A stretch of 44,582 nt of DNA from a virus. Location: positions 1 to 44,582 of IMG/VR virus record IMGVR_UViG_3300031554_000002; one strand, written 5' to 3'. A program made the translations under genes and the position numbers. How positions within the stretch are numbered: position 1 is the stretch's first letter; every line of letters begins with the position of its first letter. Shown here piece after piece: positions 1-44,582 of this stretch. The notes below the pieces were generated by a model. It was given only the letters and a program-made list of their open reading frames with translations, did not search any database and was not told where the DNA came from.

Positions 1-127
1 TCCCTCCGTTCCGCAACTAAGCGGCGCGACGAATATGGCGGTGGAGCCGACCAGCTCTTCATCTATGACGAATACGCCTATGGCGAGCGTTTGGCGGCTG
101 CAACGACAGGCGCTTTCATCGCTGAGA
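1..127. repeat. Terminal direct repeat (assembly overlap), left copy
   Basis: These 127 bases are identical to 44456-44582. The capsid reading frame passes through both copies in phase, so the simplest reading is one circular or circularly permuted molecule of 44,455 bp whose ends were duplicated by the assembler. A length of exactly 127 matches a common largest k-mer size, which favours an assembly overlap over a biological terminal repeat. Confidence 0.9.
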
Positions 128-156
128 TTCTTGGCGACGCGACCGCTCCTGCGTAA
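1..156 (+). CDS. Major capsid protein, C-terminal 51 residues (continues from 43724)
   Basis: The window opens in the middle of a codon-aligned frame that ends at TAA 154-156 and contains the segment DEYGGGADQLFIYDEYAYGE. It is the end of the gene that starts at 43724. Joined over the 127-base overlap the protein has 295 residues (244 before base 1, 51 after). An AGGAGG for the next gene follows the stop at once, so the HNH gene is in the same transcript. Confidence 0.85.
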   Translation, partial: SLRSATKRRDEYGGGADQLFIYDEYAYGERLAAATTGAFIAEILGDATAPA

Positions 157-165
157 TAGGAGGAG

Positions 166-375
166 ATGTTAGAGCATAGGCGGATCTGGGCAGAGCAGCA
201 TGGGCCAATTCCGAAGGGTTGGGTCGTCCACCACCTCAACGGGAACAAGGGCGACAACCGCCTGGAGAACCTTGCTGCCCTACCTAGAGAGGCCCCTGCT
301 CACAAGATCGTACCGCCCTATAGGGAACGGATACGAAAGTTAGAGAGACTGCTAGAGCAGTCGGAAGGAAAGTAA
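166..375 (+). CDS. HNH homing-type endonuclease, small
   Basis: A 69-residue protein with the HNH signature: HH at residues 22-23, then NGNKGDNRLENL, the classic asparagine-rich second half of phage HNH (HNH_3-like) nucleases. The family cuts double-stranded DNA with one metal ion and is often a freestanding intron-less homing gene. The start ATG follows TAGGAGG at good spacing. A charged helix (residues 50-69) closes the protein. It sits directly after the capsid gene, a common landing site for selfish HNH genes, and may be dispensable. Some HNH proteins instead assist packaging, but those usually lie beside the terminase. Confidence 0.8.
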   Translation: MLEHRRIWAEQHGPIPKGWVVHHLNGNKGDNRLENLAALPREAPAHKIVPPYRERIRKLERLLEQSEGK

Positions 376-1155
376 ATGGCTACTATTCAAGGCGGAGAAG
401 GACGAATCCGCCTATTTGAAGACTTCTTCAACACATACGACACCACTAACGTCGCGGACAACTCAACCACGCCTGACGCGGTTGCTATAGGCCCGTTCTC
501 AGTGTTTGGGGAAGGGCTTATCGAGATCGACGCTGGGCTTTTCCACGTTAACTCCCCTAACGGCGTGGTCAGAGTCACAACCACGAACGTTGGCGATGAT
601 GGCACCGCTATTGGCACCGCTAACTGCTTCACGGCGGCGCTGAACGGCCCAATCGTTCTCGAAGCCCGCTTGGAGTTCAACAACATCGCAACAAAGCGGT
701 GCTTCTTCGGCCTCACCGATGCAGAAGGCGGCTCTGGCAAGAAAGACCTGAGCATCGAGGATGACATCTGTGCTTCTACCACGCTCACCTTTACCCCCGT
801 AGCGTCAGATTATGTCGGCTTCCTGTTCTCCTCGGAGATGACGGATGTTGATGTTTGGCACTACATCTACCGCGGCGGGTCTACCGCGATGACAGGCGGG
901 GCTGTGAGCGAGACTTACGACTTCGATGGCTATGAGCTTGTTGCTGGTACTATGCAGATTCTACGCCTTGAGGTCGACCCGAACGGCACGGCTCGCTGGT
1001 ACATCAACGGGGTACTACTGGCGACCGTCGAGGGTGCCATTGCTACCGATGTGGCTATGGGCGTCGTCCTTGGCGTCGAGGCCGTCGGAAATGCTGTCGA
1101 AGAGATGGACGTTGACTATCTGCTGGTCGAAGCGGCTAGGGATTGGACGGTATAG
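376..1155 (+). CDS. Virion protein with lectin/laminin-G-like fold (decoration candidate)
   Basis: 259 residues, rich in beta-strand-forming and small residues, without signal peptide or membrane segment. The C-terminal half has the pattern of concanavalin-A-like beta sandwiches: LRLEVDPNGTARWYINGVLL followed by an alternating strand segment ending in DVDYLLVEA. The gene follows the capsid and HNH genes, so capsid decoration or a carbohydrate-binding surface role is inferred. The fold call rests on this short pattern only. The start is ATG right after the previous TAA, with GGAAGGAAAG upstream. Confidence 0.5.
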   Translation: MATIQGGEGRIRLFEDFFNTYDTTNVADNSTTPDAVAIGPFSVFGEGLIEIDAGLFHVNSPNGVVRVTTTNVGDDGTAIGTANCFTAALNGPIVLEARLEFNNIATKRCFFGLTDAEGGSGKKDLSIEDDICASTTLTFTPVASDYVGFLFSSEMTDVDVWHYIYRGGSTAMTGGAVSETYDFDGYELVAGTMQILRLEVDPNGTARWYINGVLLATVEGAIATDVAMGVVLGVEAVGNAVEEMDVDYLLVEAARDWTV

Positions 1156-1157
1156 CG

Positions 1158-1865
1158 ATGTCTAGAATTGATTTGACGAACTTCAACACAGAGCTTCTAG
1201 TCAACGCTAAGACCACGGGAGTAGGGCGAGCTGGTCAGGGCAACCTAGTGGCGGCAGCGGGAACGCTAGAAGGTGCTCCCGTTACTGCTGACTTGGCGTA
1301 CCTGTTCTCTCTGAATGGCGATGTCTTCGTTGCCAATGGTGGAACGGCAAGCTCCCCCATTACCTTTGCGGGTGCCTACGACGCCGATGGCCCCGACTTC
1401 GTGATCGATGTTCCTCTCAACACAACCATTGTTCCCTTGGTGATTGACATTCACTACGAGACAGTGGGTACTTCGCTGCTTCTAGAGGCATTCGCATCAA
1501 TCTCCAACTCGCTTGCTGGAACTTGCACGGTCACTGGCGGCGCAGCGGTTACTCCAGTCAACATTCGCACGGGATCGGGGAGGAAATCTGGCTGCTCCGT
1601 AAACTCTGCGGTTGATGCGGCTGGTTGCACCGCGCAGACGGGCAACGTCTACGAACTGCCTTTCCGTCGTGGGTTTGAGCTTGCAGAGGCTATGGCGGCA
1701 ACCGAACCTGGATGGCCTGAGAGATCGTGGAAGTGGAGCGCGAAGCAGGACGGTATTTACCCCATCATGGATGGGGAATCGTCACTGTTCATCCATTGTG
1801 CTTCCCAGGCTGGCACGGGCTTCATCACCGTTGTCTACTACGAGGTCGGCACGCCCAACATCTAG
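1158..1865 (+). CDS. Putative structural protein, unknown
   Basis: 235 residues, bery low in charged residues and rich in Ala, Gly, Thr and Val, as in head or tail surface proteins. No recognised motif. Four Cys lie close together in the middle (near residues 130-165: GTCTV, SGCSV, AAGCT). The ATG at 1158 was chosen because it follows the previous stop by a few bases and the AGCG linker. It is placed between the lectin-like protein and the FmdB-like zinc ribbon in the structural block; a virion role is inferred from position alone. Confidence 0.55.
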   Translation: MSRIDLTNFNTELLVNAKTTGVGRAGQGNLVAAAGTLEGAPVTADLAYLFSLNGDVFVANGGTASSPITFAGAYDADGPDFVIDVPLNTTIVPLVIDIHYETVGTSLLLEAFASISNSLAGTCTVTGGAAVTPVNIRTGSGRKSGCSVNSAVDAAGCTAQTGNVYELPFRRGFELAEAMAATEPGWPERSWKWSAKQDGIYPIMDGESSLFIHCASQAGTGFITVVYYEVGTPNI

Positions 1866-1876
1866 GAGGTGTAACG

Positions 1877-2074
1877 ATACCAATTTATGACTATCGCTGC
1901 GAATGTGGCGTAGTCACCGAGGCGAGGCGGGGGGTGAACGTTAAGTCTATCCCCTGCCCCGCCTGCGGGGGAAACGCAATACGAGACTTACCGCGCAGGG
2001 TGGGGCTAATGGGCCTGCCCACGCGAGGTAGCTCGGTATCAGTTGGGGCACTAGCCCCTACCGAGGAGGGTTAA
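1877..2074 (+). CDS. FmdB-type zinc-ribbon protein with apparent ATA start
   Basis: A 65-residue product beginning (M)PIYDYRCECG, the hallmark N-terminus of FmdB/putative regulatory zinc-ribbon proteins, then CPACGG, giving two CxC/CxxC zinc knuckles. The family start is normally ATG in MPIYxY, but here the codon at that place is ATA (1877-1879). A GGAGG at 1865-1869 sits 7 bases before it, which is ideal, and no ATG, GTG or TTG is in frame between that site and the motif. So either AUA initiates or the gene lost its start. Function of phage copies is unknown; zinc binding is inferred from the cysteines. Confidence 0.65.
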   Translation: MPIYDYRCECGVVTEARRGVNVKSIPCPACGGNAIRDLPRRVGLMGLPTRGSSVSVGALAPTEEG

Positions 2075-2317
2075 ATGGCAAACCCAAATTACAACGGGTT
2101 TAAGTGGGACGAAGTGAATTCCCGTCTCTATGTCTACGTCAGTGGCACAGCCATCGGCTACTTTTCCAGCACAGGTTTCAACCTGGAAACTAGCAAGGGC
2201 CTCGTCTGCCCTGGCACCACAACGCTTGCAGGCGTGGCCTACACCTGGCCCGCTGCTGACGGTTCTTCTGGGCAAGACCTGAACACGAACGGCAGCGGTA
2301 CGCTGTCCTGGGCGTAG
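2075..2317 (+). CDS. Small repeat-family structural protein, copy 1
   Basis: 80 residues beginning MANPNYNGFKWDEVNSRLYV and ending in TNGSGTLSW. It has many Gly, Thr and Asn, and the layout of short tail-fibre or decoration modules, with alternating strands. The gene starts directly after the preceding TAA, with GAGGAGGGTTAA as ribosome-binding site. The next gene is a close paralogue, so this is a tandem duplication. Function unknown; a virion surface role is inferred. Confidence 0.6.
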   Translation: MANPNYNGFKWDEVNSRLYVYVSGTAIGYFSSTGFNLETSKGLVCPGTTTLAGVAYTWPAADGSSGQDLNTNGSGTLSWA

Positions 2318-2327
2318 GAGGGGCGAG

Positions 2328-2573
2328 ATGGCAAACCCCAACTATAACGGCTGGTGGTGGGATGAAGTGAACTCCCGTCTCTACATCAACGTTCAGGGCA
2401 CGGGCATCTGCTACTTCGATAGCAACGGCCTCACGTTGACCGGCGCCCTGGGCATTGTCGTTCCAGGCACCACGACACTCAACGGTATCGAGTTCACCTG
2501 GCCTAGTAGTGACGGAACCGCGACCCACGACCTCAACACGGATGGTAGCGGTACGTTGTCCTGGTCGGCGTAA
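2328..2573 (+). CDS. Small repeat-family structural protein, copy 2
   Basis: 81 residues, beginning MANPNYNGWWWDEVNSRLYI and ending in TDGSGTLSWSA. It aligns end to end with the upstream copy (same MANPNYNG start, same VPGTTTL and DLNT-GSGTLSW blocks), with differences spread throughout, so the duplication is not recent. TAGGAGGGGCGAG precedes the ATG. The stop TAA overlaps the next ATG (TAATG). Confidence 0.6.
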   Translation: MANPNYNGWWWDEVNSRLYINVQGTGICYFDSNGLTLTGALGIVVPGTTTLNGIEFTWPSSDGTATHDLNTDGSGTLSWSA

Positions 2574-2719
2574 TGACCGTTGTGAGAACCAGCCCGAACG
2601 ACAGCGAGGAGACGAAGGAGAATAAGAGAAGGGAGACCGAGGAAGCGAAACGCAGCCTTGAAGCTACCCGCGAGGCGATAAAGAGAGAGTTCGGTGAGCC
2701 TAGACCTTATAACGAATAG
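2573..2719 (+). CDS. Small charged helical protein, unknown
   Basis: 48 residues, mostly Glu, Lys and Arg (SEETKENKRRETEEAKRSLE), predicted one long amphipathic helix or coiled coil. The start overlaps the previous stop (TAATG), so translation is probably coupled. It overlaps the following GTG start by 26 bases. No family recognised. Confidence 0.5.
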   Translation: MTVVRTSPNDSEETKENKRRETEEAKRSLEATREAIKREFGEPRPYNE

Positions 2720-3131
2720 GGTTTCGCCTGATGAGAAGGCGTGGTGGCTTGTGGAAGTCATAACAACCCCCCTTGCTATTCAAAAGAGGTTCAAGCAACT
2801 ACGTCTCTTCGATATGACAGGGCGGCACCGTTACCAGATCGTGACCGTGAATCGCGGGGATCGTCTGGCGCGGCACATCACCGACATGGGAAATGCGAGT
2901 CTCTACAGCTGTGGGGGACTGAACATCCCTGGCCTGTGGGAGAACACCGTTGGGCAGTTAAGGGAAACTGCTGACAACTGGCGTAGTGACCAAACATGGG
3001 AGAAGCAAGTCATAGCTGACGCACAAGGCGGAAGCACGCTGATAGACACCTGGCTCAAGCAGGAAGAGAACAAAAAGAAGGCCCTGGTGGGCCAGAGTGT
3101 CTTCGGCCCAGGCGTCTCAAGGAGGAGATAG
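2694..3131 (+). CDS. Conserved-looking hypothetical protein
   Basis: 145 residues, soluble and mixed alpha/beta, no recognised motif. The GTG at 2694 is preceded by AAGAGAGAG and overlaps the end of the upstream small gene. The C-terminal quarter is charged (KQEENKKK). It lies between fibre-like small proteins and a zinc-finger protein in the structural transcript. Confidence 0.55.
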   Translation: MSLDLITNRVSPDEKAWWLVEVITTPLAIQKRFKQLRLFDMTGRHRYQIVTVNRGDRLARHITDMGNASLYSCGGLNIPGLWENTVGQLRETADNWRSDQTWEKQVIADAQGGSTLIDTWLKQEENKKKALVGQSVFGPGVSRRR

Positions 3132-3132
3132 C

Positions 3133-3789
3133 GTGGTACAGGAACAAATCCAGGAAGCATTAGTTGATCTGGCAGCAGAGGAGGCCCAGGGCGAAGGCGG
3201 GGGCCTGAAGGTTTTAAAGGATGTGACCTCGGAACTTGAGGGCATGGTTCCCAAGGGCGAAGGTCAGATGAACCTCATATCGAGTGCTGGCACACTCGAT
3301 GTCTGGAATCGCCATTCGGGGCGGCATAGCCACATTCTCACGGATCAATTGCGTTTTCAGCTTCGCAAGAGATTTCCGCGTAATCACCCTATGGCGGGCC
3401 AGAGGGTCTACAGCCTTAAGCCCGTAGATGTAGCCGTTGCTCCCAAGTTGAAGTGCTGGCTACACCCTGATCACCCGAAACGTGAGTGGCTGAACAAGAT
3501 CGGACTCGTGGGTAAGACCTGCCTAGCTGCAAGCATCCCAACCGAATACGCCATTAGGGTTCACATGAGGAGACGGCACCCCACGGCCTACGACCTGATT
3601 CTGGACGAAGAGCGCAAGGAGGAGAAGCGCAAGGACAACGAGCTTCGGCAGAAGGAACTTGAGGCGTTGCAGAAGATCGCGGGGCCGAAACGAGAAACCT
3701 ACGAATGCCCCCACTGTGATCGCTTCTTCGACACCCCGCAGGGACTCAAGCTGCACATAACCAAGGAACACAAGGATGCCATTAACTAA
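3133..3789 (+). CDS. C2H2 zinc-finger protein
   Basis: 218 residues from GTG 3133, chosen for GGAGG at seven bases spacing. The C-terminus carries a textbook C2H2 finger: YECPHC, a twelve-residue loop with FF and L, then HITKEH. A second finger-like block with cysteines and HMRRRH lies around residues 110-150, and a Glu/Lys helix joins them. The first 60 residues are acidic. C2H2 fingers are rare in bacteria but recur in phage structural regions; DNA or RNA binding is possible, target unknown. Confidence 0.65.
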   Translation: MVQEQIQEALVDLAAEEAQGEGGGLKVLKDVTSELEGMVPKGEGQMNLISSAGTLDVWNRHSGRHSHILTDQLRFQLRKRFPRNHPMAGQRVYSLKPVDVAVAPKLKCWLHPDHPKREWLNKIGLVGKTCLAASIPTEYAIRVHMRRRHPTAYDLILDEERKEEKRKDNELRQKELEALQKIAGPKRETYECPHCDRFFDTPQGLKLHITKEHKDAIN

Positions 3790-3907
3790 GAAGGGCAAGA
3801 AGATCAAGCGGGCGATGAAAAAAGAGTACGGCAAAGAGAAGGGTACGCGCGTATTTTACGCCTCGCAGAACAAAGGAACCATCAAGGGAACGCACAGGAG
3901 GAAGTAG
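3776..3907 (+). CDS. Small basic phage protein (MPLTKKGKK type)
   Basis: 43 residues, starting MPLTKKGKKIKRAMKKEYG, followed by VFYASQNKGTIKG. This N-terminus and the FYAS-NKGTI block are familiar from tiny proteins encoded near capsid genes of many phages; function unknown. It starts inside the end of the zinc-finger gene. Net charge is strongly positive. It is the first of four successive basic mini-proteins. Confidence 0.75.
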   Translation: MPLTKKGKKIKRAMKKEYGKEKGTRVFYASQNKGTIKGTHRRK

Positions 3908-4093
3908 ATGGCACTGTCACCAGCAGAGAGAGCGAAGGCGGCAGAGCGCCGCTACAGGATAGCAAAAACCTGGGAACGCAAGTCAGCGAGAGCAAAGGCC
4001 GCGAAGCCTGCGACACCAAAGGCACCCGTGCACGTCAAGGGGCGGCTGCGTAGCGCACGTATTGGGAGAAAGCCCACAAAAAGGAGAAAGTAA
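3908..4093 (+). CDS. Small Lys/Arg/Ala-rich basic protein
   Basis: 61 residues, about one third Lys or Arg, with Ala/Pro runs (KAAKPATPKAP) resembling histone-H1-like or KU-tail sequence. CAGGAGGAAGTAG immediately before the ATG serves as ribosome-binding site and previous stop. No enzyme motif. Nucleic-acid binding or neutralising packaged DNA is an inference from composition. Confidence 0.6.
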   Translation: MALSPAERAKAAERRYRIAKTWERKSARAKAAKPATPKAPVHVKGRLRSARIGRKPTKRRK

Positions 4094-4198
4094 ATGGCAC
4101 GTTGTCCAGGATCGAAGATTCGTTCAGGCGGCAAGGGCCGTGGCCTTGGCAGGGGCAAAGGCCGAGGGCCGCGTGGGATACCCGTAGGGAGGAAGTAG
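4094..4198 (+). CDS. Mini Gly/Arg-rich protein
   Basis: 34 residues, begins MARCPGSKIRSGGKGRG and is more than half Gly, Arg and Lys. AAGGAGAAAGTAA precedes the ATG. Composition is like RGG-type nucleic-acid-binding tails. It is kept as a gene because it fits without gap between two similar basic genes and has its own ribosome-binding site. Confidence 0.5.
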   Translation: MARCPGSKIRSGGKGRGLGRGKGRGPRGIPVGRK

Positions 4199-4450
4199 AT
4201 GGCAACCTTAAAGAAGCTCAAGAGATACATACCCAAGAAAGCTGCCCCAAAGAGAAAGCCTCCGACTACGGGGCCAACAGACACAGGGGTAGGGCGTAAG
4301 CGGACGGGGCCAAGCCCTCTCCAACCAGTGCCAATGCCGAGGAAAGGCAGTCCCAAGCGCCCAGGCTTCGTAGGCCCAGGCGGGGAAGCGCCACGCAAAC
4401 GAGTGTCCAAGCGTCCAACCCCAAGGGGAAGGCAGCGCAATAGGCGATGA
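4199..4450 (+). CDS. Small Lys/Pro-rich basic protein
   Basis: 83 residues, Lys, Arg, Pro and Gly dominate (PKKAAPKRKPP; KRVSKRPTPRGRQ). GGGAGGAAGTAG precedes the start, the same pattern as the two genes upstream. The stop overlaps the next ATG (4447). Likely disordered and nucleic-acid-binding by composition; no family recognised. Confidence 0.55.
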   Translation: MATLKKLKRYIPKKAAPKRKPPTTGPTDTGVGRKRTGPSPLQPVPMPRKGSPKRPGFVGPGGEAPRKRVSKRPTPRGRQRNRR

Positions 4451-5742
4451 GCAACACCCGTACAGAGGTTCGCCAAGAGACGGCTGAGCTTCTCGTTGGG
4501 CCACACATACTGGAAGCAACAGCCAGTACCAACACTACCAAAGACGAAGTGATCCTTGCTGACTACACCTCGACCTTGTTGCAAGATGGTCACTTTGTCG
4601 GGAACATCATGTACGTTTCCTACGATGCGGGCGGTGCTAACGCTGCGCCCGAAGGTGAATGGGGGCTGATTCAGGCTTACGACGCTTCTGCTGGACTATT
4701 TACTCTAGACCGTGAACTAACCGTTGCCGTGACCGTTGGGGACAAGGTGGAGATTCACAGCATTCTTCCCCCGAAGAAGATTCATAAAGGCATCGACCGT
4801 GCCTTGAGGAAGATGCTCTATCGCACATTGGCTGTGCCGTCGCTTGTAGCTGATGCTGACATGGAAGCCAGCGGCACAACGTCTTGGACTGATGATGGTT
4901 CAATCACCATAGCCAAGGACACGACGGCAGCCAACGTCTTTCGGGGAACGCAGAGTATGAGCGCTACGGATTCTGGCGGCGGGGACGAATACTGCTACCA
5001 ATCCTTCAACGTGGTTGAGGGCGACACATACTTCGTTTCCGCTATGTGCCGTACTAGCGCCGCCGCGACTGAGTGCAAACTGCAAGCCTACGATGCGACG
5101 AACGGTGCCGAGATCGACAATGAAACCCACGACGAGACCGCTTGGCAGACACTAGCTTTCGAGTTCACGATCCCTTCTGGCTGCAAGGCTCTCCAAATCA
5201 GGCTGATCACCGTTACGGCTTCGGGCGTCGTCTACTGGGATCACGTCCAGTTGCTCCGAAAGGCCGACCGACGGTATGCCCTTCCGTCGTGGATTACGGA
5301 AATTTGGCAGGTAGGCCGCACGGTCTACCAGCGCGAGGGCACGGAGAGAGTGGCCGATGGGAGAATGGTAGACCAAACGGCCCCTGTTCGCTGGACTCAC
5401 ATTCGGCCTAAGAAGGAACTGGGTGCCGTCTACATCGCACCCGACCCACCGTTCCGAAACAACGCCCCAGTCTACGTCGAATGTCTACGGCATTATTCAG
5501 CCCTATCATCCGACACATCGACAACTGACGCCGACCTGGATTGGATCGCAACCAAGGCCAAGTATGAGTGCCTGCGTATGCTCGCTGCGCCTTTGGTTCC
5601 GACAGAGGAACGGGGCGAGTTCAGGAACGCGCTCGAAGAGGCCAAGATGGAAGCCGCCGCGATGGACGCTAGGTTCATGCCCAAGGTGGAGCAGCCGTTC
5701 GGCTTTGGGGGAGAGAGTCTTTGGGGCTTGCAGGAGGTGTAA
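4447..5742 (+). CDS. Head-tail adaptor-like protein with inserted carbohydrate-binding module
   Basis: 431 residues. Residues 1-125 and 285-431 look like one split domain (helices LHKGIDRALRKML and ATKAKYECLRMLAAPL), as in podoviral adaptor or tail-tubular-A-type proteins. Between them residues 130-275 form a beta-rich CBM_4_9-like module: ADMEASGTTSWTDD, then W-T-AFEFTIPSGCKALQIRL and VVYWDHVQLL are typical of that family. Position before the big tail protein supports an adaptor role. The assignment is structural inference; the CBM part is the better supported half. Confidence 0.5.
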   Translation: MSNTRTEVRQETAELLVGPHILEATASTNTTKDEVILADYTSTLLQDGHFVGNIMYVSYDAGGANAAPEGEWGLIQAYDASAGLFTLDRELTVAVTVGDKVEIHSILPPKKIHKGIDRALRKMLYRTLAVPSLVADADMEASGTTSWTDDGSITIAKDTTAANVFRGTQSMSATDSGGGDEYCYQSFNVVEGDTYFVSAMCRTSAAATECKLQAYDATNGAEIDNETHDETAWQTLAFEFTIPSGCKALQIRLITVTASGVVYWDHVQLLRKADRRYALPSWITEIWQVGRTVYQREGTERVADGRMVDQTAPVRWTHIRPKKELGAVYIAPDPPFRNNAPVYVECLRHYSALSSDTSTTDADLDWIATKAKYECLRMLAAPLVPTEERGEFRNALEEAKMEAAAMDARFMPKVEQPFGFGGESLWGLQEV

Positions 5743-8067
5743 ATGGTCTCCACCACGCGCCTTCACAAACCCAATAAGTTCATAATCAACAACGGCACAA
5801 AAGACCTCGAATACGAAATCGTTCACAACAATAAAAAAGAACGCCTCTGGCGCAAGACGAAAATCCAAGTCCAGCCAGGCCAGGGGGAGTTAGTCAAGCA
5901 CTGGGACTCCTGGCACTCAGGCATGGGCTGGTCGAGAGACGAATCTAGGGACGCCCAGTACGCGCCGCCCGTGTTTGAGACCTCAACTGGTGTCACCAGT
6001 ACGCTTCGAGGGGGGCTATATCCTGGACTGGAACTTGGTGCTGTTGGCCTTATGGGGGGATCAACTGGCTCACCACGCTTCCTTGACATCGGTGACTACA
6101 CATACGCCTTCTGCAAGAATGTCTCTGGCGGCGTTTATATCAACAAAATTGACCCCTCGGACATGAGCCAAGTTTACATCGGCTATTCTCCTACTGGCGA
6201 TTTTCCTTGGCCTGTCGGTCAACCAACTGAGTTCGGCGGCTACGGTTACGTTCCTAGCGCTGGCGGCATCTTTAAGGAACTCACGACGATTGTTGGCGAC
6301 CTGACGGCTGCCTTTTACTACAACGGGTCTGCCTATACCGACAACACAACCAACGCCAACACAACTGAAGGTAGCGCCTTCACTCTTCTGGCCGACAACA
6401 GCGACGACTATTTCTATTGGGGCTGCGCTACCAAGTTTGGGGGCGTTTATGTTGAGACTGAAACAGAAGCAAACACCGAACTTACCCTTGATTGGGAATA
6501 CTGGAACGGTGCAGCTTGGACGGACATCGTTGGGCCAGAGACAGACGGGACTACTGGCTTTTCTGATGATGGGGGCGGATGGGTAACGTGGGTAGCAGCC
6601 GATCAAACAGACTGGGCTACTACAACCGTTAACAGCGTCACGGCCTACTTCGTTCGTGTGAGTACGAGCACAGCAGCGACTACCTGGCCTACCGCAGCCT
6701 GGACACCACCTGGCGATATTTGGACTGATGGCCCCGCCGACCGTCTCGCTTGGCACATGGGAACGGCGGGGAAACTACTATGGCGAGCAGGCGATTCCGC
6801 CGATCCGCCCTCGCATCACGTTATCAACTCCTGTTCTGCCGTGAGTTCTGGCGGATCGGGTGGGCCGCTGACTGCCGCGAATTGGTCTGACTCCGCTGAT
6901 TATGTCATTGGCAAGCCTGGGCGCAATATCAACTCTTTGGCTGACTTAGGGCGTTGGCTCTATGTGGGCAAAGAGGAAGGACTTTTCGCCTCAGACAAAG
7001 ATGGCAACCAGACCAACGCCATCGACTTCGTGCGGAACCTGATCGCTTCGACAAATTGTAGCGACACAATCCGTTGGCTGGGAACGCTCGTCACCACGCA
7101 CAAAACTGGCCTCTGGCAATATACAGGTGTCTCGGCCCGTCCAATAGGAATCGAGACTTTAGAAAGTAACCTATCATCTCTAAAAGGGGGCAGATACACT
7201 GGACTCGCCACTAGCGGGCAATGGCTGTACGCGACCTACCTTATATCCTCAACCTATTACCTCTTGGCTGGTCGTCCTGGGCACGAAGATGAACCGTCAG
7301 TCGTCTGGCACATTCTGGCTAGCGGCGATTATTACCTAAGCACGCCCTATGTTTCTGGTCTTTCAACCAACCCAACGCTCTGGTTGGGTATATGTGTCAT
7401 TGGCGGGGCGAGTCTCCTCTACTACATGACGCTTGCCAAGGATGGTTCGCCCGACCCGACGGACGCAGCGATAAGCTTCAGCGCATCAGAAAAGACCCTC
7501 GATTTCCCCGCTGTCGATTTTGGCCTGCCTGGAACGCCCAAACAGGGCCACATGGTTGAGGTCGTTACCAGCCAAGCGACGGGAACGGGCGGCACAGTCA
7601 AAGTCTACTACGGCTGGGATGCCGCAACGCCATCAACGCAACTCGGTAGCACGATCACAACGGCCACGAGAACGCAATGCTTTTGGGCTGGCGGCAACAC
7701 CGAAGGCACCCATTGGGGATACCGCCCCCAAATCCGTATCGGTGTAACAGGCCACGCCACGAACAACCTAGCTGTAGATAAAGTCTCCCTCTACTGTATC
7801 GCCCGACCTCGCATGGAGGACGGGATCGAGACGACAATTCGCATCGCGGACTCGCTCGACGGCTCCCGCACAGCCAAGACCGCCTACGACGATCTGGACG
7901 CCTTAGTGAACGCTGGCGTCTACGCCGTGCGTGACCCCGACGATCCAGCAGGGGGTACGTTCTATGCCGTCGTCCATAACATCGCGCCGAGCAAGGGCGA
8001 GCAACTGGGCGATCACTCAGGCGTCGAGTATGTGACCGTGACTTTGAGGAGAGTAGCCTACTCGTGA
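5743..8067 (+). CDS. Large tail protein (nozzle/hub candidate)
   Basis: 774 residues, beta-rich, with abundant Trp, Tyr, Gly and Thr and repeated blade-like motifs (LADLGRWLYVGKEEGLFA; LGTLVTTHKTGLWQYTG) suggestive of a beta-propeller. No membrane segment. Position after the adaptor and before the fibre, and its size, match tail tubular B or nozzle proteins of short-tailed phages. This is inferred by order, not by a diagnostic motif. The ATG follows TAA with GCAGGAGGTGTAA. The stop overlaps the fibre gene start (GTGA). Confidence 0.5.
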   Translation: MVSTTRLHKPNKFIINNGTKDLEYEIVHNNKKERLWRKTKIQVQPGQGELVKHWDSWHSGMGWSRDESRDAQYAPPVFETSTGVTSTLRGGLYPGLELGAVGLMGGSTGSPRFLDIGDYTYAFCKNVSGGVYINKIDPSDMSQVYIGYSPTGDFPWPVGQPTEFGGYGYVPSAGGIFKELTTIVGDLTAAFYYNGSAYTDNTTNANTTEGSAFTLLADNSDDYFYWGCATKFGGVYVETETEANTELTLDWEYWNGAAWTDIVGPETDGTTGFSDDGGGWVTWVAADQTDWATTTVNSVTAYFVRVSTSTAATTWPTAAWTPPGDIWTDGPADRLAWHMGTAGKLLWRAGDSADPPSHHVINSCSAVSSGGSGGPLTAANWSDSADYVIGKPGRNINSLADLGRWLYVGKEEGLFASDKDGNQTNAIDFVRNLIASTNCSDTIRWLGTLVTTHKTGLWQYTGVSARPIGIETLESNLSSLKGGRYTGLATSGQWLYATYLISSTYYLLAGRPGHEDEPSVVWHILASGDYYLSTPYVSGLSTNPTLWLGICVIGGASLLYYMTLAKDGSPDPTDAAISFSASEKTLDFPAVDFGLPGTPKQGHMVEVVTSQATGTGGTVKVYYGWDAATPSTQLGSTITTATRTQCFWAGGNTEGTHWGYRPQIRIGVTGHATNNLAVDKVSLYCIARPRMEDGIETTIRIADSLDGSRTAKTAYDDLDALVNAGVYAVRDPDDPAGGTFYAVVHNIAPSKGEQLGDHSGVEYVTVTLRRVAYS

Positions 8068-10550
8068 GACGTAAGAAAGGGCAGAGTTTTCACGATTTCC
8101 TCGAAGAGGAGCAGCAGGCGGCGATTCTCGAACAGGATCGCACGCTCGCCTCTGCCAGAGTCAAGGACATTGGCACTGCCGCATTGGGTGGTGGCCTAGA
8201 GGACGCCGACCACGACACGAAGGTTCAGGTAGAGGAATCCGCCGACGAAGACAAAATCCGTATGGATACCGCTGGCGTGCAGAGGGCTGTGCTGGACAAC
8301 ACGGCGCTTGATCTGACCGTTCCCGTAAAGACCAACACGATCAACGAGCACAGCGCCGCGGCTGGTGTCACAATTGACGACACCTTGATCAAAGACAACG
8401 CCATCTATCCCGACGCTGGCACCGCAGACGTAAGCTTCCTAATCTCTGGGGGCGATCCCTACTTATACGGCGATTATACAGACAAGGACTACATTCGATA
8501 CGACACAGCTATCGACCGATGGTACTTCTACATCGCCAATACCGAGATAGCACGTATAACGAAGGGCGCTGGTGCCAGTGGATCGCTGAATGTCAACAGC
8601 GACATTATGGCCGACACGATTAACGAGCACACTGACAACACGGGAGTCACCATAGATACAGTTCTAATCAAGGATGGCAACGTAGATGGGCGCGACGTTT
8701 CCACTGACGGCACAAAACTGGACGGCATTGAGGCGGCAGCCGACGTAACCGATGCAACAAATGTAAACGCTGCTGGCGCAGTAATGGAAGGCGACTTCGA
8801 TGCTACAACCTTCCTCTATGCTACCGATGACAACACGCCTCAACCCAAGACTCCCGCTGAGGTGATGGCGATCCTATCAGGTCAAGCAGGAGCCGACTTC
8901 GCCATGAACACGCACAAGATCACGGGCGTTGTCGATCCTGGTGCCGACCAGGACGCGGCTACGAAGAAATATGTAGACGACAATCTCCATAGTGCCGTAA
9001 CCCTTCACGCCGACCTTGACTCAAACCTCCTGTCCCTCAGCACTCAGGAGCTAGGCTTGGATTCCCAGAATGCTAACCTTGTATTTGCTGGCCCAACGGA
9101 GGGGGAAGCGGCCATACCTACCTTCCGCTCACTCGTGGCGGCGGACATGCCCGACATTTCGGCCACCTACGTGCCAAACGCTCTGTTCGACGCCCAGAGC
9201 ATCCTAGCGGCAACCAATGACGATACCCCTGCCGCACTAGTTCTCAATGAACAGGAAGTTGTGGGGCGTCTCACGGACGGGAACGTCGCGGGGATCACCA
9301 TCGGGATTGCCGACAACAACATGCTCCAAGTGGACGACGCCGATGCGGCTGACGGCGACATTGCCATTTTCACCGCAAACGGTATTGAGGGCGTAAATTC
9401 GATTAATTACATAGCGTACGGCGAGTCAGGCATAGATGTAGCTGCTCATCAGATCAACTTTACTGTAGACGATGAAACATCCGCAACCATAACGGCTACC
9501 GCAATCATTCTAGAACTTCCCCTCTACATCCTAGAGCAAGCCGCAGCGAGCGCTGACGTGGCGGGCTACGGCCAAATATGGGTCCAGAACGACGACCCTA
9601 ACACCCTCTGGTTCACAGACGACGGGGGAACAGACCACCAATTAGGAGTAGGCGGTAACGGCGGTGGCGCTAACACCGCCCTGAGCAACCTGGCCTCAGT
9701 CGCCATCAACACATCCCTGATCCCAGCCACGGACAGCGCCATTGATCTCGGTTCGGCCACCCCGAAGTATTGGGCCAACACCTACAGCGACAAGGTTTGG
9801 TTCAACGCAACAGCAGCCATAGACGGCGCGACTGCGGGCAAGATCAACGCTACGGGCAACCTACAGCTCAGCGGCGTCATGGGGCTGATGGGTACAGCGC
9901 CCGATGCGAATATCTGGCTGAAGATTTCGCCAACCACAAGCATCTCCAATACCACGGTAGGCGTCAGCCTAGTTCCAACCCTAACAGCCACGGGTGCAAA
10001 TATAGATTTCACTGCTGTGGCAGGATTGGCCACTCTATACATACCCTCTGGCGGCAGCGGCCACGATCTTACAGGGCTGTCGTTTCAGGCTATGGCCGTG
10101 AACCTGGCTGGCGATGCGACTGTCAATGTTGTCCAGGGTATCCAGGCCCGACCATCGGCATATATGGTCAAGGCCGGGGCCACGATGACGATCACTGAGG
10201 CGCGTGGCCTCTACATTCAGGCGTCTACCTACACCCAACAAGCGGGAACCCTGGTGATCACCGACCACATTGGCATCAAGGTAGACGACGTTGCCAGCGC
10301 CTACGTCACGAACCTCTACGGTCTGAAGATAGCAGATTGCACGACAGCCACGACTATCAACCGCATCCTTGAACTTGGCCCGACGCCCTACCTGCGGCTC
10401 CTGGGATCGGGCGAATGGACGCCAGCAGCCAGTGAGACGCCGCTGTTTCTAGCCTATGACGGGGGGCCGACACTGGGGCAGGTAACTTTGGGAGTCGCTG
10501 ATAGCGGGGGCGCGGGTTTTAGGACGCTTCGTGTTCCTAACGCTGCTTAG
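8064..10550 (+). CDS. Tail fibre / receptor-binding protein
   Basis: 828 residues from GTG 8064, overlapping the previous stop. Contains the fibre hallmark block KLDGIEAAADVTDATNV followed by AAGAVMEGDF, and the phage-fibre phrase KITGVVDPGADQDAATKKYV near residue 290-310. Two internal repeats with TINEH and GVTID-T-LIKD occur near residues 92-110 and 190-210. The rest is Asn, Thr and Ala-rich with triple-helix-like periodicity. Binds the host surface by family analogy; the adsorption domain is probably the last third. No chaperone gene was recognised nearby. Confidence 0.75.
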   Translation: MRRKKGQSFHDFLEEEQQAAILEQDRTLASARVKDIGTAALGGGLEDADHDTKVQVEESADEDKIRMDTAGVQRAVLDNTALDLTVPVKTNTINEHSAAAGVTIDDTLIKDNAIYPDAGTADVSFLISGGDPYLYGDYTDKDYIRYDTAIDRWYFYIANTEIARITKGAGASGSLNVNSDIMADTINEHTDNTGVTIDTVLIKDGNVDGRDVSTDGTKLDGIEAAADVTDATNVNAAGAVMEGDFDATTFLYATDDNTPQPKTPAEVMAILSGQAGADFAMNTHKITGVVDPGADQDAATKKYVDDNLHSAVTLHADLDSNLLSLSTQELGLDSQNANLVFAGPTEGEAAIPTFRSLVAADMPDISATYVPNALFDAQSILAATNDDTPAALVLNEQEVVGRLTDGNVAGITIGIADNNMLQVDDADAADGDIAIFTANGIEGVNSINYIAYGESGIDVAAHQINFTVDDETSATITATAIILELPLYILEQAAASADVAGYGQIWVQNDDPNTLWFTDDGGTDHQLGVGGNGGGANTALSNLASVAINTSLIPATDSAIDLGSATPKYWANTYSDKVWFNATAAIDGATAGKINATGNLQLSGVMGLMGTAPDANIWLKISPTTSISNTTVGVSLVPTLTATGANIDFTAVAGLATLYIPSGGSGHDLTGLSFQAMAVNLAGDATVNVVQGIQARPSAYMVKAGATMTITEARGLYIQASTYTQQAGTLVITDHIGIKVDDVASAYVTNLYGLKIADCTTATTINRILELGPTPYLRLLGSGEWTPAASETPLFLAYDGGPTLGQVTLGVADSGGAGFRTLRVPNAA

Positions 10551-10559
10551 GAGGGCAAT

Positions 10560-10895
10560 ATGAAGACGCTAGCGGGTCTATCCAAGCCAGTGCTCAACCT
10601 CGATGGAGAGCCACTGAGACAGCCTGACAGAGTTGTGGGCGATAAGTTGGTAGAGGGCGAGAAGATCACCGTCGGCTCCATCATCGCCAATAGCCTCGCT
10701 CGTGGCAGCAGCGTGGATTCTGTCAGGGCAATGGACGTGGCTCTCAAGATTCACAACGCCAAGGGCACCATCGAGCTTGAGGACGCCGACTTTGCACTCA
10801 TGGAGCAGGCAGTCAAAGAGGACAGAACCATCAACAACATGGCGAAGGCTGCGGCCCTGAGAGTGCTTGAGAGTCCGGAGAAGGCTAAGAAGTAG
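10560..10895 (+). CDS. Small phage protein downstream of fibre
   Basis: 111 residues, begins MKTLAGLSKPVLNLDGEPL. Mostly helical with EDADFALMEQAVKED. This N-terminus recalls small phage proteins of unknown role that follow fibre genes and precede lysis genes. GGAGGGCAAT precedes the ATG. No catalytic motif. Confidence 0.6.
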   Translation: MKTLAGLSKPVLNLDGEPLRQPDRVVGDKLVEGEKITVGSIIANSLARGSSVDSVRAMDVALKIHNAKGTIELEDADFALMEQAVKEDRTINNMAKAAALRVLESPEKAKK

Positions 10896-10943
10896 GCAGC
10901 GCCGCCACTTGGGAGAATGCGGGGGCGAGTTAGGAGAACATGG

Positions 10944-11108
10944 ATGGAGAACAACAAGAAAACCAACCGTGAACTTATTGCGCTTCTGACAAACGAGATG
11001 AAGCACGTCCTGCGCCGCCTTGACCGCATCGAGTGGTGGCTGGGTGGACTCGTGCTGGCATATGTAGCTGGCTTCATTACGGTAATCATCAAGGTAGCGT
11101 TCGGATAG
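10944..11108 (+). CDS. XhlA-like membrane protein, holin accessory candidate
   Basis: 54 residues: a charged N-terminal helix (ELIALLTNEMKHVLRRLDRIE) and one C-terminal membrane segment WWLGGLVLAYVAGFITVII, the layout of hemolysin-XhlA-type holin partners. ATG 10944 is chosen over upstream alternatives because AGGAG lies seven bases before it. It sits directly before a second small membrane protein. Acts in the inner membrane if the family call holds. Confidence 0.65.
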   Translation: MENNKKTNRELIALLTNEMKHVLRRLDRIEWWLGGLVLAYVAGFITVIIKVAFG

Positions 11109-11118
11109 GAGGTTCGGG

Positions 11119-11313
11119 ATGAAGCCTTGGTATCAGTCAAGAACGGTCTGGGCCAACATCATTGCGATAGTCTTTGGTGCTGTCGCCAGCCTCGCCCAAG
11201 AGGTTCATGGCGGGCCAGTGATCGATCCAGGCCTTCAGGGCACCATCGCTGTCGTTGCGCTCGCCGTGATTAACCTCATTATGAGGAAGATCACGGGACA
11301 GCCACTAGGTTGA
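11119..11313 (+). CDS. Small two-helix membrane protein, holin candidate
   Basis: 64 residues with two hydrophobic segments (residues 10-26, WANIIAIVFGAVASL; and 42-56, IAVVALAVINLIM) and the short basic tail RKITGQPLG. The pattern KPWYQSRTVWANII resembles small holin-like phage proteins. TAGGAGGTTCGGG gives a good ribosome-binding site. Paired with the XhlA-like gene it probably forms the membrane part of the lysis module, while the endolysin is 14 kb away. Confidence 0.65.
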   Translation: MKPWYQSRTVWANIIAIVFGAVASLAQEVHGGPVIDPGLQGTIAVVALAVINLIMRKITGQPLG

Positions 11314-11474
11314 CGGACAGACCATCGTTTGTGTTCAACTTACCCATAGAGGGCAAGTGCTATTGCTGCAAGAAGGCTTTGACCCTCTGCGACCATCGTT
11401 GGGAAGACGGGAAGCTCGTCTTGATCTGGTGGCCGTGTAATTGCGGAGGGAAGCGTGGCGAAAAAGCCCCCTGA
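11310..11474 (+). CDS. Small cysteine-rich protein with TTG start
   Basis: 54 residues if translation begins at TTG 11310, which overlaps the preceding stop (TTGA). Contains CYCC, LCDH and CNCG, a plausible zinc site. The start is weakly supported because no strong ribosome-binding site is seen, but coupling to the holin gene could replace it. It overlaps the phosphoesterase start by 20 bases. Confidence 0.45.
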   Translation: MTDRPSFVFNLPIEGKCYCCKKALTLCDHRWEDGKLVLIWWPCNCGGKRGEKAP

Positions 11475-12393
11475 GAAGCGCAGATGTGCTTGGGATGGTT
11501 GTTGCGAATTCGTCCCTCATAGTTGGAATCATTATTACTGCCGTGAATGTGGTTGCAAGCGGAAGGCAGAGAACGCAGCCCGTCGCCAGAATGACGACGC
11601 CAAGTTCGAGCAGCCGCGAGAGTTCAAGGAACTCCCGATACGCTCCGCCCCTGACGGGTACAAAGTCCTAATCATCAATGATCTCCACCGCCCCTTCCAT
11701 GACGTTGCTTCCCTTACGGCCATAGAGCACTTCTGGGCGGACTTCAAGCCCGACCTAGAAATCTACAACGGCGACATCGCAGACTTCTACTGCATCAGCA
11801 ACTACGACAAAAACCCCTCGCGCCGCTTCCACCTACAGGACGAAATGGATGATACAGCCGCTTGGCTAGAACGTCGGGCGAAGGCGAATCCCAGCGCCCG
11901 CCGCATCTTCATAGACGGCAACCACGAGGACAGGCTACGGCGCTGGCTGTGGAGGCATGGGACAGAGGTAAGTAGCCTCCGAGCGCTCACGGTAGAGGAA
12001 CAATTAAAGCTCAAGGACTCAGGGTTTGAACACTTGGACTACATGAGCGTGGTGAACCTGCTGTCTTTCAGGATCGAGCACGGCTACAAAGCCACGGCAT
12101 CGAAAGCCTATCCCGTGAACGTCTCAAGGTGGATGGCGATTGCCACTGGTTCCTCTGGCTTGTGCGGGCATACCCACCACCATTCTAAGTATTCGTGGAC
12201 GGACTCCAGGGGATCGCACTCATACATCGAGAACGGCTGTGTGTGCAGACTGGATATGGACTACGCACCCTTCCCCAACTGGCAGCATGGCTTTTGCACG
12301 GGTGTAGTCCACAGAAACAAAATCCACCTCAGCCCTGTGTTGATCTACCCTGACGGATTTCGGGCTGAGAATGAATTCTATGAAAGGGGGTGA
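11455..12393 (+). CDS. Calcineurin-like metallophosphoesterase with N-terminal zinc motif
   Basis: 312 residues. The full metallophosphoesterase signature is present: NDLH (75-78), GDIAD (106-110), GNHEDR (155-160), and GHTHHH (238-243). It should bind two metal ions and hydrolyse phosphodiesters or phosphomonoesters; the substrate cannot be read. Residues 10-33 carry four to five Cys (CAWDGCC...CREC-C) forming a likely zinc finger absent from typical family members. GTG start with GGAGGGAAGC upstream. It is the last recognisable gene of the late transcript; a hairpin terminator lies at 12601-12630. Confidence 0.85.
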   Translation: MAKKPPEKRRCAWDGCCEFVPHSWNHYYCRECGCKRKAENAARRQNDDAKFEQPREFKELPIRSAPDGYKVLIINDLHRPFHDVASLTAIEHFWADFKPDLEIYNGDIADFYCISNYDKNPSRRFHLQDEMDDTAAWLERRAKANPSARRIFIDGNHEDRLRRWLWRHGTEVSSLRALTVEEQLKLKDSGFEHLDYMSVVNLLSFRIEHGYKATASKAYPVNVSRWMAIATGSSGLCGHTHHHSKYSWTDSRGSHSYIENGCVCRLDMDYAPFPNWQHGFCTGVVHRNKIHLSPVLIYPDGFRAENEFYERG

Positions 12394-12461
12394 TGATACA
12401 GATGGGAGGAGACAGCGTTAGCCCACCGTTAGAGGAGCAACATGCAACCTCCTGGCAATGA
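12393..12461 (+). CDS. Possible 22-residue peptide
   Basis: An ATG overlapping the phosphoesterase stop (TGATG), preceded by AAAGGGGGTG, opens 22 codons. The good coupling signal is the only support. It could equally be a non-coding leader to the intergenic region. Confidence 0.2.
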   Translation: MIQMGGDSVSPPLEEQHATSWQ

Positions 12462-12463
12462 CA

Positions 12464-12536
12464 ACGGCGGGGTAGGCGGGAATGTCGAATAAGCCACCGA
12501 CAACTTTCATCAGGGGCCACCGTCCTACCCCGCCGT
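12464..12536. repeat. 13-bp perfect inverted repeat near integrase
   Basis: Arms ACGGCGGGGTAGG (12464-12476) and CCTACCCCGCCGT (12524-12536) are perfect complements, 47 bases apart. The right arm abuts the -10 element at 12541. Possible protein-binding site or part of the attachment region. Confidence 0.55.
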
Positions 12537-12547
12537 GTGGTATAATG
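12536..12547 (+). promoter_or_regulatory. Extended -10 promoter, copy 1
   Basis: TGTGGTATAATG includes TGnTATAAT, an ideal extended -10 (TATAAT 12541-12546). No good -35 is seen at 17 bases. Transcription would start near 12553 and meet the hairpin at 12601-12630 about 75 bases later. The same 12 bases recur at 12637-12648. Confidence 0.5.
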
Positions 12548-12552
12548 TAGCT

Positions 12553-12631
12553 GCGGTTTGAAGCAGGCCAAATGCCTGTGGAGAACTTGCGCCGAATCTT
12601 CCCCGCCGTCCTACGGGATTGGCGGGGTTTG
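12553..12631 (+). ncRNA. Candidate short RNA 1 in the attP/integrase intergenic region
   Basis: Bounded by the extended -10 at 12541 and the terminator hairpin ending at 12630. It holds a first stem (GCAGGC/GCCTGT, one wobble pair, near 12563-12580) and no supported open frame. Inferred purely from promoter-hairpin spacing; it could also be only the 3' end of the late transcript. Confidence 0.3.
12601..12631 (+). terminator. Intrinsic terminator of late operon / RNA 1
   Basis: CCCCGCC (12601-12607) pairs with GGCGGGG (12621-12627) around a 13-base loop and is followed by TTTGCTTGTT. The T-run is short, so efficiency is uncertain. Confidence 0.5.
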
Positions 12632-12648
12632 CTTGTTGTGGTATAATG
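12619..12648 (+). promoter_or_regulatory. Sigma-70-like promoter, copy 2
   Basis: TTGGCG (12619-12624), 17-base spacer, TATAAT (12642-12647), with the extended TG. It shares TGTGGTATAATG with 12536-12547. It reads toward the 3' end of the oppositely oriented integrase, so its product is either a short RNA or antisense to integrase. Confidence 0.5.
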
Positions 12649-12653
12649 GTCTC

Positions 12654-12796
12654 GCAGTCGGCTGGTTATCGGCCCCGAACTGTCGCCTTCATGGTGTGCG
12701 TTCCGCCTAATCAGCGGATAGGGGTCAAGGTTCGAAATGGACTGGGCGTTGCTCAGTCGGCGTAAGTGGCTCCCATTGGGAGCCACCTCGCTTTTA
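12654..12796 (+). ncRNA. Candidate structured RNA 2 between promoter and hairpin
   Basis: About 140 bases from the predicted start to the hairpin at 12766-12786 and CTTTT. It has a tRNA-like D-arm (GTCG, nine-base loop with GGTTA, CGGC, near 12657-12673) and the T-loop-like string GGTTCGAAA (12729-12737), but no paired T-stem, so it is not a functional tRNA. It may carry the phage attachment core, since integrases of this type often use tRNA genes. Confidence 0.3.
12766..12796. terminator. Strong hairpin downstream of integrase
   Basis: GTGGCTCCC (12766-12774) and GGGAGCCAC (12778-12786) form a nine-base-pair stem with loop ATT, followed on the plus strand by CTCGCTTTT. It lies just beyond the integrase stop (12794) and could end transcription from both directions, though the T-run is good on neither strand. 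Confidence 0.5.
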
Positions 12797-13639
12797 CATG
12801 GGGATGATGCAGTGCAGCTTGTGAACATCGACGGAGACTTCCTGCTGGCAGTAGGCGACATAGCGCATCGTCATCTTCAGGGACGAGTGGCCGAGCAAAA
12901 GCTGGATATCGCTGGCGTCCACGCCAGCCCGCCTCATTCGGACGGCCCAATTATGTCTGAGCCGGTGCGGATGGGCGCAACACACATGAGCGTCGCGGGC
13001 GATCTTGTCGATCAACTTCCAGACCTTCACGCGGTCAAAAGTCTTTGGCCACAACAAGCCGTCCTGCTGTGCCCTGCTCGTTAGATATTCCAACAACGCC
13101 CGCCGGGGGCGTTCGTTCAGAGCGACTTTTCTGCCCTTGCCGCCCTTGCCTTTGACGACGGTGATCTCGCTGTTGGCCAAGTCGATATCCTGAAGGCGCA
13201 GCGAACACAACTCAGACGACCGAATCCCTGTGTCCATGAGAAGCAGGACGCAGAAGCGTTTGAGGGGCGTGTCCGCCGCCGCAATGAGCCGGCGGCATTC
13301 ATCATCCGTGAAGGGCGCGATGGGCTTGTCAGGGCCTCTTGCTATCTTCATATGTTCTAGCGGGCTCACTTCTAGGATTCCCTGCTCCACAGCCCAGTTG
13401 AAGAGCCGCCGGATCGTCTTGCCCGTCGTGGCGATGTAGGATTGGCTCAACCCTCTTTCGGCCATGTCGCCCAGGTAGGTTGTCACATTGACGCGGGTGA
13501 TAGACTCGATGGGATGGTCTTCAATCCCCTTAGCCCAGGTGTAGAGGAGCCACTTATGGAGGCAGACGGTTCGGTCTGAGCGTCCCGCTAGGTTGAGCTC
13601 GGCAAGGTAGGACTGGATAGCCTTGGAGACAGTTAACAC
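12794..13639 (-). CDS. int: Tyrosine site-specific recombinase (integrase)
   Basis: 281 residues. Residues 1-90 form a SAM-like core-binding domain. The catalytic domain has all signature residues: Arg140 (GIRSSEL), Lys in KGKGGKGRK (163-171), H225-x-x-R228 (HRLRH), His251 (LGHSS) and nucleophile Tyr260. The length matches short XerC/D- and phage-type integrases lacking an N-terminal arm domain. It catalyses phage integration at att sites. GTG start with AGGGGTG upstream; a minus-strand TAGAAT (13663-13668) may be its -10. It is transcribed opposite to all neighbours; no excisionase was recognised. Confidence 0.93.
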   Translation of the reverse strand: MLTVSKAIQSYLAELNLAGRSDRTVCLHKWLLYTWAKGIEDHPIESITRVNVTTYLGDMAERGLSQSYIATTGKTIRRLFNWAVEQGILEVSPLEHMKIARGPDKPIAPFTDDECRRLIAAADTPLKRFCVLLLMDTGIRSSELCSLRLQDIDLANSEITVVKGKGGKGRKVALNERPRRALLEYLTSRAQQDGLLWPKTFDRVKVWKLIDKIARDAHVCCAHPHRLRHNWAVRMRRAGVDASDIQLLLGHSSLKMTMRYVAYCQQEVSVDVHKLHCIIPM

Positions 13640-13689
13640 GTCCGCACCCCTACAGCGTAGCTATTCTACATGGGGGATTGGCACTTGTG

Positions 13690-13718
13690 GGAAATTGTCT
13701 CAGGAAATTCAGGAAAAT
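13690..13718. repeat. GGAAAtT direct repeats upstream of accessory promoter
   Basis: GGAAATT at 13690-13696 and 13703-13709 and GGAAAAT at 13712-13718, in AT-rich DNA between the divergent integrase and accessory operon. The position suggests an operator or integrase arm-type sites; inferred only from repetition. Confidence 0.4.
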
Positions 13719-13745
13719 AAGGCGGAATTATTCTTCTAAACCCCC

Positions 13746-13782
13746 TTGACAAAGGAACTACTCTGGGGGCATAATTCTACCA
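13746..13782 (+). promoter_or_regulatory. Strong promoter of accessory operon (leaderless)
   Basis: Perfect -35 TTGACA (13746-13751), 18-base spacer, -10 CATAAT (13770-13775). The first gene's ATG begins seven bases after the -10, where transcription should start, and no ribosome-binding site precedes it. It drives the operon that runs to about 26.9 kb. Confidence 0.75.
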
Positions 13783-13952
13783 TGAGCACATCCACTCAGC
13801 CCCTACCCATCTTCAAGCTTCGCTGCCGAATGTGCGGCCACGAGTGGGTGCCGCGTAAGTCTCACCCGCCAGAGCAATGTCCTAATCCTGTTTGTCGAAG
13901 CCGCTGCTGGTATCGGCTGCCCAAGAACCGCGATGGAGGGAAGGGCGAATGA
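13782..13952 (+). CDS. Small zinc-ribbon protein, first gene of accessory operon
   Basis: 56 residues from ATG 13782. CRMC (CxxC) around residue 14-17 and CPNPVC around 33-38 form a likely zinc ribbon, with basic C-terminus. The ATG coincides with the predicted transcription start, so the mRNA appears leaderless. The stop overlaps the next ATG (ATGA). First-position genes of such operons are often regulators, but no known family is recognised. Confidence 0.65.
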   Translation: MSTSTQPLPIFKLRCRMCGHEWVPRKSHPPEQCPNPVCRSRCWYRLPKNRDGGKGE

Positions 13953-14215
13953 CGCACGAGGAGGCACTGGCTCGATTGAAGATACTGGCACAGGAATCTT
14001 CGGGAATTAGCACCTGGTCAAGGGAAGCACTTGATTATGCCATCGCCGCCCTCGAAGAGGAGCCGCTGGCGGTGGGGTGGGCTGGCCCTACACGTTTCCG
14101 CCTTCGTAGGTACGGGGCACTAGGGAAGCCCTTCTATGATGACTACATTCCTGTCCACCTTAATCATTGCCCGAAGAACGGGAAGCCCGTTACCGTCAGG
14201 GAGCGCCATGACTGA
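13949..14215 (+). CDS. Member of the EEAL...AIAAL mini-family
   Basis: 88 residues. The N-terminal 38 residues (EEALARLK, then STWSREALDYAIAALEEEPL) resemble the genes at 19987, 24703 and 25017, which share W...LDKAIAAL and a later EP motif. This copy lacks the CPICGG zinc knuckle. The second half has an unrelated HLNHCPKNGKPV. It overlaps both neighbours by the ATGA-type junction. Function unknown. Confidence 0.6.
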   Translation: MTHEEALARLKILAQESSGISTWSREALDYAIAALEEEPLAVGWAGPTRFRLRRYGALGKPFYDDYIPVHLNHCPKNGKPVTVRERHD

Positions 14216-14483
14216 TCCTTCCATCCCCGACATCATCCAACTCATGCGGCGTCAGGCTGCGCGGCTGGCTGCGGCGATCATTGCAGAGAGGCAACGTCGG
14301 GCGGAATGGGCGCTGCGCCAAGATATCGCCCATGTCCTCCGGCAAGAGCCTGCGTCCTTCGATGAAGGCTGGCCGCTAGGGGATGCTTACCCCAACCGCT
14401 TCCTGCTACAGCGCATCGTAGAGCGCGGGGGCAGGCACCGATACTCCGAGGGTTCATGGCCCTACGAGGCTGCGAGGAACTGA
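14208..14483 (+). CDS. Small helical hypothetical protein
   Basis: 91 residues from ATG 14208, which overlaps the preceding stop. Long Arg/Ala-rich helix (MRRQAARLAAAIIAERQRRAE) suggests nucleic-acid binding or a coiled coil. No family recognised. Confidence 0.5.
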   Translation: MTDPSIPDIIQLMRRQAARLAAAIIAERQRRAEWALRQDIAHVLRQEPASFDEGWPLGDAYPNRFLLQRIVERGGRHRYSEGSWPYEAARN

Positions 14484-14484
14484 T

Positions 14485-14799
14485 ATGAAGGTCTATGTCG
14501 CTGGCCCCTACACGAACGGCGACGTGGCCGTGAACGTGCGCAACGCAATTGTGACTGGGGAAAGACTCTTGGAGATGGGCCATATCCCCTACATTCCCCA
14601 CCTAATGCACTTCTGGCACTTCCTGTTCCCCCACCCTTATGAGATGTGGGTCAAGATCGACAATGCCTTCCTGCCCTACTGTGATGCAGTTCTCAGGCTC
14701 CCTGGTAGGTCGGATGGAACCGACATCGAGGCTGCGTTGGCTAAGTCATTTGGGATTCCAGTAGTGAACAGTATCGGAGAGTTGGAGAACCTGTCGTGA
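14485..14799 (+). CDS. DUF4406 / nucleoside deoxyribosyltransferase-like protein
   Basis: 104 residues opening MKVYVAGPYTNGD, the phosphate-binding N-terminus of DUF4406 and nucleoside 2-deoxyribosyltransferase folds, followed by FLPYCDAVLRLPGRSDGTDIE where the Asp and the GxS...E match the conserved catalytic region. Likely binds or cleaves a nucleotide or nucleoside; phage copies are taken to act in nucleotide salvage or modification. GAACTGAT precedes the ATG, so the start is positional. Confidence 0.75.
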   Translation: MKVYVAGPYTNGDVAVNVRNAIVTGERLLEMGHIPYIPHLMHFWHFLFPHPYEMWVKIDNAFLPYCDAVLRLPGRSDGTDIEAALAKSFGIPVVNSIGELENLS

Positions 14800-14993
14800 T
14801 TGAACCTGGCTCTTACTACTGGTTCTGTCACAGATGCGGGCTGCGACTTGGATATGAGCCATTCCATGATATTCAAGTCAAGCCCCCCGAATGGCACAAG
14901 GGGAAGCCCTACTGCCGCGGCTGCGCTAGGGGCTTCAAGATCGTGCGAGGCGATTTCGGCATGGCCTGGAGGCCAAAGGAGAAAGGGGAATGA
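14796..14993 (+). CDS. Small zinc-binding protein
   Basis: 65 residues from GTG 14796, overlapping the previous stop. FCHRCG and YCRGCARG form a two-knuckle zinc ribbon around residues 10-47. Ends PKEKGE. Function unknown. Confidence 0.6.
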   Translation: MIEPGSYYWFCHRCGLRLGYEPFHDIQVKPPEWHKGKPYCRGCARGFKIVRGDFGMAWRPKEKGE

Positions 14994-15343
14994 GTGAAGC
15001 ACCAACCGCAGAAGTCAAGCAGGGCTTGATCTGCCAAATCTGCGATACCCCACTTGTATGCCGCTGGACAGACACGCATGGGGTGGGGGCCTGCCTCAGC
15101 TGTGGTGTTCCATATAGGCTTCTTCACTACGAGAACGACAAGCGAGTTGAAAAGCCAGCGCAACTCTTATTGAAAGAGAAGTGGGTTCCTAGCATACGGC
15201 GCTACTGGCAAGAAGTCGGACGCAATGTTGCGCCTGGTGCCTTCAACTTTCCAGGCAGTAATTACGAAGTCGCCACACAGGAAGACGCAACGGCCTTCGA
15301 CGGCTGGGTAGAGGCCCATAGGGGCGAGTTGCCCGATGAATGA
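14990..15343 (+). CDS. Zinc-ribbon protein, unknown
   Basis: 117 residues. ICQICDTPLVC and CLSCG give a four-cysteine zinc ribbon in residues 14-40; the rest is soluble with WVPSIRRYWQEVGR. GGAGAAAGGGG upstream of the ATG. The stop overlaps the next gene. No family recognised. Confidence 0.6.
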   Translation: MSEAPTAEVKQGLICQICDTPLVCRWTDTHGVGACLSCGVPYRLLHYENDKRVEKPAQLLLKEKWVPSIRRYWQEVGRNVAPGAFNFPGSNYEVATQEDATAFDGWVEAHRGELPDE

Positions 15344-15572
15344 ACACTGCCCCTACTGCGGATTGGACTTCGTTACTCTGCGTAACGCTGCCCCTGGCGA
15401 CCCGATATGGACGGGGCTTAGTTATCACCTAGCGAACTGCCCGCCCATCGTGACCGAAGAGGGACAAGAACGGCTAATCAATGCCCTCTGTGGCCTTAAG
15501 GAATCAGGACGAAGGGCTGGCCCGGGAAGGCACAGTGATGACCTGTCAACAATCGGAGGGGGCCGAGAATGA
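15336..15572 (+). CDS. Small CxxC/HxxxC zinc-finger protein
   Basis: 78 residues. CPYCG (residues 5-9) and HLANC (31-35) form a CCHC or C2HC-like finger; a Gly/Arg tail follows. Ends at the start of a gene with the NGCCN repeat tract. Function unknown. Confidence 0.55.
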   Translation: MNEHCPYCGLDFVTLRNAAPGDPIWTGLSYHLANCPPIVTEEGQERLINALCGLKESGRRAGPGRHSDDLSTIGGGRE

Positions 15573-15802
15573 TCCCGACCCTCTCCGCCTTGCCTCGCCC
15601 TGCCTGGCCCTGCCTAGCCCCGCCCAGCCATGCCGCGCCTCGCCACGCCAGACCCGACGTCGTTGGATTAATTATAACACATTTCTACAAACAAAGCGGA
15701 CGAAAGGCCGGCCTGGGGAAAGGTGGTGGACGATGTGGCGAGGCCGTTGTTACCAACGAGCCAAGCGGTTCTGGCGTTGGTAGACGCTCAGGTGGCGACT
15801 GA
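15569..15802 (+). CDS. Doubtful ORF covering the pentamer repeat
   Basis: A 77-residue frame that starts ATGA-coupled after GGAGGGGG. Residues 6-30 are a Pro/Ala/Cys/His string encoded by 13 pentamers of NGCCN (15586-15650), so composition there reflects the DNA repeat. The C-terminal half overlaps the next gene. It may be non-coding, and the tract may itself be the functional element. Confidence 0.25.
   Translation: MIPTLSALPRPAWPCLAPPSHAAPRHARPDVVGLIITHFYKQSGRKAGLGKGGGRCGEAVVTNEPSGSGVGRRSGGD
15586..15650. repeat. 13 tandem NGCCN pentamers
   Basis: Sixty-five bases divide exactly into thirteen five-base units that all match NGCCN (CGCCT, TGCCT, CGCCC, TGCCT, GGCCC and so on). It is followed by AT-rich DNA (TTGGATTAATTATAACAC, 15662-15679). 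Such a GC-rich iteron tract next to an AT-rich stretch could be a replication or protein-binding site. Confidence 0.8.
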
Positions 15803-15926
15803 GTGGGCGCTACAGAACGCCAAGACCAAGAACATAGAGGGGGCGATCCGTTGCATGAGAGTAGCGCGAGAAGCCCAAAGGCAAGCAGCGGGAATCCTAG
15901 AGAATATAACCTTCTCATCCCGATAG
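15723..15926 (+). CDS. Small helical protein
   Basis: 67 residues from GTG 15723 (a second GTG follows at once). Ala-rich helices with VATEWALQNAKTKNIEGAIR and REAQRQAAGIL, like a small two-helix bundle. GGGGAAAG upstream. Function unknown. Confidence 0.5.
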   Translation: MVDDVARPLLPTSQAVLALVDAQVATEWALQNAKTKNIEGAIRCMRVAREAQRQAAGILENITFSSR

Positions 15927-16099
15927 GCGAGACGGCTAGGTACGGCCCACTACAAGCTGAGTGGTTAGCGCTCAGTGTCCACACAGGCCCTACATGGCAC
16001 GGCGACTATGAGGTTGCCGCGTGTAACTTTGCACGATTCATCAAAGAGAGAGTCAGTTGGCGCTTTCAAGAGGCGTTGCGAAAGGAGCTAAATGGCTAG
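15803..16099 (+). CDS. Hypothetical protein, start uncertain
   Basis: Up to 98 residues from GTG 15803; the first 40 overlap the preceding gene and look like its shadow, while the C-terminal 60 (ARYGPLQAEWLALS, NFARFIKERVSWRFQEAL) look genuine. The true start may be a TTG at 15851. Its end holds AAAGGAGCT, the ribosome-binding site of the next gene, and overlaps it. Confidence 0.4.
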   Translation: MGATERQDQEHRGGDPLHESSARSPKASSGNPREYNLLIPIGETARYGPLQAEWLALSVHTGPTWHGDYEVAACNFARFIKERVSWRFQEALRKELNG

Positions 16100-16271
16100 C
16101 CCGATGGTGAGCGGCAAGTGCGTTAAGTGCGGAATTACTGAGGAGGCCGTTCGCTATGGCATTTCAACAGAAACGTGGTGGCATGAGCTACAGCAGCACC
16201 TTGATAAATGCCTGACCGAAGAGGAGAGGCAAGGACTTCTAAGAACAACGAAGAACGCGTGGGAGGAGTAA
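16092..16271 (+). CDS. Small zinc-binding protein
   Basis: 59 residues. CVKCG near residue 10-14 and HLDKC near residue 36-40 suggest a C2HC site; WWHELQQHL is amphipathic. AAAGGAGCTAA precedes the ATG. Next gene follows after GGGAGGAGTAAGTG. Function unknown. Confidence 0.5.
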   Translation: MASPMVSGKCVKCGITEEAVRYGISTETWWHELQQHLDKCLTEEERQGLLRTTKNAWEE

Positions 16272-16274
16272 GTG

Positions 16275-16448
16275 ATGGCTGACGCGCGGCCCGTAGGCCA
16301 TGTAACAGACCTGATAAGAGAACTGGATAGATGGGCGAAGGCAAGGGAGCGCAAGGTAGACCTTGACGCCAAGCCCTTGCGCACGGCCATCGCCTACTTG
16401 GAGGAATATAGAGAACTGCTAGCGAAAGGAGCTAAATGGCTGAATTGA
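16275..16448 (+). CDS. Small helical protein
   Basis: 57 residues (MADARPVGHVTDLIREL, then charged helices). It has GGGAGGAG at good spacing. Its last codons read GCGAAAGGAGCTAAATGG, which doubles as ribosome-binding site and start of the next gene, so translation is coupled. Function unknown. Confidence 0.5.
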   Translation: MADARPVGHVTDLIRELDRWAKARERKVDLDAKPLRTAIAYLEEYRELLAKGAKWLN

Positions 16449-16888
16449 TAACGTCCGAGCTTAACATCTTCTTCAACCAACAGGGCGAGATCGTGATGGG
16501 TGGTGGCCTGCATATCAAGTTGATCATCTCTGGCACTCCAACCACGGAAACCATCCAGAGCCTTGTTGACCGTGTGCGTGAGTGGGGCATGGGGCAAGAC
16601 TCCCCTGAGCCGCTACGAGAGCGCCTAGAGACGGCCCCGACGGAGCCGCCAGGGGATGATGGCGAATCTGCACCAGGCGATGCTACTGACGCCCAGTGCC
16701 GCAAGATACTGGCCATCTGCCATCGGCTGAGTGATAACGTAGTGGCCCCTCTCCTGAAGAATTACCCGAATCCCGAATGGAGCCTGGATAAGGACGGCCA
16801 CTGCATACCTAAGTGGGGATTCCTACGATCCCTGAAGAAGCAACAAGCGTCGGACATCATCCAGCGATTAGAGCGAGCGGAAGCGTAG
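16436..16888 (+). CDS. Recombination/ssDNA-associated-like phage protein
   Basis: 150 residues. N-terminal 50 residues beta-rich, then a Pro/Glu linker, then residues 82-147 with DAQCRKILAICHRLSDN and LKKQQASDIIQRL. That C-terminal pattern (DAQ-RKI-AI...L-K-ASD-I-L) is a short helical module seen at the end of phage single-strand annealing and related replication proteins. Role in DNA metabolism is inferred from this and from the replication genes downstream. Confidence 0.5.
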   Translation: MAELITSELNIFFNQQGEIVMGGGLHIKLIISGTPTTETIQSLVDRVREWGMGQDSPEPLRERLETAPTEPPGDDGESAPGDATDAQCRKILAICHRLSDNVVAPLLKNYPNPEWSLDKDGHCIPKWGFLRSLKKQQASDIIQRLERAEA

Positions 16889-16902
16889 CTCGCACCCCCT
16901 TA

Positions 16903-16932
16903 CGCCGCTCGTGTTTGGCCGCACGAGCGGCG
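16903..16932. repeat. 11-bp perfect hairpin between genes
   Basis: CGCCGCTCGTG (16903-16913) and CACGAGCGGCG (16922-16932) with loop TTTGGCCG. No T-run follows; instead GGCTAGGAGGCG, the ribosome-binding site of the next gene, starts immediately. It could limit or regulate that gene's translation or serve as an RNA processing site. Confidence 0.65.
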
Positions 16933-16947
16933 GCTAGGAGGCGTGAG

Positions 16948-17112
16948 ATGAAGGAGAAAAAGGCACCAAAGGTTCGGGTAATCGCCAGCGTGGCTGTTTC
17001 CCCTAATGACGTTCCCTATGTTCGGGGATACTTGCGCGGCGTCATGGAAAGCCTATTCCGAAGTATTCCAGTTTGGGCCTTTGACGTGACAGAGAACGAG
17101 GAAGAAGAGTGA
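16948..17112 (+). CDS. Small protein, unknown
   Basis: 54 residues from ATG 16948, chosen for AGGAGG at seven bases. Basic start (MKEKKAPKVRV), beta-alpha core, acidic tail NEEEE. Its end overlaps the HNH-like gene start. Function unknown. Confidence 0.5.
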   Translation: MKEKKAPKVRVIASVAVSPNDVPYVRGYLRGVMESLFRSIPVWAFDVTENEEEE

Positions 17113-18065
17113 CCCGCGTCCCCCTCTGTACCGTTCCTGGTTGCCCCGCACCTAACGACCCTGAGTGGCACCGATGTTTCGTCTGCGGAAAATCAGAGGG
17201 CGACCACCAGCACTTTCCCAAGAAGTCCCTTGCGGGCAAGGGCGCGAAGATCGTGGCGTTCTTGTGCCGATACCACCACGACAAGATCGACAAGCACCAA
17301 TGGAGAGAGGGCGTCTACGAACACCCTGATGGCTCGGTTCACTACTACGTTCAGAACGAGAAGGGCGAAAGCAAGTGCGATAGGGTGATAGAGGCAGCAC
17401 CACAGGGGCCCGATGCAACAGAAATAGATACCGAAATCACTGGGTTGGGCCCATGGAGCGATACGGATAAAAACCCCGACACTTCTCAGGAAGTGCAAGC
17501 ATCTCAGATAGCGGTGGCGCCTACCATATCTACGGGCCAGATAGGGGGAGCGTCAGGCGAGTTCCCAGAATCCCCTGAGACGCCACCAGGGCCACAACAG
17601 CCGTCCACGGCTCTCTCCCCATACCAAGACCACCTAGAGCTAGGCGAGTCTCCTACGTGGGAACGCTACTGCATGATAGTTGACGCCCTTCAAACGATAG
17701 AAGAACACCTCAACTGGTGGATAGGCAAAACAATACTAGATGGGGAAGTGGCGTTTGGCGAGAGAGCGTATCAACCCTGGAAGGCGCAGGGGCACAAGGC
17801 GGAACATCTACGACAGTGCGCGTGGGTAGCATCGCGGTTCCCCGAAGGTACGCGGGTAACGGCCTTGAGTTGGACGCATCATCGAATCGTGTCCGCTTGC
17901 GAAACGGAAAAGGAACGTGCCGAGTGGCTGCGCCGCGCCGACGAAGAGAGCTTAGGGACGCGGGAGCTACAGGCATTGATGGCAGGAGACAAAGTGGAGT
18001 GCCCCGAAACTGGCGGCAAGCACGAGTGGGTCTGCACCTGCAAGCATTGTGGGGTAACGAAATGA
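17109..18065 (+). CDS. Two-domain protein: HNH-like zinc domain plus helical DNA-binding-like domain
   Basis: 318 residues. Residues 21-65: HRCFVCGKSEGDHQHFPKK followed by LCRYHHDKIDKHQW, an HNH/zinc-site pattern without the canonical Asn. Residues 110-180 are a low-complexity linker. Residues 180-295: TWERYCMIVDALQ, WWIGKTILDGEVAFGE, LSWTHHRIVSACE and EWLRRADEE, a helical domain seen in phage and plasmid replication-region proteins with ParB-like character. Two more CxxC occur at the end (CTCKHC). Function: nucleic-acid binding, inferred. Confidence 0.5.
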   Translation: MTRVPLCTVPGCPAPNDPEWHRCFVCGKSEGDHQHFPKKSLAGKGAKIVAFLCRYHHDKIDKHQWREGVYEHPDGSVHYYVQNEKGESKCDRVIEAAPQGPDATEIDTEITGLGPWSDTDKNPDTSQEVQASQIAVAPTISTGQIGGASGEFPESPETPPGPQQPSTALSPYQDHLELGESPTWERYCMIVDALQTIEEHLNWWIGKTILDGEVAFGERAYQPWKAQGHKAEHLRQCAWVASRFPEGTRVTALSWTHHRIVSACETEKERAEWLRRADEESLGTRELQALMAGDKVECPETGGKHEWVCTCKHCGVTK

Positions 18066-18568
18066 GCAACGCTAACTCTGGGGCCTACACGCTGCGACGA
18101 CTCTGCCAGGAAGAATGGCCCATCACCAACCTAACGGAGACGGGCAACAGGATAGGGGTTACGAAAGAGCGGGTGCGGCAACTCGTAAGGAAGCATCATA
18201 TTCCGACATATTTAAGAACTGAGCGCCCTCCAGCCCATGTTTGCTCATGGTGCGGCAAGCCCACTTCGGGCAAGCGTCAGTTCTGTCGACGCTGTTGGGA
18301 GTGGTCTCACTATTCAATCCTGCGATGCGAAGCCTGCGGAGCCTACTTCGCTAGACAAAATAGCCAGATTCGAACAGCGCTTAAAGACGGCAGCCGCTAT
18401 CGCGGCCACTTCTTCTGTTGCATGCCTTGCTTTTACAAAGCACGGCAAGGACATAAGGCTTGGGCGCCATTCTGGGAATTCAATCGAAACTGGAAGGTGG
18501 GCCAGTGCCCCGGAGCCCCGGACAAGAGGCACCATTACGTCTGCAGGCATTGCGGGAGGGAGAGATAG
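18062..18568 (+). CDS. Sigma-region-4-like HTH plus zinc fingers; regulator candidate
   Basis: 168 residues. Residues 21-47 (ITNLTETGNRIGVTKERVRQ, LVRKHH) read like the helix-turn-helix of sigma-70 region 4, where GV(T/S)xERVRQ is diagnostic. Then come CSWCG/FCRRC and CEACG/CCMPC zinc pairs and a final CRHCG. No other sigma regions are present. The ATG overlaps the preceding stop. A small DNA-binding or RNA-polymerase-binding regulator is the best reading; it could be the factor acting on the late promoters, but that is speculation. Confidence 0.6.
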   Translation: MSNANSGAYTLRRLCQEEWPITNLTETGNRIGVTKERVRQLVRKHHIPTYLRTERPPAHVCSWCGKPTSGKRQFCRRCWEWSHYSILRCEACGAYFARQNSQIRTALKDGSRYRGHFFCCMPCFYKARQGHKAWAPFWEFNRNWKVGQCPGAPDKRHHYVCRHCGRER

Positions 18569-18838
18569 ATGTATGCGTTCGTAGACCGAGGCAGTTCTAA
18601 CTGCCCACTCGTCATCAGGGCTGATGGGTACGAAAAAAAACAGTGGAGTGATTGGTGGCTTTTCTGGGTAAGGGTCGGAGATAAGAGAGTAATGACGGCC
18701 TGGGTTCCCAGGAGTGCTGTTAAGAGCATTTTGCCCCTGGACGCTTATCAGATTCCCCAACTCGAAGGCATAGAATTGCTACCCGTAAAACGCGGCGCAG
18801 ATGGACGATTTGTGAAGAGGGATATTAAGAACGAATGA
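18569..18838 (+). CDS. Hypothetical protein
   Basis: 89 residues following the previous stop without gap (GGGAGGGAGAGATAG upstream). Tryptophan-rich central strand WSDWWLFWVRVGDKR may form a small beta fold; C-terminus basic. No family recognised. Confidence 0.5.
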   Translation: MYAFVDRGSSNCPLVIRADGYEKKQWSDWWLFWVRVGDKRVMTAWVPRSAVKSILPLDAYQIPQLEGIELLPVKRGADGRFVKRDIKNE

Positions 18839-18882
18839 GGAGGCGCGTATGCACTAAGGCTACCGAAACAGGCCAGCGAGGG

Positions 18883-19008
18883 GTGTCTTTCCCATCGGGA
18901 GAGTGTTCGCCCCCCGCTGCGGCCATCGGAGTGCCGCGTGTCTGGAAGAGCTGCTCCCAACGTCCAGCGGCGGAGAAGGGAGACTCCGGTGGCTGCAATG
19001 AGGGGTGA
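18883..19008 (+). CDS. Doubtful small ORF
   Basis: GTG 18883 opens 41 codons with GGCCAGCGAGGG upstream. Contains scattered Cys. It fills an otherwise empty 170-base gap between genes, but no motif or strong ribosome-binding site supports it. Confidence 0.2.
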   Translation: MSFPSGECSPPAAAIGVPRVWKSCSQRPAAEKGDSGGCNEG

Positions 19009-19012
19009 ATGA

Positions 19013-19213
19013 ATGCACGTCCCCGGTCCCTGGCCCAGCATGAGGGAGCGCAAGTCGTGTGGCTGCTGTGCCTACTACTCTCCGTTCACGATCTGCTTTC
19101 TATACAGCCAATGCAAGCTGAACGGTGACGCGCTCCGCTGGGAGTATAGCGAGATGGAGGAAGCCTTGACGTTGGAGCGTAACGCTAGACGGGACAGGGA
19201 GCGTGGCACGTAA
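19013..19213 (+). CDS. Small cysteine-rich protein
   Basis: 66 residues. SCGCCAYY followed by CFLYSQC gives a likely metal site; the C-terminal half is a charged helix. AGGGGTGAATGA lies before the ATG; an internal ATG at 19040 is a possible alternative start. Overlaps the initiator gene by 11 bases. Confidence 0.5.
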   Translation: MHVPGPWPSMRERKSCGCCAYYSPFTICFLYSQCKLNGDALRWEYSEMEEALTLERNARRDRERGT

Positions 19214-20021
19214 GCGGTTCCTGACGCCCGACATCTGGAGCGATTCCTTCTTCGTGAAGCTGTCGCCACAGGAGCGCTTGCTGTTCATTGGCATGATCAC
19301 GCTGGCTGACGATGAAGGGCGATTACGGGCCGCGCCCTCTTATCTCAAGGGAGAAATCTTCCCAGAAGACCGTGTAACCGAGGCCACAACCCGCCAATTT
19401 CGTGATCGGATCACTGCACTGAACCGCTCAGTTCAGCTCTACAAGGCTGCGGGAATGGAGTATGTTCAGCTTCGCAACTGGTCCAAGTACCAACGCCCAT
19501 CGCACCCCTCTCCGTCACGCCTACCAGCCCCCCGTAGATACAAAAAGCCGCCCATTTCCTCCAGAGAAGATCGGGAGGAAAACCCGAAGAAGGTAGGAGA
19601 AAGGCGCGACCTGGGTTTGGGGGTGGGGAGGGGTATGGGTTTGGGTAAGGGATCGGGATCTAACCCCCCTGTAAGTCCCCCCAAGGGGGGACATGAATCC
19701 TTCCAGATCAAACGAGTCTCCTTAGAATCCCAGAATGGCGATGCGGTTAATCTCTGGGATAAGGCTTTAGCGGAACTCCAACTACAGGTGACGAAGCCGA
19801 ATTACGAGACGTGGCTGAAGGGTTCGGCGGGGTATGTCATCAACGACGACAAGCTGATCGTGGTTGCGGCCAACGAGTTTGCCGTGGATTGGCTGTCAAC
19901 GAAGCTTGGGCCTCTGTGCGCCAAGACGGTGAGTGGATTAGCGGGGAAGCCGATGGAGGTAGAGTTTGTTCTTGAGGAGGAGAGCGATGGAAGAGGCGCT
20001 GGAATATTTGAAAGAGCTTAA
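19203..20021 (+). CDS. Replication initiator: winged-helix N-terminus fused to DnaA domain I
   Basis: 272 residues from GTG 19203. Residues 1-100 (ARKRFLTPDIWSD, LSPQERLLFIGMITLADDEG, VQLRNWSKYQRP) match the winged helix of phage replication proteins of the DnaD/O group. Residues 100-180 are a Pro/Gly-rich linker. Residues 184-258 (LWDKALAELQ, KPNYETWLKGSAGYV, NEFAVDWLSTKL) match DnaA domain I, which recruits helicase or other partners. No ATPase or DnaA domain IV is present. It probably binds the phage origin and loads host DnaB through the domain I module. Confidence 0.75.
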   Translation: MARKRFLTPDIWSDSFFVKLSPQERLLFIGMITLADDEGRLRAAPSYLKGEIFPEDRVTEATTRQFRDRITALNRSVQLYKAAGMEYVQLRNWSKYQRPSHPSPSRLPAPRRYKKPPISSREDREENPKKVGERRDLGLGVGRGMGLGKGSGSNPPVSPPKGGHESFQIKRVSLESQNGDAVNLWDKALAELQLQVTKPNYETWLKGSAGYVINDDKLIVVAANEFAVDWLSTKLGPLCAKTVSGLAGKPMEVEFVLEEESDGRGAGIFERA

Positions 20022-20259
20022 GGGGGTATGGCCTAGAGATTGGTCATTGGCACAGCTGGACAAAGCCATCGCAGCCCTCTCTGCCCCCTGCCCTATCTGC
20101 GGGGGCAAGGAGCCGCTGGCGGTGGAGAAGGGGCGGTTATATGAGGATGGCGGGCCAGGATGGTGCGACTTGGCAATAGAGCAATGGATTGAGGCTGAAC
20201 CGCAGGATGTCCGCATCCTCATCTTCGATGCCCTGCCCGCCAAGGAGGAGGGATCATGA
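19987..20259 (+). CDS. CPICGG-family mini-protein, copy A
   Basis: 90 residues from ATG 19987 with GGAGGAGAGCG upstream, overlapping the initiator gene. W...LDKAIAAL then CPICGGKEP (residues 35-43), with a single CxxC. Bases 19993-20115 are 119 of 123 identical to 25029-25151 in copy C. The tail ends PAKEEGS. Function unknown. Confidence 0.6.
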   Translation: MEEALEYLKELKGVWPRDWSLAQLDKAIAALSAPCPICGGKEPLAVEKGRLYEDGGPGWCDLAIEQWIEAEPQDVRILIFDALPAKEEGS

Positions 20260-20492
20260 CACGTCGCCAGTTTCTTATTGTGAACTTCATCCTAAGACAC
20301 CAACGAGAAACGGGAAGATCGCCCTTATATAGAGAGATTGGGCAGGCGGTAGGGCTAAAGAGTCCGTCTGATGTTGGGAAAAACATTCGCTGGCTACAAG
20401 ACAATGGCTACCTGGCTCCGAATGGGCGGGGCAGCCAGAGGGCGCTACAGGTTCTGAAGATGCCCTATGAGATCATAACGCGATATGTCTAG
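20256..20492 (+). CDS. LexA-type winged-helix DNA-binding protein
   Basis: 78 residues matching the LexA DNA-binding domain throughout: TRRQFLIVNFILRHQRETGRSP, YREIGQAVGLKSPSDVGKNI, LQDNGYLAP. There is no C-terminal protease domain, so it cannot self-cleave. ATGA overlap with the previous stop. It could be a regulator that competes at SOS-box-like sites or an early repressor. Confidence 0.75.
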   Translation: MTRRQFLIVNFILRHQRETGRSPLYREIGQAVGLKSPSDVGKNIRWLQDNGYLAPNGRGSQRALQVLKMPYEIITRYV

Positions 20493-20500
20493 GAGGCGTC

Positions 20501-20851
20501 GTGACTGATCGCGTTTCGGCAGGGCGCTTGGCCCAGGGGCGTGGGCAGCGGGCTGAACACGAATGTACCCGTTTTATGCGGGAGAAATGCAATCGCACCG
20601 TTCACAGGGTCAAGCGCGGCCCCTACGACTTGGTGGGCTGGGACGAAATCGAACACTTTGTTGCTCAGGTCAAAAGCTATCTGTTGCTTCCTAGCGAGTT
20701 ACGCCAAGCGGAGGAAGAGTTGATGTCTGTCATTGCACCGCCAGGGACAGTTAGGGAGGTGTGGATGAAGAACCGAAAGCGCGGACATCGGAAGCGCGTA
20801 GACACAAGAGAGTGGGTAGCAAAGATCGTTGGCAAGGACGACGAATGGTAA
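20501..20851 (+). CDS. Holliday-junction resolvase-like PDDEXK nuclease
   Basis: 116 residues from GTG 20501 (AGGAGGCGTC upstream). Pattern RGQRAEHECTRFMREK, then PYDLVG with Asp43, then FVAQVKS with the Q-x-K end of the D...(E/Q)xK active site, as in Hjc and related phage resolvases. It would cut branched DNA during replication or recombination. Strongly basic C-terminal half. Neighbours (initiator, LexA-like) fit a replication role. Confidence 0.65.
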   Translation: MTDRVSAGRLAQGRGQRAEHECTRFMREKCNRTVHRVKRGPYDLVGWDEIEHFVAQVKSYLLLPSELRQAEEELMSVIAPPGTVREVWMKNRKRGHRKRVDTREWVAKIVGKDDEW

Positions 20852-20861
20852 GGAGGGATGA

Positions 20862-21230
20862 ATGGCGAACGATGAAATCGATTGGGGCAACTACACCAGT
20901 CTTAGCGACAGCGCCACCGTCACTGCCACTTCCAATTGGCATTTTGTGTCGCCAGGGGGTAAGTGGAGCGCCCTTGGCGATTTAGAAAAGGAGAAGAACA
21001 TGAGGAGACTTTACAGGATCACGGTAGTCAACCCAAGAACGGAGGAGATCGTTGGCCCCGTCCTTGTCGTGGCGAAGGACGAAAAAGGTGCGCTGTTGAA
21101 GGCCAATCTTCCTCAGGAGATTTGCGCCGACTCTGACAAGTACGACTTCTGCATCGAAATCGTGGGCCACGTTCGGTCCAAGAAGGAAACGCAGAAGGTC
21201 AAGGTAGTCGAGAAGGGTGAGGAGGGATGA
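20862..21230 (+). CDS. Conserved-looking phage protein
   Basis: 122 residues. The central RLYRITVVNPRTEEIVGPVLVVAKDEKGALLKAN resembles a common small phage protein of unknown function, with beta-alpha-beta character. ATG 20862 follows AGGAGGGATGA. An internal ATG at 21001 with GGAGAAGAAC could initiate a shorter form that is just that domain. Confidence 0.5.
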   Translation: MANDEIDWGNYTSLSDSATVTATSNWHFVSPGGKWSALGDLEKEKNMRRLYRITVVNPRTEEIVGPVLVVAKDEKGALLKANLPQEICADSDKYDFCIEIVGHVRSKKETQKVKVVEKGEEG

Positions 21231-21231
21231 C

Positions 21232-21591
21232 ATGGAGACACCGAGGGAGTGCCAGAAGCAGATCGTCAACAACCCCACAGGGTTGAGGGCGTGGACGGAC
21301 GACGGGCGCGGGATATTGATGCCGCTGAAGAACCCGCGAGGATCACACGAGAGGAGAGACGCCAAGTTCATAGACCCCTACGGGCCGTTCGGGGCCTCGA
21401 AGCCGAGGATCACGGGGCGGGCGGACAAGGAGCACAGGGCCATCGTGGTTACAACGGGCGGTCTGTTCCGCCGCGAGTTGTTCCGCGAGGGGTTGAGCTT
21501 GTCGAAGGAGCAGATCGTCATAGTGGACTTGGACTGCACCCCCAAGATGACGGTCACGATTGAGCCGTCGGGGGTGTATCGGAAGCGGTAG
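21232..21591 (+). CDS. Hypothetical protein
   Basis: 119 residues from ATG 21232 with GAGGAGGGATGAC. Basic N-terminal half, then two beta-rich stretches (HRAIVVTTGGLF, IVIVDLDCTPKMTVTI). No family recognised. Codon third positions are very GC-rich compared with neighbours, which may mean recent acquisition. Confidence 0.5.
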   Translation: METPRECQKQIVNNPTGLRAWTDDGRGILMPLKNPRGSHERRDAKFIDPYGPFGASKPRITGRADKEHRAIVVTTGGLFRRELFREGLSLSKEQIVIVDLDCTPKMTVTIEPSGVYRKR

Positions 21592-21594
21592 ATC

Positions 21595-21720
21595 ATGGCG
21601 CGATGGGGGCTGGCTAAGGTGTTAGCGGTGATTCGGGTGCTACCACGGGCTGATTGCTGGTGGAAAGCTGTCGCTGGACACGAAGGGAGCAATCCTGGGA
21701 TACGAAGGGGCGCAGGGTAG
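21595..21720 (+). CDS. Possible small ORF
   Basis: 41 codons from ATG 21595 to TAG 21718. A short hydrophobic N-terminus (LAKVLAVIRVL), no clear ribosome-binding site. Followed immediately by the 31-base repeat that leads into the next gene. Confidence 0.25.
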   Translation: MARWGLAKVLAVIRVLPRADCWWKAVAGHEGSNPGIRRGAG

Positions 21721-21724
21721 CCAG

Positions 21725-21755
21725 CCCCCTAGCGCCGCCAGGAGGTGAGGGATGG
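21725..21755 (+). repeat. 31-bp gene-junction repeat, copy 1
   Basis: Identical over all 31 bases to 22002-22032. It includes a TAG, GCGCCGCCAGGAGGTGAGG and the next ATGG, so it carries the whole stop-ribosome-binding-site-start junction. Confidence 0.9.
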
Positions 21756-22009
21756 CTGAGTTTTGCATGAGTTGTGGCTGCGAGTTTCAGCCTACACCAG
21801 AAAGACAGTGCCAATGTATCGGTTGTGACGCCCTGCGGCGACTCGCAGACCTAGAGAAGGACTCGCCCGACGAACTAACGATAGGCTCTGAGGATTTGTG
21901 CTTTTGGACACCTGAGGATGCAGAGTTCCAAGGGTATCGTCGTGGCAGGGCTGTGGCCGCAAAGATAGCGCGAGGTGCCTTTGATGAAATGCGGGCGGTG
22001 GCCCCCTAG
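21752..22009 (+). CDS. Small zinc-binding protein
   Basis: 85 residues. CMSCGC, CQC and CIGC near residues 5-25 form a zinc-binding start, then an acidic helix and a C-terminal GYRRGRAVAAKIARGAF typical of small phage proteins. AGGAGGTGAGGG precedes the ATG. Its end lies in the second copy of the junction repeat. Confidence 0.55.
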   Translation: MAEFCMSCGCEFQPTPERQCQCIGCDALRRLADLEKDSPDELTIGSEDLCFWTPEDAEFQGYRRGRAVAAKIARGAFDEMRAVAP

Positions 22010-22032
22010 CGCCGCCAGGAGGTGAGGGATGG
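22002..22032 (+). repeat. 31-bp gene-junction repeat, copy 2
   Basis: Second identical copy of 21725-21755, again spanning the stop of one small gene and the start of the next. The two copies are 277 bases apart and could recombine to delete or duplicate the gene between them. Confidence 0.9.
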
Positions 22033-22175
22033 ATAGGCAAGAGATTCTCTATCAGCTTGGGTTGATATTGGATGAGATTGTGGCAGGGAGAACCGCTGCT
22101 GAGTCCGCGAGGAAGGCCGTGCGGGGGATTTCCCGATTGATGGAGATATTGGAAGAGGAAGAGCGAAATAAGTGA
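22029..22175 (+). CDS. Small helical protein
   Basis: 48 residues (MDRQEILYQLGLILDEIV, then SARKAVRGISRLMEILEEEE), an amphipathic two-helix protein. Starts at the end of the 31-base junction repeat with AGGAGGTGAGGG. Function unknown. Confidence 0.5.
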   Translation: MDRQEILYQLGLILDEIVAGRTAAESARKAVRGISRLMEILEEEERNK

Positions 22176-22210
22176 CCCCCTGGCCCGTCGTCATGGATGC
22201 GTGAGGGAAC

Positions 22211-22230
22211 CGCCTGATCCTTAACAGGCG
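22211..22230. repeat. Intergenic hairpin
   Basis: CGCCTG (22211-22216) and CAGGCG (22225-22230) with an eight-base loop in a 114-base gene-free stretch (22176-22289). No T-run. Possible RNA-processing or regulatory stem before the next gene. Confidence 0.35.
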
Positions 22231-22289
22231 TTGCGATTGAGGACGCTGAACCTGGCGCATCCTTGAGGGCGGGTGAAAGGAGAGAGAAC

Positions 22290-22508
22290 ATGCGAATAGG
22301 CTATGGCGATTTCGAGCATCCGGCGGGAACGCTTACAATTAAACGAGGCCCAGACTACGATACCGTCAGCCTTCGTCTTAGTACACCACATGGTAACGCC
22401 AGGACATTGGAGTGGTTCTGGTCTGATAAGGGTTTTGATGGCACAGGCACTGAACTCGCGGTAGGCGTGCCTGTCGATGATTTTCCTGAAGAGGGAGGCT
22501 CCCGCTGA
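22290..22508 (+). CDS. Hypothetical beta-rich protein
   Basis: 72 residues, chosen ATG 22290 with GGTGAAAGGAGAGAGAAC, the same AAAGGAGAGAG motif that precedes many genes of the minus-strand block. Beta-rich (GTLTIKRG, TVSLRLS, TLEWFWS). No family recognised. Confidence 0.5.
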   Translation: MRIGYGDFEHPAGTLTIKRGPDYDTVSLRLSTPHGNARTLEWFWSDKGFDGTGTELAVGVPVDDFPEEGGSR

Positions 22509-22556
22509 CATGCCGTCGGCGCTGGATAGGGTTACGCGGGGAACGAAAGGAGCGAG

Positions 22557-22814
22557 ATGAGTGAAAAGGAGTTCCATCGGGGCAACCTTGATGATTGGGT
22601 GCCAGTGAAAGCAAAGGTATCATCCTCAGCCAGTGTCGTCTTTTCGCTGCGGTTCACGCCAGGGGAGCTAGATATACTGCGGCAGCGGGCAAAAGAGATC
22701 GGCACAACGATTTCTGGGCTGATCCGCTCAGCGGCACTTGAGAGCGACGCCAACTGGCCGCCTATCAAGACACAAGCTACATCGGCAAGGGTCACATGGG
22801 GAGGCCCAAGCTGA
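22557..22814 (+). CDS. Ribbon-helix-helix DNA-binding protein
   Basis: 85 residues. The central VVFSLRFTPGELDILRQRAKEIG followed by TTISGLIRSAALE is the RHH (CopG/Arc-type) pattern: one strand, then two helices with a hydrophobic turn. Such proteins bind DNA as dimers and usually repress. GAACGAAAGGAGCGAG upstream. A strong candidate for a repressor or accessory regulator; targets might be one of the dyads in this genome. Confidence 0.7.
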   Translation: MSEKEFHRGNLDDWVPVKAKVSSSASVVFSLRFTPGELDILRQRAKEIGTTISGLIRSAALESDANWPPIKTQATSARVTWGGPS

Positions 22815-23692
22815 CATGCCGGCGGCGCTGGCTTGCTGTGGCGTGTGTGGTGTTGGTGCTGGCTGGCGTCGTAAGTGGCGGGATACTAGAGGAGGAGCGC
22901 GATGGGCAAAATGCCAGTCTGGGTATGCCTGAAATGCAAGACGGTCAATTTCACGTGGGCCAAGTGCCCGAAGTGTGGGGCAAAGGCACCCTAGATGGAC
23001 GCCTTCCCCGTCCCACTGTGGATCGTATTGCTGGTCGTAGCGGCGATGCTATTGGGGTGGCTGGTAGCATTGCGATGGAGGCAGAGCAAGGAAGAGGCTT
23101 GGGAACGGGGTTGGGTGAGCGGCTTCAAGGCGGGGAAGACGCCGAGGCAAGACCTGCTGACTCTCAGCGAGATGAAGCGCCGCCGGAGGAGGACGTAGAT
23201 GAAGTTTCTAAAAGCCAAGGGGAAACTCCCTATTCGCACCTTCAAATGCCTGCGGGGGATGAGGTTGGAGAAGGCCGTCAAGGGGAGGTCGTAGATGGGG
23301 GAACACGAATACTGGCGCAGCCTAACCCAGGAAGCGGACAGGCGCAACAAGAAACCTTCTGGGCGCGAATCAGCCACTACTTCTGCATCGGGGATGCAAC
23401 GGGGGCCTATTGTCCCTGGGGAAGAGTTACGGCCAGCGGATTACAAGTGGGGCCAATGGTTGCTGCTTGCGAGCCTGCACTTCTTGGACGAAGCATTAGC
23501 GTGTCTGGACAAAGCTTCCTTTGCGCTGACACAGGCGGAGCAATTGGCCCAGGCATCATCGACATCTGGTGCTACTCGGCCTTCTGCTGGGATGAAGCTT
23601 GCACGGAAGCCTGTCCGGCACCGTGCGAGGAAATCCGCTACGGACCAGATGGCATCGGACACTGCTGGGCGCTAGTGGAGGTGCTGAGATGA
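22796..23692 (+). CDS. 3D-domain (double-psi beta-barrel) protein, paralogue 1; start uncertain
   Basis: An open frame of 298 codons. Residues 190-290 carry the 3D domain: YCPWGRVTASGLQVG, ISVSGQSFLCADTGGAIG and IIDIWC, where the Asp residues match the family's conserved aspartates. 3D domains occur in MltA-like and RlpA-like lytic or cell-wall proteins. The N-terminus (RRRWLAVACVVLVLAGVVSG) looks like a signal peptide, but this part overlaps small genes in another frame (22902-23294) that look real. If those are real, translation may begin at ATG 23247. A frame with this 3D tail is repeated at 23885. Confidence 0.6.
   Translation: MGRPKLTCRRRWLAVACVVLVLAGVVSGGILEEERDGQNASLGMPEMQDGQFHVGQVPEVWGKGTLDGRLPRPTVDRIAGRSGDAIGVAGSIAMEAEQGRGLGTGLGERLQGGEDAEARPADSQRDEAPPEEDVDEVSKSQGETPYSHLQMPAGDEVGEGRQGEVVDGGTRILAQPNPGSGQAQQETFWARISHYFCIGDATGAYCPWGRVTASGLQVGPMVAACEPALLGRSISVSGQSFLCADTGGAIGPGIIDIWCYSAFCWDEACTEACPAPCEEIRYGPDGIGHCWALVEVLR
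22902..22994 (+). CDS. 30-residue zinc-ribbon mini-protein
   Basis: ATG 22902 is preceded by GAGGAGGAGCGCG. The product reads CLKCK and CPKCG nine residues apart, a complete four-cysteine zinc knuckle in 30 residues. Its TAG (22992-22994) is directly followed by the next ATG in the same frame. Lies inside the frame of the 298-codon gene. Confidence 0.55.
   Translation: MGKMPVWVCLKCKTVNFTWAKCPKCGAKAP
22995..23198 (+). CDS. Small single-span membrane protein
   Basis: 67 residues: N-terminal membrane segment LWIVLLVVAAMLLGWLVAL, then a charged helix and WVSGFKAGKTPRQD, an arrangement very common in small phage membrane proteins of unknown role. Starts immediately after an in-frame TAG and ends at another TAG followed by ATG. 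Weak own ribosome-binding site; reinitiation is likely. Confidence 0.6.
   Translation: MDAFPVPLWIVLLVVAAMLLGWLVALRWRQSKEEAWERGWVSGFKAGKTPRQDLLTLSEMKRRRRRT
23199..23294 (+). CDS. 31-residue basic mini-protein
   Basis: ATG 23199 right after TAG, with CGGAGGAGGACGTAG upstream. Lys/Arg-rich (KAKGKLPIRTFKCLRGM). Ends at TAG 23292-23294, which abuts the next ATG; GGGGAGGTCGTAG is the ribosome-binding site for that gene. Too short for a family call. Confidence 0.4.
   Translation: MKFLKAKGKLPIRTFKCLRGMRLEKAVKGRS
23295..23675 (+). CDS. Frame overlapping the 3D gene; possible overprinted protein
   Basis: 126 codons in the same frame as the three mini-genes before it, starting MGEHEYWRSLTQEADRRN after GGGGAGGTCGTAG. 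The first 20 residues look like a normal soluble protein and the middle like a helix (ALACLDKASFALTQAEQL). It lies inside the 3D-domain coding region, whose own frame is better supported; the two may share the DNA, or this frame may be a shadow beyond its first residues. Confidence 0.35.
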   Translation: MGEHEYWRSLTQEADRRNKKPSGRESATTSASGMQRGPIVPGEELRPADYKWGQWLLLASLHFLDEALACLDKASFALTQAEQLAQASSTSGATRPSAGMKLARKPVRHRARKSATDQMASDTAGR

Positions 23693-23901
23693 GGAAATAC
23701 ACAGGGTGGATATATGATCGAACAGCCCCAACACCTGAGGAGTTTGTGGAGGATCTCAGATTCTCCTTTGTCGACTGTAGGACCGCGACACGTTGGGAGC
23801 GGCTCAGGCTAGCACTGGCCTTCTTCTTAACGCCCTTCACCGTTGTCCTGTTCGGACATTCCATAGCTGTGACACTTAAATGGTATGGTCCCAGGTCGTG
23901 A
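23689..23901 (+). CDS. Small membrane protein
   Basis: 70 residues from ATG 23689, coupled to the preceding gene (GTGGAGGTGCTGAGATGA). A hydrophobic segment (LALAFFLTPFTVVLFGHSIAV) near residues 42-62 and a charged N-terminus with TPEEFVEDL. Function unknown; one membrane span. Confidence 0.55.
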   Translation: MRKYTGWIYDRTAPTPEEFVEDLRFSFVDCRTATRWERLRLALAFFLTPFTVVLFGHSIAVTLKWYGPRS

Positions 23902-24262
23902 AGGGGAGGTCGTAGATGTCCTGGACGCAACAACCGTTGTTCAACCAGGGATCTTCTGGGCCGACATCACCTTCTACTCCTGCACCTGCACCACACCAGG
24001 ATGCACCCCCGAAGGTTATTGTGGGGCCACGGCGTCGAGAGTTCGGGTTGCCCCTGGGATGGTCGCTTGTTTTACTTACTGGCCGTTTACCACGAGGTTC
24101 AGAATATCAGGCGACCCTCTGGACAGGTGGTTGGTATGCACGGATAGGGGTTCAGCCGTGGTCAATCGCAACCATCTGGACGTGTTCTTTTGGACGGCTG
24201 AGGAAGGTTGGGCGTGGCTCCAAGAGGTCGGCACGAGGGCGGAAGTGGAGGTGCTGAGATGA
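23885..24262 (+). CDS. 3D-domain (double-psi beta-barrel) protein, paralogue 2
   Basis: 125 residues. FWADITFYSCTC, YCGATASRVRV, FRISGDPL, LVCTDRGSAVV and HLDVFF follow the same order as paralogue 1 (FWARI, TASG, ISVSG, CADTGG, IIDIW). Both copies begin with EGEVVD or QGEVVD on the string GGGGAGGTCGTAGATG and end VEVLR. No signal peptide here. It starts inside the end of the upstream membrane gene. Cell-wall or carbohydrate role by family; conserved aspartates are kept. Confidence 0.6.
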   Translation: MVPGREGEVVDVLDATTVVQPGIFWADITFYSCTCTTPGCTPEGYCGATASRVRVAPGMVACFTYWPFTTRFRISGDPLDRWLVCTDRGSAVVNRNHLDVFFWTAEEGWAWLQEVGTRAEVEVLR

Positions 24263-24426
24263 GTTGGGTAGATTTTATATTTGGAGTTTCGATGGGAGCT
24301 CTGGTGATGTGCGGACTGATTGTGATGGTGGGCTGCATTGTGGCTTCCATTGTCGATGCATGGAACAGGCTCAAGGCGCGGGTGAAAGCGCTAGAGGATG
24401 CTGCCCCTAAGGAGGAGCTGGAATGA
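24259..24426 (+). CDS. Small membrane protein
   Basis: 55 residues: hydrophobic segment GVSMGALVMCGLIVMVGCIVASIV, then a basic/charged helix (NRLKARVKALEDAAP). GGAGGTGCTGAG before the ATG, coupled to the 3D gene. Resembles spanin- or holin-like size but no lipobox. Function unknown. Confidence 0.55.
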   Translation: MSWVDFIFGVSMGALVMCGLIVMVGCIVASIVDAWNRLKARVKALEDAAPKEELE

Positions 24427-24599
24427 ATGAAAGTGAAGGACTACACAAGAAGGCAGACCGTCTCGCTGAGTTGGCTGATACCTTGCGACGAACCACAGAA
24501 GAAATAAGTCAAGTCCTCTTCGAGCAGGTTCGGGTTCTCCGCTACAATGCAGACTTAGCGCGGCGATCGGAGGAGCGGAAGCGCAATGCTGACCGGTAA
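24423..24599 (+). CDS. Small coiled-coil protein
   Basis: 58 residues: heptad-like helix KADRLAELADTLRRTTEEI followed by QVRVLRYNADLARRSEE. AAGGAGGAGCTGGA precedes the ATG, which overlaps the previous stop. Function unknown. Confidence 0.5.
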   Translation: MNESEGLHKKADRLAELADTLRRTTEEISQVLFEQVRVLRYNADLARRSEERKRNADR

Positions 24600-24743
24600 G
24601 TGGGTCTGGATCTGGAACCTGAAGAACTGCGACGGCGGCGACGAGAGTTTGAGCGGCTTCAAGAGGAGTTCGGCCTTGGTGCTGCCCCCAAGGAGGAGAG
24701 TGATGGAAGAGGCGCTGGAAACGGTAAGGGCCGAGATAGATAG
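24600..24743 (+). CDS. Possible 47-residue helical protein
   Basis: GTG 24600 follows the previous TAA with no gap. Encodes LEPEELRRRRREFERLQEEF, a strongly charged helix. It overlaps a second frame (24586 onward) and the start of the CPICGG gene; the ribosome-binding site is weak. Listed because the helix looks protein-like. Confidence 0.3.
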   Translation: MGLDLEPEELRRRRREFERLQEEFGLGAAPKEESDGRGAGNGKGRDR

Positions 24744-25020
24744 GGCGCTCAAATTGAGCTACTTTGAGATGGCCTGCACCTTCCACGTTCTGAGAGAGCG
24801 ACTCGCCGCAGACGGTGACATTGGTGCCGCCCTTTCTGCCCCCTGCCCCATCTGCGGGGGCAAGGAGCCGATAGCGCGAGGTTGGCTATACGGCATTAGC
24901 CGCGCCGATGGTGATGATGGTGCGAAGGAGATACTTGCTGCGACCTTCTCAAAGAAACAACCAGGCTGGGTTGAGGAGCTATCAGTCATCTTCCTGCCCG
25001 CCGAGGAGGAGGGATCATGA
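24703..25020 (+). CDS. CPICGG-family mini-protein, copy B
   Basis: 105 residues from ATG 24703 (AAGGAGGAGAGTG). Shares EEALE at the start, LSAPCPICGGKEP near residues 45-57 and the PAEEEGS ending with copies A and C; between them a different, longer helical segment is inserted. One CxxC only. Its stop overlaps copy C's start. Function unknown. Confidence 0.6.
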   Translation: MEEALETVRAEIDRALKLSYFEMACTFHVLRERLAADGDIGAALSAPCPICGGKEPIARGWLYGISRADGDDGAKEILAATFSKKQPGWVEELSVIFLPAEEEGS

Positions 25021-25298
25021 ACAAGGATGAGGCGCTGGAATATTTGAAAGAGCTTAAGGGGGTATGGCCTAGAGATTGGTCATTGGCACAGCTGGACAAA
25101 GCCATCGCAGCCCTTTCTGCCCCCTGCCCCATCTGCGGGGGGAGGGAGCCGAAAGCGAATATGGTGGTTAGAGTTCCCAACCCAGAAGCACCAGCCAGAG
25201 TTGAATCCAGCCTCAACATTTTGTGGGGGGCGTGGCCCTCTATTGAACCTGGGGAACTTGTGCGCGTCCTCATCCTGCCCGCCGAGGAGGAGCCATGA
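25017..25298 (+). CDS. CPICGG-family mini-protein, copy C
   Basis: 93 residues. The first half is nearly identical, in DNA as well as protein, to copy A (19987), while the second half (VESSLNILWGAWP) differs. Ends PAEEEP. ATGA-coupled to copy B. The sharp change from near identity to no similarity at the CPICGG end suggests recombination of a module. Confidence 0.6.
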   Translation: MNKDEALEYLKELKGVWPRDWSLAQLDKAIAALSAPCPICGGREPKANMVVRVPNPEAPARVESSLNILWGAWPSIEPGELVRVLILPAEEEP

Positions 25299-25474
25299 GT
25301 GACCTAAACTGCAAGATGATGGTTTACGTCAGGGACACCTACCGTCGGACAGGGCGCGGGCCATCTGGCTTTGAATTGCACTACGAGCGTCGGCAATGCA
25401 AACGAAAGGCCCAGCCCAACGGCTACTGCTGGCAGCATCAGAGAGAAGTGGAGAGGGAGAAGAGCCATGAGTGA
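25295..25474 (+). CDS. Small cysteine-rich protein
   Basis: 59 residues. LNCKM, RRQCKRKAQPNGYCWQH: a C...C...CxxH zinc site like that of the minus-strand gene at 27156. GAGGAGGAGCC precedes the ATG. Its last codons overlap the endolysin start. Function unknown. Confidence 0.5.
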   Translation: MSDLNCKMMVYVRDTYRRTGRGPSGFELHYERRQCKRKAQPNGYCWQHQREVEREKSHE

Positions 25475-26285
25475 CCTAATCCGCGCGCTCGATCTCTCCG
25501 TCTACTCTGGCCCCACGTCGGCCAAGTGGATGCGTGACCGCTACGCTGAGGGCTGGCGATTGGCGGTCATCGGATCATGGCACGGTAACTCGACCAACCC
25601 CTACGTCCGTGACCAGATGGGTTACGCGCGCACCGCAGGGATGAAGATTGCCACCTACATCGCGCTGAGTTCATGGCATTCTGGCGACGAACAAGTGCAG
25701 GAGGCGCGATACGCCATTGGAGACTACTGGCCTGAGTTGGAGTTCGTGGCGCTGGACATGGAGTTGCCTGGGCTACTGGCGATAGACCTTGTTGATGCCT
25801 TGCGTGAGGTAGGCTCATCGCCTAGACCCATCATCTACAGCGGCTATTGGTGGTGGACACCGTGGGCCAGGGATCATATAAGCAGTTTGTGGCGCGATAT
25901 CCCTGCCTGGGTCGCCTACTACGACGGGTTAGCCCAAATGTCCTCGTCTACACCAACGGGGATTCACATGAACGCACTTAGGCCCCTCACTGGCCTTGGC
26001 CCCATCATCGGGAAGCAGTATGCAGGGACAACGATCATTGACGGGGTAGCTGTGGACCTGAACGTATTTGACGCATCATTTCTGAAGGAGGACGACATGG
26101 ACGAAGCACGACTTACAGAGATAGAACGTGCCATCCTAGCCGAACGCGAGAAGCAGGACATCCGGGCCGACACCGAGGCTTTCATAGCCAGCTTCGGCAA
26201 GCCCGACGCCGAGCACGACGCGGCTTTCCGCCGTCTATACGAGCGGCACATCCAATGGCGGGTAGCAGGCAAGACTTGGCGTTGA
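25467..26285 (+). CDS. Endolysin, GH25/DUF1906-like glycoside hydrolase
   Basis: 272 residues from ATG 25467, GAGAAGAGCC upstream. The N-terminal 200 residues follow the GH25-type TIM barrel: ALDLSVYSG with Asp9, VIGSWHG, FVALDMEL with Asp97-x-Glu99 as the probable catalytic pair, PIIYSGYWWW, and QYAGTTIIDGVAVDLNVFD. These enzymes cleave peptidoglycan glycan chains between MurNAc and GlcNAc. Residues 205-272 are a charged helical tail that might bind the wall. No signal peptide, so release through a holin is expected. Confidence 0.75.
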   Translation: MSDLIRALDLSVYSGPTSAKWMRDRYAEGWRLAVIGSWHGNSTNPYVRDQMGYARTAGMKIATYIALSSWHSGDEQVQEARYAIGDYWPELEFVALDMELPGLLAIDLVDALREVGSSPRPIIYSGYWWWTPWARDHISSLWRDIPAWVAYYDGLAQMSSSTPTGIHMNALRPLTGLGPIIGKQYAGTTIIDGVAVDLNVFDASFLKEDDMDEARLTEIERAILAEREKQDIRADTEAFIASFGKPDAEHDAAFRRLYERHIQWRVAGKTWR

Positions 26286-26360
26286 CTGCAACCGTTGCAG
26301 TAAGGGGCTTAGGGTGAAATACCACGAGGGCGGACGCGCCGGGGCTGAGCAGGGAGCGCT

Positions 26361-26600
26361 GTGGTAGCCTGCATTCACCATTGGGTCTTACCCGAACCAG
26401 ACGGCCCGACGTGTGTTGGTGTCTGCAAGAAATGTGGCGCTCGCAAGACGTTCTCCAATTCAACCCCTGATGCGCTGGACAAGGTTTACGCGCGTAACTA
26501 TGGGGCCAAAAATGTCGGGCGGCGTCGCAAGCAAAAGGACGGCGCTCACAAGTTCAGGCCGATGGCGCTAAGGCCCAAGACTGTATGCGTAGAGCGATAG
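26361..26600 (+). CDS. Small zinc-ribbon protein
   Basis: 79 residues from GTG 26361 (GCAGGGAGCGCT upstream). ACIHHW and CVGVCKKCG form a mixed His/Cys zinc site within residues 1-28; the tail is basic (RRRKQKDG). A short 75-base gap before it holds a CTGCAA-CCG-TTGCAG stem. Function unknown. Confidence 0.55.
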   Translation: MVACIHHWVLPEPDGPTCVGVCKKCGARKTFSNSTPDALDKVYARNYGAKNVGRRRKQKDGAHKFRPMALRPKTVCVER

Positions 26601-26608
26601 GAGGCTCT

Positions 26609-26947
26609 ATGGACACTGAGACGAAGCCATTGTGGGCAACGACGCGGGAGGCGATGGGGAGGGTGTGGACTATTGGGTTATATGCCGATGATTTGCACAT
26701 GAGGGGGAACGAAACCAGCGCGGGTCGTGTATGGCATATGAAGCAGAACATCGCCATCAATGCGGCCTCGCCTTGTGACGGGCGGGACGAATCTCTCTTG
26801 CATGAGATAGTTCATGTTGCTGATGATTCTCTGGGTCTGGCCCTGGACGAAAGAGCTACAACGGAAATTGCCTCGGTTCTCTATGCCCTGCTGCGCGGCT
26901 TCGGTTTGTGGAAAGAGTTCCCCTGGCCTGACAGCAAGAGGCGTTGA
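26609..26947 (+). CDS. HExxH zinc metallopeptidase-like protein
   Basis: 112 residues from ATG 26609 with ATAGGAGGCTCT. H65-E-I-V-H69 is the metalloprotease signature, with downstream Glu81/Glu86 (DERATTEIASV) as the third ligand candidate, and the fold pattern YALLRGFGLW of small phage peptidases related to SprT/ImmA. Substrate unknown; ImmA-type enzymes cut phage repressors, but no partner repressor gene is adjacent. Last gene of the plus-strand accessory operon. Confidence 0.65.
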   Translation: MDTETKPLWATTREAMGRVWTIGLYADDLHMRGNETSAGRVWHMKQNIAINAASPCDGRDESLLHEIVHVADDSLGLALDERATTEIASVLYALLRGFGLWKEFPWPDSKRR

Positions 26948-26973
26948 AGGCGGCGTCGGGCTAGCGCCTCTTT
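26936..26973. terminator. Terminator-like hairpin between converging operons
   Basis: AAGAGGCG (26936-26943) pairs with CGCCTCTT (26965-26972) around 21 bases, followed by TTAGG. It covers the ends of the peptidase gene and of the minus-strand membrane gene and could stop transcription from both sides. Confidence 0.45.
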
Positions 26974-27113
26974 AGGTATGTGATAATCTCTCCCAGAGAG
27001 GCTAGAATCTGGCCGTCTACCTCATGCAAGAGTCTATGGACGCGCATATTCTCCCATTCGAGCCAGAGAACCAACGCGGCGAGTGCAATTATGAATCCCA
27101 GCAGGATTAGCAT
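26961..27113 (-). CDS. Small membrane protein (last of minus-strand block)
   Basis: 50 residues: one membrane span (MLILLGFIIALAALVLWLEW) and a C-terminal charged helix with HEVDGQILASLGEI. ATAAAGGAGAGAGAGAA is a good ribosome-binding site of the shared type. Too short for family assignment; size and layout recall holin-like or phage accessory membrane proteins. Confidence 0.6.
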   Translation of the reverse strand: MLILLGFIIALAALVLWLEWENMRVHRLLHEVDGQILASLGEIITYLKRR

Positions 27114-27155
27114 TTCTCTCTCTCCTTTATCGGACGCTTACTCGCCTCTCTGCGG

Positions 27156-27512
27156 CTACCGCCACCACCCAAAGCCAGCGGACAGTATCTCATCCACTAG
27201 GGCTGCTGCTGGCGCTTCGGCTGTGGTAGCCATGACCCGCTTGGTGAACTCGGTCCTTCGTCGCGCTCGCTTTCTCTCTTTCTGCGCTCGTTCTTCAGCC
27301 CACTTCTTGTTGCGGGCTTCACGGCGTTCGTTGACGCGCACTGGATCGTGCGTCTTGCAATATAGCCACCCATTGCGTTCGGCGGTCGCTCCTTTTTGGC
27401 ATTGGTGATCCCACATACGTTCGCCAAAGACGGTTTCTTGGCATCCGTAGCGAACCTTGCCCGCTCTCCAATCTTCCAGTTCCTTCTCTGTGTGCTTCTT
27501 CTTGTCGTGCAT
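27156..27512 (-). CDS. Basic zinc-binding protein
   Basis: 118 residues. YGCQE, HQCQKGA and LYCKTHDP form a C-C-C-H zinc pattern in residues 20-55, similar to the plus-strand gene at 25295. The rest is a highly Arg/Glu-rich helix (RKRARRRTEFTKRV). CATAAAGGAGAGAG upstream. Function unknown; nucleic-acid binding possible. Confidence 0.55.
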   Translation of the reverse strand: MHDKKKHTEKELEDWRAGKVRYGCQETVFGERMWDHQCQKGATAERNGWLYCKTHDPVRVNERREARNKKWAEERAQKERKRARRRTEFTKRVMATTAEAPAAALVDEILSAGFGWWR

Positions 27513-27521
27513 CTCTCTCCT

Positions 27522-27719
27522 TTATGCGTCAGGGTGTGACGTGGATTCTCTTTCTTTCAGGCCAAGAATGGCGATGGGCAGGCAGCCTGGGCAGACTATG
27601 CGTCCTGGGCCTTCGCCCTTGTAGTTCGGTGTTCCGTGGTGGGTGTGTTGCCCGCAAAGGCAGCAGTCGCCCCCAACGCCGCCAGATATGGTGTTCTCCT
27701 TCTTTGCATTAGGCTTCAT
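27522..27719 (-). CDS. Small zinc-finger protein
   Basis: 65 residues. CCLCGQHTHHG and CPGCLP give a CxxC...CxxC site with extra His (residues 20-48). Its start overlaps the end of the gene upstream in transcription (ATGA). CTGAAGGAGAGAGAGAA is the ribosome-binding site. Function unknown. Confidence 0.55.
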   Translation of the reverse strand: MKPNAKKENTISGGVGGDCCLCGQHTHHGTPNYKGEGPGRIVCPGCLPIAILGLKERESTSHPDA

Positions 27720-27850
27720 TTCTCTCTCTCCTTCAGGACTTGCTCAATCTCCTTGACTCTCCTAAGCAGCGCCTTCTTGCGCTCCTGTAGGTACTTATTG
27801 GATTTCTTTCGGATTTGGTTCAACCTTTGCTGCTCTGGGTTAAGTGGCAT
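27716..27850 (-). CDS. 44-residue coiled-coil protein
   Basis: Reads MPLNPEQQRLNQIRKKSNK and then ALLRRVKEIEQVLKERE, a basic helix followed by a heptad repeat. GGGAGAGAGGAA precedes the ATG. Stop TGA overlaps the next ATG. Function unknown. Confidence 0.5.
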   Translation of the reverse strand: MPLNPEQQRLNQIRKKSNKYLQERKKALLRRVKEIEQVLKEREK

Positions 27851-27878
27851 TTCCTCTCTCCCTTCTGCCCTTACGGGC

Positions 27879-28133
27879 TTACAGCCGCCCAAGTTCTCTT
27901 CCCAGCTTATCTAGGAGCTTGCGCATTTCGGGCGAGCTTATGTCCTGGCTTGGCTTCTTGCTCTCTGCTCGCTGGGCGTCGATTATCTGCTGGATTAGCG
28001 CGGGGCTGTAGCCTCGGCGGGCGTGGAACCTGCCCAGCCGCTCCCACAGCGCCGTGGCACCGTCAGGATGAGCGAGCATGGTATCAGGCATCGCCTTCGC
28101 CCGTTCGCATAACTTGAGGTATGCAGGCAGCAT
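27879..28133 (-). CDS. Small helical protein
   Basis: 84 residues, helices KLCERAKAMPDTMLAH and FHARRGYSPALIQQIIDAQR; the basic C-terminus ends RKLLDKLGRELGRL. GCAGAAGGGAGAGAA upstream. No motif recognised. Confidence 0.5.
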   Translation of the reverse strand: MLPAYLKLCERAKAMPDTMLAHPDGATALWERLGRFHARRGYSPALIQQIIDAQRAESKKPSQDISSPEMRKLLDKLGRELGRL

Positions 28134-28166
28134 TTCTCTCCCTTCTGCGTTACTACGCGTAACGCG

Positions 28167-28379
28167 CTATGCGTTGGCTGCAATGATGGCTGCAACCTCG
28201 TCTAGTTCGTCTATCTCGTCGTTGGCCGTTCTATTGTTCAGCCGTTCTAGTATCCCATCGCACACAGCGAAGGATTCAGGGCCGATGAGCATCCGCTGTT
28301 GGAGCGTATCAACCAGGCACCAGTAGCCCCCTGGGTCAGTTGGCCCGCCCCACTTTTCGACCTTGTATCGCTCGCCCAT
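28167..28379 (-). CDS. Small hypothetical protein
   Basis: 70 residues from ATG at 28379, chosen for AGGAGGGACAGAG. GYWCLVDTLQQRMLIGPE then an acidic helix (NDEIDELDEVAAII). This beta-then-helix layout is common among small phage proteins. Function unknown. Confidence 0.5.
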   Translation of the reverse strand: MGERYKVEKWGGPTDPGGYWCLVDTLQQRMLIGPESFAVCDGILERLNNRTANDEIDELDEVAAIIAANA

Positions 28380-28465
28380 CTCTCTGTCCCTCCTGTCCGT
28401 CTGCCTCTTCAGCATTGGGCGACGAACCCCAATGGACGCCCTTGCGGGCGTTTCGGCGCTAGAAG

Positions 28466-28717
28466 CTAATGCGGGAGGGCATCTAGCCATGCGTTGTGGT
28501 CGTCGAAGACGCGCCCACAATCGGTACAGCGAAGCTGTCCAGGCTTTAGCCCTCGGGCCTCAGGGTAATGGGCTATTCCATCGTCGCCCATGCCCACAAC
28601 GCTGCCATGCGTGCAGACGCCCTGGCGCTTTAGGGCAGCCAGCCTTGCGCCCATGCGCTCGAATTCGGCCTGCTCGATGTCGGCATCCTGTATGATGGCT
28701 TCTGGGTCATAGTTCAC
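28466..28717 (-). CDS. Small zinc-binding protein
   Basis: 83 residues from GTG at 28717, chosen because AAGGAGGGACGAA precedes it. Acidic helix, then CTHGSV and LRCTDCGRVF, a likely zinc site, ending in a short hydrophobic stretch. Function unknown. Confidence 0.5.
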   Translation of the reverse strand: MNYDPEAIIQDADIEQAEFERMGARLAALKRQGVCTHGSVVGMGDDGIAHYPEARGLKPGQLRCTDCGRVFDDHNAWLDALPH

Positions 28718-28794
28718 TTCGTCCCTCCTTGCTATGCTTCCTGTCCCTCTCACAGCCCACCATTCACTGATGAGCTGTGGGTGGGCGATAGAAG

Positions 28795-29043
28795 CTAGGA
28801 CTGGCCGTATCCCATGTCGTCATGCCAGCAGCGATGGCAGAGCATTGCGTAGGCCGTTGCCTTGAATCCCTCCTCTTCTGCCTGTATGCGCCGCCGCTTG
28901 ATTTCGGATGGCGGCTCGTCTTGGCGCTCGACTGTCTTCTGGTCGCGCCCGCAGCGTTCGCAAACCCTTGTCATCTCCTTCCTCCTTTTTTGTTGGTATT
29001 CTCTACGGAGAATGGCTGCGTTCTCTACCCAAGGATTTGCCAC
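28795..29043 (-). CDS. Small zinc-binding protein with two possible starts
   Basis: 82 residues from GTG 29043 (GTAGGAGGGAAAAGG upstream), or 59 from ATG 28974 (AAAGGAGGAAGGAG). CERCGRD and CHRCWHDD form two CxxC knuckles. Both starts have good ribosome-binding sites, so two isoforms are possible. Confidence 0.5.
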   Translation of the reverse strand: MANPWVENAAILRREYQQKRRKEMTRVCERCGRDQKTVERQDEPPSEIKRRRIQAEEEGFKATAYAMLCHRCWHDDMGYGQS

Positions 29044-29066
29044 CCCTTTTCCCTCCTACTCTATCG

Positions 29067-29243
29067 TCATGCCTTGACTGACTTTTCGTGTTCCCGGCAG
29101 CCAATGTCGGTGATGTCTTCTAGGATGCGCTCGCAGGCCCGGATGTAGCCATGCCAGTAAGACCATACCGGCCCAGCTTCCACTGTCTCTTGTTGCTGCC
29201 GGGCAACTCCTAGCTTTTGTTCTATCCTCTGTCGCAATTCCAT
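29067..29243 (-). CDS. First gene of minus-strand block; small helical protein
   Basis: 58 residues (MELRQRIEQKLGVARQQQE, then WSYWHGYIRACERILEDI). This frame was preferred over a competing one at 29280 because its product is protein-like and the competing one is Arg/His/Trp noise. GAGAAGGGGGGTT upstream is a weak site. A minus-strand promoter candidate lies at 29270-29300. Confidence 0.5.
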   Translation of the reverse strand: MELRQRIEQKLGVARQQQETVEAGPVWSYWHGYIRACERILEDITDIGCREHEKSVKA

Positions 29244-29269
29244 TCCAGTAACCCCCCTTCTCTCTATAT

Positions 29270-29298
29270 CTGGTATACACCCGTAGGGTATTTAATGC
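29270..29298 (-). promoter_or_regulatory. Minus-strand promoter candidate overlapped by the dyad
   Basis: Read on the minus strand: TTGCAT (complement of 29293-29298), 17-base spacer, TATACC (about 29270-29275). Only about half of each hexamer matches consensus. The 28-base dyad at 29282-29309 lies across it, which would let a bound repressor block the minus-strand operon. Confidence 0.35.
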
Positions 29299-29309
29299 AA
29301 TACCCTACG
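29282..29309. promoter_or_regulatory. Perfect 11-bp dyad operator
   Basis: CGTAGGGTATT (29282-29292) and AATACCCTACG (29299-29309) are perfect complements around TAATGC. It lies between divergent operons (29243 leftward, 29376 rightward), the typical place of a repressor operator. Not a terminator: it is AT-containing and lacks a T-run. Confidence 0.75.
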
Positions 29310-29321
29310 ACCACTATTTTG

Positions 29322-29338
29322 CATCAATCTTCTTGATG
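29322..29338. repeat. Second small dyad in control region
   Basis: CATCAA (29322-29327), spacer TCTTC, TTGATG (29333-29338), next to the putative rightward -35 at 29341. Possible second operator or activator half-site pair. Confidence 0.4.
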
Positions 29339-29340
29339 AC

Positions 29341-29376
29341 TTGATAGAAGTTGTCTATGGTGGTAGGATGTAGGCA
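29341..29376 (+). promoter_or_regulatory. Rightward promoter candidate (leaderless)
   Basis: TTGATA (29341-29346), 17-base spacer, TAGGAT (29364-29369), then six bases and the ATG of the first gene at 29376. The geometry equals that of the promoter at 13746. The -10 is weaker than there. Confidence 0.5.
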
Positions 29377-29666
29377 TGGGCGATCGCGATGAGCGGGGCA
29401 AGTTCCTGAAGGGGCATACCATCCAGCCGAGCGATGATGAAAGGCCGACTGGATTAGCTCGCGTGGACAGCCAGCCCATTCTGAGCGCTGAACAGGTGCA
29501 GCGTGCCCTATCTGGGTATATCATTGGGCAACTAGGCTACAAGAAGGAACAACTCACCTGCCTCAAGCTACTCGGCGAGCTACATGGGCTGTGGGGGCCG
29601 GGGCGCAAGCCCCCAGCGTCAGGCGACAAGCCCAAAGCGGAGGGATTTCGTGTCGCCGAACCCTAG
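29376..29666 (+). CDS. Possible small terminase subunit or packaging-related protein
   Basis: 96 residues. RDERGKFLKGH is the typical start of phage small terminases and the segment KEQLTCLKLLGELHGLWGPG resembles their L-x-ALELLGKHLGLF end of the helical core. The Ser/Asp-rich gap and the short length are unusual, and no HTH is clear. No other small terminase was recognised, and the large subunit is 3.3 kb downstream. The ATG lies at the predicted transcription start without a ribosome-binding site. Confidence 0.4.
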   Translation: MGDRDERGKFLKGHTIQPSDDERPTGLARVDSQPILSAEQVQRALSGYIIGQLGYKKEQLTCLKLLGELHGLWGPGRKPPASGDKPKAEGFRVAEP

Positions 29667-29683
29667 CCAAACCTCCCCAATAA

Positions 29684-29800
29684 CGCGCCATGCCCCAAGT
29701 TCGTATCTGATTTACTTTACCTATGCAACATAGTGCGATCTTTCTCGCGTCCAGGGGCGCTGTGAAAACCAGGGGGGACACCGAAGCGCGGGATGGCGCG
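29684..29800. repeat. Long-range inverted repeat in gene-free stretch
   Basis: CGCGCCAT (29684-29691) and ATGGCGCG (29793-29800) bracket a 175-base region without a gene (29667-29841). Eight pairs over a 101-base gap is modest and could be chance. Confidence 0.3.
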
Positions 29801-29820
29801 TATATGGAGGTATTCATCTT

Positions 29821-29830
29821 TAGCACACGT
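29821..29830 (+). repeat. TAGCACACGT motif, copy 1 of 3
   Basis: TTTAGCACACGT just before the AGGAGG of the gene at 29842. The same ten bases recur at 30058 and 30282, each at the head of a gene and about 230 bases apart. Confidence 0.6.
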
Positions 29831-29841
29831 AGGAGGATGGG

Positions 29842-30048
29842 GTGAAAGCGTATCAGATGCGCGGCTTTATGACTCACGCCGATCTTGAGGACGCCCAATT
29901 GTGCGATCCTCTCAATGGGTTTTCCTTGCACGAAATATCAGAGGAGCTACTTTCCTCCCTTGAGGACTGGCGGCGGAAAATGGCAACCTCGGTTAGAGAG
30001 GAGGACGCGCCAGCGAGGGTAACTGTTCTGGTGCTTGTTGAGGAGTAG
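29842..30048 (+). CDS. Small acidic protein
   Basis: 68 residues from GTG 29842 with AGGAGG (29831-29836). Motif-poor; the C-terminal ARVTVLVLVEE is a beta strand. Preceded by TAGCACACGT. Function unknown. Confidence 0.5.
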   Translation: MKAYQMRGFMTHADLEDAQLCDPLNGFSLHEISEELLSSLEDWRRKMATSVREEDAPARVTVLVLVEE

Positions 30049-30057
30049 GGCCGTTTT

Positions 30058-30067
30058 TAGCACACGT
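30058..30067 (+). repeat. TAGCACACGT motif, copy 2 of 3
   Basis: Follows a stop codon by nine bases and overlaps the possible GTG start at 30066 of the next gene. Confidence 0.6.
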
Positions 30068-30284
30068 GGAACGGAGGCCTATGGTGATCTACTCTGATGG
30101 CAGAAGGATTCGTCTTCGGTGGCGTCGTCTTTTCCTGGGCACGCTCCTCGTGCGCATTGGCTTGCGCTTGCGTCTCGCGTGGTTACAGCGGTTGGCCCTA
30201 TCGCTTGTGTTCATAGAGCATCGTTTTCCTGGCGGCAAGTGGCAGAGAACGGAGTCTATGACCTATTGGTGCAAGGGGTCTTAG
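30066..30284 (+). CDS. Small basic protein, start uncertain
   Basis: 72 residues from GTG 30066, or 67 from ATG 30081 or 66 from GTG 30084, both of which have GGAGG at 30073-30077. Very rich in Arg and Leu (LRWRRLFLGTLLVRIGLRLR), so it may bind nucleic acid or membrane. Its stop TAG is part of the third motif copy. Confidence 0.45.
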   Translation: MERRPMVIYSDGRRIRLRWRRLFLGTLLVRIGLRLRLAWLQRLALSLVFIEHRFPGGKWQRTESMTYWCKGS

Positions 30285-30291
30285 CACACGT
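30282..30291 (+). repeat. TAGCACACGT motif, copy 3 of 3
   Basis: The TAG is the stop of the preceding gene and the GTG overlapping its end (30290) can start the next, so the motif joins two genes. Confidence 0.6.
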
Positions 30292-30547
30292 GGGGAGGGT
30301 TAAGGATGTTTGGGTTATTGAGACGGCGGGTTATCCCGAACAAAGCTTCTTCTTCGGCGTGGCGACTTCCCTAGAGAAAGCCATAGCGTATCTCAAGGAA
30401 GCTTGGGGGGCACCTTACAGGGTAGAATGGTGGGAGTTGGAAGAATATGACGACTGCTTTGAGATAGAGGCTAGGCACTTCTACGTTCGGGACCACTCGT
30501 GCGCCCACAGGGAGAGGTACAGAATAACGAAGTATGACCTGCACTAG
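30290..30547 (+). CDS. Hypothetical protein with aromatic-acidic core
   Basis: 85 residues from GTG 30290. DVWVIETAGYPEQSFFFGV, a helix (SLEKAIAYLKEAWG), then EWWELEEYDDCFEIEARHFYV. Small alpha/beta, acidic. AAGGGG lies 13 bases before GTG, so initiation may rely on coupling. The longer frame upstream overlaps the previous gene and looks like its shadow. Confidence 0.5.
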   Translation: MGRVKDVWVIETAGYPEQSFFFGVATSLEKAIAYLKEAWGAPYRVEWWELEEYDDCFEIEARHFYVRDHSCAHRERYRITKYDLH

Positions 30548-30809
30548 ATGGCACCGTTTGGGGGAACGTTGTGAATGTGGGCGCCTTACGATACCCACAA
30601 GGTTCTACTACAAGGAGACGGGGCAAAAGATACACGGCCACGCCGTAATCGAGGACTTATCCCACGACAAGGCGGAAGCGGCGTATTTGGAGTTACGCGG
30701 GGAACGCCTAGTGTTACCTAGAGCCGAGGAATTAGAACAGATAGAAAAGCCACATACGACTAATAAAAAGCCATATGCGAAGAAACCGAAGCGATTAAGG
30801 AGGAAGTGA
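30534..30809 (+). CDS. Small cysteine/basic-tail protein
   Basis: 91 residues. N-terminal CTRWHRLGERCECG gives a possible zinc site; C-terminal KPYAKKPKRLRRK is strongly basic and its codons (AAGGAGGAAGTG) serve as ribosome-binding site for the next gene. A degenerate copy of this tail appears at 31440-31506. Confidence 0.5.
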   Translation: MTCTRWHRLGERCECGRLTIPTRFYYKETGQKIHGHAVIEDLSHDKAEAAYLELRGERLVLPRAEELEQIEKPHTTNKKPYAKKPKRLRRK

Positions 30810-30946
30810 TGGGGAAAATCATGCTTACGCCGTCCCAAGCGGCAGAATACTATGCCGCAAAGATGCAGGCCCAACTCGCAATGTGGCAGGCCGAGATAGC
30901 ATGGAAGGCGGCTAAGGAGGCACTGGAGCGAACTAAGGGGGAGTGA
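30809..30946 (+). CDS. 45-residue helical protein
   Basis: One long amphipathic helix (AAEYYAAKMQAQLAMWQAEI, then WKAAKEALERTKGE). ATG overlaps the previous stop (TGATG), and the end GGGGGAGTGATG is the repeated junction motif of this operon. Function unknown. Confidence 0.5.
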   Translation: MGKIMLTPSQAAEYYAAKMQAQLAMWQAEIAWKAAKEALERTKGE

Positions 30947-31125
30947 TGGAATACATGGTGCGAGTCCCATTTCCCGATAGGATGGACAAAATAACCAAGG
31001 ACACGCTTCTCAAAGTTGCCCTTCACGCTTTGGAGCGGGGCATCATGGCTGAGGTAGCACGGAGTTATACGTTTTCTGGCAGGCGCGTTGGGAAGTCCTT
31101 TGAGATGACAGCTAAGGGGGAGTGA
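30946..31125 (+). CDS. Small protein, unknown
   Basis: 59 residues from ATG 30946: RVPFPDRMDKITKDTLLKV then LERGIMAEVARSYTFSGRR. It ends TAKGE with GGGGGAGTGATG at the junction, so the next gene's ribosome-binding site lies in its last codons. Function unknown. Confidence 0.5.
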   Translation: MEYMVRVPFPDRMDKITKDTLLKVALHALERGIMAEVARSYTFSGRRVGKSFEMTAKGE

Positions 31126-31397
31126 TGGGTCTTAGCGTCGAGGAGTTCAAAGAAGCGGGCGAGCGGGGCGGTTGGCGTTGCGAGCGCCTGACAGAAGGCC
31201 GCTGCTCCCTGTGCGGCGGGAACGAATGGTGCTATTCTTCCTCCGTGGTGGTAAGCGGCGAACTCTACATTGGCTTGGCCTGCGCCACCTGCCCTACAAA
31301 AAAGGGGCCATGTATCGGCCCCATAGACGGGCCGTACAAAGAGATGCAGTGGCAGAGGGACGAAATGGGCGAGACGTTCACTTGGTGGGAAATATAG
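31125..31397 (+). CDS. Small zinc-binding protein
   Basis: 90 residues from ATG 31125. CERLTEGRCSLCGGNEWC and LACATC supply up to six Cys for a zinc site; the tail is ETFTWWEI. Stop TAG is within ATATAGGGGGAG. Function unknown. Confidence 0.5.
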   Translation: MGLSVEEFKEAGERGGWRCERLTEGRCSLCGGNEWCYSSSVVVSGELYIGLACATCPTKKGPCIGPIDGPYKEMQWQRDEMGETFTWWEI

Positions 31398-31506
31398 GGG
31401 GAGTAACCCCACTAACCAACGCACTGTTACAGGATCGCGCCGAAGAGCTAAAACAGGAAGAAAAGCCATATGCGAGGAAGGTTCCTAAAAGGCTAAGGAG
31501 GGGGTG
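31398..31506 (+). pseudogene. Remnant of a basic-tail gene
   Basis: After the previous stop, a frame without a start codon ends AEELKQEEKPYARKVPKRLRRG, recognisably the tail of the gene at 30534 (AEELEQIEKP...KPYAKKPKRLRRK). The front half of that gene is missing here. Likely a leftover of duplication; its end still supplies AAGGAGGGGGTG for the next gene. Confidence 0.4.
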
Positions 31507-31734
31507 ATGCTGATTCGTTGTGAGGAGTGTGGGCGAATCGACTGGGGGCGAACGCTATATCATTGGCGTTCATATTTGTTCAGTGCCAGATACAGGAGAA
31601 TGTGGCGAAGGTTCGAGGCGTCGCGCAAGAAGTGGGAGAGAATGATGGAGAGGTCGCCGATCCCTCCAGGCACGGGCGCAACGATTGATATTCCACATCT
31701 CGAGGCACTGATTGCGAAGGACTTGGGGGAGTGA
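31507..31734 (+). CDS. Small Arg-rich zinc protein
   Basis: 75 residues from ATG 31507. CEECGRIDW at the N-terminus, then basic helices (RYRRMWRRFEASRKKWERMM). Ends KDLGE with the GGGGGAGTGATG junction. Possibly nucleic-acid binding. Confidence 0.5.
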   Translation: MLIRCEECGRIDWGRTLYHWRSYLFSARYRRMWRRFEASRKKWERMMERSPIPPGTGATIDIPHLEALIAKDLGE

Positions 31735-31928
31735 TGCTGCGAACGCGCATTCTCTGGTGCGATACATGCGAGGGTTGGGTTAAGGCTGTAGCCCTAGCAC
31801 AAGATATATCGTTGGGCAAGAGAATCTGTCCCATCTGCGGGCAGCCGCCCCGTGTGCTTCGCTGGGGTATAGATGAATTCACAAGAGAGCAATTAAAAAC
31901 GATGGCGCAGCCATTTTTGGGGGAGTAA
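31734..31928 (+). CDS. Small zinc-ribbon protein
   Basis: 64 residues from ATG 31734. CDTCEGW and CPICGQPP are two CxxC knuckles 22 residues apart. Ends FLGE at the repeated junction. Function unknown. Confidence 0.55.
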   Translation: MLRTRILWCDTCEGWVKAVALAQDISLGKRICPICGQPPRVLRWGIDEFTREQLKTMAQPFLGE

Positions 31929-32098
31929 TGTCAAGACCTAAGCCGCCGCCGAAGAGTCCCTGTAAGTTTTGTGGCGAAATGACCTGGGGTGGCCTTTGCC
32001 AACCTTGTTATGACGCCGAACAGCGATTCATAGGGGAATTGCAGCGGGCCGCCGAGAGGTATGTAAAATACAGGCTATCGGTGCGTAAGGGGGAGTGA
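31928..32098 (+). CDS. Small zinc-ribbon protein
   Basis: 56 residues. PCKFCG and LCQPC make a compact CxxC-CxxC knuckle, followed by a basic helix (RAAERYVKYRLSVRKGE). ATG overlaps the preceding TAA; ends at the repeated junction. Function unknown. Confidence 0.55.
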   Translation: MSRPKPPPKSPCKFCGEMTWGGLCQPCYDAEQRFIGELQRAAERYVKYRLSVRKGE

Positions 32099-32292
32099 TG
32101 GATCAAGCTGAAGCACTACGAAAATGGCTACAAAGGGCCTACATTACGGGGGAGCTAACCGCCCGATTAGAAGGCCCCATACGGCGGGGGAAAATAACCG
32201 TGGCAGAGGCCCTGGGCGTTTTAGAGCGGGTGTTGGAAGAGGCCGATTTGGTTGAGGCGGGGCCGGCGCCTTCCGCGCCACCCTCATCATAA
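32098..32292 (+). CDS. Small helical protein, last of junction-motif run
   Basis: 64 residues: helices ALRKWLQRAYITGELTARL and TVAEALGVLERVLEEADL, Pro/Ala tail (GPAPSAPPSS). No motif. Ends 14 bases before the strong promoter at 32306. Confidence 0.5.
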   Translation: MDQAEALRKWLQRAYITGELTARLEGPIRRGKITVAEALGVLERVLEEADLVEAGPAPSAPPSS

Positions 32293-32305
32293 CCAATACG
32301 ACCCC

Positions 32306-32340
32306 TTGACACCTATAGAAAAGTGCTATAATGGGAAACA
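32306..32340 (+). promoter_or_regulatory. Strong late-type promoter 1
   Basis: TTGACA (32306-32311) and TATAAT (32327-32332), the latter with the extended TGC. The 15-base spacer is short but the extended -10 compensates. The ATG of the next gene (32340) is eight bases after the -10, making a leaderless or nearly leaderless mRNA. Confidence 0.7.
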
Positions 32341-32513
32341 TGGAAGTGTTCCCGCTTTCGCGGGCTGAGAGGGAGGGCATCATGGAGATGCGCCGCCATC
32401 TTGCCGATGCCCGCAAGCGGGGGGATGAACGGTGCGACATCACATGGATATGGCACGGAGGGGAACTGCACCGCTTTGAGGTGTTGACTAAACATTTACT
32501 TAATTTGAGATAG
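32340..32513 (+). CDS. 57-residue leader protein
   Basis: From ATG 32340 (an ATG at 32331 lies inside the -10 and cannot be used). Helical N-terminal half (RAEREGIMEMRRHLADARKR) and WIWHGGELHRFEVLTKH. Its TAG is one base before the shared 25-base element. Its location between promoter and terminator suggests a leader gene whose translation could influence termination. Confidence 0.5.
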   Translation: MEVFPLSRAEREGIMEMRRHLADARKRGDERCDITWIWHGGELHRFEVLTKHLLNLR

Positions 32514-32514
32514 A

Positions 32515-32539
32515 AGGCCGATAGCAGGAAGCGAGGCCG
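32515..32539 (+). promoter_or_regulatory. 25-base late-operon element, copy 1
   Basis: Identical, base for base, to 42845-42869. Begins AGGCCGATAGCAGG and ends GCGAGGCCG, which becomes the left arm of the terminator stem. Lies between a strong promoter and the terminase operon. Confidence 0.9.
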
Positions 32540-32558
32540 CCCAAAGGGGCGGCTTTTT
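32536..32558 (+). terminator. Intrinsic terminator after element copy 1
   Basis: GCCGCCC (32536-32542) pairs with GGGCGGC (32547-32553) around AAAG, then TTTTT (32554-32558). Only 14 bases before the ATG at 32573, so downstream genes need readthrough or antitermination. Confidence 0.85.
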
Positions 32559-32572
32559 CTTATGGGGGCTTT

Positions 32573-32944
32573 ATGTTTAAGGCGAAGGAGATTGAGATAA
32601 CCGCTGATGGCAAAAGGCGATTTCCTCTATACGCGCTTATCGGTGATCGCTCTTGGCGGCGGGATTTTGGTTTTACCTGGCCAGTACCTAGCACATTTCG
32701 CTTAAGCCCGAGGCGCTACCGTTTCGTGGGGCGTCGTCCTGAGTATGGCGGTGGTGCGGGCGAATACGCCCGCCCCTGGGTACTGTGGGCGGTTCTACGC
32801 CTACGCCAGAGGGCTAAGGATTCCTTCTGGTCAGGAATGAATTGGTTGTATCGACGCGGCATCATCCATTTTAGAACACCAGAGACTATGAGGTTCCGTT
32901 GGCGTGATCTGGGACTAGGCCCCGATCCGAGAATGAAGGGGTAA
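32573..32944 (+). CDS. Protein preceding the large terminase, unknown
   Basis: 123 residues, basic and aromatic: FPLYALIGDRSWRRDFGFTW, FWSGMNWLYRRGIIHFRTPE, RWRDLGLGPDPRM. No HTH or small-terminase pattern. GGGGGCTTT precedes the ATG and it ends three bases before TerL. By position it could be a packaging accessory. Confidence 0.5.
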   Translation: MFKAKEIEITADGKRRFPLYALIGDRSWRRDFGFTWPVPSTFRLSPRRYRFVGRRPEYGGGAGEYARPWVLWAVLRLRQRAKDSFWSGMNWLYRRGIIHFRTPETMRFRWRDLGLGPDPRMKG

Positions 32945-32947
32945 TTC

Positions 32948-34324
32948 TTGGAATTCAAGCCTGTCTCCGACAACCAAAAGAGATTCGTCCTGGATGACGC
33001 GCACCGTGTCGTGATCGCTCTTGGCGGTCGCGGTTCGGGCAAGACTCACATCGCTGTCGTGAAGGCGCTCAAGACCGCCTTGGAGTATCCAGGGAGCCAG
33101 ATGAAGTTCGTAGCTCCCGACCTGGAACGACTGGATGAAGGACTTCTGAACAAGTTTAGGGAGTTGTGTCCGCCGTCCTTATTGGTCAAGGAATACATCC
33201 AGAAGCGGCGCTTTGAGCTAGCCAACGGCTGCACGATCAACTGGCGCTCAGTGGACATTCCTGGCGGACTGAGGGCAGGGGAGCAGAACCTTGACGCCTT
33301 CGATGAGGCGGCGTGGGCACCCTATTCCCAGGCCAAGCGAGCCGTTGGGGACTTGTTAGCGAACCTCCGACTAAAGGAAAGAATGTTGTGGTGTCCTAAC
33401 GAGTGGATTGGGGAGCATCCTTGGATCGAGGTTTTAGAGCGAGGGAAAGAACGGTCTTACATCAGAGTCACATACAAGCACCAACTCCTCATTACGACTA
33501 CCCCCGCCATCGGCTCTTTCATCAACGAACTCCTAGAGGCAGGAGACCCCGAAGGTATCAGGACTTATCGCCTGAAGACAGAGGAAAACGCAGGGAACCT
33601 TCGTGAAGGCTATCTCGAAGACCTGAAGGAAGCCTACACGGGTGCCCTCTTCCAGCAGGAGGCGCTGGGGGAGCTTATCGGCGTCGAGAGCGCCCACTAC
33701 CCCATGTTCGATGTGAAGCGTCACGTTATGGGGGCACCTACCGACTTCCGATTGGTTGTTGGCGGGATCGACTGGGGCTGGTCGGCCAAACTCGCCATCG
33801 TCATTTATGGGTTCACATCTTCGGGGGTTGCCTTTGGGCTGGAGGAGTTCGTTGCCGACCACGTTACCAGTGATCGGCTGATGCTCAAAGCCCAAGAACT
33901 CAGAGAGAAATACAAAGTCCAACGCTACTTCTGCGATCCCGCTGAAGGTCGCTCCATTGCCGATCTCAACATGCACGGCATCCCCGCATCGAAGGCCGTT
34001 ACGGTTGACAAGATGTATCGCGCCTCAAGGATCGCCTCTCGGTTGGAGAAAGGCCCGATGGGGACTTACAGGTTCTACCTCGACCCATCTATGAAAGAGA
34101 CGATTAGGGCTTTCCGTCTCGCGGGAGATACGGTCGAAGACCCCAAGAAAATCAAGGAAATCAAGAGCGGCAGGCCAGGGGACGACCCATTAGATGCTAC
34201 CGAATACGCCATCTGTGGGGGCGAACTGCTGATGGGCGCACCCGTTGGGGCCGTGTTTGGCCGAACCCATAAAAGGCACGAGGGGGAAAGGCCCGCCTTG
34301 TCTGTCCCGTTTCGGCTCTTGTAG
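32948..34324 (+). CDS. terL: Terminase large subunit
   Basis: 458 residues from TTG 32948 with AAGGGG upstream. Walker A GGRGSGKT (26-33), Walker B LDAFDE (115-120), and a C-terminal RNase-H-like nuclease with GGIDWGWS (about 272-279) and FCDPAEGRSIADL (about 330-345). It drives ATP-dependent DNA packaging and cuts concatemers. The rare TTG start may hold its level down. Directly followed by the portal gene. Confidence 0.93.
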   Translation: MEFKPVSDNQKRFVLDDAHRVVIALGGRGSGKTHIAVVKALKTALEYPGSQMKFVAPDLERLDEGLLNKFRELCPPSLLVKEYIQKRRFELANGCTINWRSVDIPGGLRAGEQNLDAFDEAAWAPYSQAKRAVGDLLANLRLKERMLWCPNEWIGEHPWIEVLERGKERSYIRVTYKHQLLITTTPAIGSFINELLEAGDPEGIRTYRLKTEENAGNLREGYLEDLKEAYTGALFQQEALGELIGVESAHYPMFDVKRHVMGAPTDFRLVVGGIDWGWSAKLAIVIYGFTSSGVAFGLEEFVADHVTSDRLMLKAQELREKYKVQRYFCDPAEGRSIADLNMHGIPASKAVTVDKMYRASRIASRLEKGPMGTYRFYLDPSMKETIRAFRLAGDTVEDPKKIKEIKSGRPGDDPLDATEYAICGGELLMGAPVGAVFGRTHKRHEGERPALSVPFRLL

Positions 34325-34333
34325 GAGAACAGG

Positions 34334-36181
34334 ATGCTTCCTTATACTGGCGAACTTTCAGACGAAAAGCTGACCAAGTTAGTGGCGAGGGCCAAAGAGT
34401 ATAACCAACCCACCCATGCCCTTCAAGAGAAGGCCCGCCAGTTCCGACGGATGCAACAGGAAGTCTCCATGCCACCAGGCACCAGGAAGACCGCCATCCA
34501 GGTCAGAAACGCCTTCATCTTTGAGATGGTTCACCGTATGAGTTCTGCCGTGATCCAGAACTTCCCTTGGGTTGAAGCCACCCCCGACGATATCACCCAG
34601 GAAGGGGAGCGCAGGGCTTCTAAGAAAGAGCGGCATACGGTTGCGGCCATGAAGAGGGCGGCACTAGAGGCGGGGACGCACCAAGACCCGTTTCCGAGGA
34701 TAACCTGGGCGCAGATGGGCGACGGGATGGGGGTTTCTAAGTGGCAATATCGGCCCGACAGGTGGAAGCCCTGGCCGAAAAGGAACGGCCAGAGTGCTTC
34801 CGAGTATATGAAAGCCGTTGACCGTTGGAAGATGTCCCACTTCCCCTTTATCTGGCGCTCGGTTGATCCCCTAACTTATTACCCCCTTTATGGAGATGAG
34901 GACAAAGTATTCGTTGCGGAGATCAGCCGTAGGGCTGTGGCCGACCTTGAATACACCTTCGGCGAGGATAAGGTCAAGAACGTCACGGAACTTTTAGAGT
35001 ATGGGAATAGGACAGAGAGTATTGAGTTTCAAGAACTGACCACCCTCTCTCACATCTACTATCGCGTCAACGACAAGACGATTCATAAAGTTCCTCACGG
35101 CTGCCCTTTCATTCCCTACTACGAGGCGCGGGGAATCACTACCGAGTCGAATACCCCAGGCCAAGACTCTCTACCCCTACCGTTTGGGTTGCTGAAGTAC
35201 GCACCCTTGTTGGACACCATGTTTACCGTGATCGCTGAAGGGTTCATGGTGGCGGGTATCCCAACACCGTTCTTGAAAGTAGACGCTAACAGCCCCGAAT
35301 ATGCCAGGTTGTTCGGGCCTGACGGTAGGCCTATTGAGCAGAGTATCGCGTTGGGTCAGATCAACCCCGTCCAAGGCGATCTCACACTACCCTTAGCCCA
35401 AGCGCTCCCTACCATCTTGAACGAGTCCCTGAAAAGCATCATGGGGCTTGCCGAAGCTACCATGCTACCGCCAGCGATTCGAGGACAAGGGATCGGGTCG
35501 GACTGGTCGGGTTATCTCGCCAATACCGTCCTACACGTCGTCCTGTCTCTCTTGGCGGGGCCGCTTCACAACCACGAGGCGGCTTTGAGTAAGCAAATCC
35601 GTGATTATTGGTGGGCGATTCAACATAAGTTAGGAACCGAAGTCTGGGCTTGGGCGCGGGAGAAGAGTTCCAGAGGGAGGTGGGCGTCGTTAGGCCCGCA
35701 GGACATTCGGGACTTTTACGAGGTCTACGTCCATATGCGGCCCTCGCTCCCGCGTGACGACGCTCAGAGAGCGCAAACAGGACTGCAACTCTGGCAGGCA
35801 GGGGCCATTTCGTTGAGAACCTTCCTCACTCAATGGCTGGAAATGGACTATCCAGACGAAGAGGAAGAGAGGATCATGCTCGAACGCCTCTTCAAGAGCC
35901 CTGAGATGGACGCTCTGAGATTGGCCGCATTGATGCGGCGACTCGCTCCCGACAGCCCGATCATTCAGGAGATTATGAGTAGGCTGGCCCCTGTTCTAGA
36001 GCAGCCCGCACTACCCCCAGGCCAGCCAGGGGCGCAGCCAGGACTACAGGAAGCGGGAGCGTTCGAGGCGGGGGCGCTAGGTGGTGGGGTGCCTGGTGGC
36101 GAAGGCGCGGTGCCTTTCGTTGGTGGAAGGCCGTCTGGAATGCCGACGGCTGTTCCGACGGGACCGAGAATGGGGCCATGA
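34334..36181 (+). CDS. Portal protein
   Basis: 615 residues. Long helical protein with RNAFIFEMVHRMSSAVIQNF near residue 57-77 and a central segment PFGLLKYAPLLDTM, and a C-terminal Pro/Gly/Gln-rich tail (PPGQPGAQPGLQEAG). Size and position directly after TerL fit a podoviral-size portal ring subunit that the DNA passes through. TAGGAGAACAGG precedes the ATG. Confidence 0.8.
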   Translation: MLPYTGELSDEKLTKLVARAKEYNQPTHALQEKARQFRRMQQEVSMPPGTRKTAIQVRNAFIFEMVHRMSSAVIQNFPWVEATPDDITQEGERRASKKERHTVAAMKRAALEAGTHQDPFPRITWAQMGDGMGVSKWQYRPDRWKPWPKRNGQSASEYMKAVDRWKMSHFPFIWRSVDPLTYYPLYGDEDKVFVAEISRRAVADLEYTFGEDKVKNVTELLEYGNRTESIEFQELTTLSHIYYRVNDKTIHKVPHGCPFIPYYEARGITTESNTPGQDSLPLPFGLLKYAPLLDTMFTVIAEGFMVAGIPTPFLKVDANSPEYARLFGPDGRPIEQSIALGQINPVQGDLTLPLAQALPTILNESLKSIMGLAEATMLPPAIRGQGIGSDWSGYLANTVLHVVLSLLAGPLHNHEAALSKQIRDYWWAIQHKLGTEVWAWAREKSSRGRWASLGPQDIRDFYEVYVHMRPSLPRDDAQRAQTGLQLWQAGAISLRTFLTQWLEMDYPDEEEERIMLERLFKSPEMDALRLAALMRRLAPDSPIIQEIMSRLAPVLEQPALPPGQPGAQPGLQEAGAFEAGALGGGVPGGEGAVPFVGGRPSGMPTAVPTGPRMGP

Positions 36182-36399
36182 AAAGGGACGACTGGGAGTG
36201 CGAGTTCGGGCCGTTTCATATCTTTGACCCAGAGGACATAGAGGTGTGCTTCGGTTGCCAGATAGTCACGTTTCATTGTGCGAATTGTGAGAGGCCGATA
36301 GCGAAGATGGCGTTGAGGGATTGCCCAGAGGAGACGCACAGAGTTCTGGCCGAGCTAGCCTTGAACCTGGGAGATGGTAATGGCCGAGAATCCCATTGA
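36178..36399 (+). CDS. Small zinc-finger protein
   Basis: 73 residues, ATGA-coupled to the portal. CFGCQIVTFHCANCERP gives CxxC...CxxC. Acidic N-terminus (DDWECEFGPF). Function unknown; placement between portal and internal proteins is unusual for a zinc protein. Confidence 0.55.
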   Translation: MKRDDWECEFGPFHIFDPEDIEVCFGCQIVTFHCANCERPIAKMALRDCPEETHRVLAELALNLGDGNGRESH

Positions 36400-36613
36400 G
36401 CGTGACGTAATCGCCGCCGAGGGTGTTCTGCGCCGCGAGTTTGACATCATCGAGAAGGCGGCGGGAAACGTCGCGCCCGTTGGGAAGAGGCTGCTCACAC
36501 GCCGCGAGAAGCTGATGCGCTCACTCGCTACCCCCGCGAAGACGTGGACGCCCGCGCAGAGCGAGTTCGTACTGAGAGAACTTCTGAGGATGAAAGATGG
36601 CGGAAAACCTTAA
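36374..36613 (+). CDS. Small helical protein
   Basis: 79 residues from ATG 36374, or 77 from ATG 36380 with GGGAG upstream. Helices EGVLRREFDIIEKAAG and LTRREKLMRSLATPAK; TPAQSEFVLRELLRMK. No motif. Overlaps both neighbours. Confidence 0.45.
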   Translation: MVMAENPIERDVIAAEGVLRREFDIIEKAAGNVAPVGKRLLTRREKLMRSLATPAKTWTPAQSEFVLRELLRMKDGGKP

Positions 36614-37823
36614 AGCACTCGTTCAGAAGAAGCTCCAAGACAGGGGATTGAGTGAACTCTGGCCCGTGATTGACCGCGTGGTGCAGTTGGAATCGAGTTG
36701 GAACCCCAACGCCCATAACACTAAAGGCGAGGACTCGGTTGGGCTGTTCCAGTTGAACCGCGCTGGCGGCTTGGGGTCGGGTTACTCAGTAACCCAGCTT
36801 ATGACGCCTGAGACCAACATCGAAATCGCCCTGAGCGCCATTGAGGGGGCGCTGAAGGGCGGTAAGAGCGTAGAGCAGGCCCTTTCCCCCTGGACAACCT
36901 CAAAGACGGCACTACAAGGTGGTGGAACTATGACAGAACCGATAACCGCAGCAGGTGGTGTAACTATGGCGAAAAATCAGTCTTTTTGGGATTGGCTAGA
37001 GGAACAGGGATTTATATCTGGGCCGCAGAGCTATGTCATCGAGGCGACGGGTGAGACCGTCACCCTTCCAGGTGGGGGACTCAAAGATGGTGTTACCGCC
37101 AATATGATCAATGATCTCTGGGCGCAATTCTCTGGTTCTCAGGGGGCAGGCGCGACACCACAGGAAACCGCAGTCAGTCAACAGGGCCTTGACATAGCAC
37201 TCGCTAAGGCGCGGGCAGAGCTGAAGGAAAAACCCTTAGAGTGGGTTGCGCAGAAGTTTGCTAACGACATCGCCGCACTACAGGAGGGGCGCAGCACAGC
37301 CGAGTACGCGCAAGAGTACGCGAGTAACATTGCGCCGCCAAGTATGACTACCATGCCCTACACTGGCCCCACGAGTGCGGTCGGGCAGTTGCAGCAGAAG
37401 ATCGGCATGACGCCATCACCCGCCCTCCCGCTACCGCTCGCCCCTGCGAGCGGGCCTTATGAAGCATTGGGTCAAGCCCAGCAGTACGTTCCCCAATCGC
37501 CCAACTTGCAGTTCAATGCACCATCGCTTCCGCAAAGCGCACCCAACCTTGCGGGCCTCAGCGGCTTCCCGCAGACGATGGGTGGGGATATGAGCGGCAT
37601 GGGTGGGGGCATGGGAGCGGGCATGGGCATGGGAGCGACGGCGGGAGTTAGCCCATCGACGCTGCCTGTGGATATTAGGCAACTGTTCTCTGGTTCGCAG
37701 ATTCCGACTAGTGGAACCGCTGGGATGATGGGATGGGGGAACTCTTTGCTACAGGCTATTCAGATGCTTGGCCTTAGAGGGGCTATGGCAGGGCAAGTAG
37801 CACAACTTCCGATAGGAGCATGA
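36597..37823 (+). CDS. Virion-associated lytic transglycosylase (SLT-like)
   Basis: 408 residues. Residues 24-85 match the SLT lysozyme fold: VQLESSWNPNAHN (catalytic Glu near 31), then DSVGLFQLN and INIEIALSAIEGAL. It would cut peptidoglycan locally during DNA ejection. Residues 125-290 are soluble with a possible second start at MAKNQSFWDWLEEQ; residues 330-360 are a Met/Gly-rich repeat (MGGDMSGMGGGMGAGMGMG). Located between portal and internal proteins, as in podoviruses. Confidence 0.75.
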   Translation: MAENLKALVQKKLQDRGLSELWPVIDRVVQLESSWNPNAHNTKGEDSVGLFQLNRAGGLGSGYSVTQLMTPETNIEIALSAIEGALKGGKSVEQALSPWTTSKTALQGGGTMTEPITAAGGVTMAKNQSFWDWLEEQGFISGPQSYVIEATGETVTLPGGGLKDGVTANMINDLWAQFSGSQGAGATPQETAVSQQGLDIALAKARAELKEKPLEWVAQKFANDIAALQEGRSTAEYAQEYASNIAPPSMTTMPYTGPTSAVGQLQQKIGMTPSPALPLPLAPASGPYEALGQAQQYVPQSPNLQFNAPSLPQSAPNLAGLSGFPQTMGGDMSGMGGGMGAGMGMGATAGVSPSTLPVDIRQLFSGSQIPTSGTAGMMGWGNSLLQAIQMLGLRGAMAGQVAQLPIGA

Positions 37824-37824
37824 T

Positions 37825-38988
37825 ATGGCTGGACAATACGGCGCAATTAACATTCCTCTACCCGAAGAGAACTACTTACTTGACTCCTACCTCGTGGGTA
37901 TCGGTATGCAGGAGGAGGCAGCTACCACTCGGTTTAGTGCTCAGGAGCAGCGGCTTCATAGCGAATTTCTCGCGGACTTGGATAGGTTGGAGGAAGAGGC
38001 TCAGCTTCAGTATCAGCAGGCCGTTGAGGTTGCCCGTATCTACGCAGGTGCGGACAGCGACTATGCGCGGGCTGTTGTTCAGAAAGCCAACATTGACGCC
38101 CAGGCAGCGATTGACGCAGCCAACATCGCCGCCGCTGCTAAAAAGTATGACGCCGATACCCAGTTGAAGATCGCCAAGATGACGACTGGTTTGGAGCGGC
38201 AGCGGATTGCCGCTGTCGAACTGGCGCAGCCTGGGGATTGGCTGGCTCGTGTCGGTTTCTTCCGAGGCCAGACGCCAGAACAAGCAAAAGCCCTTACTCA
38301 GTATGGCGGCGGGACAGTGTTCGGCGGGCAGATTCCAGGGGCAGCAGAAACGACTACGCTACCGCGTCCTGCATACGGAGGTTATCCCCAAGGTATCGCA
38401 GGAGAGGCGGGGCCAGAGGTTGTAACAGCTACGCCCGAAGGTGTGCAGATTAAGCCCATAGCCAACCCAAGACAGAGACTACCGAACCTGCCACGCTTTC
38501 AGTATGGGGGTAGTATGCCGTATCCTCAGTGGGGGAAACCTCTTACTAAGCCGCAGTTGCCCAGTTTGAATCAGCCTACCAATCCTGCGACATCTAGCTG
38601 GCAGAAGCAACCTAATTGGGGGCAGCAAACCGACACGGCCACGCCCGCTGCCCCAGCAGAGTCGCCCGTCAACCAGCTTCCATTCCTTCAGTATGCCCGC
38701 GCTGGCGGGCAGCAGGCAGTTGCGCCTTTCCAGGCATGGACAGGGCCGACGACAATCCCAGCGGCGGGAATTACAACCGATGTTCCTCCGCCCTGGCAAT
38801 ACAACATCGTTCAATATCAGAACATGAGCCGTCCTGAACAAGCGATGCTGGCGGCAACTTGGCGCGGGTTGGGTATGATTGCGGGCGCGACGGAAGAAGA
38901 GATGATCGCCAACGCTTATGAGGCAATGAGCCGTTCGGCCTGGACTGGGGCGCAGATTCCCGCCGTTACTCAGTATGGGAGCTGGTAG
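37825..38988 (+). CDS. Internal virion-type protein with coiled coil
   Basis: 387 residues. Residues 20-130 are an Ala/Gln/Glu coiled coil (EEEAQLQYQQAVEVARIYAG); residues 160-310 are Pro/Gln/Gly/Thr-rich and probably disordered (TTLPRPAYGGYPQG). AGGAGCATGAT precedes the ATG. Position next to the transglycosylase and the 1195-residue protein suggests it is ejected or forms part of the internal core. Confidence 0.5.
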   Translation: MAGQYGAINIPLPEENYLLDSYLVGIGMQEEAATTRFSAQEQRLHSEFLADLDRLEEEAQLQYQQAVEVARIYAGADSDYARAVVQKANIDAQAAIDAANIAAAAKKYDADTQLKIAKMTTGLERQRIAAVELAQPGDWLARVGFFRGQTPEQAKALTQYGGGTVFGGQIPGAAETTTLPRPAYGGYPQGIAGEAGPEVVTATPEGVQIKPIANPRQRLPNLPRFQYGGSMPYPQWGKPLTKPQLPSLNQPTNPATSSWQKQPNWGQQTDTATPAAPAESPVNQLPFLQYARAGGQQAVAPFQAWTGPTTIPAAGITTDVPPPWQYNIVQYQNMSRPEQAMLAATWRGLGMIAGATEEEMIANAYEAMSRSAWTGAQIPAVTQYGSW

Positions 38989-41900
38989 TGCCCGAATCCT
39001 GGGAGAGCGCATCCGACGCTGAGTGGGAAGACCTTGAGCACGAGATTCTGCGCGTCTTCGGGGTTGGCCCGCGCCCGATACAAGAGGCGATAGGCAAAGT
39101 CCTCGAAGTCAAGCCGCCCGTTGAGAAGAAAGCCAAGGCGCTTTCCCTTGAGATGTTAGGTGCCACCAAGCCTGCACCAACGACGGTCGAAGAGAAGATA
39201 AAGGCTGAGGGTTGGGTTCCGTTAGCCACTAAGAAGGCGGCTGAGGAGCAAGGCCCACCCGCTAATATCTTCGAGCAGGCCACAACGCCGCTCCTGCCCC
39301 ATCCCGCGAGAGAAGCCATTAGTGGCGTTCCCATTGTTGGGCCAGTGGCCGAACCTATTATTTCAGGACTAACTAGCCCCGCTGGAATGGCTGGCGCTTT
39401 CTATTTTCCTGGCATAACCGCTGGCATGGTTGCGGGCGGGATAGCTGGTGGTACAGCAGGTGCGGGTTTGGAAGAGGCAGGCTTTAAGCCTGAAGTAGAG
39501 ATAGGCCCTACAACCTGGGGGCCTCGTGGCGTAGGTGAGTTAGCAGGCACCCTCGCTGGCCCTGCGGCCATTCCCGCTCTCGTACGTGCTACTGTGCGAG
39601 GCGCAGCCGCCCTACCAGAGATAACTACGGAGCGCGTGATGCCTGCTGCGCGGCGGGCATTGCTAGAGGAGGCAGGGGGGCCTAAGTGGAAGCCACCGAA
39701 GGGGCCACAGCCCGTAGGCAAGGAAGAGGCAATGGCTCGTTGGCGGGCAGGCTTAGGCGCTGGGAAGCCACCACCAGGCAAGCCACCAGTTGCGCCGCCC
39801 CCCACGGGCGATTCGGGCACAGCACTCAACGATTACTTCGCGGGCGCTCCCGCAAGCGAAAAGGCCCAGCGAACGCTCATACGACGATATGAGGGCGAGG
39901 TAGCATTAGAGAGGGATTTGTATGGGCAAGAGCTTATCCAGGCTCGTAGGCAGGCTGGAAAGGCTCCGCAGTATTTCTCTGCAACCGAATCGCCCCAATC
40001 GGCAGACATCATTCAGGTCATAGATTATCCAGGGCCAATCGAGGAAGCTATCGCCAAGATTGGCCTTCCGCCCGAAGCCGCTGAGACAGCCCGCACCCTG
40101 CGTCAAATTCTGGATCAGGAAACGGCGAAGATGAAGGCCATGATCCCAGGCTTTGAGGGGCGTCAGTGGTATTACCCGCATGAGTATGTGCCTGTTACCG
40201 AGAAGGTGGCAGTAGGTCGAGGCGGTGGGCGGGGTCGGTTCGGAGCCAAGCCTGGATTCACGCGCCAACGGAAGCTAGAAGGGACAATCTTAGATAATTT
40301 GGCTGAACGGCCAGACCTGACACTCAAAACGTGGGATGCCATTGAAACCGTTGAGCGTCGCGTCTATCGAGGGATCATCTATCGTCAGCAAACGGTCATG
40401 CTTCAAAACTTGAAGCGCACTGGCCTAGCGTTGCCCGCATCTGAGGTAGTTGAGGAAAGTTGGCGTGTGCCTAAGATTGGCCCTGCGTTCGAGAGTAAGC
40501 CAGTACCAGGCAAGCCAGACGTTTACACACAGCCCTGGGCTGTTCCTCGTGATATCGCCAAGGCTCTGGAAGATCACTTCGGCACGTCTGCCTTCAATGC
40601 GAATGTTCCCCTACGTGTCATGCGTGAGGCCATTGCAACGGCCAAGTTCGTTAAGGTACTCGGCGGCCTCTTCCAGAATATCGACTATTCGACACGAACG
40701 CTGGGCTACGCTACCAAGTATCGAGACATCGCCATGATTGGGGAGGTTCCCAAGGCTCTTGCTAGGGCTTATGTTCCTGGCTTGGACGCCAGGGTTCGTG
40801 CGCTGGAACTCAAAGACCCGATCATTCGGGCTTTATATCGACATGGTTTGAACCGCGAGGCTGGGCTGGGATTTGTCGGCCCTGAATACGAGAGAATAGC
40901 GGGCGAACTCACTATCTACAAGATTCCGATACTCGGAAAGGCGGCAAAGGCTTTTGGGAGTGGAACCTTCCGTAACGCTCACAACTCATTTGTTACTGGT
41001 CTTGGAAGACGGGTGACACAGAATTACATGAAGGGTGGACTGTCACTGGACGAGGCGGCTGCCAAGGCTGCCCTTAATATCAATGAGAGTTTTTCGTCTC
41101 TTCCTAATTGGCAGAGTGCCTTCCGTAACCCGACGACACGAGACTTTATGCGAACCTTCGTGTTCTCGATGGCTGAACAAGAATCATGGATCAGGATGCC
41201 CTTTAGACAGAAAACCCTCCTTGTGTCCATTCTTTTCGACGTGGTAGCAGCGGCCAACATTCTCAACTACGCTTGGCATGGTGAGTTTCTACCCGCGAGT
41301 GCCTACAAGCCGTTCGAGAATATCCCAGGCGTTGACTATGATCCAACAAAAGAAGGCCCCAAGATGTTGGGCTACAACACTGGTTTCCTGCGGGCTGAAC
41401 TCCCCTACGCAGGGCCACTGGGCAGAAAGGAATACCTTGATCTTCTTGGTCAGGCCGACACCCCAATCCGAATCCTAGCCGATCCTGAGTTCGCCGCTGT
41501 AACTAGGCTAGGCCAGCTTCCCAGCGCCGTGATGCAGGCGTATAAGGGCGAGGAGACCTTCGGGGAAAAGAAAATTGAGGGATTGCCAGGATGGGGTAAG
41601 TTCGCCGCCAAACAGGTAGCCCCAATCCCCGCAACTTCGGTCTTTGAGGAATCCCAACGTATCGGAACGGTTGGCGCTCTACTTCAAGCTGCTGGACTCA
41701 ATGTTTCCGCCGAGCGGCTAGGGCCTCTTTTCCTTCGTCGTTACAAAGAACTGACAGGCAAGGATGAGAAGCCAGATATCGGAGAGATACGGGAGGCCAT
41801 TAACCAATACCCTGAACTTTTGGATATCCAAGTCGAACGGGAGAAGGCTGGCGCAAAGTTGGGCGGCGATATACAGGCCGAACTTCTTGCCCGACGCGAC

Positions 41901-42575
41901 GAAACTGAAGCTCAGTTGGCACAGATGATTCAGTCAGGCCAAGCTACAGGCGTAGAGTTCCGCGACGCCTACAAGGACTTTCAAGCAGAGCGGCGCACCC
42001 TTAACGAACAGCGTGAATACAAAGAGAGGGAGGCAGTAAGCCCAGAGGAAGACATCGCCTTCAAGTATTGGGACGTTGAACTCCAAACGGGTGCTGACGG
42101 CCTATCGGACTGGGACACCTTCTTTGCCGAACGCGATGCCATCTTACAAGAGAACGCTGACAAAGTACCCGTCCAGACGATGAAGACGTGGTTGCGGGAT
42201 TACGAGGCTAACTTCTGGCGCGACGATACTGTGAGGGCCAAGGTAAACGAAATGCTCGACGCCGAGGCCGTCATGGAGACGTACTACAGCATTCCAGCCA
42301 AACAAGGTATGTCTGCTGAGACTGGTAATCGGGCGGCGAAGATAGTGGCTAAAGCGCAGGCTACGGCCAGCGGCACGGGATTGTCATTTGAGGAAGCGCT
42401 GGCAAAGGTGGTGCAGAACAAGGGTGAGTGGGAAATAGCTCTCTTGTTCCGACAGTTGCCCGACAGTCCTGTGCGTAAAGCCTACAAGACGAAACACGCT
42501 GCTGCCTTCGTTTGGTTCTCTGACGTTCCATTGGGCATTGAGGTGGGCCAACTGGAAACGGCAGGCATAAGATGA
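38988..42575 (+). CDS. Large internal virion / ejection protein
   Basis: 1195 residues from GTG 38988, sharing one base with the previous stop. Residues 105-165 are Gly/Ala-rich and hydrophobic (GMAGAFYFPGITAGMVAGGI), a possible membrane-inserting segment; residues 225-275 are Pro/Gly-rich; the remainder is helical and charged, with repeated Glu/Lys segments after residue 900. Size, position and composition match ejection proteins such as the T7 internal core or N4-type virion proteins, without a clear enzyme motif. It is last in the terminase-portal transcript. Confidence 0.55.
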   Translation: MPESWESASDAEWEDLEHEILRVFGVGPRPIQEAIGKVLEVKPPVEKKAKALSLEMLGATKPAPTTVEEKIKAEGWVPLATKKAAEEQGPPANIFEQATTPLLPHPAREAISGVPIVGPVAEPIISGLTSPAGMAGAFYFPGITAGMVAGGIAGGTAGAGLEEAGFKPEVEIGPTTWGPRGVGELAGTLAGPAAIPALVRATVRGAAALPEITTERVMPAARRALLEEAGGPKWKPPKGPQPVGKEEAMARWRAGLGAGKPPPGKPPVAPPPTGDSGTALNDYFAGAPASEKAQRTLIRRYEGEVALERDLYGQELIQARRQAGKAPQYFSATESPQSADIIQVIDYPGPIEEAIAKIGLPPEAAETARTLRQILDQETAKMKAMIPGFEGRQWYYPHEYVPVTEKVAVGRGGGRGRFGAKPGFTRQRKLEGTILDNLAERPDLTLKTWDAIETVERRVYRGIIYRQQTVMLQNLKRTGLALPASEVVEESWRVPKIGPAFESKPVPGKPDVYTQPWAVPRDIAKALEDHFGTSAFNANVPLRVMREAIATAKFVKVLGGLFQNIDYSTRTLGYATKYRDIAMIGEVPKALARAYVPGLDARVRALELKDPIIRALYRHGLNREAGLGFVGPEYERIAGELTIYKIPILGKAAKAFGSGTFRNAHNSFVTGLGRRVTQNYMKGGLSLDEAAAKAALNINESFSSLPNWQSAFRNPTTRDFMRTFVFSMAEQESWIRMPFRQKTLLVSILFDVVAAANILNYAWHGEFLPASAYKPFENIPGVDYDPTKEGPKMLGYNTGFLRAELPYAGPLGRKEYLDLLGQADTPIRILADPEFAAVTRLGQLPSAVMQAYKGEETFGEKKIEGLPGWGKFAAKQVAPIPATSVFEESQRIGTVGALLQAAGLNVSAERLGPLFLRRYKELTGKDEKPDIGEIREAINQYPELLDIQVEREKAGAKLGGDIQAELLARRDETEAQLAQMIQSGQATGVEFRDAYKDFQAERRTLNEQREYKEREAVSPEEDIAFKYWDVELQTGADGLSDWDTFFAERDAILQENADKVPVQTMKTWLRDYEANFWRDDTVRAKVNEMLDAEAVMETYYSIPAKQGMSAETGNRAAKIVAKAQATASGTGLSFEEALAKVVQNKGEWEIALLFRQLPDSPVRKAYKTKHAAAFVWFSDVPLGIEVGQLETAGIR

Positions 42576-42583
42576 TGTGGTTT

Positions 42584-42757
42584 CTAAGGACAATCTCCCT
42601 GGTTCACACATGATTCCTTCAGGTATGCACATGGCTCCCACAGGAATAGCATCACAATGACGATGGCAATCAGTAGAAATATCCATCGTGGCGGGACACT
42701 CCAGAAGTTTATGAGATCGATTAGCCCTCGCCTTAACCATTGCCAGTATTTGTTCAT
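42584..42757 (-). CDS. Small single-span membrane protein, opposite strand
   Basis: 57 residues on the minus strand: basic N-terminus (WLRRGLIDLINFW), one strong membrane span PPRWIFLLIAIVIVMLFLW, and a tail with three Cys (CAYLKESCVNQGDC). GGAGGTGCGGAT gives an ideal ribosome-binding site. It sits between two late units, against their direction. A spanin-, antiholin- or superinfection-exclusion-like role is possible; no lipobox is present. Confidence 0.6.
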   Translation of the reverse strand: MNKYWQWLRRGLIDLINFWSVPPRWIFLLIAIVIVMLFLWEPCAYLKESCVNQGDCP

Positions 42758-42791
42758 ATCCGCACCTCCAACGGATCATAACACACCAGAA

Positions 42792-42825
42792 TTGACAACG
42801 GGAGAACCACTGGTATAATTTAAAG
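42792..42825 (+). promoter_or_regulatory. Strong late-type promoter 2
   Basis: TTGACA (42792-42797), 16-base spacer, TGGTATAAT with TATAAT at 42814-42819. Near-ideal sigma-70 promoter. Transcription should start near 42826, 19 bases before the 25-base element. It drives scaffold, capsid and, across the circle join, the structural genes. Confidence 0.85.
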
Positions 42826-42844
42826 CGTAATCGAATAGGCATTT

Positions 42845-42869
42845 AGGCCGATAGCAGGAAGCGAGGCCG
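42845..42869 (+). promoter_or_regulatory. 25-base late-operon element, copy 2
   Basis: Same 25 bases as 32515-32539; flanks on both sides differ, so the match is not from a larger duplication. Its first GGCCGA (42846-42851) could also pair with the terminator's right arm TCGGCC (42882-42887). Confidence 0.9.
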
Positions 42870-42893
42870 ACGCATTTTGCGTCGGCCTTTTTT
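42865..42893 (+). terminator. Intrinsic terminator after element copy 2
   Basis: GGCCGACGC (42865-42873) pairs perfectly with GCGTCGGCC (42879-42887) around ATTTT, followed by six T. It lies 13 bases before the scaffold ATG, after a strong promoter. Confidence 0.92.
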
Positions 42894-42906
42894 GTTAGGA
42901 GTTGAA

Positions 42907-43713
42907 ATGGCGAAGAAAGCACAGCCTTCCACGCTTGAGGAGACGCCACTTCCAGTGCCAGAGGCCGAGCCTTCGGAAGTCCCTACGCCAGTAGAGACAG
43001 AGGAGGCCAAGCCGAAGGAAGAGGGAGAGGTAGAACCTGAGCCAAAGGAGGAGAAGCCCGATTTCGCCACCCTGCTCGCTGGGCTGTCTAAGGATGAGCG
43101 CAAGGCACTTCTCAAGGAAAACCTTGGGGAAGAGCTTTCGAGCTTGGAGCAGGCGGCTAACGACAGGGCGTGGGAGAAATTGCGGGGCGAGCAGCAGCGC
43201 CGAGTTCAGGCCAATCAAGAGCTTCAGGACACCTTGAAGAATCTTGATGGGGCAGAGGACGACAACAAGAGGGCGGGCCATATTCAGGCTTACGCCGACA
43301 GGATGCTTCAGACGGCATCGCAACAGTGGGCTTTGGAGGCGCTGGATAACCTACGGGAATCCCTTGGCGTGTCGCGTGAGGAGCACGACGAGATCGTTCT
43401 GCGGCTTCATCAGGCGGCGTCTAGGGAGAACCGCGTAGCGACCTTCGGGGACTACGTGAAGCACGTAACGGGAGAGAAATTCATGCCTAGGCAGGAAGTC
43501 AAGAAGGCGCTCAAGGAAGAGGTTAACGCCATCCTAGAGGAGCGTTTGGGCAAAGAGAGAGACAAGGAACCATCTCCCGTTTCTTTGGGGCCAGGGGAGC
43601 CTTCTAACCAGGAGGCAGCGGACAACAGAACCTTATCTGACCCTAATGCGACTGGCGAGCAGAAGGCAGACGCCTTTGAGCGACTGTATGGATACCGCCC
43701 GCGAAACATTTAA
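42907..43713 (+). CDS. Scaffolding protein
   Basis: 268 residues from ATG 42907 (TTAGGAGTTGAA upstream; the longer frame would translate the terminator). Acidic, Glu/Pro-rich N-terminus (residues 10-50), central coiled coil (NDRAWEKLRGEQQRRVQANQ), and basic C-terminal helix region. Composition, length and position just before the capsid gene are those of phage scaffolds, which fill the procapsid and are removed at maturation. No protease gene was found. Confidence 0.75.
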   Translation: MAKKAQPSTLEETPLPVPEAEPSEVPTPVETEEAKPKEEGEVEPEPKEEKPDFATLLAGLSKDERKALLKENLGEELSSLEQAANDRAWEKLRGEQQRRVQANQELQDTLKNLDGAEDDNKRAGHIQAYADRMLQTASQQWALEALDNLRESLGVSREEHDEIVLRLHQAASRENRVATFGDYVKHVTGEKFMPRQEVKKALKEEVNAILEERLGKERDKEPSPVSLGPGEPSNQEAADNRTLSDPNATGEQKADAFERLYGYRPRNI

Positions 43714-43723
43714 GGAGATTTAA

Positions 43724-44582
43724 ATGGCCGCAGGCAACACCACAACGGGGTCACTGGCTGACAGCCTGCCTACCATTATCGCTGAGGCACGAGTGGTCAG
43801 GGAGTTTCCAGGCCAGGTGCCGAAGTTGGCAGACAGGTATCGTCTGGATGAAGGCGAAGGGCTCGACTGGAACGAGATCGCCCTTTCCCAGATGAATGCT
43901 CAGGCCGTGACTGAGACTACGGTTCTGGACAATCCCCAGCAGTATGCCGACACGCTCCTGACGATCACGCCGACCGTGACGGGGATCACAACCATCGTGA
44001 CCGACCGCACCTACAGGCGGATCAGCAAGAACGTGGCGGGGCAGATGGGCGGGGTTGCCCAGGCCGCTATCGAGAGGAAAAAGGACGAAGACGGGCTAAC
44101 AACCCTGGACGGTGCAACGATTGAGTTGGGGGGCACGGGAACCCCTGTGGAGTTCTCCGACTTCTCGCACGCTGTTGACAGGGTGAAAGTTGGAGACTCA
44201 AACGAGCCGTCCAACAGCCCGATTTATGGTGTGCTTCACGCCTACCACATCACCGATGTCAAGGATCAACTCGTGGCAGGTATCGGCACCTACAACATCC
44301 CCAAGGGCATTTCGGAAGACACGTTCAAGCGTGGCTTCAATGGAACCCTTGGTGGAGCCAACATCTTCGAGGACGGCAACATCGCCATCGACACCACCCC
44401 CGATTGCAAGTCCTTCATCTTCGCCCGCTTCGGGCTGATTCTCGTAGAGGGCCATTCCCTCCGTTCCGCAACTAAGCGGCGCGACGAATATGGCGGTGGA
44501 GCCGACCAGCTCTTCATCTATGACGAATACGCCTATGGCGAGCGTTTGGCGGCTGCAACGACAGGCGCTTTCATCGCTGAGA
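43724..44582 (+). CDS. Major capsid protein, N-terminal part (continues at base 1)
   Basis: Starts at ATG 43724 after AAGGAGATTTAA and runs off the window in phase with 1-156, total 295 residues. It begins MAAGNTTTGSLADSLPTI and includes TRRISKN-like YRRISKNVAGQMGG and GIGTYNIPKG. The residue-20 to 100 arm-and-domain layout fits HK97-fold coat proteins. Called mainly by position after the scaffold and by length. Confidence 0.8.
   Translation, partial: MAAGNTTTGSLADSLPTIIAEARVVREFPGQVPKLADRYRLDEGEGLDWNEIALSQMNAQAVTETTVLDNPQQYADTLLTITPTVTGITTIVTDRTYRRISKNVAGQMGGVAQAAIERKKDEDGLTTLDGATIELGGTGTPVEFSDFSHAVDRVKVGDSNEPSNSPIYGVLHAYHITDVKDQLVAGIGTYNIPKGISEDTFKRGFNGTLGGANIFEDGNIAIDTTPDCKSFIFARFGLILVEGHSLRSATKRRDEYGGGADQLFIYDEYAYGERLAAATTGAFIAE
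44456..44582. repeat. Terminal direct repeat (assembly overlap), right copy
   Basis: The last 127 bases equal 1-127. They encode the capsid segment from SLRSATKRRDEYGG onward, so the capsid gene is complete only when the ends are joined. Confidence 0.9.

Follow-up and report, generated by a model that had tools for sequence, protein, structure and literature searches.

Paired hairpins overlapping the terminators of two virion operons point to a late attenuation switch in a phage of probable Chloroflexota hosts

The window, i.e., the whole 44,582-nucleotide stretch of viral DNA analyzed here (IMG/VR record IMGVR_UViG_3300031554_000002), features identical ends of 127 bases (1-127 = 44456-44582), and the contig is therefore probably circularly complete. 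The phage carries an integrase gene and is therefore probably temperate. On the host side, the nearest signals were found in Dehalococcoidia-class and other Chloroflexota contigs, and its hosts are probably uncultured bacteria of the Chloroflexota. Apart from the late region, the window contains an 86-base direct repeat with identical copies (19993-20078 and 25029-25114), a type II hammerhead ribozyme on the minus strand (28395-28458; RF02276, 50.1 bits) and a DUF3800-IX RNA on the plus strand (12667-12736; Rfam RF02968, 41.4 bits vs. a cut-off of 36.8), which adjoins the integrase gene just 3' of a promoter-like site. The two late operons, terminase-portal and scaffold-capsid, comprise the following features:

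32306-32332, plus strand: promoter-like sequence upstream of copy 1, TTGACA-15-TATAAT with extended -10 (TGC), read directly
32340-32513, plus strand: small ORF of 57 codons (MEVFPLS...LLNLR), ending 2 bases 5' of the copy 1 hairpin
32515-32539, plus strand: 25-mer copy 1, putative antiterminator hairpin, GGCC(32516-32519)-GATA-GC-AGGAA-GC-GA-GGCC(32535-32538)
32533-32556, T-run to 32558, plus strand: predicted intrinsic terminator 1, about -19 kcal/mol
32573-32944, plus strand: ORF, first gene of late operon 1
32948-34324, plus strand: terminase large subunit, terL (PHROG 2, E 1.5e-19; PF03237)
34334-36181, plus strand: portal protein (PHROG 64, E 1.3e-4)
42792-42819, plus strand: consensus promoter before copy 2, TTGACA-16-TATAAT with TG extended -10 (12/12)
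42845-42869, plus strand: 25-mer copy 2, putative antiterminator hairpin, GGCC(42846-42849)...GGCC(42865-42868)
42863-42889, T-run to 42893, plus strand: predicted intrinsic terminator 2, about -22.5 kcal/mol
42907-43713, plus strand: scaffold-like gene, first of late operon 2, called from position and composition (Pfam match absent)
43724-44582, plus strand: putative major capsid protein, called from position; the gene overruns the record end and continues beyond the 127-base end repeat

The 25-mer AGGCCGATAGCAGGAAGCGAGGCCG occurs as exact plus-strand copies at 32515-32539 and 42845-42869, and a third site was not found in the window at up to three mismatches (0 of 100 shuffles). This is in line with the first-pass annotation, which had described an identical, 25-base element at both late operons. 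It had also stated that both copies feed into a terminator stem 13-14 bases before the first gene, and indeed the two terminators (32533-32556 and 42863-42889) are the two top-scoring terminator-like sites of the region, with 14 bases between T-run and ORF at 32573 and 13 bases at 42907. A strong promoter before both copies, as likewise described, was present for copy 2, with about 26 bases between promoter and element, but not for copy 1. There, the promoter is located about 185 bases upstream with the 57-codon ORF in between, and directly 5' of the element merely TTGACT-17-GAGATA is found; the 15-base spacer of the promoter at 32306-32332 lies outside the spacer range of the promoter scan. 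A small membrane-type ORF with a good ribosome site, read by eye, is situated on the minus strand (42600-42770) between the gene for a 1195-aa protein and the copy 2 promoter, and a similar one occurs in the relative L032.

Neither the exact nor a shortened 25-mer had a match in IMG/VR, and a DNA search of the phage GenBank collection for the 25-mer gave nothing relevant. Many relatives were reached by using the putative capsid protein as query. With terL, one close relative only was obtained from IMG/VR, together with distant Chloroflexota-type matches that were devoid of the element. The late regions most like that of the window belong to the phages L031 (capsid 85%, terL 42% identical) and L032 (capsid 53%, terL 67% identical), portal identity in the two closest relatives amounting to 73% and 50%. 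In L031, a 21-base string precedes both terL (1773) and the scaffold gene (12390), and in L032 a 15-base string is found at the same two places (2859 and 13210). Within each genome, the repeated string is identical and the flanks of the two copies differ. In IMG/VR scans, each of these strings was found exactly twice, both times in its own contig, and accordingly each phage has a private element. Three phages, namely the window, L031, and L032, are known with both copies. Absence of the 25-mer from relatives, which had been named as refuting the reading, thus applies literally, but both loci of the relatives carry an identical pair of another sequence with the same structure. The view that conservation concerns the element and not the hairpin has to be reversed, as across genomes the hairpin is kept whereas the sequence changes. 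In L031 (near 1825) and L032 (near 2897), the terL start lies within a few bases of the terminator T-run and a Shine-Dalgarno sequence is absent outside the hairpin, so that the hairpin might affect terL translation too.

Upon RNA folding, the six elements of the window, L031, and L032 adopt the same or a closely similar shape, consisting of a 4-bp stem, an internal loop, a 2-bp stem, an apical loop that is rich in A and 4-8 bases long, and then the 3' arm. The internal loop starts with GA on its 5' side (AA in one element) and features GA on its 3' side (A in L031). For copy 1 of L031, the minimum-energy fold uses a slightly different register, with the common register also being possible. 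Each of the six putative antiterminators ends in a 3' arm that is at the same time the first part of the terminator 5' arm, which is the overlap looked for in a mutually exclusive attenuator; because of this common arm, only one of the two hairpins can form at a time. The antiterminator is roughly 10-19 kcal/mol weaker than the competing terminator, and a switch which is off by default and turned on by a factor is therefore the natural reading. In single leaders, the terminator 5' arm pairs with the sequence upstream only a little better than in shuffled leaders (p 0.06-0.17), and the argument thus rests on the comparison across genomes. No Rfam family scored above its cut-off at either element. 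A kink-turn reading of the internal loop, judged by eye, did not fit.

When 393 Dehalococcoidia-class genomes were searched with the capsid alignment, one contig, G168, was obtained. Upstream of its scaffold gene lie a small ORF, a hairpin (CGCT-GAC-GG-AAAAA-CC-GA-GGCG) and a terminator which uses the last arm of this hairpin; a search for a second copy in this genome returned merely an unrelated site with two mismatches. Covariance analysis, proposed earlier as a check, revealed compensatory changes in the stem. When the window (identical copies counted once), two copies each of L031 and L032, and G168 were combined, 24 of 24 pair cells of the 4-bp stem were standard pairs, five stem cells were changed on both sides and none of 500 shuffles reached the covariation score, these counts being based on few sequences from which the structure itself was derived. 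The six copies of the three phage genomes, to which the same limitation applies, pair in all cells, and their score was reached by one of 500 shuffles. The signal was lost when the partner arm was slid. The arm common to both hairpins has a C in the terL copy and a T in the scaffold copy of L031 and L032, which costs the terminator only a G-U pair. Nevertheless, the antiterminator 5' arm changes in step from G to A, and this points to selection acting on the antiterminator helix itself.

Beyond these genomes, a descriptor of the hairpin with overlapping terminator, applied to both strands of 1.37 Mb, matched at five places, all of them late leaders, vs. an average of 0.3 in shuffled sets (three in ten). 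L031 falls outside this descriptor owing to its different inner stem, and G168, having been inspected before the descriptor was fixed, is not a blind match. A covariance model assigned 22-30 bits to the known elements and at most 16 bits to all else in the phage loci. Applied to the 393 Dehalococcoidia-class genomes, the model (R1) returned weak scores and no convincing new member, and its matches with a T-tailed hairpin nearby contained no new leaders. The most element-like of these matches, L203, is apparently located within coding sequence. Terminators as such are widespread in the group: a terminator of -9 kcal/mol or lower is found at the scaffold start in 18 of 44 non-redundant capsid relatives vs. 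13 of 412 other ORF starts (3%). Often, a consensus promoter stands no more than 100 bases ahead of this terminator, which is combined with other leader sequences, e.g., GAGAGCAC in L004, L006, and L025, or the AGTGCG(C) class in L104, L105, L109, L116, L128, L015, and L024. In these seven relatives, AGTGCG(C) stands a few bases before a GTCGCC-type terminator ahead of the scaffold gene. The more distant relatives feature the terminator without an antiterminator of the window type. Second copies with at least 11 identical bases were not found among the distant relatives, nor was a second copy found for the AGTGCGC class, and upstream of the distant relatives' terL no convincing second copy was detected except in G020. 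In the latter, each of the two loci has a promoter and a terminator; they share a short string, but no hairpin is common to the two.

The best explanation for these findings is a shared late attenuation or antitermination switch for the terminase-portal and scaffold-capsid operons, as the first-pass annotation had suggested, given that the pair recurs in two relatives and that the hairpin shows compensatory changes. We consider it fairly probable, judging from sequence comparison, that a factor-stabilized antiterminator resembling the ribonucleic antiterminator (RAT) opens both late operons. By default, the stronger hairpin, i.e., the terminator, would form and transcription would stop ahead of the virion genes. 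The 25-base element would act as the weaker antiterminator hairpin, its 3' arm being the terminator 5' arm. The loop and the internal loop would be recognized by a phage-specific factor, most likely a small RNA-binding protein synthesized at an earlier stage of infection. By stabilizing the antiterminator, this factor would admit RNA polymerase to both operons simultaneously. We infer that termination and read-through really occur at both leaders and that such a trans-acting factor exists. The latter is hypothetical, as antiterminator families (Q, N, BglG/CAT, ANTAR, and others) were not found among the 74 window ORFs at E 1e-4, including the Q protein families PF06530, PF03589, and PF06323. 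Taken together, the paired hairpins with phage-specific loops point to an undescribed on/off switch for virus particles.

As a weak candidate for this regulator, the product of the small ORF 32340-32513 may be put forward. A homologue occupies the same place in L032 (51% identity over 43 aa), and L031 contains a weaker one. Its AlphaFold model comprises a helix and a beta-hairpin (pLDDT 77), and no match was obtained in Pfam, PHROG, or a PDB fold search. The small ORFs of the window, L031, and L032 do not match DUF2292 (PF10055); that of G168 reaches 14.2 bits, which is below the cut-off of 22, and is at most a possible homologue of the window ORF. The ATG of the small ORF lies 7-8 bases 3' of the -10 hexamer in the window (32332-32340) and in L031 (1607-1617), and its mRNA may thus be leaderless. 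A Com-like gene directly precedes the leader in L104, L105, L128, L015, and L024, with matches of the pre-leader genes to PHROG 6417 (E down to 3.5e-8) and PHROG 13819 (E 7.5e-4). Com of phage Mu is a zinc-finger RNA-binding regulator (PMC6483171). The AGTGCGC leader and the Com-like gene possibly form another regulator-leader pair, and since such genes precede these leaders in relatives, it is a reasonable idea that a small RNA-binding regulator should be encoded next to the leader on which it acts. A more far-reaching proposal, for which our expectation is rather low, would be an undescribed class of late-gene switch, in that a small RNA-binding protein encoded just before its terminator opens both virion operons, that the loops co-evolve with it and keep the switch private, and that related phages use other protein-RNA pairs, e.g., Com-like zinc fingers and the AGTGCGC leader, in the same position.

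Among the rival explanations, modification of RNA polymerase would make the element a loading or cis signal comparable to lambda Q at PR' or HK022 put RNA. The polymerase would then ignore the adjacent terminator as well as later ones, and the arm common to element and terminator would be incidental. The order, from promoter through short leader and early terminator to the late genes, indeed resembles that of lambda PR', two like copies at two operons resemble putL and putR, and relatives such as G020 and the AGTGCGC class show promoter, element, and terminator without a competing hairpin. Still, this is unlikely, as the compensatory change keeps the stem in exactly the arm shared with the terminator, distances of about 185 and about 26 bases to the promoter ill suit a promoter-bound Q site, and Q, N, or a related family was not found among the window ORFs. 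Ordinary insulation, whereby the terminators end upstream transcription or damp the late promoters and the sequence is kept for RNA stability, processing, or by recent duplication, would need no regulation and agrees with the pre-scaffold terminator being common in the group. It is considered quite unlikely, because a promoter upstream of a terminator in the same leader is of little use without read-through, and recent duplication fails to explain the identical loops, compensated stems, and unrelated flanks in two relatives.

Translation could also be involved if a ribosome at the stop codon of the small ORF covered the antiterminator 5' arm and thus favored termination, and for the copies before terL in the window, L031, and L032, this stop codon does lie 0-9 bases 5' of the hairpin. 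However, the copy 2 hairpin lacks an ORF directly before it, and a leader ORF, expected before each terminator in leader-peptide attenuation, was found before copy 1 only. Translation coupling can therefore not be the common mechanism, and we regard it as very unlikely. Finally, each promoter-terminator unit could yield an RNA of about 60 bases whose shared part pairs with targets. Copy 2 does resemble a small RNA gene (promoter, about 65 bases, terminator), and a 12-base complement of the loop occurs at 14397-14408 on the plus strand, with a chance expectation of about 0.01 on one strand. Against this, the partial genomes L031 and L032 are without a comparable complement, copy 1 is preceded by a 174-base ORF, the loop varies from phage to phage and Rfam gave no match above cut-off at either element, which renders this reading highly improbable.

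The timing of virion gene expression in phages outside well-studied hosts is largely unknown, and the late antiterminators described so far (Q, N, put) are mostly from enterobacterial phages. A private hairpin pair backed by covariation predicts a matching RNA-binding factor in a large group of uncultured phages. By analogy, the arrangement would work like a RAT or ANTAR attenuator, while belonging to neither by the tests made. Antiterminators such as BglG, SacY, and LicT act with the RAT hairpin (PMC9981650, PMC1489936). Like the latter, the window element is a small imperfect hairpin with an internal loop, its 3' side overlaps the terminator 5' arm, and several target leaders per genome share sequence. 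Unlike in RAT systems, a protein with a CAT RNA-binding domain is lacking among the 74 window ORFs (Pfam, E 1e-4), although such a factor may be host-encoded, the loop differs in each phage, and the element sits at virion genes instead of sugar uptake genes. ANTAR regulators stabilize an antiterminator hairpin that excludes the terminator, their targets being dual hexaloop hairpins (PMC8934654, PMC3369936). The mutual exclusion of both hairpins is common to the window, whereas in place of the dual hexaloop a single hairpin was found there, which comprises an internal loop and an apical loop of 4-8 bases, and an ANTAR domain protein was not found among the 74 ORFs.

The analogy to lambda and HK022, drawn in the first-pass annotation, fits poorly in mechanism, as the 3' arm of the element is itself the terminator 5' arm and the element is thus no separate nut- or put-like site. 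In HK022, two similar RNA elements (putL and putR) follow two promoters upstream of terminators, each put site forming two hairpins which are separate from the terminators and act on the polymerase without need for a phage protein. Two similar RNA elements after two phage promoters are a common trait, but one hairpin sharing a terminator arm was found in the window rather than two. Lambda Q binds DNA and the paused polymerase at the late promoter (PMC7171158). The proposed switch would fill the place held by Q in lambda, as the late virion genes would likewise be blocked by an early terminator and become accessible once read-through is enabled by a phage factor. It differs in the conservation of an RNA-level helix inside the terminator, at two operons, and the Q family was not found among the 74 window ORFs, although a very divergent Q may have escaped detection. 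With regard to Com, we know of no antitermination by this protein, and the small ORF of the window is not Com-like. In Mu, Com acts on the translation of mom (PMC6483171), in contrast to the mechanism proposed here. Nevertheless, the scaffold leader of several relatives directly follows a Com-like gene, and a small RNA-binding regulator beside a structured leader is an arrangement that recurs.
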